DNA of 64,000 nt from an uncultured Pelagibacteraceae bacterium (GTDB taxonomy: Bacteria; Pseudomonadota; Alphaproteobacteria; Pelagibacterales; Pelagibacteraceae): assembly GCA_902517535.1 (NCBI GenBank), contig CABYCK010000003.1:1-64000 (forward strand), written 5' to 3'. The position numbers and the translations under genes were made by a program. Numbering within the stretch: position 1 is the stretch's first letter; each line of letters opens with the position of its first letter. A model generated the notes under the pieces. The model ran no database searches and was not told the DNA's origin. It saw nothing but the letters and a program-made list of their open reading frames with translations. Positions 1-64,000 of this stretch are shown piece after piece.

Positions 1-2283
1 AGCTAATCCATATTGTGTAATTCCATAAATTATACCAAAATTGATTGCTTTTGCTTTTCTTCTTAAATCATCGGTCACTTCATTAATCGGACATCCAAAA
101 ACTTGACTTGCCGTTAAAGAATGTATGTCTTGTTTATTTTGAAAAGCTTTTTTTAAAGCTTTTACATCAGCCATATCAGCTAGAATCCTCATTTCTATCT
201 GATTATAATCTGCGGATATAAGAATATTATTTTTTTCTGCTATAAATGCCTTACGAATTTCTTTTCCATCAGGAGTTTTGATTGGAATATTTTGTAAATT
301 AGGGTCACTTGAAGCTAGTCTACCTGTATTAGTTGCTGCTAAAAGAAAAGATGTATGAACTCTTTTAGTTTTTTTACTAATATGATCCTGAAGGGCGTCA
401 GTATAAGTGCTTTTTAGTTTTGAAACCTGTCTCCATTCTAAAACCAAATTAGGAAACTTGTGACCTGTTAAGGCTAAATCTTCAAGAATTTTAGCACTAG
501 TTGCAAGACTACCTTTTTTTGTTTTTTTTAATTTAGCAATTTTTAGATCATTGTATATTATTTCCCCTAACTGTTTTGGCGAACCGATGTTAAATTCTTT
601 ACCCGAAAGTTTATAGATATCTTTTTCTATTTTCTTTAACCTAATTTTAAATTTTTCTGACAATTTCTGTAAATATTTATCATCAACTTTTATTCCAACC
701 ATCTCTAGTTTTGAAAGTAAATTTATCATGGGTTTTTCAAAAATTTCATAGATTTTATTCAGTTTTTCACTATTTATTCTATCAGATAATATTTCATAAA
801 GTCTCAAAGTTACATCTGCATCTTCAGCAGCATATTCGGTAGCTTCTTTAAGATTAACTTCAGAGAAGTTTAATTGTTTTTTCCCTGAACCAACTACATC
901 TTTAAAAGAGATGGTTTTGTGACCAAGATGTAATTCTGAAAGAGTATCCATGTTATGTCTGTTGTTTCCAGCATCTAAAACATACGATAACAACATAGTA
1001 TCATCTAAAGGACTAATTTCTATCCCATTTCTCCTTAGTACTATTAAATCATATTTTATATTTTGACCAATTTTTTTAATGCTATTGTCTTCTAGCAGGG
1101 GTTTGAGTTTTTTTAATACTAAATCTTTTTTTAAAGATTCTATATTTTTATGTCCTACAGGTATGTAATATGCTTCATTAGTTCCACAGCTAAAAGAGAT
1201 ACCTATTAAGTCTGCTTCTAAAGGGTTTAGTGACGAAGTCTCTGTATCAATAGAAATAAGTGATTTTTCATTCAATTTTTTTAAAAGTTTTTCTAAATCT
1301 TCTTCCTTAAGAACGCTCTTGTAAAGTTTCAAGTTTATTTTTTTATTGTAAGTATTAGAAGCAACTTTAACATTATTTTTATCTTCTCCATAAAAACTTA
1401 TCGCTTGGCTTAACAATCTATTAAATTCCATTTCCCTCAAAAAATTATATAAAATTTCTTTTTTTACATCTTTGATGACAAAGCTATTCGGATCATCTTT
1501 TACTGGTACATCATCTTTTAAAGTGACTAATTTTTTGCTTAATAAAGCTTTATCCTTATTTGTTATCAAGGTTTCACGTCTTTTATTTTGTTTTATTTCA
1601 TGGGCTTTCTTAAGTAATGAGTCTAAGTTATTATACTTTGAAATAAGTTCTGCTGCAGTTTTGATCCCAATTCCAGGAACTCCTGGTATATTATCGGAAG
1701 AGTCTCCTGCTAATGATTGGACATCCACAACTTGATAGGGTTTTACTCCAAACTTTTCGAAAACTTCTTTTTCCCCAATTACTTTATTTTTCATTGGGTC
1801 ATACATCCTAATTTTATTTGACACTAACTGCATTAAATCTTTATCAGATGAAATAACTGTAACTTTTGCACCTGCGGATGTAATTTTCTTGGCATAAGTT
1901 GCTATTAAATCATCTGCTTCATAATTGAGTAGTTCTATAGACGGTAGATTAAAAGCCTTTACAGATTTTCTTATATACTCGAATTGTGGCGCTAAATCTT
2001 CAGGAGCTTCCGATCTGTTTGCTTTATAATCTTTATAAATTTCATTTCTAAAATTTTTTCTTGCCGAGTCAAAGATTACTGCAAAATGTGTTGGTTTGTG
2101 AATAGAGTCGTCTGATCTTGAGTCCTCTAATAATTTAAAAAGCATAGAACAAAAACCATTGACTGCACCAGTAGGAAGCCCATCACTTTTTCTAGAAAGT
2201 GGAGGTAAAGCATAATAGGCTCTAAAAATATATCCAGATCCGTCAATTAAATAATAATGATCTGTTTTTTTAATTGAACTCAT
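1..2283 (-). CDS. polA: DNA polymerase I, truncated by the window edge (C-terminus missing)
   Basis: Reverse-strand frame from the ATG at 2281-2283 reads MSSIKKTDHYYLIDGSGYIFRAYYALPPLS..., then a 3'-5' exonuclease motif ISIDTETSSLNPLEADLIGISFS, then polymerase motifs TNTGRLASSDPNLQNIPIKTPDGKEIRKAF and SADYNQIEMRILA. Not in the ORF track because it runs off the window. Confidence 0.96.
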   Translation of the reverse strand, partial: MSSIKKTDHYYLIDGSGYIFRAYYALPPLSRKSDGLPTGAVNGFCSMLFKLLEDSRSDDSIHKPTHFAVIFDSARKNFRNEIYKDYKANRSEAPEDLAPQFEYIRKSVKAFNLPSIELLNYEADDLIATYAKKITSAGAKVTVISSDKDLMQLVSNKIRMYDPMKNKVIGEKEVFEKFGVKPYQVVDVQSLAGDSSDNIPGVPGIGIKTAAELISKYNNLDSLLKKAHEIKQNKRRETLITNKDKALLSKKLVTLKDDVPVKDDPNSFVIKDVKKEILYNFLREMEFNRLLSQAISFYGEDKNNVKVASNTYNKKINLKLYKSVLKEEDLEKLLKKLNEKSLISIDTETSSLNPLEADLIGISFSCGTNEAYYIPVGHKNIESLKKDLVLKKLKPLLEDNSIKKIGQNIKYDLIVLRRNGIEISPLDDTMLLSYVLDAGNNRHNMDTLSELHLGHKTISFKDVVGSGKKQLNFSEVNLKEATEYAAEDADVTLRLYEILSDRINSEKLNKIYEIFEKPMINLLSKLEMVGIKVDDKYLQKLSEKFKIRLKKIEKDIYKLSGKEFNIGSPKQLGEIIYNDLKIAKLKKTKKGSLATSAKILEDLALTGHKFPNLVLEWRQVSKLKSTYTDALQDHISKKTKRVHTSFLLAATNTGRLASSDPNLQNIPIKTPDGKEIRKAFIAEKNNILISADYNQIEMRILADMADVKALKKAFQNKQDIHSLTASQVFGCPINEVTDDLRRKAKAINFGIIYGITQYGLA

Positions 2284-2326
2284 ATATATATATTACATTA
2301 ATTTATGATCTATATTTAATCAAACT

Positions 2327-3256
2327 ATGGACAAATTTGCTTTAACTGTTGAAAATCTTACAAAGATTTACTCGGATTCTAAAAATAAAAAAGTAAATAA
2401 AGCTCTTAATAATTTAAATTTTCAGGTTCGAGAAGGAGAGGTATTTGGTTTGCTTGGTCCAAATGGTGCTGGCAAAACAACTTTCTTAAGTATCTTAGGT
2501 GGAACAGTTGAAAAAACAAATGGTAAAGTAAACGTTTGGGGTTTTGATCTTGACAAAAACCCTAGGCAAGTAAGAGCCTCTATTGGAATAGTGCCTCAAG
2601 AAGTCAATTTGGATGCTTTCTTTAGTCCAAGAAAATTACTTGAATTGCAAGCTGGATTATATGGAATTACAAAAAAAAATAGAATTACTGATTTGATTTT
2701 AAAAATGGTTGCTTTAGAAAATAAAGCAAGCGCTTACTCAAGAAGTTTATCGGGTGGTATGAAGAGAAGATTGCTGATAGCTAAAGCTATGGTGCATCAA
2801 CCACCAATATTAATTTTAGACGAGCCAACTGCCGGAGTTGATGTTGAGCTTAGAAATAATCTATGGGAAAATGTAAAAAAGTTAAATAAGGAGGGGGTTA
2901 CAATTATTTTAACTACTCATTATTTATTTGAAGCTCAAGAAATGTGTGATCGAATAGCAATTATTAATAAAGGTGATCTTGTTGCGCTGGATACAACTCA
3001 AAAACTTTTAGACAGAATTAAAACAAAAAAAATTAACTTTAAAATAGATAACATTGATAAAAATAAAATTTTAAATATGAATGGAGTTAAATTTTCAATA
3101 AATTCAAACAAATCTATTTCGGTTACCTATGAAAAAAACATCTTTAATTTTGGGGAAATCATTAACTTTTTAAGTAAAAATGATATAAAAATACAAGATA
3201 TTGAGACTGAAGACGGAGATTTAGAAGATGTTTTTGTCCAATTAACAAATGTGTAG
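2327..3256 (+). CDS. ABC-2/CcmA-type ABC transporter ATP-binding protein (no adjacent permease)
   Basis: Walker A GPNGAGKTT, signature LSGGMKRR, Walker B ILILDEPTAGVD. Confidence 0.92.
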   Translation: MDKFALTVENLTKIYSDSKNKKVNKALNNLNFQVREGEVFGLLGPNGAGKTTFLSILGGTVEKTNGKVNVWGFDLDKNPRQVRASIGIVPQEVNLDAFFSPRKLLELQAGLYGITKKNRITDLILKMVALENKASAYSRSLSGGMKRRLLIAKAMVHQPPILILDEPTAGVDVELRNNLWENVKKLNKEGVTIILTTHYLFEAQEMCDRIAIINKGDLVALDTTQKLLDRIKTKKINFKIDNIDKNKILNMNGVKFSINSNKSISVTYEKNIFNFGEIINFLSKNDIKIQDIETEDGDLEDVFVQLTNV

Positions 3257-3288
3257 ATTTTATTGAAAAAAAAGATAAAAATACATAA

Positions 3289-3840
3289 ATGGAAATCGTA
3301 AAAAACTTTACATATTCAAAAATAGTAAAAAATCTTTTTTTAGCTTTAGTTGGAACCATACTATTAGCTATATCTTCAAAGATAAAAATTCCTTTTTATC
3401 CTGTACCCATGACTATGCAAACATTTGTAATTTTGATTATTGGAATAGTTTATGGATGGAAACTTGGATTGTTAACTGTTGGATTATATTTAGTAGAAGG
3501 AATAGCAGGATTGCCGGTTTTTTCAGGTACACCAGAAAAAGGGGTTGGTATAGTCTATTTCACTGGTCCAACAATGGGTTACTTGGTTGGTTTTTTAGTT
3601 GCAGTGTTTTTAGTTGGAAAATTTAATTACGATAAAAATTTAATTAAAAACTTCATCAAATTAACCTTCTCGATAGGTATTATTTATATTTTTGGAATGA
3701 TTTGGTTAGGAGGACTAATTGGTTGGGACAAGCCAATATACAAACTAGGCGCTCAACCTTTTTTATTAGCCGAATTGTTTAAAATTTTATTAGCAACATT
3801 CGCCATTAATCAAATAAAAAAATTTAGAAAAATACTTTAA
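3289..3840 (+). CDS. bioY: BioY family biotin transporter substrate-binding subunit
   Basis: BioY-like sequence IPFYPVPMTMQTFVILIIG...YLVEGIAGLPVFSG...GPTMGYLVGF; multiple TM segments. Confidence 0.9.
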   Translation: MEIVKNFTYSKIVKNLFLALVGTILLAISSKIKIPFYPVPMTMQTFVILIIGIVYGWKLGLLTVGLYLVEGIAGLPVFSGTPEKGVGIVYFTGPTMGYLVGFLVAVFLVGKFNYDKNLIKNFIKLTFSIGIIYIFGMIWLGGLIGWDKPIYKLGAQPFLLAELFKILLATFAINQIKKFRKIL

Positions 3841-3841
3841 G

Positions 3842-4414
3842 CTATCTAGGAGATCTTTTAGAGAGTATTCTTTGCAAAGTTCTTCTATGCATTTTTAAAC
3901 GTCTCGCAGTTTCAGAAACATTACGATTGCACAATTCAAATACCCTATGAATATGTTCCCATTTTACTCTGTCTGCTGACATGGGGTTTTCAGGAGGGGT
4001 AGCTTTGGACTCAGGGGCAGCAAGCAAAGCTGCTTCTACATCATCTGCATCTACAGGTTTAGCCATATAGTCTATAGCTCCTGCTTTCACAGCTGCCACA
4101 GCAGTAGGTAAATTTCCATATCCGGTTAACATCACTATTCTGCAGTCTTTTTTGTTAACATGTAGCTCTTTTACAACATCAAGACCATTTCCATCTTCTA
4201 ATCTTAAGTCCACTAAAGCAAAGCTGGGAGGATCGTTTTTGACTATTTGCAGGCCTTCTGTCACCGTTTTAGCCTCTTTTACCGTAAAACCCTTCTTTTC
4301 CATGGCTCTTGAGAGTCTGCCTCTTAAAGGGTCATCATCGTCTAATATAAGAAGAGATTTATCAGAAAAATCTGACAAATTTAGTTGTTTTGGATAAACA
4401 TTTCGGGCTACCAT
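3842..4414 (-). CDS. regA: RegA/PrrA/ActR family global response regulator
   Basis: Receiver with LLILDDDDPLRGRLSRAM and ALVDLRLEDGNGLDVV; Fis-like HTH NRNVSETARRLKMHRRTLQRILSKRSPR, strongly conserved in RegA/ActR. Confidence 0.93.
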   Translation of the reverse strand: MVARNVYPKQLNLSDFSDKSLLILDDDDPLRGRLSRAMEKKGFTVKEAKTVTEGLQIVKNDPPSFALVDLRLEDGNGLDVVKELHVNKKDCRIVMLTGYGNLPTAVAAVKAGAIDYMAKPVDADDVEAALLAAPESKATPPENPMSADRVKWEHIHRVFELCNRNVSETARRLKMHRRTLQRILSKRSPR

Positions 4415-4484
4415 AAAAAACTATATATGCACTATAATCGTAATTTCAACTGATAAATCCAAATTTTTTTCTTTACATAAAGTT

Positions 4485-4543
4485 AAAAAAACCTTAAACG
4501 CGACTAAATAAGGTTTTTTTTATCAAAATTTTTTAAAAACCTT
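4485..4543 (+). promoter_or_regulatory. Leader with two mutually exclusive hairpins upstream of the decarboxylase gene (attenuator/riboregulator candidate)
   Basis: A=4485-4496 (aaaaaaacctta) is perfectly complementary to B=4509-4520 (taaggttttttt). Part of B (4510-4518, aaggttttt) is also perfectly complementary to C=4535-4543 (aaaaacctt). TATAAT occurs at 4433-4438. Confidence 0.4.
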
Positions 4544-4571
4544 TTGTGTAAACTAAAGAGGAACACATGCA

Positions 4572-5750
4572 ATGCGAAAATTTAAAGACGTTAACGAACT
4601 AGTTAATGAGCTAAAACCTGATTACCCCGTATATTGCATACGGACTGATTCTATAAAAAAGTCTACAAAGTTCTTTAAAGATAAATTCCCAGGTAAGGTT
4701 TTATACGCAGTTAAAACTAACCCTAATGAAAAAGTAATCAAACAAATCATTTCTAATGGTATTCAAGATTTTGATGTTGCGTCTCTTAATGAAATTAAAC
4801 TGATAAAGAAAATTAAAGCAGACTCAAAATTATATTTTATGCATACTGTAAAAAGTAAAGAAAGTATTTCTTCTGCTTATTTTGATTATGACGTAAAAGA
4901 TTTTGCATTAGATAATAAAGATGAGTTAAGAAAAATACTAGAGGCAACAAATCAAGCTAAAGATTTAAATTTATATGTTAGAATTGCTATTTCAAATGAA
5001 CATGCTGAAATAGATTTATCAAGAAAATTTGGTGCGCTGCCCTCTGAAGCTCTTGGACTTGTAAGACTGTGTAGAGAACATGCTAAGAAACTTGGTATTA
5101 GCTTTCATGTTGGTTCTCAGTGTATGCATAAAATTTCATATTCTAAAGGTATAAGTGAAGTCGGAAATATTATAAAAAAAACAAAAATAATTCCTGATAT
5201 AATAAATGTTGGAGGTGGTTTTCCATCAGTTTACCCTGATTTAAATCCTGAGCCACTAAATAATTATTTAGATGAGATAAAAAAATCTTTAAAAAATTTA
5301 AAGCTGCCAAAATTGCCTGAAATTATTTGTGAGCCAGGAAGAGCTATCGTAGCCGAAAGCGGTTCAACAATTGTAAAAGTAATATTAAGAAAAAAACAAA
5401 ATATTTATATAAATGATGGAACTTACGGTTCTTTATTTGATGCAGGAGTCCCAAATTTTGTATTGCCAACAAAGATGATTACAAACGGAAGAATTCTTTC
5501 TAAGAAATTGACACCATTCAGCTTTTTTGGACCTACTTGTGATAGTCTGGATTATATGAAAGGTCCTTTTTTATTGCCGAATAATATTAAAGAAGGAGAT
5601 TATATTGAATTAGGACAATTGGGAGCTTATGGATTAACTTTTAGAACAAAATTTAATGGCTTTTATTCAGATGAAATTTACGAATTAAATGATAAACCAA
5701 TAATGTCTTTATATGAGGATACAAGTAAGGTTGATTACTTGGTTGCTTAA
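4572..5750 (+). CDS. Fold-III PLP-dependent ornithine/lysine (possibly arginine) decarboxylase
   Basis: PLP-lysine motif LYAVKTNPN, HVGSQ, NVGGGFPSVYPD, CEPGRAIVAESG, and ODC-like GPTCDSLDYM. Confidence 0.9.
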   Translation: MRKFKDVNELVNELKPDYPVYCIRTDSIKKSTKFFKDKFPGKVLYAVKTNPNEKVIKQIISNGIQDFDVASLNEIKLIKKIKADSKLYFMHTVKSKESISSAYFDYDVKDFALDNKDELRKILEATNQAKDLNLYVRIAISNEHAEIDLSRKFGALPSEALGLVRLCREHAKKLGISFHVGSQCMHKISYSKGISEVGNIIKKTKIIPDIINVGGGFPSVYPDLNPEPLNNYLDEIKKSLKNLKLPKLPEIICEPGRAIVAESGSTIVKVILRKKQNIYINDGTYGSLFDAGVPNFVLPTKMITNGRILSKKLTPFSFFGPTCDSLDYMKGPFLLPNNIKEGDYIELGQLGAYGLTFRTKFNGFYSDEIYELNDKPIMSLYEDTSKVDYLVA

Positions 5751-6799
5751 TGACAAAAAAAAGTGGTCCTAATATCGGACATAATAAAAAATCATTTTTA
5801 AACAATCCAGTTGAACACATAGATATTACCTCTTTTGACTCGAGGAAAATAATTGAGGGAATGAGCAAAATGTCCTTTACCTCTAGGGACACTGCTAATG
5901 CTGCAAAAATTTATAATGAAATGATATCGGATGAAAATTGTTCAATTTTTTTAACTATTGCTGGTTCTACTTCTGCCGGTGGCTGTATGGATCTTTACTC
6001 AGACTTAGTAAAATACAATATGGTGGATGCTATAGTGGCTACAGGAGCCTCTATAATTGACATGGATTTCTTTGAGGCTTTAGGGTTCAAACACTACCAA
6101 GGATCTCAATTTCAAGACGATACTGAATTAAGAAAAAATTATATAGATAGAATTTATGATACATATATTGATGAAGAAGAACTTCAAGCATGTGATCAAG
6201 CTATTTGTGATGTTGCAAATTCTATGAAACCTAAAGCTTATACTTCAAGAGAATTCATTCAAGAGTTAGGCAAATTCTTAAAAAAAAATTCTAAAAAGAA
6301 AGGTTCTTTAATTGAAACAGCTTTTGATAATAATGTACCTATTTTTTGTCCAGCGTTTACTGATAGTTCTGCTGGTTTTGGTCTTGTTATGCATCAAGAG
6401 CAAAATCCCGATAAACATATAACAATAGATTCGATTAGGGAATTAAGAGAATTAACAGAAATAAAAATAAAATCTAAACAATCTGGCCTATTAATGGTGG
6501 GTGGAGGAGTGCCTAAAAATTTTGTTCAAGATACTGTCGTTTGCGCGGACCTTATAGGTAAGCAAGTTGATATGCATAAGTATGCAATTCAAATTACTGT
6601 AGCAGATACTAGAGATGGAGCGTGTAGTAGCTCAACATTAAAAGAGGCTAGCTCTTGGGGAAAAGTAGACATCGCAAAGGAACAAATGGTTTTTGCTGAA
6701 GCGACAAGTGTCTTACCTTTAATTGCAAGTGACGCCTATCATCGTCAAAATTGGAAGAATAGAAAAAAAAGAAATTTTTCTCAAATATTTAAATCTTAA
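5750..6799 (+). CDS. Deoxyhypusine synthase-like protein (bacterial; likely homospermidine synthase or a related aminobutyl/aminopropyl transferase)
   Basis: LTIAGSTSAGG, MVDAIVATGASIIDMDFFEALG, and the catalytic-Lys motif EASSWGKV (Lys305) as in the DHS family. Overlaps the decarboxylase stop codon by 1 nt. Confidence 0.9.
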   Translation: MTKKSGPNIGHNKKSFLNNPVEHIDITSFDSRKIIEGMSKMSFTSRDTANAAKIYNEMISDENCSIFLTIAGSTSAGGCMDLYSDLVKYNMVDAIVATGASIIDMDFFEALGFKHYQGSQFQDDTELRKNYIDRIYDTYIDEEELQACDQAICDVANSMKPKAYTSREFIQELGKFLKKNSKKKGSLIETAFDNNVPIFCPAFTDSSAGFGLVMHQEQNPDKHITIDSIRELRELTEIKIKSKQSGLLMVGGGVPKNFVQDTVVCADLIGKQVDMHKYAIQITVADTRDGACSSSTLKEASSWGKVDIAKEQMVFAEATSVLPLIASDAYHRQNWKNRKKRNFSQIFKS

Positions 6800-7681
6800 A
6801 TGAATTACTTAAGCCAAAAAAAAGGTTTTCTTGGTTATGATGCAAATTATAAAATTGAAAACAAAGTAGTAGTAGTTCCTTTTGGTTTAGAAAAAACTGT
6901 AAGCTATGGTGGAGGGACTAAAAATGGTCCTAAGGAAATAATTAATGCATCTCACCAAGTTGAATTATTTGATGAAGAATTAAATAAAGAACCATACAAA
7001 GAAATTGGCATTAAGACTATCAAACCATTTCCTATAAAAAAAACAATTAATTCTGCGCTAGATCAACTATCTAAGATTAATGAAAAAGTAATTTCAAATC
7101 AAAAATTTCCACTAGTTTTTGGTGGAGAGCATTCTATTACACCAGGGGCTATAAAGCCATTTGTTAAAAAGTACGATCAATTAACTATTCTACATTTTGA
7201 TGCACATGCTGATTTGAGAGAAAGTTATAACGGAGAAAAATTTTCTCACGCATCTGCAATTAAAAGATGTTTAGATTACAATAATGTTAATGTTGTATCC
7301 TTTGGTATAAGAAATCTATCGCAGGAAGAAATGAGATATTATGAAAAAAATAGAGATAGAATTGAAATTTTTTGGAGCATGGATAGAAAAAATTGGGATT
7401 TAAATAAACTAGAAAAATTTTTTGGTGGTAAAAATGTTTATATTACTTTTGATGTGGATTGTTTCGACTCAAGTATAATGCCTGCTACAGGCACGCCTGA
7501 ACCAGGAGGTCTATTGTGGGATGATATTTTGCCGATAATAAAAAAGGTCTGCCAAATAGGTAATATAGTAGGTGCAGATATAAATGAGTTAGCTCCTATA
7601 AAAAATTTTAACTCATATAATTTTTTAGTAGCAAAATTAGCTTATAAAATTTTATCTTATACTTTTGAATTTAAGAATTAG
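6800..7681 (+). CDS. speB: Agmatinase / ureohydrolase family protein
   Basis: Mn-ligand motifs GGEHS, HFDAHAD and FDVDCFDSSIMPATGTPEPGG. Confidence 0.9.
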   Translation: MNYLSQKKGFLGYDANYKIENKVVVVPFGLEKTVSYGGGTKNGPKEIINASHQVELFDEELNKEPYKEIGIKTIKPFPIKKTINSALDQLSKINEKVISNQKFPLVFGGEHSITPGAIKPFVKKYDQLTILHFDAHADLRESYNGEKFSHASAIKRCLDYNNVNVVSFGIRNLSQEEMRYYEKNRDRIEIFWSMDRKNWDLNKLEKFFGGKNVYITFDVDCFDSSIMPATGTPEPGGLLWDDILPIIKKVCQIGNIVGADINELAPIKNFNSYNFLVAKLAYKILSYTFEFKN

Positions 7682-8958
7682 GTTAAATCATTAGTGTTCC
7701 ATGTAATGACTACTGAAGCACCCTTTAATTTTATATCTTTAGAAAAATACAAGTTTGCAGATTCTCTTTCTAAAAGAGTTTTGCCTAAAAAAGTACCTAA
7801 TCCTGTCCCTGAATTAGAGCTGACTTGCATTGATTTAGATTTTATATACGGCTCACCTATTATTTCAATAATATCTTCAGGAAATCCAGGTCCGTCATCA
7901 TTTATCTTAATCTGTATTTTTTTATCATCGCTTGTTAAAATGATTTCTACTCGACTTTTAGAAAATTTAATTGAATTACCAATAAAATTTCTAAGTCCAT
8001 AAATTAATTCCGGTGTTCTTTGAAAATTAAAATCACTTTTGTTATCTTCAGCAATTAAAATAATTTCTTTAGAGGAAGTTTCTCTAAAAGAAATAAGTAT
8101 TTCATTTAATAAATTCTCTAAATTGGTTTTGTTAAAGAATTTATCTTCCTTAATTTGTTTTTTTGATATTTTTTTAAGTATCTCTCCACATCTCTTTGAT
8201 TGGCTTATTAACAAATCAATATCTTTTGAATATTCTTTATTATTTCCAATTTCTTTTTTAAGTTCAGTAGCAACAACACTAATGGTTGCAAGAGGAGTGC
8301 CCAATGAGTGGGCTGCTGCTGCAGCTTGACCACCTAAAGACTCTAATTCATATTCTTTTGCTATAACCTGCTGTAACTTACTGACAGCATCAGACCTCCT
8401 TTTGCTTTCACCTGAAAATCTTACACCAAAGTAACTCAAAAATACCAAACCAACAATAATCGCTAAAAAGTATCCTGTTAAATATAATTTAGGGAAAGTT
8501 ACTGAGGAGTCATGAATTCCTGGTAAAGGAAAATGAAAAATTGTTAATAAAAATAAAAAAAATATTGTTAAAATTCCTAAAACGATAGTTGTTCCCATAC
8601 TTAAAAATGTTGAAGAAACTATTGTTGGAATAATCATTAATATAGAGAAGGGATTTGAAATACCTCCGGTTAAATAAAGAAGTAAAGTAAGTTGAATTAA
8701 ATCATATATTAAAAATAAACTAGCGTAAAAATCTTTCAATTGAATAGATTTAATTCTAAATTGTAAAAAAAGATTTGTGCAGAGACCTATTGAAATAACA
8801 ATATAAGCTAATACAATAGGCAATTCTAATTTAAGAAAAAAATAAACCAAGTTTATTGCTATAAACTGGCCAAATATTGCGATCCATCTTAAAATTACTA
8901 ATGTTTTTCTATCTAAATTAAGATTTTCTCCTAATCTAAAAAGAGTAGAAATGTTCAT
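7678..8958 (-). CDS. regB: RegB/PrrB/ActS redox sensor histidine kinase
   Basis: N-terminal TM helices, quinone-site motif GGISNPF, H-box AAAAHSLGTPLATI, conserved-looking Cys in SQSKRCGEIL, ATPase motifs NDDGPGFP and GTGLGTFLGKTL. Confidence 0.92.
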   Translation of the reverse strand: MNISTLFRLGENLNLDRKTLVILRWIAIFGQFIAINLVYFFLKLELPIVLAYIVISIGLCTNLFLQFRIKSIQLKDFYASLFLIYDLIQLTLLLYLTGGISNPFSILMIIPTIVSSTFLSMGTTIVLGILTIFFLFLLTIFHFPLPGIHDSSVTFPKLYLTGYFLAIIVGLVFLSYFGVRFSGESKRRSDAVSKLQQVIAKEYELESLGGQAAAAAHSLGTPLATISVVATELKKEIGNNKEYSKDIDLLISQSKRCGEILKKISKKQIKEDKFFNKTNLENLLNEILISFRETSSKEIILIAEDNKSDFNFQRTPELIYGLRNFIGNSIKFSKSRVEIILTSDDKKIQIKINDDGPGFPEDIIEIIGEPYIKSKSMQVSSNSGTGLGTFLGKTLLERESANLYFSKDIKLKGASVVITWNTNDLT

Positions 8959-8965
8959 TTATCAC

Positions 8966-11053
<2,088 letters not shown>

Positions 11054-11163
11054 TCATTTTTTTTTGTTAATATAAAATGACTCAAATCGTCCGAAGTCTA
11101 AAATCATCAATTAGCAACGGTTTTAGCTTAAAAAATAAAAACTTTTTCTAAAATCATAATTAA

Positions 11164-12279
11164 TTAAATTTTCATTGGCATTATGACATAATAACTATTT
11201 TTATCTGAAGAGTCCTCAATAAGGACGGGTGAAACAGAGTCTTTCAGTTTCATCTTTAGATTTTTATCTTCTATCTCTGAAGCAATATCAATTAGATATT
11301 TAGAGTTAAAACTTATGGTAGTGTTATCAGAAGTAAAATTTGCTTTTATAACTTCATTTCCATCTCCAGAATTCGCACTATTAACTAAAAGCTGTACATT
11401 TTCTTTGGATATAATAAGTTTTACACCTTCTTTTCGATCCAAAGATACGCTGGTTACCCTTTCAATAGAATTTATAAAATCTTTTGATGAAACTTCCAGT
11501 GATTTATCATTATTTTTTGGCACAACTTTGTTATAATCAGGGAACTTTCCATCAATCACTTTAGAAACGAGTTTAATGTTTCCAAGCTTAAATTTGACTT
11601 TATTGTCTGTAGTTTGCATCGATAATTTAGAATTTGACTCTGATAATAAAGAACAAAGTTGAAAGACAGTTTTTCTGGGTAAAATTATTGGAGAAAAATC
11701 ACCCTTAAGATTAACTTCCAAGCTACTAGATGAAAGTCTGTGACTATCGGTTGCAACGCCAGTCAAAAAATTTCTACCATGCGACTCGGTGGGATGAAGA
11801 AAAATTCCATTTAAATAATGTCTAGTGTCATCGTTTGATATTGATATTTTGGTTTTATTTAAAAGTTTTAAAAATCTGTTATTTTCGAGTTGAATTTCAT
11901 CACCTTCAAATTCATCATTAAATGTTGGAAAATTATCCGTTGGCAAACAAAGTAAATTAAAATCAGAATTTTCGCTTTTAAGACTTAACTTATTTTCACT
12001 TTTTAATTCAAAATTAAGATCAGAGTTTGAAGAAATCTTTCTTAGTATGTCATAAAGTATCGCAGCAGAAGTTGTGGTGCTTCCTTCTTTAACTGTTTTC
12101 ACATCATTAATTTCATCGTAAAAAGCTATATCTAGATCTGTTGCAACAATTGATAATTTTTTATTTTTTAAATCAAGAAGAACGTTTGAAAGTATCGGAA
12201 GAGTATTTTTTTTTTCAACGACTCCTTGAACAAAATTTAGCGATTTTAGTAAAGTATCTCTTTTTACAATAAACTGCAT
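11164..12279 (-). CDS. dnaN: DNA polymerase III beta sliding clamp
   Basis: MQFIVKRDTLLKSLNFVQGVVEKKNTLPILSNVLL..., C-terminal YYVIMPMKI; directly downstream of dnaA. Confidence 0.96.
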   Translation of the reverse strand: MQFIVKRDTLLKSLNFVQGVVEKKNTLPILSNVLLDLKNKKLSIVATDLDIAFYDEINDVKTVKEGSTTTSAAILYDILRKISSNSDLNFELKSENKLSLKSENSDFNLLCLPTDNFPTFNDEFEGDEIQLENNRFLKLLNKTKISISNDDTRHYLNGIFLHPTESHGRNFLTGVATDSHRLSSSSLEVNLKGDFSPIILPRKTVFQLCSLLSESNSKLSMQTTDNKVKFKLGNIKLVSKVIDGKFPDYNKVVPKNNDKSLEVSSKDFINSIERVTSVSLDRKEGVKLIISKENVQLLVNSANSGDGNEVIKANFTSDNTTISFNSKYLIDIASEIEDKNLKMKLKDSVSPVLIEDSSDKNSYYVIMPMKI

Positions 12280-12284
12280 ACAAA

Positions 12285-13676
12285 CTATTGTTCAAGTAAA
12301 AGACTTCTAATTTGACTTAGACTCTTTTTCATTTCATCGTCCTGTTCAGATAATCTAGTAATAGTCTTAACAGCATGAATTACTGTTGTATGATCTCTGT
12401 TTGCAAATCTTCTTCCAATTTCTGGTAGAGATCTGGTTGTCATTTTTTTTGCAAGGTACATAGCAATTTGTCTTGGCCTCGCCAAAGGTCTTGAACGCCT
12501 TTGTGACAACATTTCATTTAGAGAAATATTAAAATAGTTTGAGACCACATTTTGAATTTTATCTACAGTAATAACTTTAATTTGACTGAAAACATCTTTT
12601 AAAATACTTTTACATTCAGTAACAGTTAAATCTTTGTTGTGAACTCTGCTAAAAGCAATTATGCGATTTAGAATTCCTACAAGTTCTCTGATATTTGTTT
12701 TGCTCTCATTTGCAATAAAATTTATTACTTCTTCACTTAATTTAATGCTTTCCTTAAATTGATTTTGTATATCTTCAATTTTCTTTTTAATAATTTCAAT
12801 TTTTAATTCAAGATCAGGACTGTCTATATCTACAACTAATCCACCAGCTAACCTAGATTTGATTCTTTCCTGAACTCTATCTAACTTCATAGGAGTTCTA
12901 TCAGATGAAATTATTATTTGAGAGCCTTTATCCATCAAACTATTGAAAGTGTGAAAAAATTCCTCCTGTAGACTTTCTTTACCTCTTATAAATTGAATAT
13001 CATCAATTATAAAAACTGAGGATTTTCTAAAAAAATCTTTAAAATTTACCATGTCGTTTTTTTTTATAGATTTAATGAAATGATACATAAATCTTTCTGC
13101 TGAAATAAACATAACATTATTTTCATCTTGTAGTTCTAATCCTATTGCGTTCAATAAGTGTGTCTTTCCTAGGCCAACACCTCCACATATATACAAAGGA
13201 TTGTATCTTGAGATATGTTCGCAAACTTTTTTTGAATATGATAATGCGATTTCGTTACTTTTACCTTCTATAAAATTATTAAAACTTAGATTTGAGTTTA
13301 GTCTGTTATAATTTAAAATAGAGTCTTTTATTTCAGTTATCTTGTTAATTTCATCAATTTTTACTAAGTTGGAATTGTTTCTGTTTTCTTCTATTATTTT
13401 AAATTCTATTCTATTAAGACTTAATTTGAAGCTTTTTACTTGTTCTAAAATCTTGTCCAAATAACGGGATACTATCCAGTCTCTAAAAAATCTTGTTGGA
13501 ACGCCTAATATTAAATAATCATTGTATTCTTTGACTAAAGTTATCTTCTGCAACCAACTAGTATAAACCTCATTACCAAATGTTTTTTTAAAGGAATTTT
13601 GAATTTCATCCCAGTTTAAAGTTTTTTCTTCTTCAGAGACGAAAAGGTTTTGTGTTTTTGTGTTATTTTTTTCCAT
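12285..13676 (-). CDS. dnaA: Chromosomal replication initiator protein DnaA
   Basis: PLYICGGVGLGKTHLLNAIG, IDDIQFIRGKES, C-terminal RPRQIAMYLAKKMTTRSLPEIGRRFANRDHTTVIHAVKTI. Confidence 0.97.
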   Translation of the reverse strand: MEKNNTKTQNLFVSEEEKTLNWDEIQNSFKKTFGNEVYTSWLQKITLVKEYNDYLILGVPTRFFRDWIVSRYLDKILEQVKSFKLSLNRIEFKIIEENRNNSNLVKIDEINKITEIKDSILNYNRLNSNLSFNNFIEGKSNEIALSYSKKVCEHISRYNPLYICGGVGLGKTHLLNAIGLELQDENNVMFISAERFMYHFIKSIKKNDMVNFKDFFRKSSVFIIDDIQFIRGKESLQEEFFHTFNSLMDKGSQIIISSDRTPMKLDRVQERIKSRLAGGLVVDIDSPDLELKIEIIKKKIEDIQNQFKESIKLSEEVINFIANESKTNIRELVGILNRIIAFSRVHNKDLTVTECKSILKDVFSQIKVITVDKIQNVVSNYFNISLNEMLSQRRSRPLARPRQIAMYLAKKMTTRSLPEIGRRFANRDHTTVIHAVKTITRLSEQDDEMKKSLSQIRSLLLEQ

Positions 13677-13900
13677 GTAATTATTTCTTGAAGAAATGCA
13701 TTTAAACGTTTTTTTTTAATAGTTTGCAACATGCTGTAGGTTGTAATTAAAAAAAAAGTTACTTAGGTTGTAGTATTAGCGTTATAATAGAAAAATTTTT
13801 GAATTAATTTTAATTTGTTTTTAAATCTGTATATAGAACTTTTAATCTAAATATTGTGTAATCTTAAATCAAAATCAACTTTAAATTGTTTAATTTTAAA

Positions 13901-14152
13901 TTAAATTTTTTTTGATACTCTTGAAATTTTTCTAGATGCAGTTCTTTTGTTTATCACCCCAGATTTAGCAACCTGCATTAGAACTGATTGAAAATCTGAG
14001 AAAAATTTTTTTGCTTTCGTTTTATCTTTGTTCTTAATCAATAAGTCCATTTTCTTTATGACATTTTTATATTTACTTTTTCTAATTCTGTTGACCTGAG
14101 TTTGTTTTTTTACTCGTCTAACTCTTCTGATTGCTGATTTTGTATTAGGCAT
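13901..14152 (-). CDS. rpsT: 30S ribosomal protein S20 (start trimmed relative to the ORF track)
   Basis: MPNTKSAIRRVRRVKKQTQVNRIRKSKYKN...GVINKRTASRKISRVSKKI. The upstream extension in the ORF track runs into mutM and is not S20-like. Confidence 0.92.
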   Translation of the reverse strand: MPNTKSAIRRVRRVKKQTQVNRIRKSKYKNVIKKMDLLIKNKDKTKAKKFFSDFQSVLMQVAKSGVINKRTASRKISRVSKKI

Positions 14153-14195
14153 TTTTTTTACTGTATATATGCCGATTTTGACATGGTCAACTTTA

Positions 14196-15062
14196 TTATT
14201 TTTGACATTTTGAACAATAAAAACTTGCTCGATTACTAATAACAATTTTTTTTATAATACCTTTGCAGTGTTTATAAGAACAATTGCCTCCTTTTTTGCT
14301 ATATACCTTAAAATACTGTTGAAAATTTCCCTTTTTTCCAGTGCTATTAGAAAAATTTTTTATTGAAGATCCACCAGATAGGATGGCTTTTTTAAGTACT
14401 TTTTTAGTATCTTTTAGTATCTTTCTAATTTCTAAATTGCTTAGATTTAAACTCTTTCTGTTGGGTCTAATTTTACTTAAAAATAAAATTTCATTCACGT
14501 ATATATTACCTAAACCAGAAACAAATTTTTGATCCAATAACAATTCTTTTATTGACCGATTTTTACCTATCAAATAATTTTTAAAATATCTAAAGTTAAA
14601 AAAATTGTCAAAAGGTTCTGGACCAAGAAATTTTAAATGTATATTTTTATCAATATTGTTTGCTAAATCAATTTTTACAAAACCAAACTTTCTTACATCA
14701 TGATAAATAAGTTGTAAATTATTTGTAAAAGTAAATATTAATCTGTTATGTTTTTCGCTACTATCCTCAACTTTATAATAGAAGCTAGTTCTCTGTTTAA
14801 TTCTATCTTTATCCACTACAAAAAATTTTCCTGTCATTCCAAGATGGAAGAGCATTAATATGTTCATTTCAAAAAAAAATAATAAATATTTAGATCTTCT
14901 CTTTATTTTTAATATTTTTAATCCAACTATTTTATTAAGATCTTGTCTTTTGACTTTATATCTCAAATTACTATCTTTTATTTTGACGTCTTTTATAGTT
15001 AAATTACTAATTTCTTTTTGTAGAGACTTTTTAACAACTTCAACTTCTGGTAATTCTGGCAT
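14196..15062 (-). CDS. mutM: Formamidopyrimidine-DNA glycosylase
   Basis: N-terminal MPELPEVEVVKKSL; FVSGLGNIYVNEILF; C-terminal zinc finger CSYKHCKGII...SFYCSKCQK. Confidence 0.96.
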   Translation of the reverse strand: MPELPEVEVVKKSLQKEISNLTIKDVKIKDSNLRYKVKRQDLNKIVGLKILKIKRRSKYLLFFFEMNILMLFHLGMTGKFFVVDKDRIKQRTSFYYKVEDSSEKHNRLIFTFTNNLQLIYHDVRKFGFVKIDLANNIDKNIHLKFLGPEPFDNFFNFRYFKNYLIGKNRSIKELLLDQKFVSGLGNIYVNEILFLSKIRPNRKSLNLSNLEIRKILKDTKKVLKKAILSGGSSIKNFSNSTGKKGNFQQYFKVYSKKGGNCSYKHCKGIIKKIVISNRASFYCSKCQK

Positions 15063-15073
15063 ATAATTTATAA

Positions 15074-15778
15074 ATGAAAAACACTATTAAAGATAAAGCT
15101 AGTCTAGTCAATTCTGTATTTTCTAAGGTTCACAGAAAATATGACCTAATGAATGACATAATGTCTCTTGGCATTCATAGGATATGGAAGGATAAATTCT
15201 TAAATTGGATGAATCCACAACATAATGATAGTCTAATCGATGTAGCATCAGGTACTGGAGATATTGCTAAAATTTTTGCAAAAAAAGTTAATCACTCAGG
15301 GAAAATCTTTTGCGTAGAGCCTAATAAAGAAATGATGTTAATAGGTAAATCTAACTTAATTAATTATAAAAATATTAGCTGGATTAACTCTGCAGCCGAG
15401 CAATTACCTTGTAATGATGATATGTTTGATTTTTATTCTATAAGTTACGGAATTAGAAATGTTTCAAATTTAGATTTAACTCTAAAAGAAGCATTTAGAG
15501 TATTAAAACCTGGTGGACGTTTTATGTGTTTGGAATTTTCTAAAATAAATAATGAAACATTAAATTTTCTTTATCAAAAATACTCAAAAATTATTCCTTA
15601 TATTGGAAAATATATAGTCGGTAACTCAAAACCATATGAATACTTAACTAAAAGTATAAAAGACTTTTATACACAAGAGGAATTAGTAATTTTTATGAAA
15701 AAGAATGGATTCTCTAATATTGAATTTAGAAATCTTTCTGGTGGTATATCCGCCATACATTCTGGGTGGAAGATCTAA
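15074..15778 (+). CDS. ubiE: Ubiquinone/menaquinone biosynthesis C-methyltransferase
   Basis: KYDLMNDIMSLGIHRIWK, DVASGTGDIAK, LKEAFRVLKPGGRFMCLEFSK. Confidence 0.96.
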   Translation: MKNTIKDKASLVNSVFSKVHRKYDLMNDIMSLGIHRIWKDKFLNWMNPQHNDSLIDVASGTGDIAKIFAKKVNHSGKIFCVEPNKEMMLIGKSNLINYKNISWINSAAEQLPCNDDMFDFYSISYGIRNVSNLDLTLKEAFRVLKPGGRFMCLEFSKINNETLNFLYQKYSKIIPYIGKYIVGNSKPYEYLTKSIKDFYTQEELVIFMKKNGFSNIEFRNLSGGISAIHSGWKI

Positions 15779-17344
15779 ATGTTTAAAAGAGTGTTTCAAC
15801 TAATCAGAATTACCAGAAAACTGTCAACTTCTGGAGCAATAGACACAATTAATCAAATATATAATTTGCCATTGTTTATAAATATTTTTTTCAATTTATT
15901 TTCTGTGGGATCTAATAAAAAAGTTTTAAATAATAAAAAAAATCCTGGAGAAAAACTTTGTATTGCGCTTGAGGGCATGGGTACAACTTTTATTAAACTT
16001 GGACAATTTTTAGCTACTAGGCCAGATATCATTGGTGAAGATCTCGCAAAAAACTTAGAAAAACTTCAAGATAAACTTCCCGCATTTGATACTTACGAGG
16101 CAAAAAAAATTATAAAAGAAGAAGTGGGAGAAGTTCAATTTAATAATATTTTAAGTATAAGTGAGCCCATTGCGGCAGCTTCAATCGCCCAAGTTCATAT
16201 AGCGAAAATAAAAAATGAAAATTCAGATAAGGAAGTAGCGATTAAGATATTACGTCCAAATATTGAGAAGTTATTTAATGATGAACTAGATGCCTTAATG
16301 CTTATTGCGTATATTGTTGAAGGGACTTTTGCTAAAGCAAAAAGGCTTAAATTAGTTGAAGTTGTACATTTACTTCGTGAAATTACCAATATAGAAATGG
16401 ATTTAAGATTTGAAGCCGCGGCTGCAAACGAATTGCACGAAAATACAAAAAATGACAAAGGCTTCAACGTGCCAAAAATTTATTGGAATTATACCTCCAA
16501 AAAAATTCTTACTTTAGATAAAGTTGACGGCATATCTATCCGTGAGTACGAAAAACTTAAAGATCTTAAGATAGACTTAAAAATTCTTGCTGAAAATTTA
16601 ATTCAACATTTTTTAAAACAAGCTGTAAGAGACGGATTTTTTCATGGAGATATGCATCAAGGAAATTTATTTGTTGATAATCAAGGAAATATTATACCAG
16701 TAGATTTTGGTATAATGGGTCGATTAGATAAAAATAATAGAAAATTTTTAGCAGAAATTTTATATGGTTTTATACAAAGAGATTATAAAAAAGTCGCTGA
16801 AGTTCATTTTAAAGCTGGCCTCGTTCCACAGGATGCTTCTAAAGAGGAGTTTGCTCAAGCATTGCGTTCCGTTGGGGAGCCTATTTTTGGACAATCCATA
16901 AAAGATATTTCCGGAGGAAATTTACTAGCTCAACTTTTTGAAATAACAGAAAAATTTAATATGCCTACTCAAACACCTTTGCTAATCCTACAGAAAACAA
17001 TGGTAGTGGTAGAAGGTGTAGCTAGAAAACTTTATCCAGAAACAAATATCTGGGAAGTCTCAAGACCCATTTTGGAAAAATGGCTAAAAGATATCAAAAG
17101 TCCCAAAACTACTTTTGACGCAGCAATTAGCACCTCAGCTGAAATTTTAAAAAGGATTCCTGATTTTCCTAATTTAATGGATAGAGCTAATTATGCGCTT
17201 CAATTAATGGCGGAGGGAAAACTAAATATAAGTCCTACAAATAACAAAAATTTAGAGTTAGAACAATTAAGACTGAAGAATTTTAGAAATAATACAATAA
17301 TTGTATTTTTTGGTATTGTAATTATTATTTTATTAGTATTTTAA
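15779..17344 (+). CDS. ubiB: UbiB/ABC1-family protein
   Basis: EGMGTTFIKLGQFLATRPDIIG, AAASIAQVH, FHGDMHQGNLFVD; C-terminal TM. Confidence 0.95.
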   Translation: MFKRVFQLIRITRKLSTSGAIDTINQIYNLPLFINIFFNLFSVGSNKKVLNNKKNPGEKLCIALEGMGTTFIKLGQFLATRPDIIGEDLAKNLEKLQDKLPAFDTYEAKKIIKEEVGEVQFNNILSISEPIAAASIAQVHIAKIKNENSDKEVAIKILRPNIEKLFNDELDALMLIAYIVEGTFAKAKRLKLVEVVHLLREITNIEMDLRFEAAAANELHENTKNDKGFNVPKIYWNYTSKKILTLDKVDGISIREYEKLKDLKIDLKILAENLIQHFLKQAVRDGFFHGDMHQGNLFVDNQGNIIPVDFGIMGRLDKNNRKFLAEILYGFIQRDYKKVAEVHFKAGLVPQDASKEEFAQALRSVGEPIFGQSIKDISGGNLLAQLFEITEKFNMPTQTPLLILQKTMVVVEGVARKLYPETNIWEVSRPILEKWLKDIKSPKTTFDAAISTSAEILKRIPDFPNLMDRANYALQLMAEGKLNISPTNNKNLELEQLRLKNFRNNTIIVFFGIVIIILLVF

Positions 17345-17350
17345 TAAATA

Positions 17351-18580
17351 ATGATATTAAAAAATAAAAAAGTTTTAATAATAATTGGTGGAGGTATTTC
17401 GGCATATAAAGCTCTTGACTTGATCAGACTTTTAAAAAAAAACAATGTCTCCATTAAAACTATACTTACAAAAAGTGGAAAAGAATTTGTTACGCCTTTG
17501 TCGATTACTACATTAACAAAGAATAAAACATTTGAAGATATTTTTGATAAAAATAGTGAAGCTGAAATAGATCACATAGCATTATCTAGGTGGGCTGATG
17601 TAATAATCGTTATTCCAGCTACTGCAAATTTAATGACAAAATTAAGCATTGGAAAAGCTGAAGATTTAGCAACAACAGTTCTATTGGCTTCAAACAAAGA
17701 TATTCTTTTGGTCCCAGCAATGAACGTTCGCATGTGGCTTCACAAAGCTACTCAAAGAAATTTTAAAACCTTATTGGACTATGGATATAATTTTATTGGT
17801 CCAGTAAAAGGTGAAATGGCTTGTGGAGAATACGGAGAAGGTAAAATGTCAAGTCCTAGACAAATTTATGCATACTTAAAAAGTTACTTTAATAAAAGAA
17901 ATTTAGTTAAAAATAAAAATTATAAAGCTGTAGTAACTACCGGTCCTACAAGAGAATATTTGGACCCAATTAGATATATTTCAAATGAATCTAGCGGCAA
18001 ACAAGGTTACGAAGTGGCATTAGCTTTAAATAAACTAGGAATAAAAACAAAATTAATATCAGGTCCAACAAGTCTTATTTTTTCTAAAGATCTTACTATT
18101 AAAAAAATAGTTACAGCAAAGGAAATGATGAATGAAGTGAAAAAAACTTTACCAGTTGATATTGCTGTTTGTGCTGCAGCCGTATCAGATTATAAACCTA
18201 TAAATAAAAATAAAAATAAAATAAAGAAAAATATTTCAAATATTGAAAATATTAAGATTGAAAAAAATCCAGATATTTTAAACTATTTAAGCAAAAATAA
18301 TAAAACAAGACCTAAAATAGTTGTGGGTTTCTCTGCAGAAACAGAAAACGTTGTTCAGAACTCGAAAAAAAAAATTAAAGAAAAATACTGTGATTTAATT
18401 ATTGCTAACGATGTTTCTACAAAAGAAATAGGATTTAATTCTGATTACAATAAAGTTTTTATAATTGATAAAAATGGTAAAATTAAATCAATACCAAAAA
18501 ATAAGAAAAGTTTTATTGCTGCTTCAATAGCAAAAATCATATTAGATAAACTTTTGATGAATGACAAAAATATTAATTAA
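17351..18580 (+). CDS. coaBC: Bifunctional phosphopantothenoylcysteine decarboxylase / phosphopantothenate-cysteine ligase
   Basis: GGGISAYKALDLIRLL, VVTTGPTREYLDPIRYISNESSGKQGYEVA. Confidence 0.95.
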   Translation: MILKNKKVLIIIGGGISAYKALDLIRLLKKNNVSIKTILTKSGKEFVTPLSITTLTKNKTFEDIFDKNSEAEIDHIALSRWADVIIVIPATANLMTKLSIGKAEDLATTVLLASNKDILLVPAMNVRMWLHKATQRNFKTLLDYGYNFIGPVKGEMACGEYGEGKMSSPRQIYAYLKSYFNKRNLVKNKNYKAVVTTGPTREYLDPIRYISNESSGKQGYEVALALNKLGIKTKLISGPTSLIFSKDLTIKKIVTAKEMMNEVKKTLPVDIAVCAAAVSDYKPINKNKNKIKKNISNIENIKIEKNPDILNYLSKNNKTRPKIVVGFSAETENVVQNSKKKIKEKYCDLIIANDVSTKEIGFNSDYNKVFIIDKNGKIKSIPKNKKSFIAASIAKIILDKLLMNDKNIN

Positions 18581-19001
18581 GAGACTATCTAAAGACGTTT
18601 CATTGCCAAAATACGAAACTAATGGATCGTCAGGCATGGATTTGGCGGCAAATATAGAGTCAAATATAAGTATTGGTCCTGGTAAAACTGAAATTATTCC
18701 AACGGGTTTAGCCTTGTCGATACCAAAAGGATTTGAAATACAAATTAGACCTAGATCAGGTCTTGCGGCTAAAAAAAACTTAAGTGTTTTAAATACACCA
18801 GGCACTATCGACTCGGACTATAGAGGTGAAATAAAAGTTATTTTAATTAATCTCGGTATAGATACTTTTATAGTAGAGAAAGGACTCCGTATAGCTCAGA
18901 TGGTCTTATGTCCTATAGATCGAGCTGATCTTGAAGAAGTCGATGATTTAAATAAGACACAAAGAGGAAAGGGTGGATTTGGATCAACTGGAACAAAGTA
19001 G
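18561..19001 (+). CDS. dut: dUTP diphosphatase
   Basis: SSGMDLAA, RPRSGLAAKKNLSVLNTPGTIDSDYRGEIKVILIN, RGKGGFGSTG. Confidence 0.96.
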   Translation: MTKILIKRLSKDVSLPKYETNGSSGMDLAANIESNISIGPGKTEIIPTGLALSIPKGFEIQIRPRSGLAAKKNLSVLNTPGTIDSDYRGEIKVILINLGIDTFIVEKGLRIAQMVLCPIDRADLEEVDDLNKTQRGKGGFGSTGTK

Positions 19002-19009
19002 TTCGAAAA

Positions 19010-19753
19010 ATGGAAATCAATTTTAATCAATTAAAAAGATTCGAAAAACAAATAATTTTAAAAAAAATTGGTATAGCGGGTCAAAAAAGAATTTTTTCTG
19101 CTAAGGTTTTGATAATAGGCTTGGGAGGTTTAGGATGTCCATTAATCACTTATCTTGCAGCTTCTGGGGTAGGAAAAATTGGAGTTGTGGACTTTGATAA
19201 AGTTGAAATTTCTAATTTAAATAGACAAACACTTTTTAATTCTAGCGATATTGGCAAATTTAAAGTCTTACAAGTTAAAAAGGCAATTCACAGGATAAAT
19301 AAAAATATAAAAGTTATTACTTTTAAAAATAAACTTACATTTAAAAATATAAATAAGATTTTAAATAATTTTGATATTATTTGTGATGGAACTGACAATT
19401 TTGAAACAAGATATCTAATAAACGATTATTGTTTAAAAAATAAAAAAATATTAATTTCATCAGCAATTAGTAAATTTGATGGGCAAATGATAAAATTTGA
19501 TTTTAGAAAAAAAGGACCTTGTTATAGATGTTTTATGCCTAGTCAACCTGATTTTGAAAATAATTGTCAAACTGAAGGAATATTTTCACCTGTAGGAGGA
19601 ATAATGGGATCACTTCAAGCTAATGAGGTTTTAAAAACAATTTTAAACAAAAAAAATACCCATAGTTGTAATTTATTAATATTTGATGCTCTCAAAACAG
19701 AATTTAGAAAATCAAAGGTATCTATTAATCCAAAATGTATAAACAGATGCTAA
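19010..19753 (+). CDS. ThiF/MoeB/HesA family adenylyltransferase
   Basis: VLIIGLGGLGCPLITYLAASGVGKIGVVDFDKVEISNLNRQTLF; CYRCFMP zinc site. Confidence 0.9.
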   Translation: MEINFNQLKRFEKQIILKKIGIAGQKRIFSAKVLIIGLGGLGCPLITYLAASGVGKIGVVDFDKVEISNLNRQTLFNSSDIGKFKVLQVKKAIHRINKNIKVITFKNKLTFKNINKILNNFDIICDGTDNFETRYLINDYCLKNKKILISSAISKFDGQMIKFDFRKKGPCYRCFMPSQPDFENNCQTEGIFSPVGGIMGSLQANEVLKTILNKKNTHSCNLLIFDALKTEFRKSKVSINPKCINRC

Positions 19754-20193
19754 AATATTTAATTTTTTTTTTTAGTTTTTTATCAATTTCAAATATTTGT
19801 TTTTCAAATGATGAATATTTTTTAACTTTAAGATATGACGAAGTTAATCTTAGACAAGGTCCCTCATCTAAATATCCCATAAAAATTTTTTATAAAAAAA
19901 AATTTTTGCCAGTCTTAATTCAAGATCAATCTGATAATTATAGAAAAATAAGGGATCATGAAAACAACACTGGTTGGATACATATATCTCAATTATCCAA
20001 AAAAAAAGCTGCGATTGTTATTGACGAAGAACTAATAATGTTTAAAAATCCTACGTTATACTCTAAACCTATAGCTATTTTAAAAAAAGGACGCCTTACA
20101 AAAATAATAAAATGCAAGGATGAATGGTGCAAGGCTAAATCAGATTTTTACAAAGGTTGGTTGAAAAAAGATGGTTTGTGGGGTTTGCTTTAG
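19735..20193 (+). CDS. Secreted bacterial SH3-domain protein
   Basis: Signal peptide, then VNLRQGPSSKYPIKIFYKKKFLPVLI...NTGWIHISQL. Confidence 0.8.
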   Translation: MYKQMLKYLIFFFSFLSISNICFSNDEYFLTLRYDEVNLRQGPSSKYPIKIFYKKKFLPVLIQDQSDNYRKIRDHENNTGWIHISQLSKKKAAIVIDEELIMFKNPTLYSKPIAILKKGRLTKIIKCKDEWCKAKSDFYKGWLKKDGLWGLL

Positions 20194-20432
20194 GATTTAA
20201 TCTTTGAGGCCCAAAACTTATCTAATAAAAAATACCATACAGCATTAGCTAATGGTTCTACTATTGCATCAGTTAAAGCTATCATAAAAGATACATCCGC
20301 TATTAACATTAGAACTGTAATGGCTATTAAAAAGTGACCAATCGTATAAACTATTGTTCTTAAAATTGAACCCTTGTTATTATTATATACTTCTTTTGCT
20401 GAGTTAAAAATTCCTGAAGTCAATTCAGTCAT
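20190..20432 (-). CDS. DUF2061-like small membrane protein
   Basis: RTIVYTIGHFLIAITVLMLIADVSFMIALTDAIVEPLANAVWYFLLDKFWA; lies immediately downstream of katG. Confidence 0.7.
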   Translation of the reverse strand: MTELTSGIFNSAKEVYNNNKGSILRTIVYTIGHFLIAITVLMLIADVSFMIALTDAIVEPLANAVWYFLLDKFWASKIKS

Positions 20433-20433
20433 G

Positions 20434-22656
<2,223 letters not shown>

Positions 22657-22666
22657 TAAAAGATAA

Positions 22667-23089
22667 CTATTTTTGAATTCTAATTACAACTTCAAGATTT
22701 TTAATCTTTTTACCTTTTGGAGGCGTTGGAATTTTGCTTAGTCTTATTTGACTATAACGAATATCAGTAAGTTCTTTACTTCCCTCATCATAAAAGTGAT
22801 GGTGCGACTTAATGTTCGTGTCGTAGTAACTTTTGTTTTTACTAGTTAAAATTTCTTTTAAGTAGCCAGCACTAGTAAATGCTTCAACTGTATTATAGAT
22901 AGTTGCTAAAGAAACTTTCGTAACTCCATTTTTATTTATTTTTTTATTTAACGTCTCAACTGTAAAATGAAAAGTTTTATCACTATCAAATAAACTTTTA
23001 GCTATTAAAACTCTTTGTTTAGTGGGCCTGAGGCCTGAAGTTCTTAATTTATTTACTATTTCGTTCTTTTGGTTCATAAACTTAATCAT
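22667..23089 (-). CDS. irr: Fur-family regulator, Irr (iron response regulator) type
   Basis: LRPTKQRVLIAKSLF, KVSLATIYNTVEAFTSAGYLKEI, KSYYDTNIKSHHHFYDEGSKELTDI; HHH motif present and no CxxC zinc site. Confidence 0.85.
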   Translation of the reverse strand: MIKFMNQKNEIVNKLRTSGLRPTKQRVLIAKSLFDSDKTFHFTVETLNKKINKNGVTKVSLATIYNTVEAFTSAGYLKEILTSKNKSYYDTNIKSHHHFYDEGSKELTDIRYSQIRLSKIPTPPKGKKIKNLEVVIRIQK

Positions 23090-23159
23090 TTATTGATATA
23101 ATTTATAATTATTTATATAAAATTGTATATAAATCAAGTAAAAACTACTAACTTAACCT

Positions 23160-23663
23160 ATGCAAAAAAATAGTTATAGCTACGATGAATTAATTTCTTG
23201 TGGTAAGGGAAAGTTGTTTGGTGAAGGTAATGCTAAACTACCTTTGCCCCCAATGTTAATGTTTAACAGAATAACAGAAATTCAGAAAGATGCGGGTGAA
23301 TTTAAAAAGGGATTCATTAAAGCAGAATTAGATATAAAAGATAATTTGTGGTTTTTTGACTGTCATTTTCAAAATGATCCTGTGATGCCAGGATGTTTAG
23401 GTTTAGATGCTATGTGGCAGTTAGTCGGCTTTTATTTAGGTTGGATAGGTGAACCTGGAAAAGGAAGGGCTTTAGGAGTTAATGCCGTAAAATTTACAGG
23501 AGAAGTATTGAAAAACGTTAAAATAGCCACCTATGAAATTAATATGAAAAGAATTTTAAAAAAAGAAGGTGCTGTAGTAGGATTAGCTAATGGTATACTA
23601 AATGCTGACGGGAAAATAATTTATAAAGCTGAAAATTTAAAAGTAGGATTGTTTAAATCATGA
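23160..23663 (+). CDS. fabA: 3-hydroxydecanoyl-ACP dehydratase/isomerase
   Basis: [49 protein letters not shown]. Confidence 0.96.
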
Positions 23664-24871
23664 AAAGAGTAGTTATAACTGGTATTGGTGTCGTATCTTG
23701 CCTTGGTAATAATCAAGACGAAGTTTACAAATCTCTTTTAAATTCAAAATCCGGAATTTCATTTTCTGAAGAATATAAAGAATATAATTTAAAAAGTAAT
23801 ATTCATGGTAAACCAAATATTAAACTTGAAGATCATGTAGACAGAAAATTTATAAGATTTATGGGACCCGGCTCTGCTTACAATTATATATCCATGCATG
23901 AAGCTGTAAAAGACTCTGGGTTAGAAGAAAAAGATGTGAGCAACATTTTAACAGGAATGATTATGGGATCAGGAGGTCCTTCAATTGAAAATGTTATACT
24001 AGCAGCTGACAAAACAAGAGCAAAAAGTCCAAAAAGAATGGGTCCTTTTGTAGTCCCAAGAACAATGTCAAGCACAGCTTCAGCAACGTTAGCTGTTCCT
24101 TTTAAAATTAAAGGTGTTAATTACACAATTAGTTCAGCATGCGCAACAAGTGGTCATTGTATAGGTAACGCAATGGAATTAATTCAACTCGGTAAACAGA
24201 AAATTATTTTTGCGGGTGGTAGTGATGAGGTGCATTTTGCAATGACTGCAATGTTTGATGCAATGACAGCTTTATCCTCGAAATATAATAATACCCCTGA
24301 AAAAGCTTCAAGACCATATGATAAAACTAGAGATGGATTCGTTATATCAGGAGGTGGTGGTGTAGTAGTTTTAGAAGAATACGAGCATGCCAAAGCAAGA
24401 GGTGCAAAAATTTATGCAGAACTAACAGGCTACGGCGCAACATCTGATGGTTATGATATGGTGGCTCCATCGGGAGAGGGTGCGGTTAGATGTATGGAGA
24501 TGGCTTTAAAAACTGCTAAGAATAAAATTGATTATATAAACACTCACGGTACTTCAACTCCAGTAGGTGATATTACTGAATTGAAAGCAGTTGGAAAAGT
24601 ATTTAATGAGTATAAACCTAAAATTAGTTCGACAAAATCTTTAGCTGGTCATTCTTTAGGAGCTACTTCTGTACATGAAGCTATTTACAGTCTAATTATG
24701 ATGAAAAATAATTTTATTGCTGCTTCGGCTAATATTACTGACATGGACGAGGAGGCAAAAAAGTATCCTATAGTTACTAAAGTTGAAAAAGATATTACTT
24801 TGAATTCTGTAATGTCAAACAGTTTTGGTTTTGGTGGAACTAATGCAACTTTAGTTTTTGAAAAGGTATAA
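23660..24871 (+). CDS. fabB: 3-oxoacyl-ACP synthase I
   Basis: [76 protein letters not shown]. Confidence 0.96.
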
Positions 24872-24874
24872 TAA

Positions 24875-25660
24875 ATGGATTTGATGAAAGGAAAAAAGGG
24901 TTTGATTATGGGCGTTGCGAATGAACGTTCAATTGCATGGGGTATTTCACAAAAACTTGCTGGCGCAGGAGCGGAATTAGCTTTTACCTATTTAGGTGAA
25001 GCTTTAAAAAAAAGAGTTATTCCATTAGCAGAAAAGCTTAACTCAAATTTAACTTTTAGCTGTGATGTGGAAAAAAAAGATGAAGTAATTAAGCTTTTTG
25101 AAGATATAAAATCTAAGTGGGGTCAAATTGATTTTGTAGTACATGCTATAGCTTTTTCGGATAAATCAGAATTATCCGGAGAATACTTAAATACCTCTAG
25201 AGAAAATTTTTTAAAAAGTATGTTAATTTCTTGTTTTTCTTTTACAGAAGTGGCTAGAGAGGCATCCAAGATTATGAAAGAGAATGGTAGTATGCTTACT
25301 CTTACTTATGAATCAACAAAAGCTATACCAAATTATAACGTAATGGGTGTTTGTAAATCTGCACTAGAATCAAGCGTAAAATATCTAGCAAGAGATTTAG
25401 GAACAAAAAAAATTAGAGTAAATGCAATTAGCGCTGGACCTATTAAAACACTCGCCGCTTCAGCTATTGGAGATGCAAAATTTTTATACAAATGGAATGA
25501 AGACCACTCTTTTTTAAAAAGAAACGTAGATATAAACGATGTTGGAAACTCTGCCTTATATTTAATTAGTAACCTTTCTGCCGGCGTTACAGGTGAAATT
25601 CATTACGTCGACGCTGGATATAACAAAGTAGGTATGCCAAATCCTAAGAATATCTCATAG
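24875..25660 (+). CDS. fabI: Enoyl-ACP reductase (NADH)
   Basis: GLIMGVANERSIAWGISQKLAGAGAELAFTYLGE, VRVNAISAGPIKTLAASAI-like segment. Confidence 0.95.
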   Translation: MDLMKGKKGLIMGVANERSIAWGISQKLAGAGAELAFTYLGEALKKRVIPLAEKLNSNLTFSCDVEKKDEVIKLFEDIKSKWGQIDFVVHAIAFSDKSELSGEYLNTSRENFLKSMLISCFSFTEVAREASKIMKENGSMLTLTYESTKAIPNYNVMGVCKSALESSVKYLARDLGTKKIRVNAISAGPIKTLAASAIGDAKFLYKWNEDHSFLKRNVDINDVGNSALYLISNLSAGVTGEIHYVDAGYNKVGMPNPKNIS

Positions 25661-25742
25661 TTTGCAAAATTTGCATGTCTGATCAATAAAATAAACAATT
25701 AAAATATCAATTTAAAGTTTATTAAACTTAATTGGAGAAAAA

Positions 25743-26258
25743 ATGAAAAAATTTAATCTTAATGTTAAGGAAAAATTAGATAGCTTTTTTGATTGGATAA
25801 AAGGTGCAGAACTTATTGAACTAAATTCCTGTGACACTAAAGAAGATCCAGTAAGACCTGAGTTAGATAATAAATTTAGAACCAGTTACGGACGTAAAAT
25901 ATTTGGTGTAAAATATAAAAACGAAATTTGTGCAATTATGTGTTTTGGTTTTACAAACGACATTCCTAGGAATGTTGAAGAACTTGATTTAATGACTAAA
26001 GACGCATACTTACAAAGCGCTCTTAGAGACCAAAATGTTGGCAAGATAGCGATTGCTTATACTGTTTGGTCCAAAAAAAAAGGAGGTGGAAAATTAATAG
26101 TTAAAGAAGTTTTTAAAAAAATTAAACAAACTAATCATTTAAATAGATTAATAACATTATCACCGTTAACAGATATGGCTAGGAATTTTCATTTACATAA
26201 TGGAGCCTTTGAACTTAGAGTAAATGAAACAACGCAAAATTTTGAATACAAAATATAA
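25743..26258 (+). CDS. Hypothetical protein, possible GNAT-like fold
   Basis: Intact 171-aa ORF with an upstream GGAG. Weak acetyltransferase-like segment IAYTVWSKKKGGGKLIVKEVFKKI. Confidence 0.6.
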   Translation: MKKFNLNVKEKLDSFFDWIKGAELIELNSCDTKEDPVRPELDNKFRTSYGRKIFGVKYKNEICAIMCFGFTNDIPRNVEELDLMTKDAYLQSALRDQNVGKIAIAYTVWSKKKGGGKLIVKEVFKKIKQTNHLNRLITLSPLTDMARNFHLHNGAFELRVNETTQNFEYKI

Positions 26259-26259
26259 A

Positions 26260-27024
26260 CTATTTTAAAAATCTAATAGCTTTTAAAGACTTTTCTATTG
26301 AATAATTTACGATATTTTTAAAAAAATTAGATTTATTAAGAGTCAATATATAATTTATGTCAGTAATTTTACAATGATATTTTTCTATAAAATTTTCAAA
26401 TTTTTGAAAATAACTTTCATCCCAATAATTCAAATGAATTTGGGTAGATTGTATACCTACAGGTAAAAAAATTTCTCTATAAAATAATTGTGGAATAAAA
26501 AATAGATTAAACTTGTTAAATGGAAATATGCCATATCCATCGATAATAATTTTAATCCCAGATTTTTCTAACGCCTTAAAAGTGTTTAGGTCATAAGTGT
26601 GGTTCGGAGCAAAGAAAGATCTAACTTTAATATCTTTTTCCTTAAATTTTTGAAGACCTAATCTAACTTTAAGAATCTGATCGTCATAATTTAGTCCATA
26701 GAATTCTGAGAGACCCCCGTAATTAAAATAATCTTTTTTTTTAGTTTGCTGACTATAGACGTGAGAATATCCATGCATCGATATTTCCCAACCTTTTTTT
26801 TCCCAATCTTTTACTCTTTTCCAAAAATTTAAATTATTAGAATATTTCTTAAGCTCAAGATCTTTGTTGTCCGGTATAACACCTAATAAAGGTTTGATGT
26901 TGTATTTATCAAACAGTTTTTCACTTTTATCCATCAACTTCCAATTCATATTTTCTGCGATATCATCTATCCTAATTAACAAACCCGTATATTTTGATGT
27001 AGTTTTTTTTATTGAATTAAGCAT
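26260..27024 (-). CDS. Polysaccharide deacetylase-like (DUF2334-type) protein
   Basis: LLIRIDDIAENMNW, WEKKGWEISMHGYSHVY, VRSFFAPNHTYD. Confidence 0.75.
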   Translation of the reverse strand: MLNSIKKTTSKYTGLLIRIDDIAENMNWKLMDKSEKLFDKYNIKPLLGVIPDNKDLELKKYSNNLNFWKRVKDWEKKGWEISMHGYSHVYSQQTKKKDYFNYGGLSEFYGLNYDDQILKVRLGLQKFKEKDIKVRSFFAPNHTYDLNTFKALEKSGIKIIIDGYGIFPFNKFNLFFIPQLFYREIFLPVGIQSTQIHLNYWDESYFQKFENFIEKYHCKITDINYILTLNKSNFFKNIVNYSIEKSLKAIRFLK

Positions 27025-27047
27025 CTAAGTTTATAGTTTAGCTTAGA

Positions 27048-28001
27048 ATGAGCAAATTTCATATAAAAAAAATTTCGGAGATAGATCAAAATAAATTAAA
27101 AGATTTTTACTCAAATACATTTAAATTTGAAAAAAGTATTCAAGAACATTACTCATGGAGATATAGGTTAGGATATAATAATTTTGAACCTATTGTATTA
27201 TTAGTTAACGATGAAATATGCGGCCATGCTGGATTAATACCTGCAAATATAAAAATAGATAATAAAATTAGACAATGTATTTGGTTTACTGATTTCTTTG
27301 TTGATATTAAATATAGGTCACTAGGTTTTGGAAAACTTTTAACAAAAAAATGGATGAAAATATGCCCAATACAATTAACAATATGTAACCAAAAATCTTT
27401 AAAAGTATTTAAAAAACTAGATTGGTCTTACAATAATAACTTTATAAAAAAAATTAAAGTGTTTAACTACTTAAATACCATTCCTATTTTTAAAAATTTT
27501 AATATTTCACAGTTGTCCATAAAAAATTTTACGAAAGATATAAGTATAGAGAAAATTGAAAATAAAATAATCTCAAAATTAGTAGAGAAATGTGAAAATA
27601 AATACTCAAATGAAAAAACACATTTAATAAGAGATGAAAGTTGGTTTAAGTGGAGAATAATTAATTGTCCTTATAAAAAAGACATTTTCATATTGTATTT
27701 CAAAAACGAATATGTGGTTATTCATATATTTAAAAAAAATGGAATTAAAAGACTTAACATAGTTTTTTCTTTAAATGGGATTAACCAAGTTTTATTAAAT
27801 ACAGTTTCTAATTTTTCAAAAAAAAACAACATTGATTTTATGTCTTATATAGGTAAAAAAGAATTTTTTTTGGATGGAAATATACCTGGGCAAAAAAAAC
27901 TTAATTTTGCTTTTAACTCTGAGAATGCATTACAAGTTCAAGAAATAAGAGAAAATTTAAAAGACTTACAATTTATTGATAGTGATATTGATTTTATTTG
28001 A
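27048..28001 (+). CDS. GNAT-family N-acetyltransferase-like protein
   Basis: EICGHAGLIPANIKIDNKIRQCIWFTDFFVDIKYRSLGFGKLLTKKWM. Confidence 0.7.
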   Translation: MSKFHIKKISEIDQNKLKDFYSNTFKFEKSIQEHYSWRYRLGYNNFEPIVLLVNDEICGHAGLIPANIKIDNKIRQCIWFTDFFVDIKYRSLGFGKLLTKKWMKICPIQLTICNQKSLKVFKKLDWSYNNNFIKKIKVFNYLNTIPIFKNFNISQLSIKNFTKDISIEKIENKIISKLVEKCENKYSNEKTHLIRDESWFKWRIINCPYKKDIFILYFKNEYVVIHIFKKNGIKRLNIVFSLNGINQVLLNTVSNFSKKNNIDFMSYIGKKEFFLDGNIPGQKKLNFAFNSENALQVQEIRENLKDLQFIDSDIDFI

Positions 28002-28002
28002 A

Positions 28003-30075
28003 TTAAATTGTTGCTTGTTTCATTGATAATTTAACTTTTCCTCTGTCAAATCCAACTACCTTGACCGAAACTTCATCGCCTTCTTTAACAACATCGCCTA
28101 CTTTTGCTACTCTTTTTGCCGCAAGTTCTGAAATATGTACTAAGCCATCTTGTTTACCTAGAAAATTAACAAAAGCTCCAAATTCCATAATCTTTACAAC
28201 TTTACCTTTGTAGATTTTTCCCATTTCAGGTTTAGCTATAAGGCTTTTAATAAACTCAATCGCTTTATTTCTTGATTCTTCATCCGGAGCTGCAACTGTA
28301 ACTTCTCCTGTATCTTTGACATCTACTTTTGCGCCAGAAGTCTCTACAATTTCTCTGATAGTTGCTCCACCTTTACCAATAACAGTAGCTATATCTTTTT
28401 TATCTACTTTCACTGTTTCCATTTTAGGTGTGTGTTTAGAAAATTCTTTTCTTGAAGATTTTATAGCTTTATTCATTTCTCCTAAAATATGTTCTCTTCC
28501 AGCTTTTGCTTGATCCAAAGCTTTTTCCATAATTTCAAATGTTATACCTGTAATTTTTATATCCATTTGAAGTGATGTTATGCCATCTTTAGTTCCAGCT
28601 ACTTTAAAATCCATGTCTCCAAGATGATCCTCGTCTCCTAAAATATCAGATAAAACAGAAAATTTTTCTCCTTCTTTTATTAAACCCATCGCAATTCCTG
28701 CAACAGGTTCTTTGATCGGTACACCCGCATCCATTAAAGATAAAGAAGTTCCACAAACAGTTGCCATTGAAGAAGATCCATTCGACTCAGTAATTTCAGA
28801 TACAACTCTTAAAGTGTAAGGAAAATTTTCTTTTTTTGGTAATGATGAATTAATTGCTCTCCATGCTAATTTTCCATGGCCTATTTCTCTTCTGCCTGTT
28901 CCAATTCTTCCGCATTCACCAACTGAAAATGGCGGAAAATTATAGTGAAGCATAAAGCTAGATCTATGCATACCATCTAAACTTTCTAGTCTTTGTTCAT
29001 CATCACTCATTCCTAAAGTAGTTACAACTAAAGCTTGAGTTTCGCCTCTTGTAAATAAAGCTGAACCGTGAGTTCTTGGCAAAACCCCCACTTCACATTT
29101 AATTTGTCTAACATCTGAAAGACCCCTTCCATCAATTCTTTTTTTGTCTTTTAAAATTGCTGTTCTAACAATATCTTTTTCTAGTGATTTAAGTTGTGAC
29201 ATTGCTTGATTTTCAGTTACATTCTCGTCTTCAGAGAACATTTCTTTACATCTGGTATCAATTTCTGAAATAGCATTTGATCTTTTCTTCTTATCGATTT
29301 CTTTAAATGCTTTTCTTAAATCTGATTCAAATGTGCTGGTTATTTTTTTCTTTAATTCAGATTGATCAATCTCTTCAATTTCCCACTTTGGTTTTCCTGC
29401 TTTTTTTGCTAAAGACTCAATTGCTTTAATTATTGGTACAAAATTTTCATGTCCAAATTTAACCGCATCTAACATCACTTTTTCTTTCAGTCCTGTGGCT
29501 TGTGACTCAACCATTAAAACTGCATCTTTAGTTCCTGCTACAACTAAATCTAATTCAGACTCTTTTAATTCTTCAGGAGAAGGATTTAGTAAATATTTAT
29601 TTTCTTTATAACCAACTCTACTTGCGGCTATTGGACCTTGAAAAGGCAAACCTGAAATTGCTAAAGCTGCAGATGAAGCAATTATTGATAAAATATCTGG
29701 CTGATTTTCTCCATCATAAGATAAAACTGTCGGTAATACTTGAACTTCATTCATAAAACTTGCAGGAAATAGTGGTCTGATCGGTCTATCAATTAATCTT
29801 GAGATTAATGTCTCGGCTTCAGTTGGTCTTGCTTCCCTTTTAAAATATCCTCCGGGTATTTTTCCTGCAGCATAGTATTTTTCTTGGTAATTAACAGATA
29901 ATGGAAAATAATCTTGTCCATCTTTTAAATTTTTTGCACCTACTGCAGTTGCAATCACAACTGTTTCTCCACAAGTAGCTATTACTGCTCCGTCTGCTTG
30001 GCGAGCAACTTTTCCTGTTTCTAAAATTATTTTTTTATTATTTATCTCAATTTCTTCTTTATGAATTTTAAACAT
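28003..30075 (-). CDS. pnp: Polyribonucleotide nucleotidyltransferase
   Basis: RNase PH-like domains ([25 protein letters not shown]), then KH domain ([14 protein letters not shown]) and S1 domain. Confidence 0.97.
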
Positions 30076-30335
30076 TATTTTCTCAAGTTAAGTTGTTTTA
30101 TTACTTTTTGATAAGACTCAGGGTTTTTCTTTCTAAGATAACTAAGAAGCTTTTTTCGCTTATTAACTGATTTAGTTAAACCTAAAGTTGAGTGTTTATC
30201 TTTTTTAAATTTTTTAAAATGATCGGAAAGTTTTGATATTTTATTAGTTAGAAGACCAATCTGTATTTCTGTTGATCCTACATCTTTCTGATTGGTGGCT
30301 AAAGATTTAATTATATCTTTTTTTTTCTGCATCAT
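30075..30335 (-). CDS. rpsO: 30S ribosomal protein S15
   Basis: [61 protein letters not shown]. Confidence 0.95.
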
Positions 30336-30693
30336 TTAACTTTGTCTCTTTAATTATCTTCTCTATCTTTTCAGCATATTCGAATGAGTTATCCTCTACA
30401 AATGTGAGCTTAGGAAGAAACTTAATATCTAACCTTTTAGATAGAGCTCTTCTAACAAGATGTGAGTATTCCGTCAAGGTAGTAACTGTTTCTTTAGTGT
30501 CTATTCCTCCTAAAGGTATTACATAAACTCTTGCTGTTTTAAGGTCTGGTGTCATTCTCACTTCAGTTACTGTTATTAATTTTGAATTTATAGAGGGAAT
30601 TTTTGCTTCATTCCTAATAAATAGCTCACCTAAATTTTGTTTTACTAGCTCTCCTACTCTTAGTTGTCTTTGTGAAAATATCTTTTGTGTCAT
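30307..30693 (-). CDS. rbfA: Ribosome-binding factor A
   Basis: SQRQLRVGELVKQNLGELFIR, ITVTEVRMTPDLKTARVYVIPLGG. Confidence 0.93.
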   Translation of the reverse strand: MTQKIFSQRQLRVGELVKQNLGELFIRNEAKIPSINSKLITVTEVRMTPDLKTARVYVIPLGGIDTKETVTTLTEYSHLVRRALSKRLDIKFLPKLTFVEDNSFEYAEKIEKIIKETKLNDAEKKRYN

Positions 30694-30703
30694 TATTTTT
30701 ATG

Positions 30704-32893
30704 TTAAATAGACCTTTGAATTTCTTCAGATAAGTACGATTCTATTACATCCTTCTCTTTAAAGTCTATAAAATCTTTTATACTTATTCCACATTCAAGA
30801 CCAGTGCCAACTTCTTTTACTTGATTCTTTTCCCTAAAAATACTTTGAATTTCTCCGTTATAAACAACTATTCCATCTCTAATTATTCTTGCTCTTGATT
30901 TGCTTTTTATTTCACCATTAATAACTTTTGATCCAGCAATTTTCCCAGCACTTGAAACTTTAAACACCTTTTTGATTTCAGCAGACCCCAATATAGTTTC
31001 TTTTAAATCTGGTGTGAGCAGTCCAGATAGAGATTTTTCCACATATTCAAGTGCTTCATAAATTATATTAAAATATTTTATATCTATTTTTTGATCCTCA
31101 GCTAATTTTTTTGCCTCTCTATTTGGTTTTACATTAAAACCAATTAAAATTGCGTTAGATGCTTTAGCTAAAGATACATCGGTTTCGTTAATCATGCCGA
31201 TATCTGACAAGATTATTTTCCCAACAACTTCATTGTGCTCAATTTTGTTAATTGCTGTTTTCAATGCTTCGCTAGAACCTTGAACATCTGATTTAATAAT
31301 AATGTTTAATTCTTCTTTTTTCTCCTTATCGTTATCAAAAAGAGTGGTTTTATCTTTTGGTAAAACTTTTTTTGATGATAGGTTGTCTTTTTTAAACTCA
31401 GCCATTTCTTTGGCTTTTTCTTCATCTTCGGTAACCAAAAATTCTGCTCCAGCAAATGCTGAGCTATTCATTCCTAAAATTTCAACTGGCATAGATGGAA
31501 AAGCTTCATTTATATTTTTCCCTTCATAATTAATCATGGCTCTGATTTTGCCCCACGTATCTCCGCAAATAAAAAAATCTCCCTTACTTAATTTTCCATT
31601 CTCTATTAAAATTGTGGATACTGGACCTTTGCCTTTATCTATTTTAGACTCAATTACTACTCCTTTTGCACTTCCAGAAAAAGATGCTTTTAGATCTAAA
31701 ATTTCAGATTGAAGTAAAATCGCCTCTTTGAGTTTATCTAGATTAATCTTCTTTAATGCAGAAACTTCGACGAATAAAGTTTCTCCACTTAAATCTTCAG
31801 CAATTAATTCATATTGCATCATTTCATTTTTAATTTTACTTATATTTTTTCCAGGTAAATCACATTTATTTATCGCAACAATTATAGGAACTTTTGCTGC
31901 TTTAGCATGATTGATAGCTTCAATTGTCTGAGGTTTAATACCATCATCTGCAGCTACAACCAGTACTACAATATCAGTTATCTTAGAACCTCGCGCTCGC
32001 ATCTCTGTGAAAGCTGCGTGACCAGGTGTATCGATAAAGGTAATTAATTTGCTGTTATCTGATGTCACTTGATACGCTCCAATATGTTGAGTGATTCCCC
32101 CATGTTCACCCGATACAATATTTGTATTTCTTAAAGCATCTAATAAAGAAGTTTTGCCATGATCAACGTGACCCATGATAGTTACGATAGGAGGTCTGAT
32201 CTTTATTTCGCCCTCTAATTTTTCTTTTACTTTACTAGTTACTAAAATTGGTTGATCTTCTAAAATTGGTTTATGACCAAATTCTTTTACGATGTATTCT
32301 GCTGTATCTTTATCAATATTGTGATTAATGGTTGCAATTACCTTCATGTTGAACAAGAATTTGATTATATCACTTGATTTTTCCGCCATACGATTTGAAA
32401 GTTCCTGAATAGTAATTTGCTCAGGTATTTTCACATCTCTAATTACTTTTTTAAATTCCTTTTTTTCCTCTCCCTCAGGTTTATTTTTTTTTTCTTTTAA
32501 TCTGGCCCTTTTGACCGAAGCCAAACTTCTTTGTTTAATTTCAATTTCTTCAACATTTAAAGCTCGAGAGACTGTTAGTTTAAAATCTCTTTTATCAACT
32601 GGGCTTTTTAATTTAAGTTTGCTTTTTCCAGACGGTTTATCATCTTTTTTTTTAATAAACTCTTTAGTCGCCTGTTGTTCTACAAATTTTCTAGCATAGT
32701 TCTTTTTTCCCAAATCAGGTAATTTTTGATCATTATGACGAAAAGGTTTATTAGCGACTTTGTTATTTTTGAAAAATTTTTTATTTTCTACTGAGAAAGA
32801 TTTTTTGCCACTTGTGTTTATAGAGCTTGTATCAATTTTCTTTTTGAGATTTGAAGATATAGTAAGTGTTTTCTTTTTATTTTTGTTATCCAT
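30704..32893 (-). CDS. infB: Translation initiation factor IF-2
   Basis: RPPIVTIMGHVDHGKTSLLDALRNTNIVSGEHGGITQHIGAYQV, DTPGHAAFTEMRARG. Confidence 0.97.
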   Translation of the reverse strand: MDNKNKKKTLTISSNLKKKIDTSSINTSGKKSFSVENKKFFKNNKVANKPFRHNDQKLPDLGKKNYARKFVEQQATKEFIKKKDDKPSGKSKLKLKSPVDKRDFKLTVSRALNVEEIEIKQRSLASVKRARLKEKKNKPEGEEKKEFKKVIRDVKIPEQITIQELSNRMAEKSSDIIKFLFNMKVIATINHNIDKDTAEYIVKEFGHKPILEDQPILVTSKVKEKLEGEIKIRPPIVTIMGHVDHGKTSLLDALRNTNIVSGEHGGITQHIGAYQVTSDNSKLITFIDTPGHAAFTEMRARGSKITDIVVLVVAADDGIKPQTIEAINHAKAAKVPIIVAINKCDLPGKNISKIKNEMMQYELIAEDLSGETLFVEVSALKKINLDKLKEAILLQSEILDLKASFSGSAKGVVIESKIDKGKGPVSTILIENGKLSKGDFFICGDTWGKIRAMINYEGKNINEAFPSMPVEILGMNSSAFAGAEFLVTEDEEKAKEMAEFKKDNLSSKKVLPKDKTTLFDNDKEKKEELNIIIKSDVQGSSEALKTAINKIEHNEVVGKIILSDIGMINETDVSLAKASNAILIGFNVKPNREAKKLAEDQKIDIKYFNIIYEALEYVEKSLSGLLTPDLKETILGSAEIKKVFKVSSAGKIAGSKVINGEIKSKSRARIIRDGIVVYNGEIQSIFREKNQVKEVGTGLECGISIKDFIDFKEKDVIESYLSEEIQRSI

Positions 32894-32897
32894 AGCA

Positions 32898-34448
32898 TTA
32901 CTTGTAAATTATTTCTCTTGCTGACATTATTAATTGGTCAGCCTCTTTTCTTGACAAGGAAAACTCTTCTAAATAGCCATCAATTCTTATTTTTTTACCT
33001 TTAATCTCATCAAAGCCTCCTATTAATTCATCTGAAGATAAATCAGCAAAGTCACTTAATTTTTTAATGTTTTTTTGACCTAAAATTACCAACATACCTT
33101 GTGTAATACCTTTTAAGTTAATCAAAGACTCTTCTACTCCCAATTCTTTAAGTTTATTTGCAACTTCTTCTTTTTCTTTAACTAAAGTTTCTTTTGATCT
33201 ATTAATTAATTCTTGAGCTGTTTCTTCATCTATAGCTTCTATTCTTGAAATATCGTCGGGCGTTGCTTGAGAAATCTCTTCAATACTAAGAAAACCCTCT
33301 GATACTAATAGTTGACCCAAGGTTTCATCTACTTCAAGATTTTTAATCAGCGTTTCGGTCCTATCTTTAAATTCAGCTTGTCTTCTCTCGGAGTCTTCTT
33401 TGTCGGTTAAAATATCTATTTCATAATTGGTCAATTTTGATGCTAATCTGACATTTTGTCCTCTTCTTCCAATCGCTTTACTCAAATTTTCCTCGGTTAG
33501 TATAATGTCGATTCTTTTATTATTTTGATCTATTAAAACTTTTTGAATTTCTGCGGGAGACAAAGACTCTGATATTAAAGTAGGTAAATCCTCTGTCCAT
33601 TTAATAATATCAATTTTTTCTCCATGCAATTCATTTACAATTGTCTGTACTCTGCTTCCTCTCATTCCAACACATGCACCTACTGGATCAATTGATGCGT
33701 CTTGGGAATGGACGCATATTTTAGCTCTACTTCCAGGATCTCTAGCGACAGATTTAATCTCTATTGTTCCTTCGTAGATTTCTGGAACCTCTTGGAAAAA
33801 TAGTTTAGCGAGAAATTGAGGATGTGCTCGAGATAAAAATATCTGATGACCTTTTAGTTCTTTCTTTACTTCATAACAATAAGCTTTAACTCTATCTCCT
33901 GTTTTTAATATTTCTCGAGGTATTAATTCATCTTTTTTAATTACTCCTTCTGCTTTTCCCAAATCAATTATAATATTTCCATATTCTAATCTTTTAATTA
34001 TTCCGCTTAAAATTTGTCCTTGTTTATCAATAAATTCTTCATACTGTCTATTTTTTTCAGCTTCACGAACCCTAGTGCTAATAACTTGTTTAGCACTTTG
34101 AGCAGCAATCCTTCCAAAATCTACTTGGGGTAACTCTTCAAAAATCTTATCACCTACTTTAAGATTATCGTTTTTTGAGTCATTTTTTTGCGCATCCTTT
34201 AATGTAATTTCCCTCGCTGAATCTTCTACAGTTTCAACGATTTCTAATATTTTTTGAATTTTAATTTCTCCATTTTCTCTATCAATTACCACCTCAATAT
34301 TATTATCATTACCGAATTTAGTTAAAGCTGCTTTTTGAATAGCACTTTCCATTGAACCAATAACTAATTCTTTATCGATTGACTTTTCGTTTGCAACTGC
34401 GTCTACAATTCTTAAAAGTTCTAATTTATCTAGTCCTCTGTTTAACAT
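32898..34448 (-). CDS. nusA: Transcription termination/antitermination protein NusA
   Basis: LDKLELLRIVDAVANEKSIDKELVIGSMESAIQKAA, VGACVGMRGSRVQTIVNELHGEKIDII, C-terminal HhH repeats. Confidence 0.96.
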   Translation of the reverse strand: MLNRGLDKLELLRIVDAVANEKSIDKELVIGSMESAIQKAALTKFGNDNNIEVVIDRENGEIKIQKILEIVETVEDSAREITLKDAQKNDSKNDNLKVGDKIFEELPQVDFGRIAAQSAKQVISTRVREAEKNRQYEEFIDKQGQILSGIIKRLEYGNIIIDLGKAEGVIKKDELIPREILKTGDRVKAYCYEVKKELKGHQIFLSRAHPQFLAKLFFQEVPEIYEGTIEIKSVARDPGSRAKICVHSQDASIDPVGACVGMRGSRVQTIVNELHGEKIDIIKWTEDLPTLISESLSPAEIQKVLIDQNNKRIDIILTEENLSKAIGRRGQNVRLASKLTNYEIDILTDKEDSERRQAEFKDRTETLIKNLEVDETLGQLLVSEGFLSIEEISQATPDDISRIEAIDEETAQELINRSKETLVKEKEEVANKLKELGVEESLINLKGITQGMLVILGQKNIKKLSDFADLSSDELIGGFDEIKGKKIRIDGYLEEFSLSRKEADQLIMSAREIIYK

Positions 34449-34457
34449 TTTAATTGC

Positions 34458-34488
34458 TCCTAAAAAAAAATGGGCTAAAGCCCATTTT
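34458..34488 (-). terminator. Rho-independent terminator downstream of metK, before nusA
   Basis: Inverted repeat aaaatgggct (34467-34476) / agcccatttt (34479-34488). On the minus strand the stem is followed by a T-tract. Confidence 0.75.
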
Positions 34489-34542
34489 GATACTTACAAG
34501 TTTCAAGCTATTTTAGTGATAATTATGGTTTTTTCAAGATTT

Positions 34543-35703
34543 CTATTTAAATAAATTTGTTTTGTCAGTTTTTTCCCATGAAAATTCACCCTTATTTGTA
34601 GGTTTTCTGCCAAAATGTCCGTAAGCAGAGGTAATTTGATATATAGGATTGTTAAGTTTTAACATTTCTCTGATACCCCTTGGGGTTAGATTAAAATTTT
34701 GATCAATAATTTTTTTTACATCTTGGATTTTATTTTCGTCCCCTTCCGCAAGTTTCACAAAAATAGATAGAGGCTTTGAAACCCCTATAGCATAAGCCAA
34801 TTGAATAAGGCATCTTTCTGAAACTCCAGCTGAAACAATATTTTTTGCCAGATATCTAGCTGCATAAGCAGCCGACCTATCAACTTTTGTAGGATCCTTC
34901 CCAGAAAATGCTCCTCCACCATGTGGTGCTGCGCCACCATAAGTATCAACAATAATTTTTCGACCAGTTAAACCTGTGTCGCCATCTGGACCACCTATTA
35001 TAAATTGACCTGTAGGATTTATATAAACTTCATTTGTATCTAAATCTTTTATAAATTTTTCAGGTATCGATTTTTTGATATATGGCGTAATAACCTCTTT
35101 TACTTTTTCTTGATTAAGATCTTCTGAATGTTGAGTTGATATAACAACTGAAACGACTTTTGAGGGTTTATTATTTTCATATAACATTGTTACCTGACTT
35201 TTAGAGTCCGGCTCGATACCCTTTAAAATTCCCTTTTTTCTATCTTCTGCCATTAATCTTAAAATTTTATGAGAAAAATGAATTGGTGCGGGCATTAAAT
35301 CTTCGGTTTCTTTACAAGCATATCCAAACATAATACCCTGATCTCCAGCTCCTTCATCTTTATTGTTTTTTGAATCTACACCCATTGCTATATCTGCTGA
35401 TTGCTCGTGTAAAAATGTTTCAATATTGGCGTTTTTCCAGCTAAATCCTTTTTGGTCATAACCAATATCTTTTATACATTCTCTAACTTTATTTATTATT
35501 TCATCCTTTTGTATTTTAGGGCCTCTTATTTCTCCTGCCAAAACAACTTTGTTAGTTGTAGTAAGTGTTTCACAAGCTACTCTAGAAAATGGGTCTTTTG
35601 ATAAATACGAGTCTACAACCATATCGGAAATTCTATCACATACTTTATCTGGATGTCCTTCTGAAACAGATTCACTAGTAAATAAATATTTATTTTCTGT
35701 CAT
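34543..35703 (-). CDS. metK: S-adenosylmethionine synthetase
   Basis: [64 protein letters not shown]. Confidence 0.97.
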
Positions 35704-37261
35704 TATTTTTTTTAAAAATTAAAAAGATAATTAGATATGTAAATAAAAGAATAAAAAATATCAAATCATTTTTATTTTTATTGTCATTTATTATAAGGGG
35801 AATATTCATTTCGATATTTCCAGCCTCATAATTGTTTAATTTTTTAATTACTTCACCTTTATTGTTGATAATTGCACTGATGCCTTGATTTGCTGATCTA
35901 ACAAGAAACGTATTTTTTTCAATAGATCTAAATATGGCTTTAGCAAAATGTTGGTGTGGACCAATTGAGTTACCAAACCATCCATCTTCGGAAATATTAA
36001 CAATTAGATTTGTTTCTTTATTGCCTCTCTGAGTTAATTCTGGAAAAATCAGCTCATAGCAAATTAAAGGTAAAATATTTAAATTTTCGATGGTAATATT
36101 TTTTTGGTTTATTCCTTTGGAAAAAGAGCCATGACCTTGAGTAATCTTTTTTAAACCAATTTTATTTAATAAATTTTCAAATGGCAAAAATTCTCCAAAT
36201 GGAACTAGCTTATTTTTATTATATTTTTGTAAAACTTCAAAGTTGTGATCTACCAATAATAAACTGTTAAAGTATTCTCTTGTGTCCTGTTGAATAGTAT
36301 TAATTCCAAATATAATTTTATGGTTAGAAGAAAATTTATCTTGGATTATTTTTTTAAATTGAGTAATTTCTTTAAAAGAATATCCGGCAAAAACTCCTTC
36401 TGGCCAGACAAAAAGTGTGTTTTTTTTAGGATCAGGATCACTATATCTTATTAATTTATCTAACTTTTTTTTTAATTCTTCTAAAGACGAATGGTATTCT
36501 AGTTTAAAATTAGGTGAAACTACTTTGACATAAACTGAGTCCTTTTTGTTAATGTAGTTGTTCAAACCTTTATTTTTATTAATGGAAAATGTTCCAAAAA
36601 TATAGACTGAAAAGATAAATAATAAAAAAAAACTCAATATAAATAATTTTTTTAAATTACTTTCTTTGAAAAAGAGTACAGATGGGACAACAAATATTGT
36701 TATTGCGATTAAATTAAATGCAAATAATCCTACAAAATTTAATATTTGCAAAATTTCTACAGTCCAAGACCAACTATAACCCCATAAATTCCATGGAAAT
36801 CCAGTTAAAATTTTTGACCTTAAATAATCTGACAACCCAAATGATGCTGAAAATAATAATATTGATGAGAAATTATAATGTAAAAATTGACCTATAATTA
36901 AAGTTGTTAATCCTAGAAACAAACCAAGAAATAAGGGTATAAGAATGATTGCAAACGGGATTAAAAACTTAAAATTTTCATCAAAAGTTAAAGAATATGA
37001 TATCCAATAAATTCCACTTAAATAAAACCCAAACCCAAACATAAAACCTAAAAGAAATAAATTTTGAAGATAAGGTTTTTTTCTATAAGTGCTTTTAGAT
37101 TTTTTTTTTACATATAATGTTAATAAAAAGATTATAGGAAGTATAAAAAAATTTATAATTGATAAATTAAATGGTTGAAAACTAAAAACTGATAATAACC
37201 CTAAAATAAAAGGTGTAATGTATAATACTAGTAATCTGCTATCTAAAAATTTTGATAACAT
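35690..37261 (-). CDS. lnt: Apolipoprotein N-acyltransferase
   Basis: Hydrophobic N-terminus plus nitrilase-like domain: [56 protein letters not shown]. Confidence 0.94.
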
Positions 37262-37726
37262 TTAATTGATAAAATTTAAATATTTTTTTTCTAATTTGTT
37301 CATTAAGTTATAATTTCTATCATTTTTATGAGTATAACCAAACAAATGCACAAACCCATGAATCCAGATTTTAATTAGCTCTTTTTCAAATTTTGTCTTG
37401 TTAGTTTTATATCTAACTTTTTTTAAATTTATTATAATATCACCTAAGTAAAGTTCGTTATTTTTTGAAATAATTTTTTTCAAGTCGTTTTTTTCATAGA
37501 ATGGGAATGACAATACATCTGTAGATTTATCTTTTTTTCTATATCTTTTATTTAATCTTTTAATTTCTAATGAGTCTGATAACATTAAAGAAAATATCAA
37601 TTTTTTATTTTTATACGATTTATCTTTTTTATTAATTAATCTTATTTTTTGATTAAAAAACTCACTTGGGTCTTTCAAATATTTTCGCCAAGTAAAGTTT
37701 TTTAAAATTACATTAACTTTTATCAT
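37262..37726 (-). CDS. ybeY: Endoribonuclease YbeY
   Basis: LNKRYRKKDKSTDVLSFPF, LGDIIINL, WIHGFVHLFGYTHKND (variant of the HGxLHLxGYDH motif). Confidence 0.92.
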   Translation of the reverse strand: MIKVNVILKNFTWRKYLKDPSEFFNQKIRLINKKDKSYKNKKLIFSLMLSDSLEIKRLNKRYRKKDKSTDVLSFPFYEKNDLKKIISKNNELYLGDIIINLKKVRYKTNKTKFEKELIKIWIHGFVHLFGYTHKNDRNYNLMNKLEKKYLNFIN

Positions 37727-38717
37727 CAGTGCTTTTTTTCTGATAAGCCCTAATGATCTTTGAAACTAGGGGATGCCTGATAACATCTGTATGATCAAAT
37801 TTAATTATCTTAATCTCATTTAAATCCTTGACTATGTTTTTAGATTTGATCAGGCCCGATTGTGATTTATTTATTAAATCTATTTGAGAGGGATCTCCAT
37901 TTACAACAAGTTTAGAATTTTCTCCAATTCTAGTTAAGAACATTTTTATTTGAGTTTCAGTCGCATTTTGAGCTTCATCTAATATAGCAAAACAATTTTT
38001 CAACGTTCTTCCTCTCATAAATGCTAAAGGAGCTATTTCAATTTCTCCAGACTCAATTTTTTTATCAACTTTATCGACTCCAAATAGTTCATACAAAGCA
38101 TCGTAAAGAGGTCTCAAGTATGGATCTACCTTCTCTTTCATATCACCAGGTAAGAATCCAAGTTTTTCACCTGCTTCTACTGCTGGCCTTGATAAAATTA
38201 CTCTATCTACTTTTTTTTCCATCAATAAAGTAATTGCCACAGATGCTGCTAAAAAAGTCTTTCCTGTTCCAGCTGGTCCTAAAGACATAATTATATCATA
38301 CTCTTTTAAAGCTTTAATATAATCAGATTGTTTTTCTGATCTAGCTATGACTGACTTTCGTGGGGTTTTTATTAATTGCTTAAATGACTTTACATTAGAT
38401 TGCTGAGGGCTCATTTCATTGTTTACTGATAAAAGTATATCTTCTTTTTCAATATAATTGGTTAATAAATATTTATTAACTAAAAATTTAATTGCTTCTG
38501 AAAATTTTTCCAAATTGTCTTTTTTACCTTTGCAAGTAATAGAGTTGCCTCTAAAAAAAATTATTGTGTTAGTAAGTTTTTCTAATTCTTTTAAGTTTTG
38601 ATTAAATTGTCCAACAATTGACATCAAAATTTCATTGTTGGAAACTTTAATATTTATAGTTTGAGAGTCTAACTTTTTTATGTTCAATCTATAATCTAAT
38701 TTACTAATACCTGACAT
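37713..38717 (-). CDS. phoH: PhoH-family ATPase
   Basis: IIMSLGPAGTGKTFLAASVAI, VILSRPAVEAGEKLGFLPGDMKEKVDPYLRPLYDAL, CFAILDEAQNAT. Confidence 0.95.
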   Translation of the reverse strand: MSGISKLDYRLNIKKLDSQTINIKVSNNEILMSIVGQFNQNLKELEKLTNTIIFFRGNSITCKGKKDNLEKFSEAIKFLVNKYLLTNYIEKEDILLSVNNEMSPQQSNVKSFKQLIKTPRKSVIARSEKQSDYIKALKEYDIIMSLGPAGTGKTFLAASVAITLLMEKKVDRVILSRPAVEAGEKLGFLPGDMKEKVDPYLRPLYDALYELFGVDKVDKKIESGEIEIAPLAFMRGRTLKNCFAILDEAQNATETQIKMFLTRIGENSKLVVNGDPSQIDLINKSQSGLIKSKNIVKDLNEIKIIKFDHTDVIRHPLVSKIIRAYQKKSTDDKS

Positions 38718-38722
38718 AAATT

Positions 38723-40057
38723 TTAAGCTGCAAATCCTTCATTTTTTTTTTCTGAAATGATACTACCAAACAAAGTGTTTTGATTACAATCATTGACTCT
38801 GACATTTTTTATTTTTCCAATCAATTCATAATCGCTTTTAACAATTACTGAGTTAAAATATTCATCTCTACCAAAAAATTTGTTTTCATTTTTAACTTTG
38901 TTTTCAAATAATACTTTTACAGTAGAATTTCTAAGTTGTTCTCTGTAATCCCTTTTTATATCATTTGCTAATTTTTGAAAAATTGTAAGTCGTTCTTTAG
39001 CAACATTCAAGTCTATCATTTTCATATCAGCAGCAGGTGTGCCCGGTCTTGGACTAAAAATAAATGAATATGAATTAATAAATTCTATTTTTTTCATTAA
39101 TAACATTGTTTTTTCAAAATCCTCTTCAGTTTCTCCAGGATAAGCAATTATAAAATCACTAGAAAATTTTATATTTGAATTTTTTTTCTTAAGTTTTTTT
39201 ATAATTTCAAAATAATCTTCAATTGAGTGATTTCTATTCATGCTACTTAAAATTTTGTTAGATCCACTCTGAACTGGAAGATGAAGAAGTGGCATTAATT
39301 TTTCACAGTTTTTATGTGTTTCAATTAAATCGTCTGAAAAATCTTGTGGATGAGAGGTTGTGTATCTTATTCTCTTTAAATTTTTTATCTCGTTTAATTT
39401 ATATAATAAGTCAGAAAGTCCTTTTTTTTCGAATTTGTAGGCATTAACATTTTGACCTAATAATATTATTTCTCTAGCTCCATTGTTCACAAGTTGATTT
39501 GCTTCAACCATTATTTCCGATAAAGATCTAGAATATTCAGGACCCCTAGTGTATGGAACCACACAAAATTTACAAAATTTATCACATCCTTCTTGTATTG
39601 TTAAAAAAGATGAGACTTTACTATCAGAATTTTTAATTACATTTAATTGATCAAACTTTTCTACCACATCAAATTCAGTAAAATTAATTTTATCTTTATT
39701 ATTCTCAATTTTTAAAATTATATTATTAATATCGTGATAAGATTGTGGACCAATAACAGCATCAATATATTTTTCTCTTTTTAATAAAATGTCTCCTTCA
39801 GCTTGGGCTACACAGCCAGTTATCAGCACAATTGGTTTTTTCTTACCTCTAAACTCTTTCTTAACTCTCCCGATATCGTGGTAAACTTTATCCCTTGCCT
39901 TTTCTCTTATATGACAGGTGTTTAGAATATAGCAATTAGCCTCTTGAATTTTACTAGTTGAATTGTAATTAATTTTTTTTGTGATGTCTAAAATACGATT
40001 ACTATCATATTCGTTCATTTGACAGCCTAATGTTTTGATAAATATTTTTTTTGACAA
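38723..40057 (-). CDS. miaB: tRNA-2-methylthio-N6-dimethylallyladenosine synthase
   Basis: KTLGCQMNEYDS, radical-SAM motif GCDKFCKFCVVPYTRG, LLGQNVNAY. Confidence 0.96.
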   Translation of the reverse strand: MSKKIFIKTLGCQMNEYDSNRILDITKKINYNSTSKIQEANCYILNTCHIREKARDKVYHDIGRVKKEFRGKKKPIVLITGCVAQAEGDILLKREKYIDAVIGPQSYHDINNIILKIENNKDKINFTEFDVVEKFDQLNVIKNSDSKVSSFLTIQEGCDKFCKFCVVPYTRGPEYSRSLSEIMVEANQLVNNGAREIILLGQNVNAYKFEKKGLSDLLYKLNEIKNLKRIRYTTSHPQDFSDDLIETHKNCEKLMPLLHLPVQSGSNKILSSMNRNHSIEDYFEIIKKLKKKNSNIKFSSDFIIAYPGETEEDFEKTMLLMKKIEFINSYSFIFSPRPGTPAADMKMIDLNVAKERLTIFQKLANDIKRDYREQLRNSTVKVLFENKVKNENKFFGRDEYFNSVIVKSDYELIGKIKNVRVNDCNQNTLFGSIISEKKNEGFAA

Positions 40058-40058
40058 T

Positions 40059-40484
40059 TTATTTTTTATTTTTTGATCCGTATAATTCTAATTTATGATC
40101 GACAAGTTTATAACCTAACTTTTTTGCTACTTCAATTTGAAGTTTTTCAATATCTTTATCTACGAATTCTATAATTTCACCACTATTTATATCAATCAAA
40201 TGGTCGTGATGCTCATCTGGGGACTGTTCGTATCTTGCTTTACCACCTTTAAAGTCATGCTTTTCTACTATACCCGACTCCTCAAATAGTTTTACAGTTC
40301 TGTAAACTGTTGCAATACTAATTTTTTTGTCTACTTCACTAACTCTCTTATGCAATTCATCTACATCTGGATGATCTTTTGACCCATACTTTTCTTTGGA
40401 GTCTGACATGACTTGAGCAATAATTTTTCTTTGGTCAGTTAATCTGACACCCTTATCTTTACACTTTTTTTCTATATTATTCAT
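40059..40484 (-). CDS. fur: Fur-family ferric uptake regulator
   Basis: GVRLTDQRKIIAQVM, SIATVYRTVKLFEESGIVEKHDF, DEHHDHLIDINSGEIIEF. Confidence 0.92.
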   Translation of the reverse strand: MNNIEKKCKDKGVRLTDQRKIIAQVMSDSKEKYGSKDHPDVDELHKRVSEVDKKISIATVYRTVKLFEESGIVEKHDFKGGKARYEQSPDEHHDHLIDINSGEIIEFVDKDIEKLQIEVAKKLGYKLVDHKLELYGSKNKK

Positions 40485-40498
40485 AATAGTTAAATAAT

Positions 40499-40882
40499 TT
40501 AACTTATATATAACGGTTTAATCAATTTTTTTTCTATTAAATTTTTTTTTATTAAAATTTCAATATTTTCGAGGTTAAATTGAGATAATCTGCAGTTTTT
40601 AAAGCCATATAACTTAACATTTTTTGATAATCTTATTCCTTTTGCAACCGCTAATGCAACCCTTAGGGTGGTAAAACTGCCCGGTCCATAATTTATTAGA
40701 ATTGAAAAATTTTCATCAATTTTTACTTTGTGCTCTTTAGTAAAATTGAATATTGTTAAAGCCAATGTATCGTTGTTTGAAATTTTAGTTTGAAAATTAT
40801 GAATAAAAAAATTATCATTAACTTTTAAACCAATTTTATCATTTTTGCCAATGCAACTAATTATCAAAAAATCTTTAATCAT
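40499..40882 (-). CDS. tsaB: TsaB-like tRNA t6A biosynthesis protein, unusually short (127 aa)
   Basis: GPGSFTTLRVALAVAKGIRL signature and a terminal KPLYIS resembling the TsaB C-terminal motif; the central region is shortened. Confidence 0.8.
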   Translation of the reverse strand: MIKDFLIISCIGKNDKIGLKVNDNFFIHNFQTKISNNDTLALTIFNFTKEHKVKIDENFSILINYGPGSFTTLRVALAVAKGIRLSKNVKLYGFKNCRLSQFNLENIEILIKKNLIEKKLIKPLYIS

Positions 40883-41912
40883 TTTTTTTTCTTTAATTAT
40901 TTTAATTTTATTTCATCAGATTAAAACTTTTGCAAGCTCAAATGAACCTAAAATAGATGATTATGGTTTAATCTCTATAATGTATCATAGATTTAACGAA
41001 AATAAATATCCATCAACAAATATTCAAATGGAAATATTTGAAAAACAATTGAAGATCATAGAAGAAGAAAATATTAAATTTATCAACCCCGTAGAATTAA
41101 AAGAACAAATAACTTTAAAAAAAAATAATCGAAAGATTTTATTAACGATTGATGATGGGCTTCTTTCTTTTTATAACAATGCATGGCCATTATTAAAATC
41201 TAAAAAAATTCCTTTTATTTTATTTGTAAATACAAGAGAAGTAGGAACCTTTAACTATATGGATTGGCCACAAATTAAAGAATTGTCTGATAATGATTTA
41301 GTAGAAATTGGGAATCACAGTCATTCTCATGAGTATTTAGTTGAAGAAAAACCTGATTTTATTAAAGAAGATATTTTAAAATCTATGAAAATTTTTAAAG
41401 ATAAATTAGGCAAAAATTCAAAATTCTTTTCTTACCCATTTGGAGAATATAGCTTGGAATTCAAAAAGATAATAAAAGAACTTGGTTTCGTATATGCATT
41501 TGGGCAACACTCGGGTGTAATTGATGAGTCAAAAGATTTTTATGAACTACCTCGTTTTCCCATAAATGAAAAATATGGAGAAATTAAAAGATTTAAAACA
41601 TTAGTTAAAACTCTTCCTTTTAAATATAAAAATATTTATCCAGATGAAAAATATTTATTAAAATCTAATAATCCTCCTTCTGTAAAAATAGAATTTTTTG
41701 AAAATATAAAAAATCTTAAACAAATTAATTGTTTTTCAAATGAAGGGAATGTTTGGAGGTCATCAAAATTGAATTTTATTAATGAAAATGTTCTTAATAT
41801 AGTAATTTCAGAGAAATTTATTGGAGAGCGCGGACGTATTAATTGTTCTTTAAGAGAAGATGGTGGGTTTTGGCGTTGGTTAGGTATTCAGTTTGTTTTA
41901 GCAGATAAATGA
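40845..41912 (+). CDS. Polysaccharide deacetylase (NodB-like) with a C-terminal extra domain; true start possibly the ATG at 40851
   Basis: Signal peptide; YHRFNENKYPSTNIQ, ILLTIDDGLLSFYNNAWPLLKSKKIPFILFVNTREVG, EIGNHSHSHEYL, FSYPFGEYS. Confidence 0.88.
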   Translation: MPMQLIIKKSLIIFFSLIILILFHQIKTFASSNEPKIDDYGLISIMYHRFNENKYPSTNIQMEIFEKQLKIIEEENIKFINPVELKEQITLKKNNRKILLTIDDGLLSFYNNAWPLLKSKKIPFILFVNTREVGTFNYMDWPQIKELSDNDLVEIGNHSHSHEYLVEEKPDFIKEDILKSMKIFKDKLGKNSKFFSYPFGEYSLEFKKIIKELGFVYAFGQHSGVIDESKDFYELPRFPINEKYGEIKRFKTLVKTLPFKYKNIYPDEKYLLKSNNPPSVKIEFFENIKNLKQINCFSNEGNVWRSSKLNFINENVLNIVISEKFIGERGRINCSLREDGGFWRWLGIQFVLADK

Positions 41913-41915
41913 CAA

Positions 41916-43436
41916 TTATAAATTCAATTCTCTTTTTTGAACTGAATTTGCAAGTCTGACTGGTTCAAAATCCATTAATCTATTTTGGGTAATAATTTGA
42001 GCTAATATTTTAGTATACTCACTACCAGTTTGGGCGTAATTATCCAGAGTTTTAGTCAAGATTAAGCCACTAATTTTTTTATTTTTATTTCTTAATTCTC
42101 CTCTTTTTTCTCTAAACTTTTTATAACTTTTGTGAGTATTTAAATTATTTTTATAAGCTTTGACAGAAGCTCTTAAAATAGGAAATCTTAATATTTTATG
42201 ACTTTGTGATTTGTCCTTCATCAATGGTTCAATCCCTCTTCCAGTCCATGTCCACTGACCAAAAATAGCATTACCTTCTAGAGCAAATCGAGACGTACCC
42301 CAACCACTTTCTTTAGCTGCTTGGGCTAATGCAATTGATGCAGGGATAATATCCATTCTAAGTTTCAAATCATTAATATTTCCCTTTTTAACTTTGTATT
42401 CTAAAAATTTTTGTCTTAACCATTGTTTTTCCTCGTCGGTAGTCATTTTTTTTGAACTAATCTTATTTAACTTATTTCTATCATCTAGAATTTTCTCATT
42501 TTCTGCTACGATCAATGGAAGAACGATCTTTATAAAAGTTTCTTTTTTTAATTTGACGCTTTGAATTTCATCTAAATCTTTTGGAAATTGAGTAAAGTAG
42601 ATTGGTTTAACTGTTTTTTCAAATCTAACTTTATTCAAATCATAATTTACGTCTTCAAAAAGACTAAGAACTGTTTCAGTTTTTAAATTTAAATCAGGTA
42701 AAATTAATTCGTTTACTTTATCTTTTTTTTTAACGTCTTTTTTTATTGAATCTTTTGGTTTTTTTAATATCTTTTTTTCTTCTTTGTTTTGTTTTTTCAC
42801 TTTAACTTCTGGTTTTTTTACTTCTTTTTTTTTTGGTTGATCAGTTCCAGAGTATTTTTTTACTAATTCATTTTTTTTAAATTCCTCTAAATTTTTAAAA
42901 GTTGTGACGCCTGCAATAATCGTTAATACTGCTCCAACCACCATAAAAAAGCCTATTACAGCTTTTCTTGCACTTTTTGCAGAAATATTTTGATTATAAA
43001 CTCCATGAAATAAATTTGTAAATAATTCTCCAAAAAAAGCAAAAACAGTTTTTCCTAGCTTGGGGAGTACCTCTAAAAAACTTAAACCAATTTTTCCTGC
43101 ATTTCTCCATAGATTAATAAAAAATCTATTAATCGACCTTGTGCCGTCTTCCTTAAAATAACTTATTTTTCTTGAAATTTTTAAAACAGCTTTTGAGCTA
43201 TCTTCTTTTAAATCATCTATTTGTTTTGAAGCTTTTGACAAAGGTTTGGTAAAATTTTCTTTAATAAAACTAGTATTGAAATCTTTAGGAATAATAATTT
43301 TATTTTTTCTTAATATTAATTCTAATTGACCAGTTGTTAGATTTTTTCTTCGTTTAATATATTCTTGAATTTCTTTAACATTATAAATTTGAGCTAATTC
43401 AATTAATTTATCTCTGTAACTTAAAGTTTTTTTCAT
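41916..43436 (-). CDS. Bax/FlgJ-type glucosaminidase with a long N-terminal region, TM segment and Lys-rich linker
   Basis: C-terminal IPASIALAQAAKESGWGTSRFALEGNAIFGQWTW...SVKAYKNNLNTHKSYKKFRE; TM segment KAVIGFFMVVGAVLTIIAGVTTF; linker KKKEVKKPEVKVKKQNKEEKKILKKPKDSIKKDVKKKDK. Confidence 0.85.
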   Translation of the reverse strand: MKKTLSYRDKLIELAQIYNVKEIQEYIKRRKNLTTGQLELILRKNKIIIPKDFNTSFIKENFTKPLSKASKQIDDLKEDSSKAVLKISRKISYFKEDGTRSINRFFINLWRNAGKIGLSFLEVLPKLGKTVFAFFGELFTNLFHGVYNQNISAKSARKAVIGFFMVVGAVLTIIAGVTTFKNLEEFKKNELVKKYSGTDQPKKKEVKKPEVKVKKQNKEEKKILKKPKDSIKKDVKKKDKVNELILPDLNLKTETVLSLFEDVNYDLNKVRFEKTVKPIYFTQFPKDLDEIQSVKLKKETFIKIVLPLIVAENEKILDDRNKLNKISSKKMTTDEEKQWLRQKFLEYKVKKGNINDLKLRMDIIPASIALAQAAKESGWGTSRFALEGNAIFGQWTWTGRGIEPLMKDKSQSHKILRFPILRASVKAYKNNLNTHKSYKKFREKRGELRNKNKKISGLILTKTLDNYAQTGSEYTKILAQIITQNRLMDFEPVRLANSVQKRELNL

Positions 43437-43994
43437 TTAAATTGCCTCTACCGAGTTCACTTCTTTTACATAATGTTTTAAAAGATTTTGAACTCCTTGT
43501 TTTAGTGTCATTAGTGAACTTGGGCATCCAGAGCAGCTTCCTTGTAGTTCAACTTTTACAACACCATTTTTAAAAGATTTGAACTTTATATCGCCACCAT
43601 CTTTAGCAACAGCTGGCCTGATCTTTGTATCTAAAATTTCTATAATTTTTTCAACTGTTTCATTTATTTCTTTTTCAGAAGTAACAGTTTTTTTTTCTTT
43701 ATTTATTTCTTCAAGTATAGGTCTTTTATTATTTTCAAAATAATGATTTAAATGAGAAATAACCAACGGTTTTATCTCGTCCCATGAAATTTCTTTTGTC
43801 TTTTTTACTGACAAAAAATTTTTTGATAATAAGACTAGTTCTATGCCGTTAAAACTTAATAATTCTTTTATAAATTTATTATCAATTTTTTTTACGTCGT
43901 TTCTTTGAAACTCTTCAGTTCCTATTGTTGAGATAATTTTTTCTGATAAAAACTTAAGAGAGTCAGGATTTGGTGTAGATTCTATTTGTATCAT
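43437..43994 (-). CDS. NfuA/NifU-like Fe-S scaffold protein
   Basis: N-terminal IQIESTPNPDSLKFL; C-terminal DTKIRPAVAKDGGDIKF...LQGSCSGCPSSLMTLKQGVQNLL. Confidence 0.93.
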   Translation of the reverse strand: MIQIESTPNPDSLKFLSEKIISTIGTEEFQRNDVKKIDNKFIKELLSFNGIELVLLSKNFLSVKKTKEISWDEIKPLVISHLNHYFENNKRPILEEINKEKKTVTSEKEINETVEKIIEILDTKIRPAVAKDGGDIKFKSFKNGVVKVELQGSCSGCPSSLMTLKQGVQNLLKHYVKEVNSVEAI

Positions 43995-44005
43995 ATGATT
44001 TTATA

Positions 44006-45010
44006 TTATATCAAACCCACTTTTTCACGTATATTTTTCAAGTTCTCATCAGATTTTATTTTGGCCTTTTCATTGCCTTTTTTCAATATTTCCATCAAAT
44101 ATGCCCTATCATTCATCAATTTTTTAATTTTTTCTCCTATAGGGCATATTTCATTTATCAAAAGATCAGAAAGTTTTTTTTTTACATAGGAATATTCTTT
44201 GCCAGCCATTTCCTTTAAAACACTCTCTAAATTATTTTTAGAAATTTCAGAGTATATATTTAAAATATTTAATGCTTCAGGTTTTTTCTCTAAAGATTTT
44301 AGGTTTTCAGGAATTGGTTCGGAGTCTGATTTTGCTTTTTTTATTTTTTTAATTATATCATCTGGACTATCTTTGAGGTTGATTCTAGAATAATCTGATT
44401 CTTCAGATTTGCTCATTTTTTTAGTGCCATCTCTTAAACTCATTACTCTTGAAATATTTTTAAGAATTAACGGATCAGGTAACGGAAAAAAGCCTGGACA
44501 TTTAAAATCGTTATTAAATTTTTGAGCTATGTCTCTCGACAATTCAAGATGTTGCTTTTGATCTGCGCCAACTGGAACATGAGTTGCTTTATATAATAAA
44601 ATATCTGCAGCCATTAGATTTGGATATATATAAAGCCCAACGCTAGCTTTCTCTTTATCTGAACCAGCTTTATCTTTAAACTGAGTCATTCTATTTAACC
44701 AACCAACTCTAGAAACACAATTTAATATCCATGCTAATTCAGCGTGTCCAGAAACTGAGGATTGATTAAAAATTATGCTTTTAGTTGGATCTAATCCCGA
44801 GGCTAAAAAACTTGCGGTAGTTTCCAATATATTATTACTAAGCAATTTCGGATCTTGAAAAACAGTAATTGCATGTAAGTCTACGACACAATAAATACAC
44901 TCCATTTCTTTTTGAAGAGATACAAAATTTTTGAGAGCTCCTAAGTAATTTCCTAAGTGAAGATTGCCTGAAGGTTGTACTCCAGAAAATACTATTTTTT
45001 TATTACTCAT
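44006..45010 (-). CDS. trpS: Tryptophanyl-tRNA synthetase
   Basis: VFSGVQPSGNLHLGNYLGAL; GTKKMSKS motif. Confidence 0.96.
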   Translation of the reverse strand: MSNKKIVFSGVQPSGNLHLGNYLGALKNFVSLQKEMECIYCVVDLHAITVFQDPKLLSNNILETTASFLASGLDPTKSIIFNQSSVSGHAELAWILNCVSRVGWLNRMTQFKDKAGSDKEKASVGLYIYPNLMAADILLYKATHVPVGADQKQHLELSRDIAQKFNNDFKCPGFFPLPDPLILKNISRVMSLRDGTKKMSKSEESDYSRINLKDSPDDIIKKIKKAKSDSEPIPENLKSLEKKPEALNILNIYSEISKNNLESVLKEMAGKEYSYVKKKLSDLLINEICPIGEKIKKLMNDRAYLMEILKKGNEKAKIKSDENLKNIREKVGLI

Positions 45011-45011
45011 T

Positions 45012-46538
45012 TTAATTTGCCCTAAAGTTTTTTGTTTTTAGAACTCCTGTTAAATAACATAATATCAAATAAATAGTTGCTACAAAACTAACTATTATAA
45101 TTAAATAAACTGATTTATATTTATAAGCATAATCTAAATAATAGGAATAAAAATCTAAAGTGAAAATTAACAAAAAAGACATTAAAATCGTACAAAATAT
45201 TATTTTTAAAATACTTCTTGTGAGATAATTTTTAATTAACAGATAATTTTTACCATTAAGAAAATATATATATATTAGCACACCCACCCAAGTTGATATC
45301 GAAGTGGCAATTGGAATAATAATGAATCCAATTTTGCGAAAAAATAATAAACTTATGATTACATTTAAAATTACAATCAAGCTAGAAATAAAAAAAGGTG
45401 TTTTAGTATTATTTCTTGCAAAGAAAAAATTTGATAAAATTTTTACTAAAGCGAATGCGGGTATTCCATATCCAAAATATTTCAATGCCGAAGCAGTCAT
45501 GTTTGCATCCTCACGAGAAAAAGATCCATATCCAAATAACGCACTAACAATTTCTTCAGATGATAAAATTAAACCAAGACTGGCTGGTATAGATAGTAAA
45601 AGCGATAGCTCAATTGATTTGTTTTGAATATTTGAAATCCTTAATAAATTTTTTTCTTTAAATGCTTTTGAAAGTACTGGTAAAGAAACAGTTCCTACAG
45701 CAATTCCAGCTATTGCTAAATTTATTTGATAAATTCTATCAGCGTAATACAAATAAGAAACGGCACTAGTTTGAAAAGAAGCAATGATTGTTCCGACCAA
45801 AATGTTAACCTGAGTTACTCCTGACGACAATATACTAGGAAGAAGTTTACTAAAAAAAATTCTTACCTGTCTACTTAATATTATTTTGAATTTTATTGAT
45901 GGTTTGTAATACTTAGCAGTAAAAATCATCAAATATATTAATTGTATTACTCCGGCTAAAGTTACGCCGTATGATAATTGTTTTGCAAAATTCAGTTTTA
46001 GAAAAAAAGAAATCATTAAACTGATTATTAAAATCAAATTTAATATTATTGGAGCTGATGCTGCAGCGGCAAATTTGTTATTAGAATTTAAGATACCAGA
46101 AAAAAATGACGAAAGACTTACGAATAATAAAAACGGAAAAGTAATCCTAGTAAATTCAACAGCTAGATTAAATTTCTGAGTATTTTCATAGAATCCAGGT
46201 GCTATAAGATAAACTAGGTAAGGAGTAAATATCTCAACTAACAAAACTAGAAAAAGAAGTATTAATATTAATAAATTTAAAACATCGTCGGCAAACTTTT
46301 TGCCTTTCTCTTTGCTAATAATTTTTGCAGAGGTATAATTTGGTATAAATGCTGCGTTAAAGGTTCCCTCTGCAAATAAGCGCCTAAAAGTATTGGGAAG
46401 TCTAAAAGCTACAAAAAAAGCATCCGCGAAAATAGTTGCCCCCAGAAATATTGCAATTAATATGTCTCTGAGATATCCTAATATTCTACTAATCAAAGTA
46501 AAAAAACTAAAAACATATGTTGATGATAGCAAATTCAT
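45012..46538 (-). CDS. murJ: Lipid II flippase MurJ (MviN)
   Basis: ISRILGYLRDILIAIFLGATIFADAFFVAFRLPNTFRRLFAEGTFNAAFIPNY; many TM segments. Confidence 0.95.
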   Translation of the reverse strand: MNLLSSTYVFSFFTLISRILGYLRDILIAIFLGATIFADAFFVAFRLPNTFRRLFAEGTFNAAFIPNYTSAKIISKEKGKKFADDVLNLLILILLFLVLLVEIFTPYLVYLIAPGFYENTQKFNLAVEFTRITFPFLLFVSLSSFFSGILNSNNKFAAAASAPIILNLILIISLMISFFLKLNFAKQLSYGVTLAGVIQLIYLMIFTAKYYKPSIKFKIILSRQVRIFFSKLLPSILSSGVTQVNILVGTIIASFQTSAVSYLYYADRIYQINLAIAGIAVGTVSLPVLSKAFKEKNLLRISNIQNKSIELSLLLSIPASLGLILSSEEIVSALFGYGSFSREDANMTASALKYFGYGIPAFALVKILSNFFFARNNTKTPFFISSLIVILNVIISLLFFRKIGFIIIPIATSISTWVGVLIYIYFLNGKNYLLIKNYLTRSILKIIFCTILMSFLLIFTLDFYSYYLDYAYKYKSVYLIIIVSFVATIYLILCYLTGVLKTKNFRAN

Positions 46539-46612
46539 ATAAATTCTAAATTAAGCCACAAATAATAAATAAATAATGCGAATATAATTTATATTACATA
46601 CACATAATTTAA

Positions 46613-48895
46613 ATGACAAAAAAATCTAAAATTGACCATTATTCTGATAAAGAAGCACTCGATTTTCATATAAAAGGAAAGTCAGGCAAAATTGAGATTT
46701 CTTCGTCCAAACCGTTAACAACTAAAAGAGATTTGTCTTTAGCTTATTCTCCTGGTGTAGCGGCTCCAGTTAAAGAAATAGCAAAAAATCCTGAACTCGC
46801 TTATGATTATACAAGTAAAGGAAATTTAGTTGCTGTCATAAGTAATGGATCAGCCATATTGGGTTTAGGGAATCTTGGATCTCTAGCCTCTAAACCTGTT
46901 ATGGAAGGTAAATCCGTTTTATTTAAAAGGTTCGCAGACATTGACTCCATTGATATAGAAATAAATAACAATAATATAGATTCTATTATTGAAACAATTA
47001 AAAATATTAGTGGTACTTTTGGAGGTATAAATCTTGAAGATATTGCAGCTCCAGATTGTTTTATAATAGAACAACAACTCAAAAAAGTTTTAGATATCCC
47101 TATATTCCATGATGATCAACATGGTACAGCGATAATTACATTGGCTGCTTTGATCAATGCATTAGATGTTTCTAAAAAAAAAATTGAAAATGTAAAGATT
47201 GTAGTTAATGGAGCAGGAGCTTCTGCCCAAGCTTGTACAAACTTATTTAAAAGTTCAGGAGTAAGAAGCGAAAATATTATTATGTGTGACAGCAAGGGGG
47301 TAATATACAAAGGAAGAAAGAATTTAGACCAATTTAAATCCCGCTTTGCCATAGAAACTAAATTGAGAACATTGGATGAGGCTATGAAAAAAGCAGATGT
47401 CTTCCTTGGATTATCCGCTAAAGATGTTGTCTCACAAAAAATGATTAAATCAATGGCGGCAAATCCAATAGTATTTGCATGTGCAAATCCAGATCCTGAA
47501 ATTAAGCCGGAAGCCATCAATGAAATTAGATCAGATGCTATAATAGCAACTGGAAGATCAGATTACCCAAATCAAGTAAATAATTTAATTGGATTTCCCT
47601 ATATATTTAGAGGAGCTTTAGATGTTAGGGCAAAAGAAATTAATCAAGAAATGAAAGTTGCAGCCGCTACAGCTATAGCGATGTTAGCTAGAGAAGATGT
47701 GCCCGATGAAGTTGTTTCAGCTTACGGAGGAGATAGACCAAAATATGGAAAAAATTATATCATCCCTTCAACTTTCGACCCAAGATTAATAAGCGTAATA
47801 CCTTCTGCTGTAGCTAAAGCTGCTATGAATACTGGAGTAGCAAGAAAAAAAATTGAAAATTTTGATAATTATAAGGACCAACTTGCAAATCGATTAGATC
47901 CATCTATGTCTCTTATGCAGGGTATCAATGCAAAAGTCAGAAAAAATCCGAAAAAAGTAATATTTGCAGAAGGAGAAGATGAAAATATGCTCAAAGCAGC
48001 TATTGAGTTTGGAAAAAATAAACTTGGTATTCCTATTTTGATAGGAACTGAAAAAAGAATTAGAGAACAACTAAATAAAATTGGTTTAGATGAAAATCAT
48101 AAAATTGAAATAGTTAATTCAACAGACAAAATTAAAAGAGAAAAATATGTTAAACATTTATACAGAAGGTTACAAAGAGAGGGTCAGTTAGAAAGAGATG
48201 TTGATAGACTGGTTAGAAATGATCGAATTGCCTGGGGAGCTTCAATGATTGCTTGTAAAGATGCTGACGCAATGGTTACTGGCAACATTCGACATTATGC
48301 GGCTTCAATAGCAAAATTAAAAAAAGTTGTTGATCCAAGACCTGGGGAAGAAATTTTTGGAATGACTATGATTAATTCAAAAGGAAAAACGATTCTAGTA
48401 GCAGATACTAATGTACAAGATTTTCCTTCTGCACAAAGATTAGTTAATGTTTCTAAATCTTGCGTAAGAGTTGCGAGAATGTTTGGATTTGATCCAAAAG
48501 TAGCTTTTCTTTCACATTCAACATTCGGTAATCCTGTTTCTAAAAATACAAAACATGTTAGAGACGCTATAGAATTATTAAAAAAAGAAAAAGTAGACTT
48601 TGATTTTGATGGAGAAATGCAACCCGATGTAGCTTTAAACCCTATTTATAAAGAAACCTATCCTTTCTCTAAAATTGTAGGTAATGCAAATATCTTAATT
48701 ATGCCTGCTCTACATAGTGCTGCTATCTCAACAAAATTAATGAAAGTTTATGGAGGAGCAAAATTGATTGGACCCCTTTTAATAGGCTTAGGTTTACCAA
48801 TTGAAGTGGCTCCATTAAGATCCAGTACCTCGGATATTCTAAATTTAGCCTCTATAGCAGCTTATTCCTCTGATGTAATTGATTACACAAACTAA
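46613..48895 (+). CDS. maeB: NADP-dependent malic enzyme with a C-terminal phosphotransacetylase-like domain
   Basis: LSLAYSPGVAAPVKEI, FHDDQHGTAIITLAALINAL, and a Pta-like C-terminus (KKVIFAEGEDENMLKAA...ILIMPALHSAAIS). Confidence 0.95.
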   Translation: MTKKSKIDHYSDKEALDFHIKGKSGKIEISSSKPLTTKRDLSLAYSPGVAAPVKEIAKNPELAYDYTSKGNLVAVISNGSAILGLGNLGSLASKPVMEGKSVLFKRFADIDSIDIEINNNNIDSIIETIKNISGTFGGINLEDIAAPDCFIIEQQLKKVLDIPIFHDDQHGTAIITLAALINALDVSKKKIENVKIVVNGAGASAQACTNLFKSSGVRSENIIMCDSKGVIYKGRKNLDQFKSRFAIETKLRTLDEAMKKADVFLGLSAKDVVSQKMIKSMAANPIVFACANPDPEIKPEAINEIRSDAIIATGRSDYPNQVNNLIGFPYIFRGALDVRAKEINQEMKVAAATAIAMLAREDVPDEVVSAYGGDRPKYGKNYIIPSTFDPRLISVIPSAVAKAAMNTGVARKKIENFDNYKDQLANRLDPSMSLMQGINAKVRKNPKKVIFAEGEDENMLKAAIEFGKNKLGIPILIGTEKRIREQLNKIGLDENHKIEIVNSTDKIKREKYVKHLYRRLQREGQLERDVDRLVRNDRIAWGASMIACKDADAMVTGNIRHYAASIAKLKKVVDPRPGEEIFGMTMINSKGKTILVADTNVQDFPSAQRLVNVSKSCVRVARMFGFDPKVAFLSHSTFGNPVSKNTKHVRDAIELLKKEKVDFDFDGEMQPDVALNPIYKETYPFSKIVGNANILIMPALHSAAISTKLMKVYGGAKLIGPLLIGLGLPIEVAPLRSSTSDILNLASIAAYSSDVIDYTN

Positions 48896-49470
48896 ATTTT
48901 GTTACGACTTAATTCAGTAACTAAATAAATTGACGGTATTACCTCTTTAACATTATAAATTTTATTTGCTTCGTTTATGACTTCTTTTTTTTCATTATCA
49001 TTCATTGCAATTCCAAAAATATAAATGATTTTATTTATTGTCTCCAAAGTATAATTTCTTGATTTTATTTTTTTATTAAATATTAACGCTGACCTTAATT
49101 GAGAAGTGATTAGAATATCTTTTGCCGTAGACTTAAAATTGCTTTGACCTTTAATTGTAATTGCATTTTTAACAGATCGAACTCCTTTTGTTTCCCAAGC
49201 GATCTTTGTAATTTGGATTTTATCCTCAGGCTCATCCACTTTTCCAGATAAAAAAATTCTACCGTCTAACACTTCAGATTGAACTCTTAAAAAATATTTC
49301 TTATCTGCTAGAGCTAAACGTGCAGTCAAGTTTTTTTGCATTATGGTATCGTCAATTTGCATTCCGATTGTTCTGGGATCAAATGTTATATCTACTCCTG
49401 TTCCAAACTTTGAAACTGAACTACAAGAAAACAAAAGTATTATCAATGCAAAACTAAGAATTTTTTTCAT
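48892..49470 (-). CDS. BON-domain lipoprotein, DolP/YraP-like
   Basis: Lipobox LLFSCSS; DPRTIGMQIDDTIMQKNLTARLALADKK; two BON-like repeats. Confidence 0.85.
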   Translation of the reverse strand: MKKILSFALIILLFSCSSVSKFGTGVDITFDPRTIGMQIDDTIMQKNLTARLALADKKYFLRVQSEVLDGRIFLSGKVDEPEDKIQITKIAWETKGVRSVKNAITIKGQSNFKSTAKDILITSQLRSALIFNKKIKSRNYTLETINKIIYIFGIAMNDNEKKEVINEANKIYNVKEVIPSIYLVTELSRNKI

Positions 49471-50296
49471 ATCTTTTTATATTTAAACAAATTTCATAAA
49501 TTTTTTTTTTATTTATTTTTTCTTTTTCAAATAATATTTTTACAACATCTTTTAAACTATTTCTTTTAAGAAGTGTTTTTGCTTTTTTTATTATCATTTT
49601 TTCATCAAGAGTTTTATTTTTAGTATTTTTTTCTGATATTACAACTGTTAACTCACCTTTAATTGGGTCTTTATACATCTTTATTTTATTAATACTATCT
49701 CTAAAAAAGGCTTCGTGTAATTTAGTAATTTCTTTAGCAATAAGTAATTTTCTATCATGAAAAAATTTTTTAAATTTTTTTAAATAAAAATTTAATTTGT
49801 TTGCAGGAATAAAAAAAATTAATGCAAAATTATATTTTTCCAAGGAGGATAGGGTCTTTTCTAATTGTTTTTCCTTTTTTGGTAAAAAACCATAAAATAA
49901 AAATTGATCTTTAAATCCCGATACACTCATTGATGCAGTAATTGAAGAAACCCCTGGAACTGGGATTACTTTAATTTTATTATCTATACATGTTTTAATC
50001 AGCAAGCGTCCAGGATCAGAAAGAGTAGGTGTGCCAGCATCTGAAATTAACGACAAAATTTTGCCTTCATTTAAATATTTTATAATATTTGTTAATTCTT
50101 TTTTTTCATTAAATTTGTGATAAGAGATTAACTTTTTTTTTATCTTAAAGTGATTTAATAGCTTAATGGAGTGTCTAGTATCTTCACATAAAATTATATC
50201 AGAATTTTTTAATACATTAATTGCTCTTAAAGTAATATCATCTAGATTTCCAATAGGTGTTGAAACAATGTATAAGCTATTAGATGATAATTCCAT
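49454..50296 (-). CDS. rsmI: 16S rRNA (cytidine1402-2'-O)-methyltransferase
   Basis: LYIVSTPIGNLDDITLRAINVLKNSDIILCEDTRHS, SLISDAGTPTLSDPGRLLI, PVPGVSSITASMSVSGF. Confidence 0.95.
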   Translation of the reverse strand: MELSSNSLYIVSTPIGNLDDITLRAINVLKNSDIILCEDTRHSIKLLNHFKIKKKLISYHKFNEKKELTNIIKYLNEGKILSLISDAGTPTLSDPGRLLIKTCIDNKIKVIPVPGVSSITASMSVSGFKDQFLFYGFLPKKEKQLEKTLSSLEKYNFALIFFIPANKLNFYLKKFKKFFHDRKLLIAKEITKLHEAFFRDSINKIKMYKDPIKGELTVVISEKNTKNKTLDEKMIIKKAKTLLKRNSLKDVVKILFEKEKINKKKIYEICLNIKRYEKNS

Positions 50297-50299
50297 TTT

Positions 50300-51457
50300 A
50301 TGAAATATAAATTTATAACAATATTATCTTATTTTGTATTATTTTTTTTAAATACAAATTTATTTTGTGATGAAAATAAAAATAGTCTTAAAATTGGATT
50401 GTTAGCACCACTTAGCGGTGAATACAAAAGTCTAGGATATTCTTTGATGTATTCTTTGCAATTAGCTTTAAGAGAAATTGATGATAAAAATGTATATATA
50501 ATTCCTAGAGATTCAGGATCAAATAATAAAAAAAAACTCAACAATTCTGTTAAAGAATTGAAATCTTTAGGAGTTGATGTTGTAATAGGTCCCATTAATA
50601 ATGAAGATTTTGAAGAAGTTAAAAAATATAATGATCTAGTCTTTATTTCTCCTTCTAATATTAATCCAGAATTTCAAGGGAATATAATAAGTGTGGGTAT
50701 TAGTTTTGAGTCGCAAATGTCAGCTTTGATTGAATTTATCAAAAAAAAGCAAAAAAAAAGGACTGTAATTTTAATTCCTAAAAATAACTATACAGACTTA
50801 ATTGAAAGTAAAATCAAAAAACTTGGTCTTAAAGGTTATAGAACTTTTAAATATAATCCAGACCCTAAGGTGCTGACTGGGGAAATTGAAATTTTAACAA
50901 ATTATTCTGCTAGAAAGAAAAACTTAGAGATTAGAAAAAAACTTTATGAAGATAAGGAAGATGCACAATCAATACGACAATTAAAAAAATTAGAACAAAA
51001 GTATACTTTAGGCGATGTTAGCTTTGACTCGGTAATTATTATTGATTTTGGAAATAGTTTAAAAAGTGTTTTAACATCTTTGGTTTATGCTGATGTAGAT
51101 CAAGAAAAAGTTTTATTTACAACTTTAAATCAGTGGTTTGATGAAAGTATTTTTTACGAGAATACAGTAAAAAGTTTACATTATCCTTCTGTAAATTATA
51201 AAGAATTCAAAAAATACAAAGAGGAATATTTTAGGACATTTAAGACATCTCCAAACGAAATAACTATACTGGCTTATGACACTTTAGGATTAATTTACTA
51301 TGTTTGGAAAAAAAATGGCAAAATAAGCACTGTAAATGATTTTTCTTTTAAAGGGAGTATAAAAGGAAAGATCGGTAACTTTAGCTTTAATAACAAAAAA
51401 ATAATTCAAAATTTAAATATATATAGAGTTGAAAATAATAAGTTTACAAAATTTTAA
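50300..51457 (+). CDS. LpoA-like penicillin-binding protein activator / periplasmic-binding-fold protein
   Basis: Signal peptide; IGLLAPLSGEYKSLGYSLMYSLQLALRE; VDVVIGPINNEDFEEV; divergent neighbour of rsmI as in the lpoA-rsmI arrangement. Confidence 0.8.
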   Translation: MKYKFITILSYFVLFFLNTNLFCDENKNSLKIGLLAPLSGEYKSLGYSLMYSLQLALREIDDKNVYIIPRDSGSNNKKKLNNSVKELKSLGVDVVIGPINNEDFEEVKKYNDLVFISPSNINPEFQGNIISVGISFESQMSALIEFIKKKQKKRTVILIPKNNYTDLIESKIKKLGLKGYRTFKYNPDPKVLTGEIEILTNYSARKKNLEIRKKLYEDKEDAQSIRQLKKLEQKYTLGDVSFDSVIIIDFGNSLKSVLTSLVYADVDQEKVLFTTLNQWFDESIFYENTVKSLHYPSVNYKEFKKYKEEYFRTFKTSPNEITILAYDTLGLIYYVWKKNGKISTVNDFSFKGSIKGKIGNFSFNNKKIIQNLNIYRVENNKFTKF

Positions 51458-52028
51458 TTTTTTTTTTCATCTTTTTAAAAGCTATATATCGATGATCCAT
51501 TTTAATTTTTTTTAATTTTGACATTTGCCCAAAAGTTATATTTTTTGAAAAAGGAATAAATATTGGATCATAACCAAATCCATTTTTTCCAATTATTTTT
51601 TTTGAAATAGACCCTTTGATTTTTCCCGTTACGACAATTATTTTCTTTTTTGGAACAATTATAGATAAACTACAAACAAATGTCGCAGATCTATTATCTT
51701 TTTTTTTCATTTTTCTTAAAATAAATTTCATGGCTTTTAAAAAACTTCCATGTCTTTTGGCCCACCTAGCAGAATAAATGCCTGGTCTCTGTTTAAGGGC
51801 TTTTATACATAATCCTGAGTCATCTGAAATAACTGGCAAATTACTAAATTTTGAAAAGTATTTTGCTTTTAAGATTGCATTTGAAGAGAAGGTTTTGCCT
51901 GTTTCTTTCGGACTTTCAATATTGAGTTTTTTAGGGGAAATTTTTTTAATCTTGCTTGATATTAAATAGCTTAATTCTTTAAATTTACCATTATTATGAG
52001 TTCCTATTAAGATTTTTTTCATTAGCAT
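51444..52028 (-). CDS. rdgB: XTP/dITP diphosphatase
   Basis: ILIGTHNNGKFKELSYL, VISDDSGLCIKALKQRPGIYSARWA, GFGYDPIFIP. Confidence 0.95.
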   Translation of the reverse strand: MLMKKILIGTHNNGKFKELSYLISSKIKKISPKKLNIESPKETGKTFSSNAILKAKYFSKFSNLPVISDDSGLCIKALKQRPGIYSARWAKRHGSFLKAMKFILRKMKKKDNRSATFVCSLSIIVPKKKIIVVTGKIKGSISKKIIGKNGFGYDPIFIPFSKNITFGQMSKLKKIKMDHRYIAFKKMKKKIKIL

Positions 52029-52066
52029 CTAGTATTTTCAAATTTAGATACTATATAGCAATTATT

Positions 52067-52663
52067 ATGAATGAAGATAATCAAAAAAAAACAGTTTCTT
52101 CTGACCTCGGCAAGGAAAAAGATGCGGAAAATAAAAGTAATATTAATCAAAAAGAGGAAAAAACGATAGAGGAAAAGCTTGCCGATTCTGAGGATAAATT
52201 ATTGAGATCTTTGGCTGAAATAGAAAATCAAAGACGTAGATTTGAAAAAGAAATAAAAGATGCTTTTGAGTTTGGTTCTTTTAATTTTGCGAAAGAAAGT
52301 TTAGCAATTTTGGATAATTTGCAAAGAGCTAAAACAGCAATTAATAATGATGAAAGTTTAAAATCAAACAAAGATCTAGATAAGTTTTTAAAAAATATAG
52401 ATATTATAGAAAAAGATTTAGTTTCAATTTTTGAAAAAAATAGAATTAAAATAATTAATACAAAAAACACAAAGTTTGATCCCAATTTACATCAGGCGAT
52501 GTCTGAAATAGAGGACAATAAAGCAGAAACTGGTACTATTATTCAAGAAATTCAGCCTGGTTATATGTTAGGAGATAGGTTGCTAAGACCAGCTCTGGTA
52601 GCAGTAGCAAAGAAAAAAGTTGAAAAAAGCCCTGAAAAAGAGGAGGAAAAAAAAAATAAATAA
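52067..52663 (+). CDS. grpE: Nucleotide exchange factor GrpE
   Basis: DKLLRSLAEIENQRRRFEKEI, C-terminal IQPGYMLGDRLLRPALVAVAKK. Confidence 0.95.
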   Translation: MNEDNQKKTVSSDLGKEKDAENKSNINQKEEKTIEEKLADSEDKLLRSLAEIENQRRRFEKEIKDAFEFGSFNFAKESLAILDNLQRAKTAINNDESLKSNKDLDKFLKNIDIIEKDLVSIFEKNRIKIINTKNTKFDPNLHQAMSEIEDNKAETGTIIQEIQPGYMLGDRLLRPALVAVAKKKVEKSPEKEEEKKNK

Positions 52664-52717
52664 CCTTGTAGAAGGAAAAAAAACACCCATATAAACATAG
52701 TAAAATAAAGGAAAATT

Positions 52718-54646
52718 ATGAGTAAAGTTATAGGAATAGATTTAGGAACTACCAATTCATGCGTAGCAATTATGGATGGTAAACAAGCAAAAGTTTTAGA
52801 AAACATTGAAGGTGCTAGAACAACACCTTCAGTTGTTGCTTTTTTAGATAAAGATGAAAAGCTTGTTGGTCAACCAGCTAAAAGACAAGCTGTTACAAAT
52901 GCTGGAGATACAATTTTTGCTGTAAAAAGACTCGTTGGTAGAAAATTTGATGGTCCATCAGTTCAAAAAGATATTTCAAAAGTCCCTTATAAAATTATAA
53001 AATCAGAAAATGGTGATGCCTGGGTAGAGGGTAAAGGTAAAAAATATTCACCTTCTCAAATTTCAGCTTTTGTTTTGCAAAAAATGAAAGAAACTGCAGA
53101 AAAATATTTAGGTCAAGCTGTTACAAAAGCTGTGATTACTGTTCCAGCTTATTTCAATGACTCACAAAGACAAGCAACAAAAGATGCAGGTAAAATCGCT
53201 GGTTTAGAAGTATTAAGAATTATAAATGAACCGACTGCTGCTTCGCTTGCTTACGGTTTAGATAAAAAAGGTGGGCAAAAAATTGCTGTTTACGATTTAG
53301 GTGGAGGTACTTTTGATATCTCAATTTTAGAAATTGGTGATGGAGTTTTCGAAGTTAAGTCAACAAATGGAGATACATTTTTAGGTGGTGAAGATTTTGA
53401 TGATGCTATTGTAGAATATTTAGCATCTGAATTCAAAAAAGATAATGGAATAGATTTAAAAACAGATAAGCTTGCTTTACAAAGATTGAAAGAAGCTGCA
53501 GAAAAAGCAAAAATTGAACTTTCTTCGGCTGCACAAACTGAAATTAATCTTCCATTTATAACTGCTGATAAATCTGGTCCAAAACATTTAAATCTCAAAT
53601 TTACTAGAGCAAAATTAGAGGCACTTGTTCAATCTCTAGTGGATAGAACATTAGAGCCATGCAAAACAGCTTTAAAAGACTCTGGCTTTTCTGCTGCAGA
53701 AATAAATGAAGTAGTTTTAGTAGGTGGTATGACAAGAATGCCTAAAATTATTGAAACAGTTAAAAACTTTTTTGGCAAAGAGCCTAACAAAAGTGTAAAT
53801 CCTGATGAAGTTGTTGCGATGGGGGCTGCTATACAAGGAGGAGTTCTTCAAGGAGATGTAAAAGACGTATTGTTATTAGACGTAACACCTCTATCTTTGG
53901 GCATTGAAACTCTTGGCGGTGTTTCAACAAAATTAATTGAAAAAAATACAACAATACCAACTAAAAAAAGCCAAGTTTTTTCAACCGCTGAAGATAATCA
54001 ACCAGCAGTCTCTATAAGAGTCTTGCAAGGAGAAAGAGAGATGGCTGCTGACAATAAAATTCTAGGAAATTTTGAACTTGTAGGAATAGCTCCTGCTCCA
54101 AGAGGCACACCACAAATTGAAGTTACTTTTGATATAGACGCTAATGGTATTGTTAATGTGTCAGCAAAAGATAAAGGTACTGGGAAAGAACAAAAAATTC
54201 AGATCCAAGCTTCTGGTGGTTTATCAGAAGAAGAAATACAAAAAATGGTCAAAGATGCTGAGGCTAATAAAGAAGCAGATAAGAAAAAGAGAGAGACTGT
54301 AGATTCGAGAAATCAAGCAGATAGTTTAGTTTTCTCTACTGAAAAAAGTTTAAAAGAACACGGAGATAAGGTTTCTTCCGAAGAAAAAAAAGCAATAGAA
54401 AACGGAATTGCTGATCTAAAAAAATCTCTAGAAGGAACTGATATTGAAGATATCAAGAAAAAAACACAAAGTTTAATTCAGGCCTCTATGAAGTTAGGAG
54501 AAGCAGTTTATAAAAGCCAACAAAAACCTGAAGCTAAAACTCAAGGTAAAGACGATGGCAAAACAAACGATAAAGACAATGTTGTAGATGCAGATTTTGA
54601 AGATGTAAAAGAAAAAAAGGAAGAAGACAAAGAAAAAAGCGCCTAA
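52718..54646 (+). CDS. dnaK: Molecular chaperone DnaK (Hsp70)
   Basis: [60 protein letters not shown]. Confidence 0.98.
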
Positions 54647-54669
54647 GATAATTGTGAAGGAGACGTCCT

Positions 54670-55782
54670 GTGGCAAAAAGAGATTATTATGATGTCTTAG
54701 GTGTGACTAAGTCAGCATCAAAAGACGAAATTAAAAAAGCCTACCGAAAACTCGCACTTAAATATCATCCAGACAAAACTAAAGGGGACAAATCTTCCGA
54801 AGAAAAGTTCAAGGAAGCTAGTGAGGCCTACCACATTCTTTCTGATGAGAAGAGAAAAACTAATTACGATCAATTTGGTCATGCGGCTTTTGAAGGAGCT
54901 GGTGGACAAGGTTTTGGAGGGTTTGATACTTCTTCATTCTCAGACATATTTGAAGATTTCTTTAGTGACTTCGGAGGGGGACAAACAAGAAGATCGAGTA
55001 ATAGAGGTAATGATTTAAGATACGATGTTAACATCAATTTAGAAGAAGCATATAGAGGCTTAGAAAAAAATGTTAAGTATACTACTTATAAAAAATGTTC
55101 TTCATGTTTGGGCAGTGGAGCTGCAAAAGGTTCCAAACCAATAAAATGCAATTATTGTTCTGGAAGAGGTAAAGTTAGAACTAATCAAGGTTTTTTTACT
55201 ATTCAACAAACTTGTCCCCAATGCAATGGATATGGAGAAACTATAGGAGATCCATGCAAAGTTTGTAGTGGTAACGGAAAAACTCAAGGAAGTGAAAATG
55301 TAACTGTAAAAATTCCAAAAGGAGTTGATGACGGTACGAGAATAAGATTATCCGGCAAAGGAGAGGCGGGATCTAAAGGTGGTTCTAGCGGGGATCTTTA
55401 TTTATTTATATCAATTAATAACCACAACATCTTTAAAAGATCTGAGGAAAATCTATACTATGAATTACCAATATCTTTTTCAAACGCTGCTCTAGGCACT
55501 ACAGTAGAAGTACCTTCGATAGATGGAGGAAAATCAAAGATCAAAATCCCAGCTGGTACTCAACATGGTAAGCAATTTAGATTAAAAGGAAAAGGAATGC
55601 CTGCATTAAGAAGAAGTATTTTTGGAGACTTATATATAAGAGTTATTACTCAGGTACCCTCATCTCTATCAAAAAGACAAAAAGAAATTTTAGAGGAATT
55701 TAACGAAATAGAAACAAATAAGCCTGATCCAGTAATAAAAAGCTTTTTTGAAAAAGCAAAAAAGTTTTGGAAAAGTTCATAG
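54670..55782 (+). CDS. dnaJ: Molecular chaperone DnaJ (GTG start)
   Basis: [33 protein letters not shown]; four CxxCxGxG-type repeats; GTG at 54670. Confidence 0.97.
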
Positions 55783-55787
55783 TTTAA

Positions 55788-55958
55788 ATGGAAACTGATC
55801 AAATAATGTCTGCAATTTTTTTAACTGCGGTACTAGTTTTGATCCTTCCAGGATTTTTATCTTCAAATAATAAGACTAAACAATTTATGAAAAATTTATC
55901 TATTTGGGCTATAATTGTACTTATTATTATTGTAATTATTTACTTTATAAAACAATGA
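55788..55958 (+). CDS. 56-aa membrane microprotein (below the ORF-track cutoff)
   Basis: METDQIMSAIFLTAVLVLILPGFLSSNNKTKQFMKNLSIWAIIVLIIIVIIYFIKQ*; two hydrophobic segments. It fills the dnaJ-dapB gap, and its end overlaps the dapB ATG at 55955 (ATGA). Confidence 0.7.
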   Translation: METDQIMSAIFLTAVLVLILPGFLSSNNKTKQFMKNLSIWAIIVLIIIVIIYFIKQ

Positions 55959-56731
55959 AAAAAATCAATTTAGCTATTACTGGCTGTATGGGTAAGATGG
56001 GTCAAAAACTAATTAGATCATCAAGTTTAGATAAAAATTTTAAATTAGTTTCTTTGACGGAAAACAGAAAAATAAATAAAAAAATAAAAGGAATTAAACC
56101 TGAATTTAATACAATTAATGCATTTAAAAAAGTTGATGTAATTATTGATTTTACTATTCCTAAATGTACGTTAGAAGTTTTAAAAATTGCAGTAAAACAA
56201 AAGAAAAGAATTGTAATAGGAACGACTGGTTTTACAAAAAAACAAGAAATTATAATTAAAAATTATTCCAAGAAGATTCCTATCTTAAAGGCTGGGAACA
56301 TGAGTTTAGGAGTAAATTTATTGATGTATTTAACTGAAATTGCGTCTAAATCTTTAGGAAAAAAATTTTTAAGCAAAGTCTATGAAGTTCATCACAAGGG
56401 AAAAAAAGATTATCCCTCGGGTACTGCTCTAATGCTTGCAGAGGGTATTTCTATAGGTAAAAATAAAACTTTTTACAGCATGATGGGGAAAAAATATTTG
56501 AACAAAAAATCTTTTCCGTATAGTAAAAAAATTAATTTTAACTCAATAAGAAAAGGTGGCATTGTAGGAGAGCATGAGGTTAAGTTTTCAAGTGGAAAAG
56601 AAATAGTAACTTTAAATCACGAGTCTTTTGATCGGGCTTTGTATTCTGAAGGAGCGCTAGCAGCAGCAAAATGGCTAAAAAATAAAAAGCCAGGGCTTTA
56701 CTCAATGAGAGATCTTTTAAATTTTAAGTGA
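55955..56731 (+). CDS. dapB: 4-hydroxy-tetrahydrodipicolinate reductase (start trimmed)
   Basis: MKKINLAITGCMGKMGQKLIRSS..., KRIVIGTTGFTKKQ, YEVHHKGKKDYPSGTALMLAE. The ORF-track start at 55904 lies inside the upstream sORF. Confidence 0.94.
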   Translation: MKKINLAITGCMGKMGQKLIRSSSLDKNFKLVSLTENRKINKKIKGIKPEFNTINAFKKVDVIIDFTIPKCTLEVLKIAVKQKKRIVIGTTGFTKKQEIIIKNYSKKIPILKAGNMSLGVNLLMYLTEIASKSLGKKFLSKVYEVHHKGKKDYPSGTALMLAEGISIGKNKTFYSMMGKKYLNKKSFPYSKKINFNSIRKGGIVGEHEVKFSSGKEIVTLNHESFDRALYSEGALAAAKWLKNKKPGLYSMRDLLNFK

Positions 56732-57381
56732 ATAATAAAGAAAAATCTAAGATCATTATTAAAATCTTAAATAAAACTTATCCCAAAGTTCCAATACCCC
56801 TGAATTATAAAAACATATTTACATTACTAGTGTCAGTACTGCTCTCAGCTCAATGTACTGATGTAAATGTTAATAATGTCACAAAAAATATCTATCCAAA
56901 ATATAATCATCCCAAGCATTTCGCAAAATTAGGAAGGAAAAAAATAGAGAGATTAATTAAGAAAATAGGAATTTTTAGAATAAAAGCGAAGAGTATTTAT
57001 TATTTGTCAAAAACTTTAATTGAGAAATATAAAGGTAAAGTTCCTCGTACTTATAAACAGTTGGAAGAACTTCCTGGTGTTGGGCACAAGACAGCTAGTG
57101 TTGTAATGTCTCAAGGATTCGGATACCCAGCATTTCCAGTTGACACTCATATTCATAGATTGGCTCAAAGATGGGGATTAACTAATGGTAAAAACGTAGT
57201 TCAAACAGAAAAAGATCTTAAAAGTATGTTCCCTAAAAAATATTGGAACAAACTTCATTTGCAAATAATTTGGTACGGCAGAGAATTTTGTAAAGCAAGA
57301 GATTGCTACGGAATAACTTGTAAAATTTGTAAAAGCTGTTATCCAAATAGAAAAAAACCAATTATAACCAAAAAAGCTTAA
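56728..57381 (+). CDS. nth: Endonuclease III
   Basis: LVSVLLSAQCTDVNVNNVT, LEELPGVGHKTASVVMSQGFGYPAFPVDTHIHRLAQRWG, Fe-S cysteines CKARDCYGITCKICKSC. Confidence 0.95.
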   Translation: MNNKEKSKIIIKILNKTYPKVPIPLNYKNIFTLLVSVLLSAQCTDVNVNNVTKNIYPKYNHPKHFAKLGRKKIERLIKKIGIFRIKAKSIYYLSKTLIEKYKGKVPRTYKQLEELPGVGHKTASVVMSQGFGYPAFPVDTHIHRLAQRWGLTNGKNVVQTEKDLKSMFPKKYWNKLHLQIIWYGREFCKARDCYGITCKICKSCYPNRKKPIITKKA

Positions 57382-58311
57382 ATGAAAATTATTGGAATAG
57401 GAAACGCAATAGTTGATGTTATTTGCAAAGTAAATGAAAATTTTCTTTCTACGAATAAACTAACTAAAAGCACTATGAAACTAGTCAATGAGAATGAATT
57501 TACAAAATTATTATCAAGCCTTAAAATTGAAGATACAGTGTCTGGCGGTTCAGTTGCAAATTCTATAGTTGGTCTTTCGCAGTTAGGAAATAAAGTTGGT
57601 TTTATTGGCAAAATAAATGATGACAAACTTGGTGCTAAATACGAAGAAGGATTAAAAAAAGAGAATGTAAAATATTTTTATTCGAAGAAAAAAGAAGCAA
57701 TTCCTACCGGAACTTGTTTAATTTTAATAACTCCTGACTCTGAAAGAACTATGGTTACTTTTTTAGGAACTGCTGGAAAAATTAGTGACGACGACATAGA
57801 CATAAACACAATAAAAAAAAGTGAAATTTTATTTCTTGAAGGTTATCTTTGGGATGAAGGTGAACCAAAAAAGGCTTTTGAAAAAGCTATCCAAAATTCT
57901 AATAAGGTGGCAATGTCATTATCTGATTTATTTTGTGTAGAAAGACACAAACCACATTTTCTTGATTTAGTTAAAAATAAATTAGACATAACCTTTGCTA
58001 ATGAGCAAGAAATAATTTCATTAATAGATGCAAAAAACTTTAGTGAAGTGATTGATTTTTCAAAAAATATTAAAAAATTAATAGTCATAACACGTGGAGA
58101 AAAGGGGGCATTAGCAATTAAAGGGGATGAGGTAAAAGAGTGTACGGCAATTAAAAATCTAAAAATTAAAGACTTAACTGGAGCTGGCGATTTATTTGCT
58201 GCAGGTTTTTTACATGGTTATATGAATAATAAACTAATTAAAGAAAGTTTAGAAATTGGAACCAAAATGTCTTCTCAAGTCATCCAAATAATTGGTGCAA
58301 GATTAAAATAA
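57382..58311 (+). CDS. PfkB-family carbohydrate/adenosine kinase
   Basis: GIGNAIVDVICKVNE, VSGGSVANSIVGLSQLGNKVGFIGKINDD, IKDLTGAGDLFAAGFLHGY. Confidence 0.93.
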   Translation: MKIIGIGNAIVDVICKVNENFLSTNKLTKSTMKLVNENEFTKLLSSLKIEDTVSGGSVANSIVGLSQLGNKVGFIGKINDDKLGAKYEEGLKKENVKYFYSKKKEAIPTGTCLILITPDSERTMVTFLGTAGKISDDDIDINTIKKSEILFLEGYLWDEGEPKKAFEKAIQNSNKVAMSLSDLFCVERHKPHFLDLVKNKLDITFANEQEIISLIDAKNFSEVIDFSKNIKKLIVITRGEKGALAIKGDEVKECTAIKNLKIKDLTGAGDLFAAGFLHGYMNNKLIKESLEIGTKMSSQVIQIIGARLK

Positions 58312-58312
58312 A

Positions 58313-58420
58313 TTATTTTTTTTTTCTTTTAAAACTTCCCTTACCTTTTTTAGGTTTAATTACTCTTTTTCCATATTTTTTTGAGAATAGATCATAAGCA
58401 ATTTTGTTTCTTTTTTTCAT
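58313..58420 (-). CDS. 35-aa ArfA-like ribosome-rescue peptide candidate
   Basis: Minus strand reads MKKRNKIAYDLFSKKYGKRVIKPKKGKGSFKRKKK*. The LF..KRV.K.KKGKGSF.RK pattern resembles the ArfA core/tail LFRQRVEKNKKGKGSYMRK (recalled). ATGA overlap with the upstream regulator stop codon at 58417-58419. Confidence 0.65.
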   Translation of the reverse strand: MKKRNKIAYDLFSKKYGKRVIKPKKGKGSFKRKKK

Positions 58421-59052
58421 AAGTAATAACCTTTTTTATCATTTAAAATAAATTTTTCGTCTGAGAACTTATCTTTAATTTTTTTTCTTAATCTATAAAT
58501 ATGAGTTTCTACAGTATGAGTATCTACATCTTTTGCGTATTTCCAAACTTTTTTTAAAATTTCATCTTTTGGAATCGATCCTGAGTTTTTTAAAAATAAT
58601 TCAAGGAGATGAATCTCTTTTTCAGTTAAAGCAATGAAGTTACTTCCTTTAGAAAGTTTTTTTTCATTTTTATCTAAATTATATTCTTTGATTATAATAC
58701 CAGAATTTTTACTAAATCTTTTTTTTACAATTGAATTTTCAATAATCTTGTTTAATTCATCAACACTAAAAGGAAGTAATAATTTATCATGAAATTTAGC
58801 TGATATTATTTGATTGGGTTTTGATAAAACAATTTTAATTTGATCATCTTTTTTGAATAGACTCTTCATAAAATCGATTTTTTCTAAAAAATCACCATGT
58901 ACTAATAATACGTCATAATCTTGATATGACTCTAATTCTGAATTCTCTGAGTGAAAAGTTAATGTAAAATTGAAATAATCTTTAAGTTCCTCTAATGAAG
59001 TGTTAAAGTTTTTTGAGCCAAATGTTAAAACACTAAATTTATGCATATTCAT
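58417..59052 (-). CDS. OmpR/PhoB-type winged-helix transcription factor with an atypical (pseudo-) receiver domain
   Basis: C-terminal FIALTEKEIHLLELFLKNSGSIPKDEILKKVWKYAKDVDTHTVETHIYRLRKKIKDK...LNDKKGYYL. The N-terminal receiver lacks the usual acidic pair and the LLD phosphoacceptor context. Confidence 0.85.
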   Translation of the reverse strand: MNMHKFSVLTFGSKNFNTSLEELKDYFNFTLTFHSENSELESYQDYDVLLVHGDFLEKIDFMKSLFKKDDQIKIVLSKPNQIISAKFHDKLLLPFSVDELNKIIENSIVKKRFSKNSGIIIKEYNLDKNEKKLSKGSNFIALTEKEIHLLELFLKNSGSIPKDEILKKVWKYAKDVDTHTVETHIYRLRKKIKDKFSDEKFILNDKKGYYL

Positions 59053-59532
59053 ATCAAAAATAAAAGACTTTCAATTTTAGACTATAAAGTAAAATGTGCC
59101 ATTGGTAAAAGAGGAATTAAGCTTAAAAAGAAGGAAGGTGATCTAATCACCCCAAAAGGGATATTTCAAATTAAAAGTCTTCTCTACAGGAAAGATCGGG
59201 TTTCAAATTTTAAATCAAAAATCAAAAAAATACCTATTAAAAAAAACATGGGTTGGTGTGATGATCCTAGGTCTAAAAAATATAATAAGCTTGTAAAGCT
59301 ACCTTTTAATTATAAAACAGAAAAACTTTATAGATCTAATAATACTTACGATATTGTACTTGTCTTAAATTATAATATGAATCCAACTAAAAAGAATAAA
59401 GGTAGTGCAATTTTCATACATATAGCAAGAAAAAATTATAAAGCTACAGCTGGATGTATTGCTATACAAAAAAAAGATATGAAAAAGATTGTTAAAAAAA
59501 TAGTTAAAAAAACTTTAGTTAAAATAAACTAA
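59041..59532 (+). CDS. L,D-transpeptidase (YkuD-like) catalytic domain protein without an evident signal peptide
   Basis: GDLITPKGIFQIKSLLYR, GSAIFIHIARKNYKATAGCIAIQKKDM (H...GC motif). Confidence 0.85.
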   Translation: MHIHIKNKRLSILDYKVKCAIGKRGIKLKKKEGDLITPKGIFQIKSLLYRKDRVSNFKSKIKKIPIKKNMGWCDDPRSKKYNKLVKLPFNYKTEKLYRSNNTYDIVLVLNYNMNPTKKNKGSAIFIHIARKNYKATAGCIAIQKKDMKKIVKKIVKKTLVKIN

Positions 59533-60179
59533 TTTCTTTCACCAAAAATAGAACTACCAATTCTTAAATACGTAGCTTTATTGTTTAATGCCAACATATA
59601 ATCAGAAGACATTCCCATACTTAATTCTTTTAAACCCATAGAATAATTTAATTCTGACATACTTTTGAAATATTTTTTAGTATTACCATCGTTTGGAGGT
59701 ATAGCCATTAAACCTAGAACGTTCATATGATTTTCTTTAGTACAATAATCATAGAATGAATCCACTTCATTAAAGGGAATACCAGATTTTTGGGTCTCAT
59801 TCCCAATATTTACTTGAATGAAATAATTAATTGACTTGTTCATTTCCTTTTGACATTTGGACAATACGTCAGCTAACTTTTGAGTATCTAATGAATGAAT
59901 ATAATCAAATATTTCTAATGCTTTTTTAGATTTATTGCTTTGCAATTTGCCAACCATATGAAGCTTCAATTCACTCTTTGCTTTTTTTATTTCTTTCCAT
60001 TTAGACACTGCTTCCTGTACTTTATTTTCTCCAAAATGTAGATGACCATGATCAATTAAGGGCATTATGTGGTTTAAATCAAATGTTTTGCTAACAGCAA
60101 TAATCTTAATATTATCTCTATTGCTAGAATTGTTTATATTGGATTTTATTTTGTTAAATCTTTCGATTATGTTGCTCAT
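59529..60179 (-). CDS. YggS/PROSC family PLP homeostasis protein
   Basis: IKIIAVSKTFDLNHIMPLIDHGHLHFGENKVQEAVSKW, LHMVGKLQSNKSKKAL, FIQVNIGNETQKSGI. Confidence 0.93.
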   Translation of the reverse strand: MSNIIERFNKIKSNINNSSNRDNIKIIAVSKTFDLNHIMPLIDHGHLHFGENKVQEAVSKWKEIKKAKSELKLHMVGKLQSNKSKKALEIFDYIHSLDTQKLADVLSKCQKEMNKSINYFIQVNIGNETQKSGIPFNEVDSFYDYCTKENHMNVLGLMAIPPNDGNTKKYFKSMSELNYSMGLKELSMGMSSDYMLALNNKATYLRIGSSIFGERN

Positions 60180-60755
60180 ATGTTTGTATATAAAAAAAAA
60201 TATTTTTTAATCATAGAAAATATCAAAGATATAGACTTAAAAAGTATAAAAATCTTTGAAAAATTTATTATTATTTACAGAAATCAAAGTAAATTAATAA
60301 ATATTGAGAAGTTATCAATATTTAGAAATAATTGTAAAGCAAAAAGGATAGATTTTTATATAGCTAATGACTTTAAACTAATGTCAATTCTTAAAGCTGA
60401 TGGACTTTATATCTCTGCCTACAATACTGATCTAAGAATGTGTAGATACAAATATTCTAAATATAAAATAATCGGATCTGCACATAACTATAAAGAACTA
60501 AAAATAAAAGATATTCAAGGTTGTTCGTCCTTTATTTACTCAAGATTATTTGAAACTAAATATAAAAATAAACCTGGTTTTTTAGGATTAATAAGATTTA
60601 ATCTACTATCACGTTTAAGGAAAGAAATTTTAACACCACTCGGTGGAATCAATATAAATAACCTAAACAAAATGAATATAGTTAATTCGACTTCTCTTGC
60701 TTTAATGTCTGAAGTAAAAAAAAAGCCGGCTAAAATATTTAGCCGGCTTTTTTAA
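60180..60755 (+). CDS. ThiE/TenI-like protein, divergent
   Basis: DGLYISA, IIGSAHNYKEL and TPLGGININNL resemble the thiamine-phosphate synthase/TenI fold; the motifs are divergent. Confidence 0.6.
   Translation: MFVYKKKYFLIIENIKDIDLKSIKIFEKFIIIYRNQSKLINIEKLSIFRNNCKAKRIDFYIANDFKLMSILKADGLYISAYNTDLRMCRYKYSKYKIIGSAHNYKELKIKDIQGCSSFIYSRLFETKYKNKPGFLGLIRFNLLSRLRKEILTPLGGININNLNKMNIVNSTSLALMSEVKKKPAKIFSRLF
60721..60751. terminator. Bidirectional intrinsic terminator between the convergent thiE-like and porin genes; lies inside the thiE-like CDS 3' end
   Basis: Perfect 14-bp stem aaaagccggctaaa (60721-60734) / tttagccggctttt (60738-60751), 3-nt loop, flanking A and T tracts. Confidence 0.9.
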
Positions 60756-60771
60756 ATAACTTATCTTCTAT

Positions 60772-61800
60772 TTAAAACGCAAATGTAAGAGCTATTAAAG
60801 TTTCTGTAGCATCTTCGTTTTGCACATAGCCTTTGTTCTCGTAGTCAGATCTAGCTACTGATAATGTAGCACCGCCTAGAGAGTATGCTATTTGAACAGA
60901 GTCAACTTCAATGTCATAAGTTGTAGTTTCAGATGTTAACATGTTTTGCTCTAATTCTTCTCTAGAGTAAGACACAGACACATCTTTGTTTATAGAATAA
61001 CCAATACTCATACCAGTATTTTCGTAATATTCTACTGTTTTTGCACCTGTAGTAATTGAAGTTCCTTCAGGAGCTTTGTATGATTTACCATAACCAATTG
61101 AAACGTTTTCTAAAGAGTATGTTACACCCCAAGCACCACCTTCTTCTAACTGATTCTCAGTAGTGACGCCGTCAGAATAATCATTAACATCGTAGTAGTT
61201 AGCTGCTAAGCTTAAGTTTTCTACTGGATTCATTGTTATTGAGTAACCTTCCATTGAGTTTTGCGAACCTGTTGGTCCCGCAGCGTTACCACTTTGAGAT
61301 TCAGTTTTACCTTGTCCGTAAGAAGCTTGTAACGTCGTACCGAAAGGTAGTTCTGGTGTTGAGTATTGAAGTGAAGCATAACTCATTTCGTTAGCTGGGT
61401 AAGTTCCACCCGTGCTAAGACTTGTATCTGTTATTACTGTATAAGCAGATTGGTCAAAGAAATACTTCTTACTGTTTGAACATTCAGATACACAAATTTT
61501 TACAGTTCCCATTTCGTTCATAGTAATTGACATTTGTGAGTCATCGTTCAACGCACTTCCATCAGTAGCATCTGGATCAAGTTCCATAGAGTAACTCCAT
61601 GTAAAACCATTTGCCATTTCGCCGGCTGCTGTGAAGTTTAATTCGTTCGTAATACCAATACCATTATCTCTTTGATCTCCAGTAATCATATTGTAGGTAG
61701 CTTTAGCTGTACCATTTACAGTCATCTCACCTGCATTTACTGAAAACATTAAAGATAATGAAGCAATACTAACGAATAAAGTTTTCATTATATTTTTCAT
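60772..61800 (-). CDS. Outer-membrane porin-like beta-barrel protein
   Basis: Signal peptide MKNIMKTLFVSIASLSLMFSVNAGEMTVNGTAKATYN; alternating beta-strand pattern; terminal ...ETLIALTFAF ending in aromatic F. Confidence 0.85.
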   Translation of the reverse strand: MKNIMKTLFVSIASLSLMFSVNAGEMTVNGTAKATYNMITGDQRDNGIGITNELNFTAAGEMANGFTWSYSMELDPDATDGSALNDDSQMSITMNEMGTVKICVSECSNSKKYFFDQSAYTVITDTSLSTGGTYPANEMSYASLQYSTPELPFGTTLQASYGQGKTESQSGNAAGPTGSQNSMEGYSITMNPVENLSLAANYYDVNDYSDGVTTENQLEEGGAWGVTYSLENVSIGYGKSYKAPEGTSITTGAKTVEYYENTGMSIGYSINKDVSVSYSREELEQNMLTSETTTYDIEVDSVQIAYSLGGATLSVARSDYENKGYVQNEDATETLIALTFAF

Positions 61801-61897
61801 TGTTATCCTTTGTTATTGTTTTAATAATTAAAACTGAGGAAAATTAGCATTTAGTGCTTAAAAATAGTCATATTTTTTATTATTTTAAGCTTTTTTT

Positions 61898-61919
61898 TGT
61901 AAATTGTTGTATATTTACA
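61898..61919. promoter_or_regulatory. Inverted repeat TGTAAAT-8-ATTTACA in the divergent porin / DUF3576 intergenic region
   Basis: 61898-61904 tgtaaat and 61913-61919 atttaca; one of the few sizeable intergenic regions (about 170 bp). Confidence 0.3.
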
Positions 61920-61982
61920 ACACTTTTTCTAAATTAAATAGAGTGAATTTGGTTAAATTGATGCTATCTAATAATGGTGAAT

Positions 61983-62510
61983 ATGCTTAAAAAACTCCTC
62001 ATATTATATCTAATCTCTTTATTCTTAAGCTCTTGCGCAGCGTTAAAGCCGGAAAGAGTAAATACTGGAGAAGTGCCTATTTCGGGTCAGGAAAGAGCTA
62101 GAAAAAATATAGAAGAGGGCAGAGGTATAAGTGTTGGTGGTCTACTAGGAAATAGAGGAACAAATTTTGAATTTAGTTCTTCAAACCCTATGTGGAGAGC
62201 TTCTTTAGAAATATTAGACTTCCTGCCAATGACAACTGTTGATTACTCAGGTGGGATAATAATTACTGATTGGTATTCTGGAGAAAGTTCCAAAGATAAT
62301 GAGTCGATTAAAATAGCTGTACGTTTTTTATCGAATGATATCAGAGCTGATAGTTTAAAAATTATTGTACATAAAAAAAAATGTTCTGTTAATCAAAATT
62401 GTGGAACTAGTCTAATTAAAAAATCAAAAATAAGTGATGAATTAAGAATTGCTATATTAAAAAAAGCTGCGTTGTTAGAAAAAGATTCTAAATCAAAAAA
62501 GAAAAAATAA
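61983..62510 (+). CDS. DUF3576-family lipoprotein (start could be 61974)
   Basis: Lipobox LSSCAA; NPMWRASLEILDFLPMTTVDYSGGIIITDWY; adjacent to leuS as in many alphaproteobacteria. Confidence 0.85.
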   Translation: MLKKLLILYLISLFLSSCAALKPERVNTGEVPISGQERARKNIEEGRGISVGGLLGNRGTNFEFSSSNPMWRASLEILDFLPMTTVDYSGGIIITDWYSGESSKDNESIKIAVRFLSNDIRADSLKIIVHKKKCSVNQNCGTSLIKKSKISDELRIAILKKAALLEKDSKSKKKK

Positions 62511-62516
62511 TTTTAA

Positions 62517-64000
62517 ATGGAAAGAGTAAATTTTCAAGTAATTGAAAAAAAATGGCAAAAAAAATTTGCTTTATCAAATTTATACAATAAAAAAGGTAAA
62601 AAATTTTATTGTTTAGAAATGTTTCCTTACCCATCGGGAAAAATACACATGGGTCATGTGAGAAATTATACAATTGGTGATGTAATCGCTCGATTTAAAT
62701 ACATGAAAGGTTTCAATGTTTTACACCCAATGGGTTGGGATGCATTTGGTCTTCCGGCTGAAAATGCTGCAAGACAAAACAACTTAAAACCTAAAGATTG
62801 GACAGAAGAAAACATTAATACAATGAGAAAGCAGTTGAAAATGCTTGGCTTATCTATTGATTGGGATTTGGAAGTTTCAACGTGTAATCCAGATTACTAC
62901 AAACATCAACAGGAATTATTTATTGATTTTTATAATCTAGGATTGGTTTCTAGAAAAGAAACTTATGTAAATTGGGATCCAATTGAAAAAACTGTTTTAG
63001 CAAACGAACAGGTGATTAATGGCAAAGGTTGGAGGTCTAATGCAGTTGTAGAAAGAAAAAAATTATCCCAATGGTTTTTCAACATAACTAAGTTTTCCGA
63101 AGAACTTTTGCAAGATTTAGAAAATTTGTCTGGCTGGCCTGATAAAGTCAAATTAATGCAAAAAAATTGGATTGGAAAATCTTATGGTTGCGAGATTAAT
63201 TTTAAAATAGATAATCTAGACAAAAATATTAAGGTTTTTACGACTAGACCCGACACAATTTTTGGTGCTAGTTTTTTAGCTGTTTCAATCGATCATGAGA
63301 TTAGTAAAAATTTTGTTAATAATAACGACTTTAAAAAATTTCAAGAAGAATGCTCAAAAATTGGAACAACAGAAGAGGCTTTGGCTAATGCTGAAAAAAT
63401 TGGTTATAATACTAATCTTTTTGCTAAACACCCATTTATAAAAGGTAAAAAAATTCCAATTTTTTTAGCAAATTTTGTCTTGATGGATTACGGAAGTGGA
63501 GCAATATTTGGTTGTCCAGCTCATGATCAAAGAGATTTTGAATTTGCAACAAAATATGGACTTCCAATAATTAGAGTTGTTTCAGAAAAAAAAGACGACC
63601 AAAAAAGTGATCTTTTGGAAGCTTATACTGGAACAGGGATAATGATTAATTCTGAATTTTTAAACGATTTAAATATTGCTCAAGCAAAACAAAAAATAAT
63701 TCAGGAAATAGAAAAAAGAAAGATTGGTATTAGTAAGACCTTATTTAGACTTAAAGATTGGGGAATATCAAGACAAAGATATTGGGGATGTCCAATACCT
63801 ATGATTTATTTAGAAGATGGCTCTGTAGTGCCTGTAGAAAAAAGTGAATTACCAATCAAGTTACCGGATGATGTAGATCTTAATTCGTCTGGTAATCCAC
63901 TAGAAAATCACACAAATTGGAAAAAAACTGTTCAAAAAAAAACTGGCAATCCTGCTATAAGAGAAACAGATACTCTAGATACTTTTGTAGACTCTTCATG
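62517..64000 (+). CDS. leuS: Leucyl-tRNA synthetase, truncated by the window edge
   Basis: MERVNFQVIEKKWQKKF...CLEMFPYPSGKIHMGHVRNYTIGDVIARFKYMKGFNVLHPMGWDAFGLPAENAA; editing-domain motif TTRPDTIFG. Confidence 0.97.
   Translation, partial: MERVNFQVIEKKWQKKFALSNLYNKKGKKFYCLEMFPYPSGKIHMGHVRNYTIGDVIARFKYMKGFNVLHPMGWDAFGLPAENAARQNNLKPKDWTEENINTMRKQLKMLGLSIDWDLEVSTCNPDYYKHQQELFIDFYNLGLVSRKETYVNWDPIEKTVLANEQVINGKGWRSNAVVERKKLSQWFFNITKFSEELLQDLENLSGWPDKVKLMQKNWIGKSYGCEINFKIDNLDKNIKVFTTRPDTIFGASFLAVSIDHEISKNFVNNNDFKKFQEECSKIGTTEEALANAEKIGYNTNLFAKHPFIKGKKIPIFLANFVLMDYGSGAIFGCPAHDQRDFEFATKYGLPIIRVVSEKKDDQKSDLLEAYTGTGIMINSEFLNDLNIAQAKQKIIQEIEKRKIGISKTLFRLKDWGISRQRYWGCPIPMIYLEDGSVVPVEKSELPIKLPDDVDLNSSGNPLENHTNWKKTVQKKTGNPAIRETDTLDTFVDSS

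Follow-up and report, generated by a model that had tools for sequence, protein, structure and literature searches.

In Thermus thermophilus, caldomycin synthase (CdmS, TTHA1570), characterised in 2024, joins two agmatines and consumes neither putrescine nor spermidine, and together with a ureohydrolase (SpeBap), which finishes the product, it yields homospermidine in vitro (PMC10981699). Caldomycin has been reported only from Thermus in the cited literature. SpeY of Anabaena and Cylindrospermum is also, according to papers that cite it, a deoxyhypusine synthase (DHS) homologue with a role in homospermidine synthesis, although of another subfamily than the protein studied here, and the putrescine-type Cylindrospermum enzyme shows 27–33% identity to CdmS (PMC10981699). 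For the DHS and the agmatinase-like HVO_2299 of Haloferax volcanii, it was proposed that an agmatine moiety is transferred first and the agmatinase acts later, with a protein (aIF5A) rather than a second agmatine as acceptor (PMC5178350).

SAR11 bacteria are among the most abundant in the ocean, and the SAR11 cluster with its arginine decarboxylase (ADC) is already published, as is the caldomycin pathway. The ODC/ADC–DHS/SpeY clusters of Ca. Pelagibacter ubique and Ca. Fonsibacter ubiquis consist of an ADC, a DHS homologue and either an arginase/agmatinase homologue or agmatine deiminase (AIH) plus N-carbamoylputrescine amidase (NCPAH); the DHS homologue is labelled there a putrescine-type homospermidine synthase, and the assay data in the text consulted concern the decarboxylases only (PMC9992855). 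In Zymomonas mobilis, whose major polyamine is sym-homospermidine, ZMO1020–ZMO1019 likewise form a decarboxylase and DHS-like operon, but the AIH and NCPAH genes lie in a separate operon and the pathway is a proposal (PMC8594446). The SpeDA–SpeY–SpeB (or AguA/AguB) clusters of varied bacteria and archaea also combine an ADC, a DHS homologue and a guanidine-removing enzyme; their decarboxylase is pyruvoyl-dependent and AdoMetDC-derived, whereas that of the present locus is a PLP enzyme, and SpeD-derived ADCs are mostly clustered with speY, SpeD-derived ODCs with other pathways (PMC10407285).

The three-gene cassette and its products

The window, the whole stretch of 64,000 nt analysed in this study, belongs to a Pelagibacterales (SAR11) genome of 865 kb that is 78% complete, same-order relatives having genomes of 1.0–1.5 Mb; its gene content and cluster agree with those published for Pelagibacter and Fonsibacter. 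Its cassette at 4572–7681 on the plus strand comprises three ORFs with a 1-nt overlap and then a 0-nt gap, and the ORF list reproduced the coordinates and spacing given in a preliminary description of this DNA. Profile searches assigned the ORFs to an AR-fold (fold III) PLP decarboxylase, the putative ADC (4572..5750, 392 aa; PF02784, E 1.2e-36, with PF00278), a DHS-like NAD-dependent transferase of the CdmS subfamily (5750..6799, 349 aa; PF01916, E 1.9e-95) and an agmatinase-family ureohydrolase (6800..7681, 293 aa; PF00491, E 2.7e-60). The cassette is flanked by genes for a response regulator (3842–4414, minus strand) and a sensor kinase (7678–8958, minus strand), with domains recognised by profile search, and gyrB, dnaN and dnaA, named from their translations, lie near. 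The same order of decarboxylase, DHS and ureohydrolase was found in 51 of the 89 Pelagibacteraceae clusters whose downstream end could be read, and also in unrelated alphaproteobacterial families (n = 9, including G477, where the decarboxylase match is not directly upstream within 1.5 kb) at about 40–52%, 65–71% and 52–57% identity for the three proteins, respectively, indicating that the gene order is not due to chance.

The decarboxylase has a shorter loop at the position of the ODC specificity helix, the aligned segment reading FDAG-VPNF; in the Selenomonas enzyme that helix carries an acidic residue (YDH). The search of the same 78%-complete genome for further decarboxylases covered PF02784 and retrieved neither another PF02784 protein nor lysA, which would match. 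The preliminary description had argued that an ornithine decarboxylase would be redundant beside an agmatinase, and had named as one alternative that the enzyme handles arginine. In published assays, 'ODC' homologues encoded in such clusters of Pelagibacter and Fonsibacter acted on L-arginine only, and none on ornithine or lysine (PMC9992855). The window enzyme is 66–68% identical to the homologues of two genomes (G009, 68%, and G054) whose AIH-type clusters have the published Fonsibacter layout, the comparison being to these and not to the assayed accessions. By this analogy, the supposed ornithine decarboxylase is, with high confidence, predicted to be an ADC; its pairing with an agmatinase would then not be redundant, and the solution offered earlier agrees with the homologue assays.

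The DHS-like protein scored 566.7 bits against NF002699, the caldomycin synthase family (cut-off 500), whereas the next-best DHS family reached 300 against a cut-off of 434. The scores against TIGR00321 (deoxyhypusine synthase; 231.5, cut-off 304.25) and NF001980 (homospermidine biosynthesis protein, which we take from its name to be the SpeY family; 186.8, cut-off 450) were also below threshold. The orthologue of Thermus arciformis scored 541 bits in NF002699 and shares 53.7% identity with the window protein over 335 residues; its gene and that of the ureohydrolase are on different contigs, whereas the two abut in the window. The residues named for CdmS, which derive from a docking model and not from mutants (PMC10981699), all agree in T. 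arciformis (7/7 when positions are counted from the catalytic Lys). The window protein keeps six of the seven: Ser67, Glu136, Asp143, Phe204, Glu293 and Lys299 correspond to Ser73, Glu142, Asp149, Phe210 (codon 6377..6379, plus strand; human DHS Asp243), Glu299 and Lys305. The exception is Cys292 (6623..6625, plus strand; human DHS Asp316) in place of Leu286, and Cys occupies this position in all 108 alphaproteobacterial relatives aligned. In the alignment, Leu also stands at the human Asp316 position of archaeal DHS, so Leu286 of CdmS is not diagnostic. The Asp-to-Phe/Leu replacements were rejected as a specificity marker for the same reason.

In the alignment, the catalytic Lys305 of SWGK (6662..6664, plus strand; CdmS Lys299, human Lys329) and the KNFVQD segment (residues 256–261, 6515..6532, plus strand), which stands for human KHHIAN and places Asn257 at human His288, read as first described. 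However, KNFVQD is not peculiar to the window protein but a motif of the whole subfamily, KNFAQD in Thermus, with Gln and Asp constant in 108/108 alphaproteobacterial relatives. The accompanying premise, that homologues of DHS in bacteria produce homospermidine out of putrescine, rests on another subfamily (SpeY). Assignment of the DHS-like protein of SAR11 to the CdmS subfamily, with the residue check against Thermus, is new here.

The third ORF, described as agmatinase-like, indeed exceeded the agmatinase model TIGR01230 (203.4 bits, cut-off 174.3) and fell below those for arginase (TIGR01229, rocF; 96.1, cut-off 227.6) and the E. coli-type agmatinase subfamily (120, cut-off 302). Its metal-ligand motifs GGEH, DAHAD and FDVDCFD are intact, and it lacks the amino-acid-binding loop of arginases, which the arginase-like protein of Thermus has (SGNxHG-type). 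A SHA stretch is common to the window ureohydrolase and the Thermus SpeBap-like protein, HG being found in E. coli SpeB, guanidinobutyrase and arginase-like proteins. The SpeBap-like protein (L039) also passes TIGR01230 with 218 bits, so this model cannot separate agmatine from caldomycin as substrate. In the tree, the SAR11 ureohydrolases form their own clade, grouping firmly with neither Thermus SpeBap nor E. coli SpeB. No other PF00491 protein was retrieved from the 78%-complete genome by profile search.

Repeated exchange of the last module

NF002699 members were found in 90 of the 147 genomes of the order, all within the window's family. Of the 89 clusters that could be read to their downstream end (one more contig ends too early), 51 had the ureohydrolase in third position and 38 had an NCPAH homologue followed by an AIH homologue there, as at the example locus L105; shorter loci were read with a 1.5 kb flank, and the genome-wide check for absence of both modules covered part of the genomes. 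On the DHS tree, the module switched at least 11 times within the family, and 14 times when other alphaproteobacteria were included, counts that are approximate because the gene tree has many weak branches. This repeated exchange in Pelagibacteraceae is new here. The named DHS active-site columns were alike in the ureohydrolase and deiminase kinds, except for one Met for Phe. The most-differing columns lay outside the named positions, and the sister pair G128/G132 differed mainly in the C-terminal tail. DHS residues tracking the two modules were thus discarded as a guide, since nothing in them separates two substrates.

In the class sample, of the 24 genomes besides the window's own with NF002699 over cut-off, 13 had a ureohydrolase in the operon, and 11 an AIH somewhere in the genome. 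AIH was not found in any of the 13, an exclusion with a Fisher value of 4e-7 that is uncorrected for kinship, and an unlinked PF00491 protein was also present in three of the 11 AIH genomes. AIH together with NCPAH is a known route from agmatine to putrescine. Taken most simply, the repeated replacement of the ureohydrolase by this pair means that agmatine loses its guanidine ahead of coupling. The homologues of AIH and NCPAH that were scored (G038, G009) stayed under the curated cut-offs for agmatine-specific enzymes (about 250 vs. 382 and 305 vs. 410), so their substrate is uncertain. AIH homologues occurred in 128 of the 387 genomes of the class, and their tree contained one clade almost exclusive to NF002699 genomes and a second mixed with DHS-less genomes; because of the latter, it does not decide the coupling order. 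Sphingomonad AIH relatives persist in some genomes without NF002699 DHS (G157, G271). The only genome inside the otherwise exclusive clade to lack an over-cut-off NF002699 member, G402 (AIH at L209), carries a weak, distant DHS homologue (L063).

The exchange of a urea-releasing enzyme for an ammonia-releasing deiminase/amidase pair bears on the nitrogen economy of cells that are mostly without urease. Across 80 Pelagibacteraceae genomes, urease alpha exceeded its cut-off in ten, each of the ureohydrolase type (10 of 45) and each from a single genus, and in none of the 35 of the deiminase type (Fisher 0.004); the association of urease with the urea-releasing module is suggestive only.

Possible order of steps in a probable arginine-to-homospermidine route

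As to the overall route, the cluster is very probably an arginine-to-homospermidine operon, and both step orders end in homospermidine. The decarboxylase would first convert L-arginine to agmatine, as judged from its assayed homologues. In the second step, whose order is uncertain, the DHS-like enzyme with bound NAD may oxidise the amine end of one agmatine, bind the resulting 4-guanidinobutyl group to Lys305 as an imine and pass it to a second agmatine, reduction of the bond giving caldomycin. The ureohydrolase would then release urea at one end, giving N1-aminobutylagmatine, and at the other to leave homospermidine, and may also convert agmatine to putrescine for spermidine synthesis.

Coupling of two agmatines before urea removal, to which we give close to an even chance, is favoured by the CdmS subfamily membership, the residues, and the pairing with an ADC instead of an ODC, and it is placed slightly ahead because the assayed, approximately 54%-identical relative with the same named residues rejected putrescine. 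The preliminary description had offered such guanidino coupling, with the ureohydrolase acting last, as one alternative; Thermus CdmS, of the same family, and SpeBap provide an exact precedent for it (PMC10981699), whereas the AIH/NCPAH exchange points elsewhere. Against coupling first weigh the replacement of the ureohydrolase in 38/89 clusters beside an unchanged predicted DHS active site, the Cys in place of CdmS Leu286 in all alphaproteobacteria examined, and the sphingomonad AIH relatives in the DHS-less genomes G157 and G271.

A serious but somewhat less probable alternative is that agmatine is first converted to putrescine, by the ureohydrolase or, in other strains, by AIH and NCPAH, and the DHS-like enzyme then couples two putrescine molecules to homospermidine. 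The repeated exchange of ureohydrolase and NCPAH/AIH beside an unchanged DHS favours it, as does the putrescine in SAR11 cells, which was 16 uM in HTCC1062 with no added polyamines (PMC8437039); this order was also assigned to the Pelagibacter DHS/SpeY cluster (PMC9992855) and proposed for Zymomonas (PMC8594446). However, putrescine was not a substrate for the subfamily's Thermus member (PMC10981699), and the 27–33% identity of Cylindrospermum SpeY to CdmS compares with about 54% between the window protein and its Thermus orthologue. Some direct pairing with ODC would also be expected if putrescine were the substrate, while 0/24 class-sample genomes were without an agmatine-processing gene.

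Native polyamines were reported as spermidine with some homospermidine in HTCC1062 and spermidine alone in HTCC7211, and the authors concluded in 2021 that the DHS-like gene (dys2) is not mainly a homospermidine synthase, leaving its function unstated (PMC8437039). A broad or mixed specificity, in which agmatine, putrescine and other diamines give homospermidine, aminobutylagmatine or spermidine depending on what is supplied, or imported polyamines are also broken down, would fit the multi-substrate role considered for Dys2 and the rise of homospermidine and spermidine after norspermidine in HTCC7211 (PMC8437039). Nevertheless, it appears improbable, as CdmS took agmatine only (PMC10981699), the active-site columns are nearly invariant, and SpeE rather than Dys2 was favoured by the same authors for spermidine breakdown (PMC8437039).

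A linear path of arginase, ODC and DHS-like enzyme (arginine to ornithine, putrescine and homospermidine) would avoid redundancy, and PF00491 includes arginases, but this path was rejected and is very unlikely on the rocF score (96.1 vs. 227.6), the missing SGNxHG-type loop, the related decarboxylases without ornithine activity (PMC9992855), and the fact that NCPAH and AIH would not substitute for an arginase. Equally hard to credit is a ureohydrolase that salvages imported agmatine outside the pathway of its neighbours: SAR11 imports agmatine (PMC8437039), but the gene has a fixed place with 1-nt and 0-nt spacing, its order is kept across alphaproteobacterial families, and it is exchanged only for another guanidine-removing pair.

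Returning to coupling first, the polyamine panel listed for SAR11 was without caldomycin and aminobutylagmatine (PMC8437039), so these cells may contain a guanidino product that escaped detection. It is conceivable, though short of likely, that SAR11 makes caldomycin, either as an intermediate or for storage, and that the AIH/NCPAH-like pair strips it to homospermidine in many strains. We know of no report of AIH or NCPAH acting on caldomycin, and such stripping, if true, would be a new activity for the pair. Should the subfamily prove specific for agmatine, the name SpeY would be wrong for this gene of SAR11 and other alphaproteobacteria, and the accepted step order may be wrong for the SAR11 cluster.

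Leader repeat and further occurrences

A plasmid-borne NF002699 member of Trichormus variabilis (L036:7998-9041, 591 bits) adjoins rocD and genes for iron transport; the annotation of its surroundings shows neither a decarboxylase nor a ureohydrolase. In another alphaproteobacterium, a DHS homologue that is very remote in sequence (25% identity) directly adjoins agmatinase-like and spermidine-synthase-like ORFs (L064:1501-3870), a second, separate DHS–ureohydrolase pairing. The response regulator and sensor kinase flanking the window's cassette are RegA/RegB-like by eye, and two-component genes also border AIH-type clusters in L102 and L105.

Upstream of the cassette, a perfect 12-bp inverted repeat (AAAAAAACCTTA/TAAGGTTTTTTT) followed by a T-run lies at 4485..4521, 87 nt before the ADC start. 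Rfam gave no match over the window, and 100 shuffles of the window produced zero such repeats. Within the genus of the window, eight genomes carry the repeat, which is possibly an attenuator or a two-way terminator; its loop varies among them, and it stands ahead of clusters with either downstream module.
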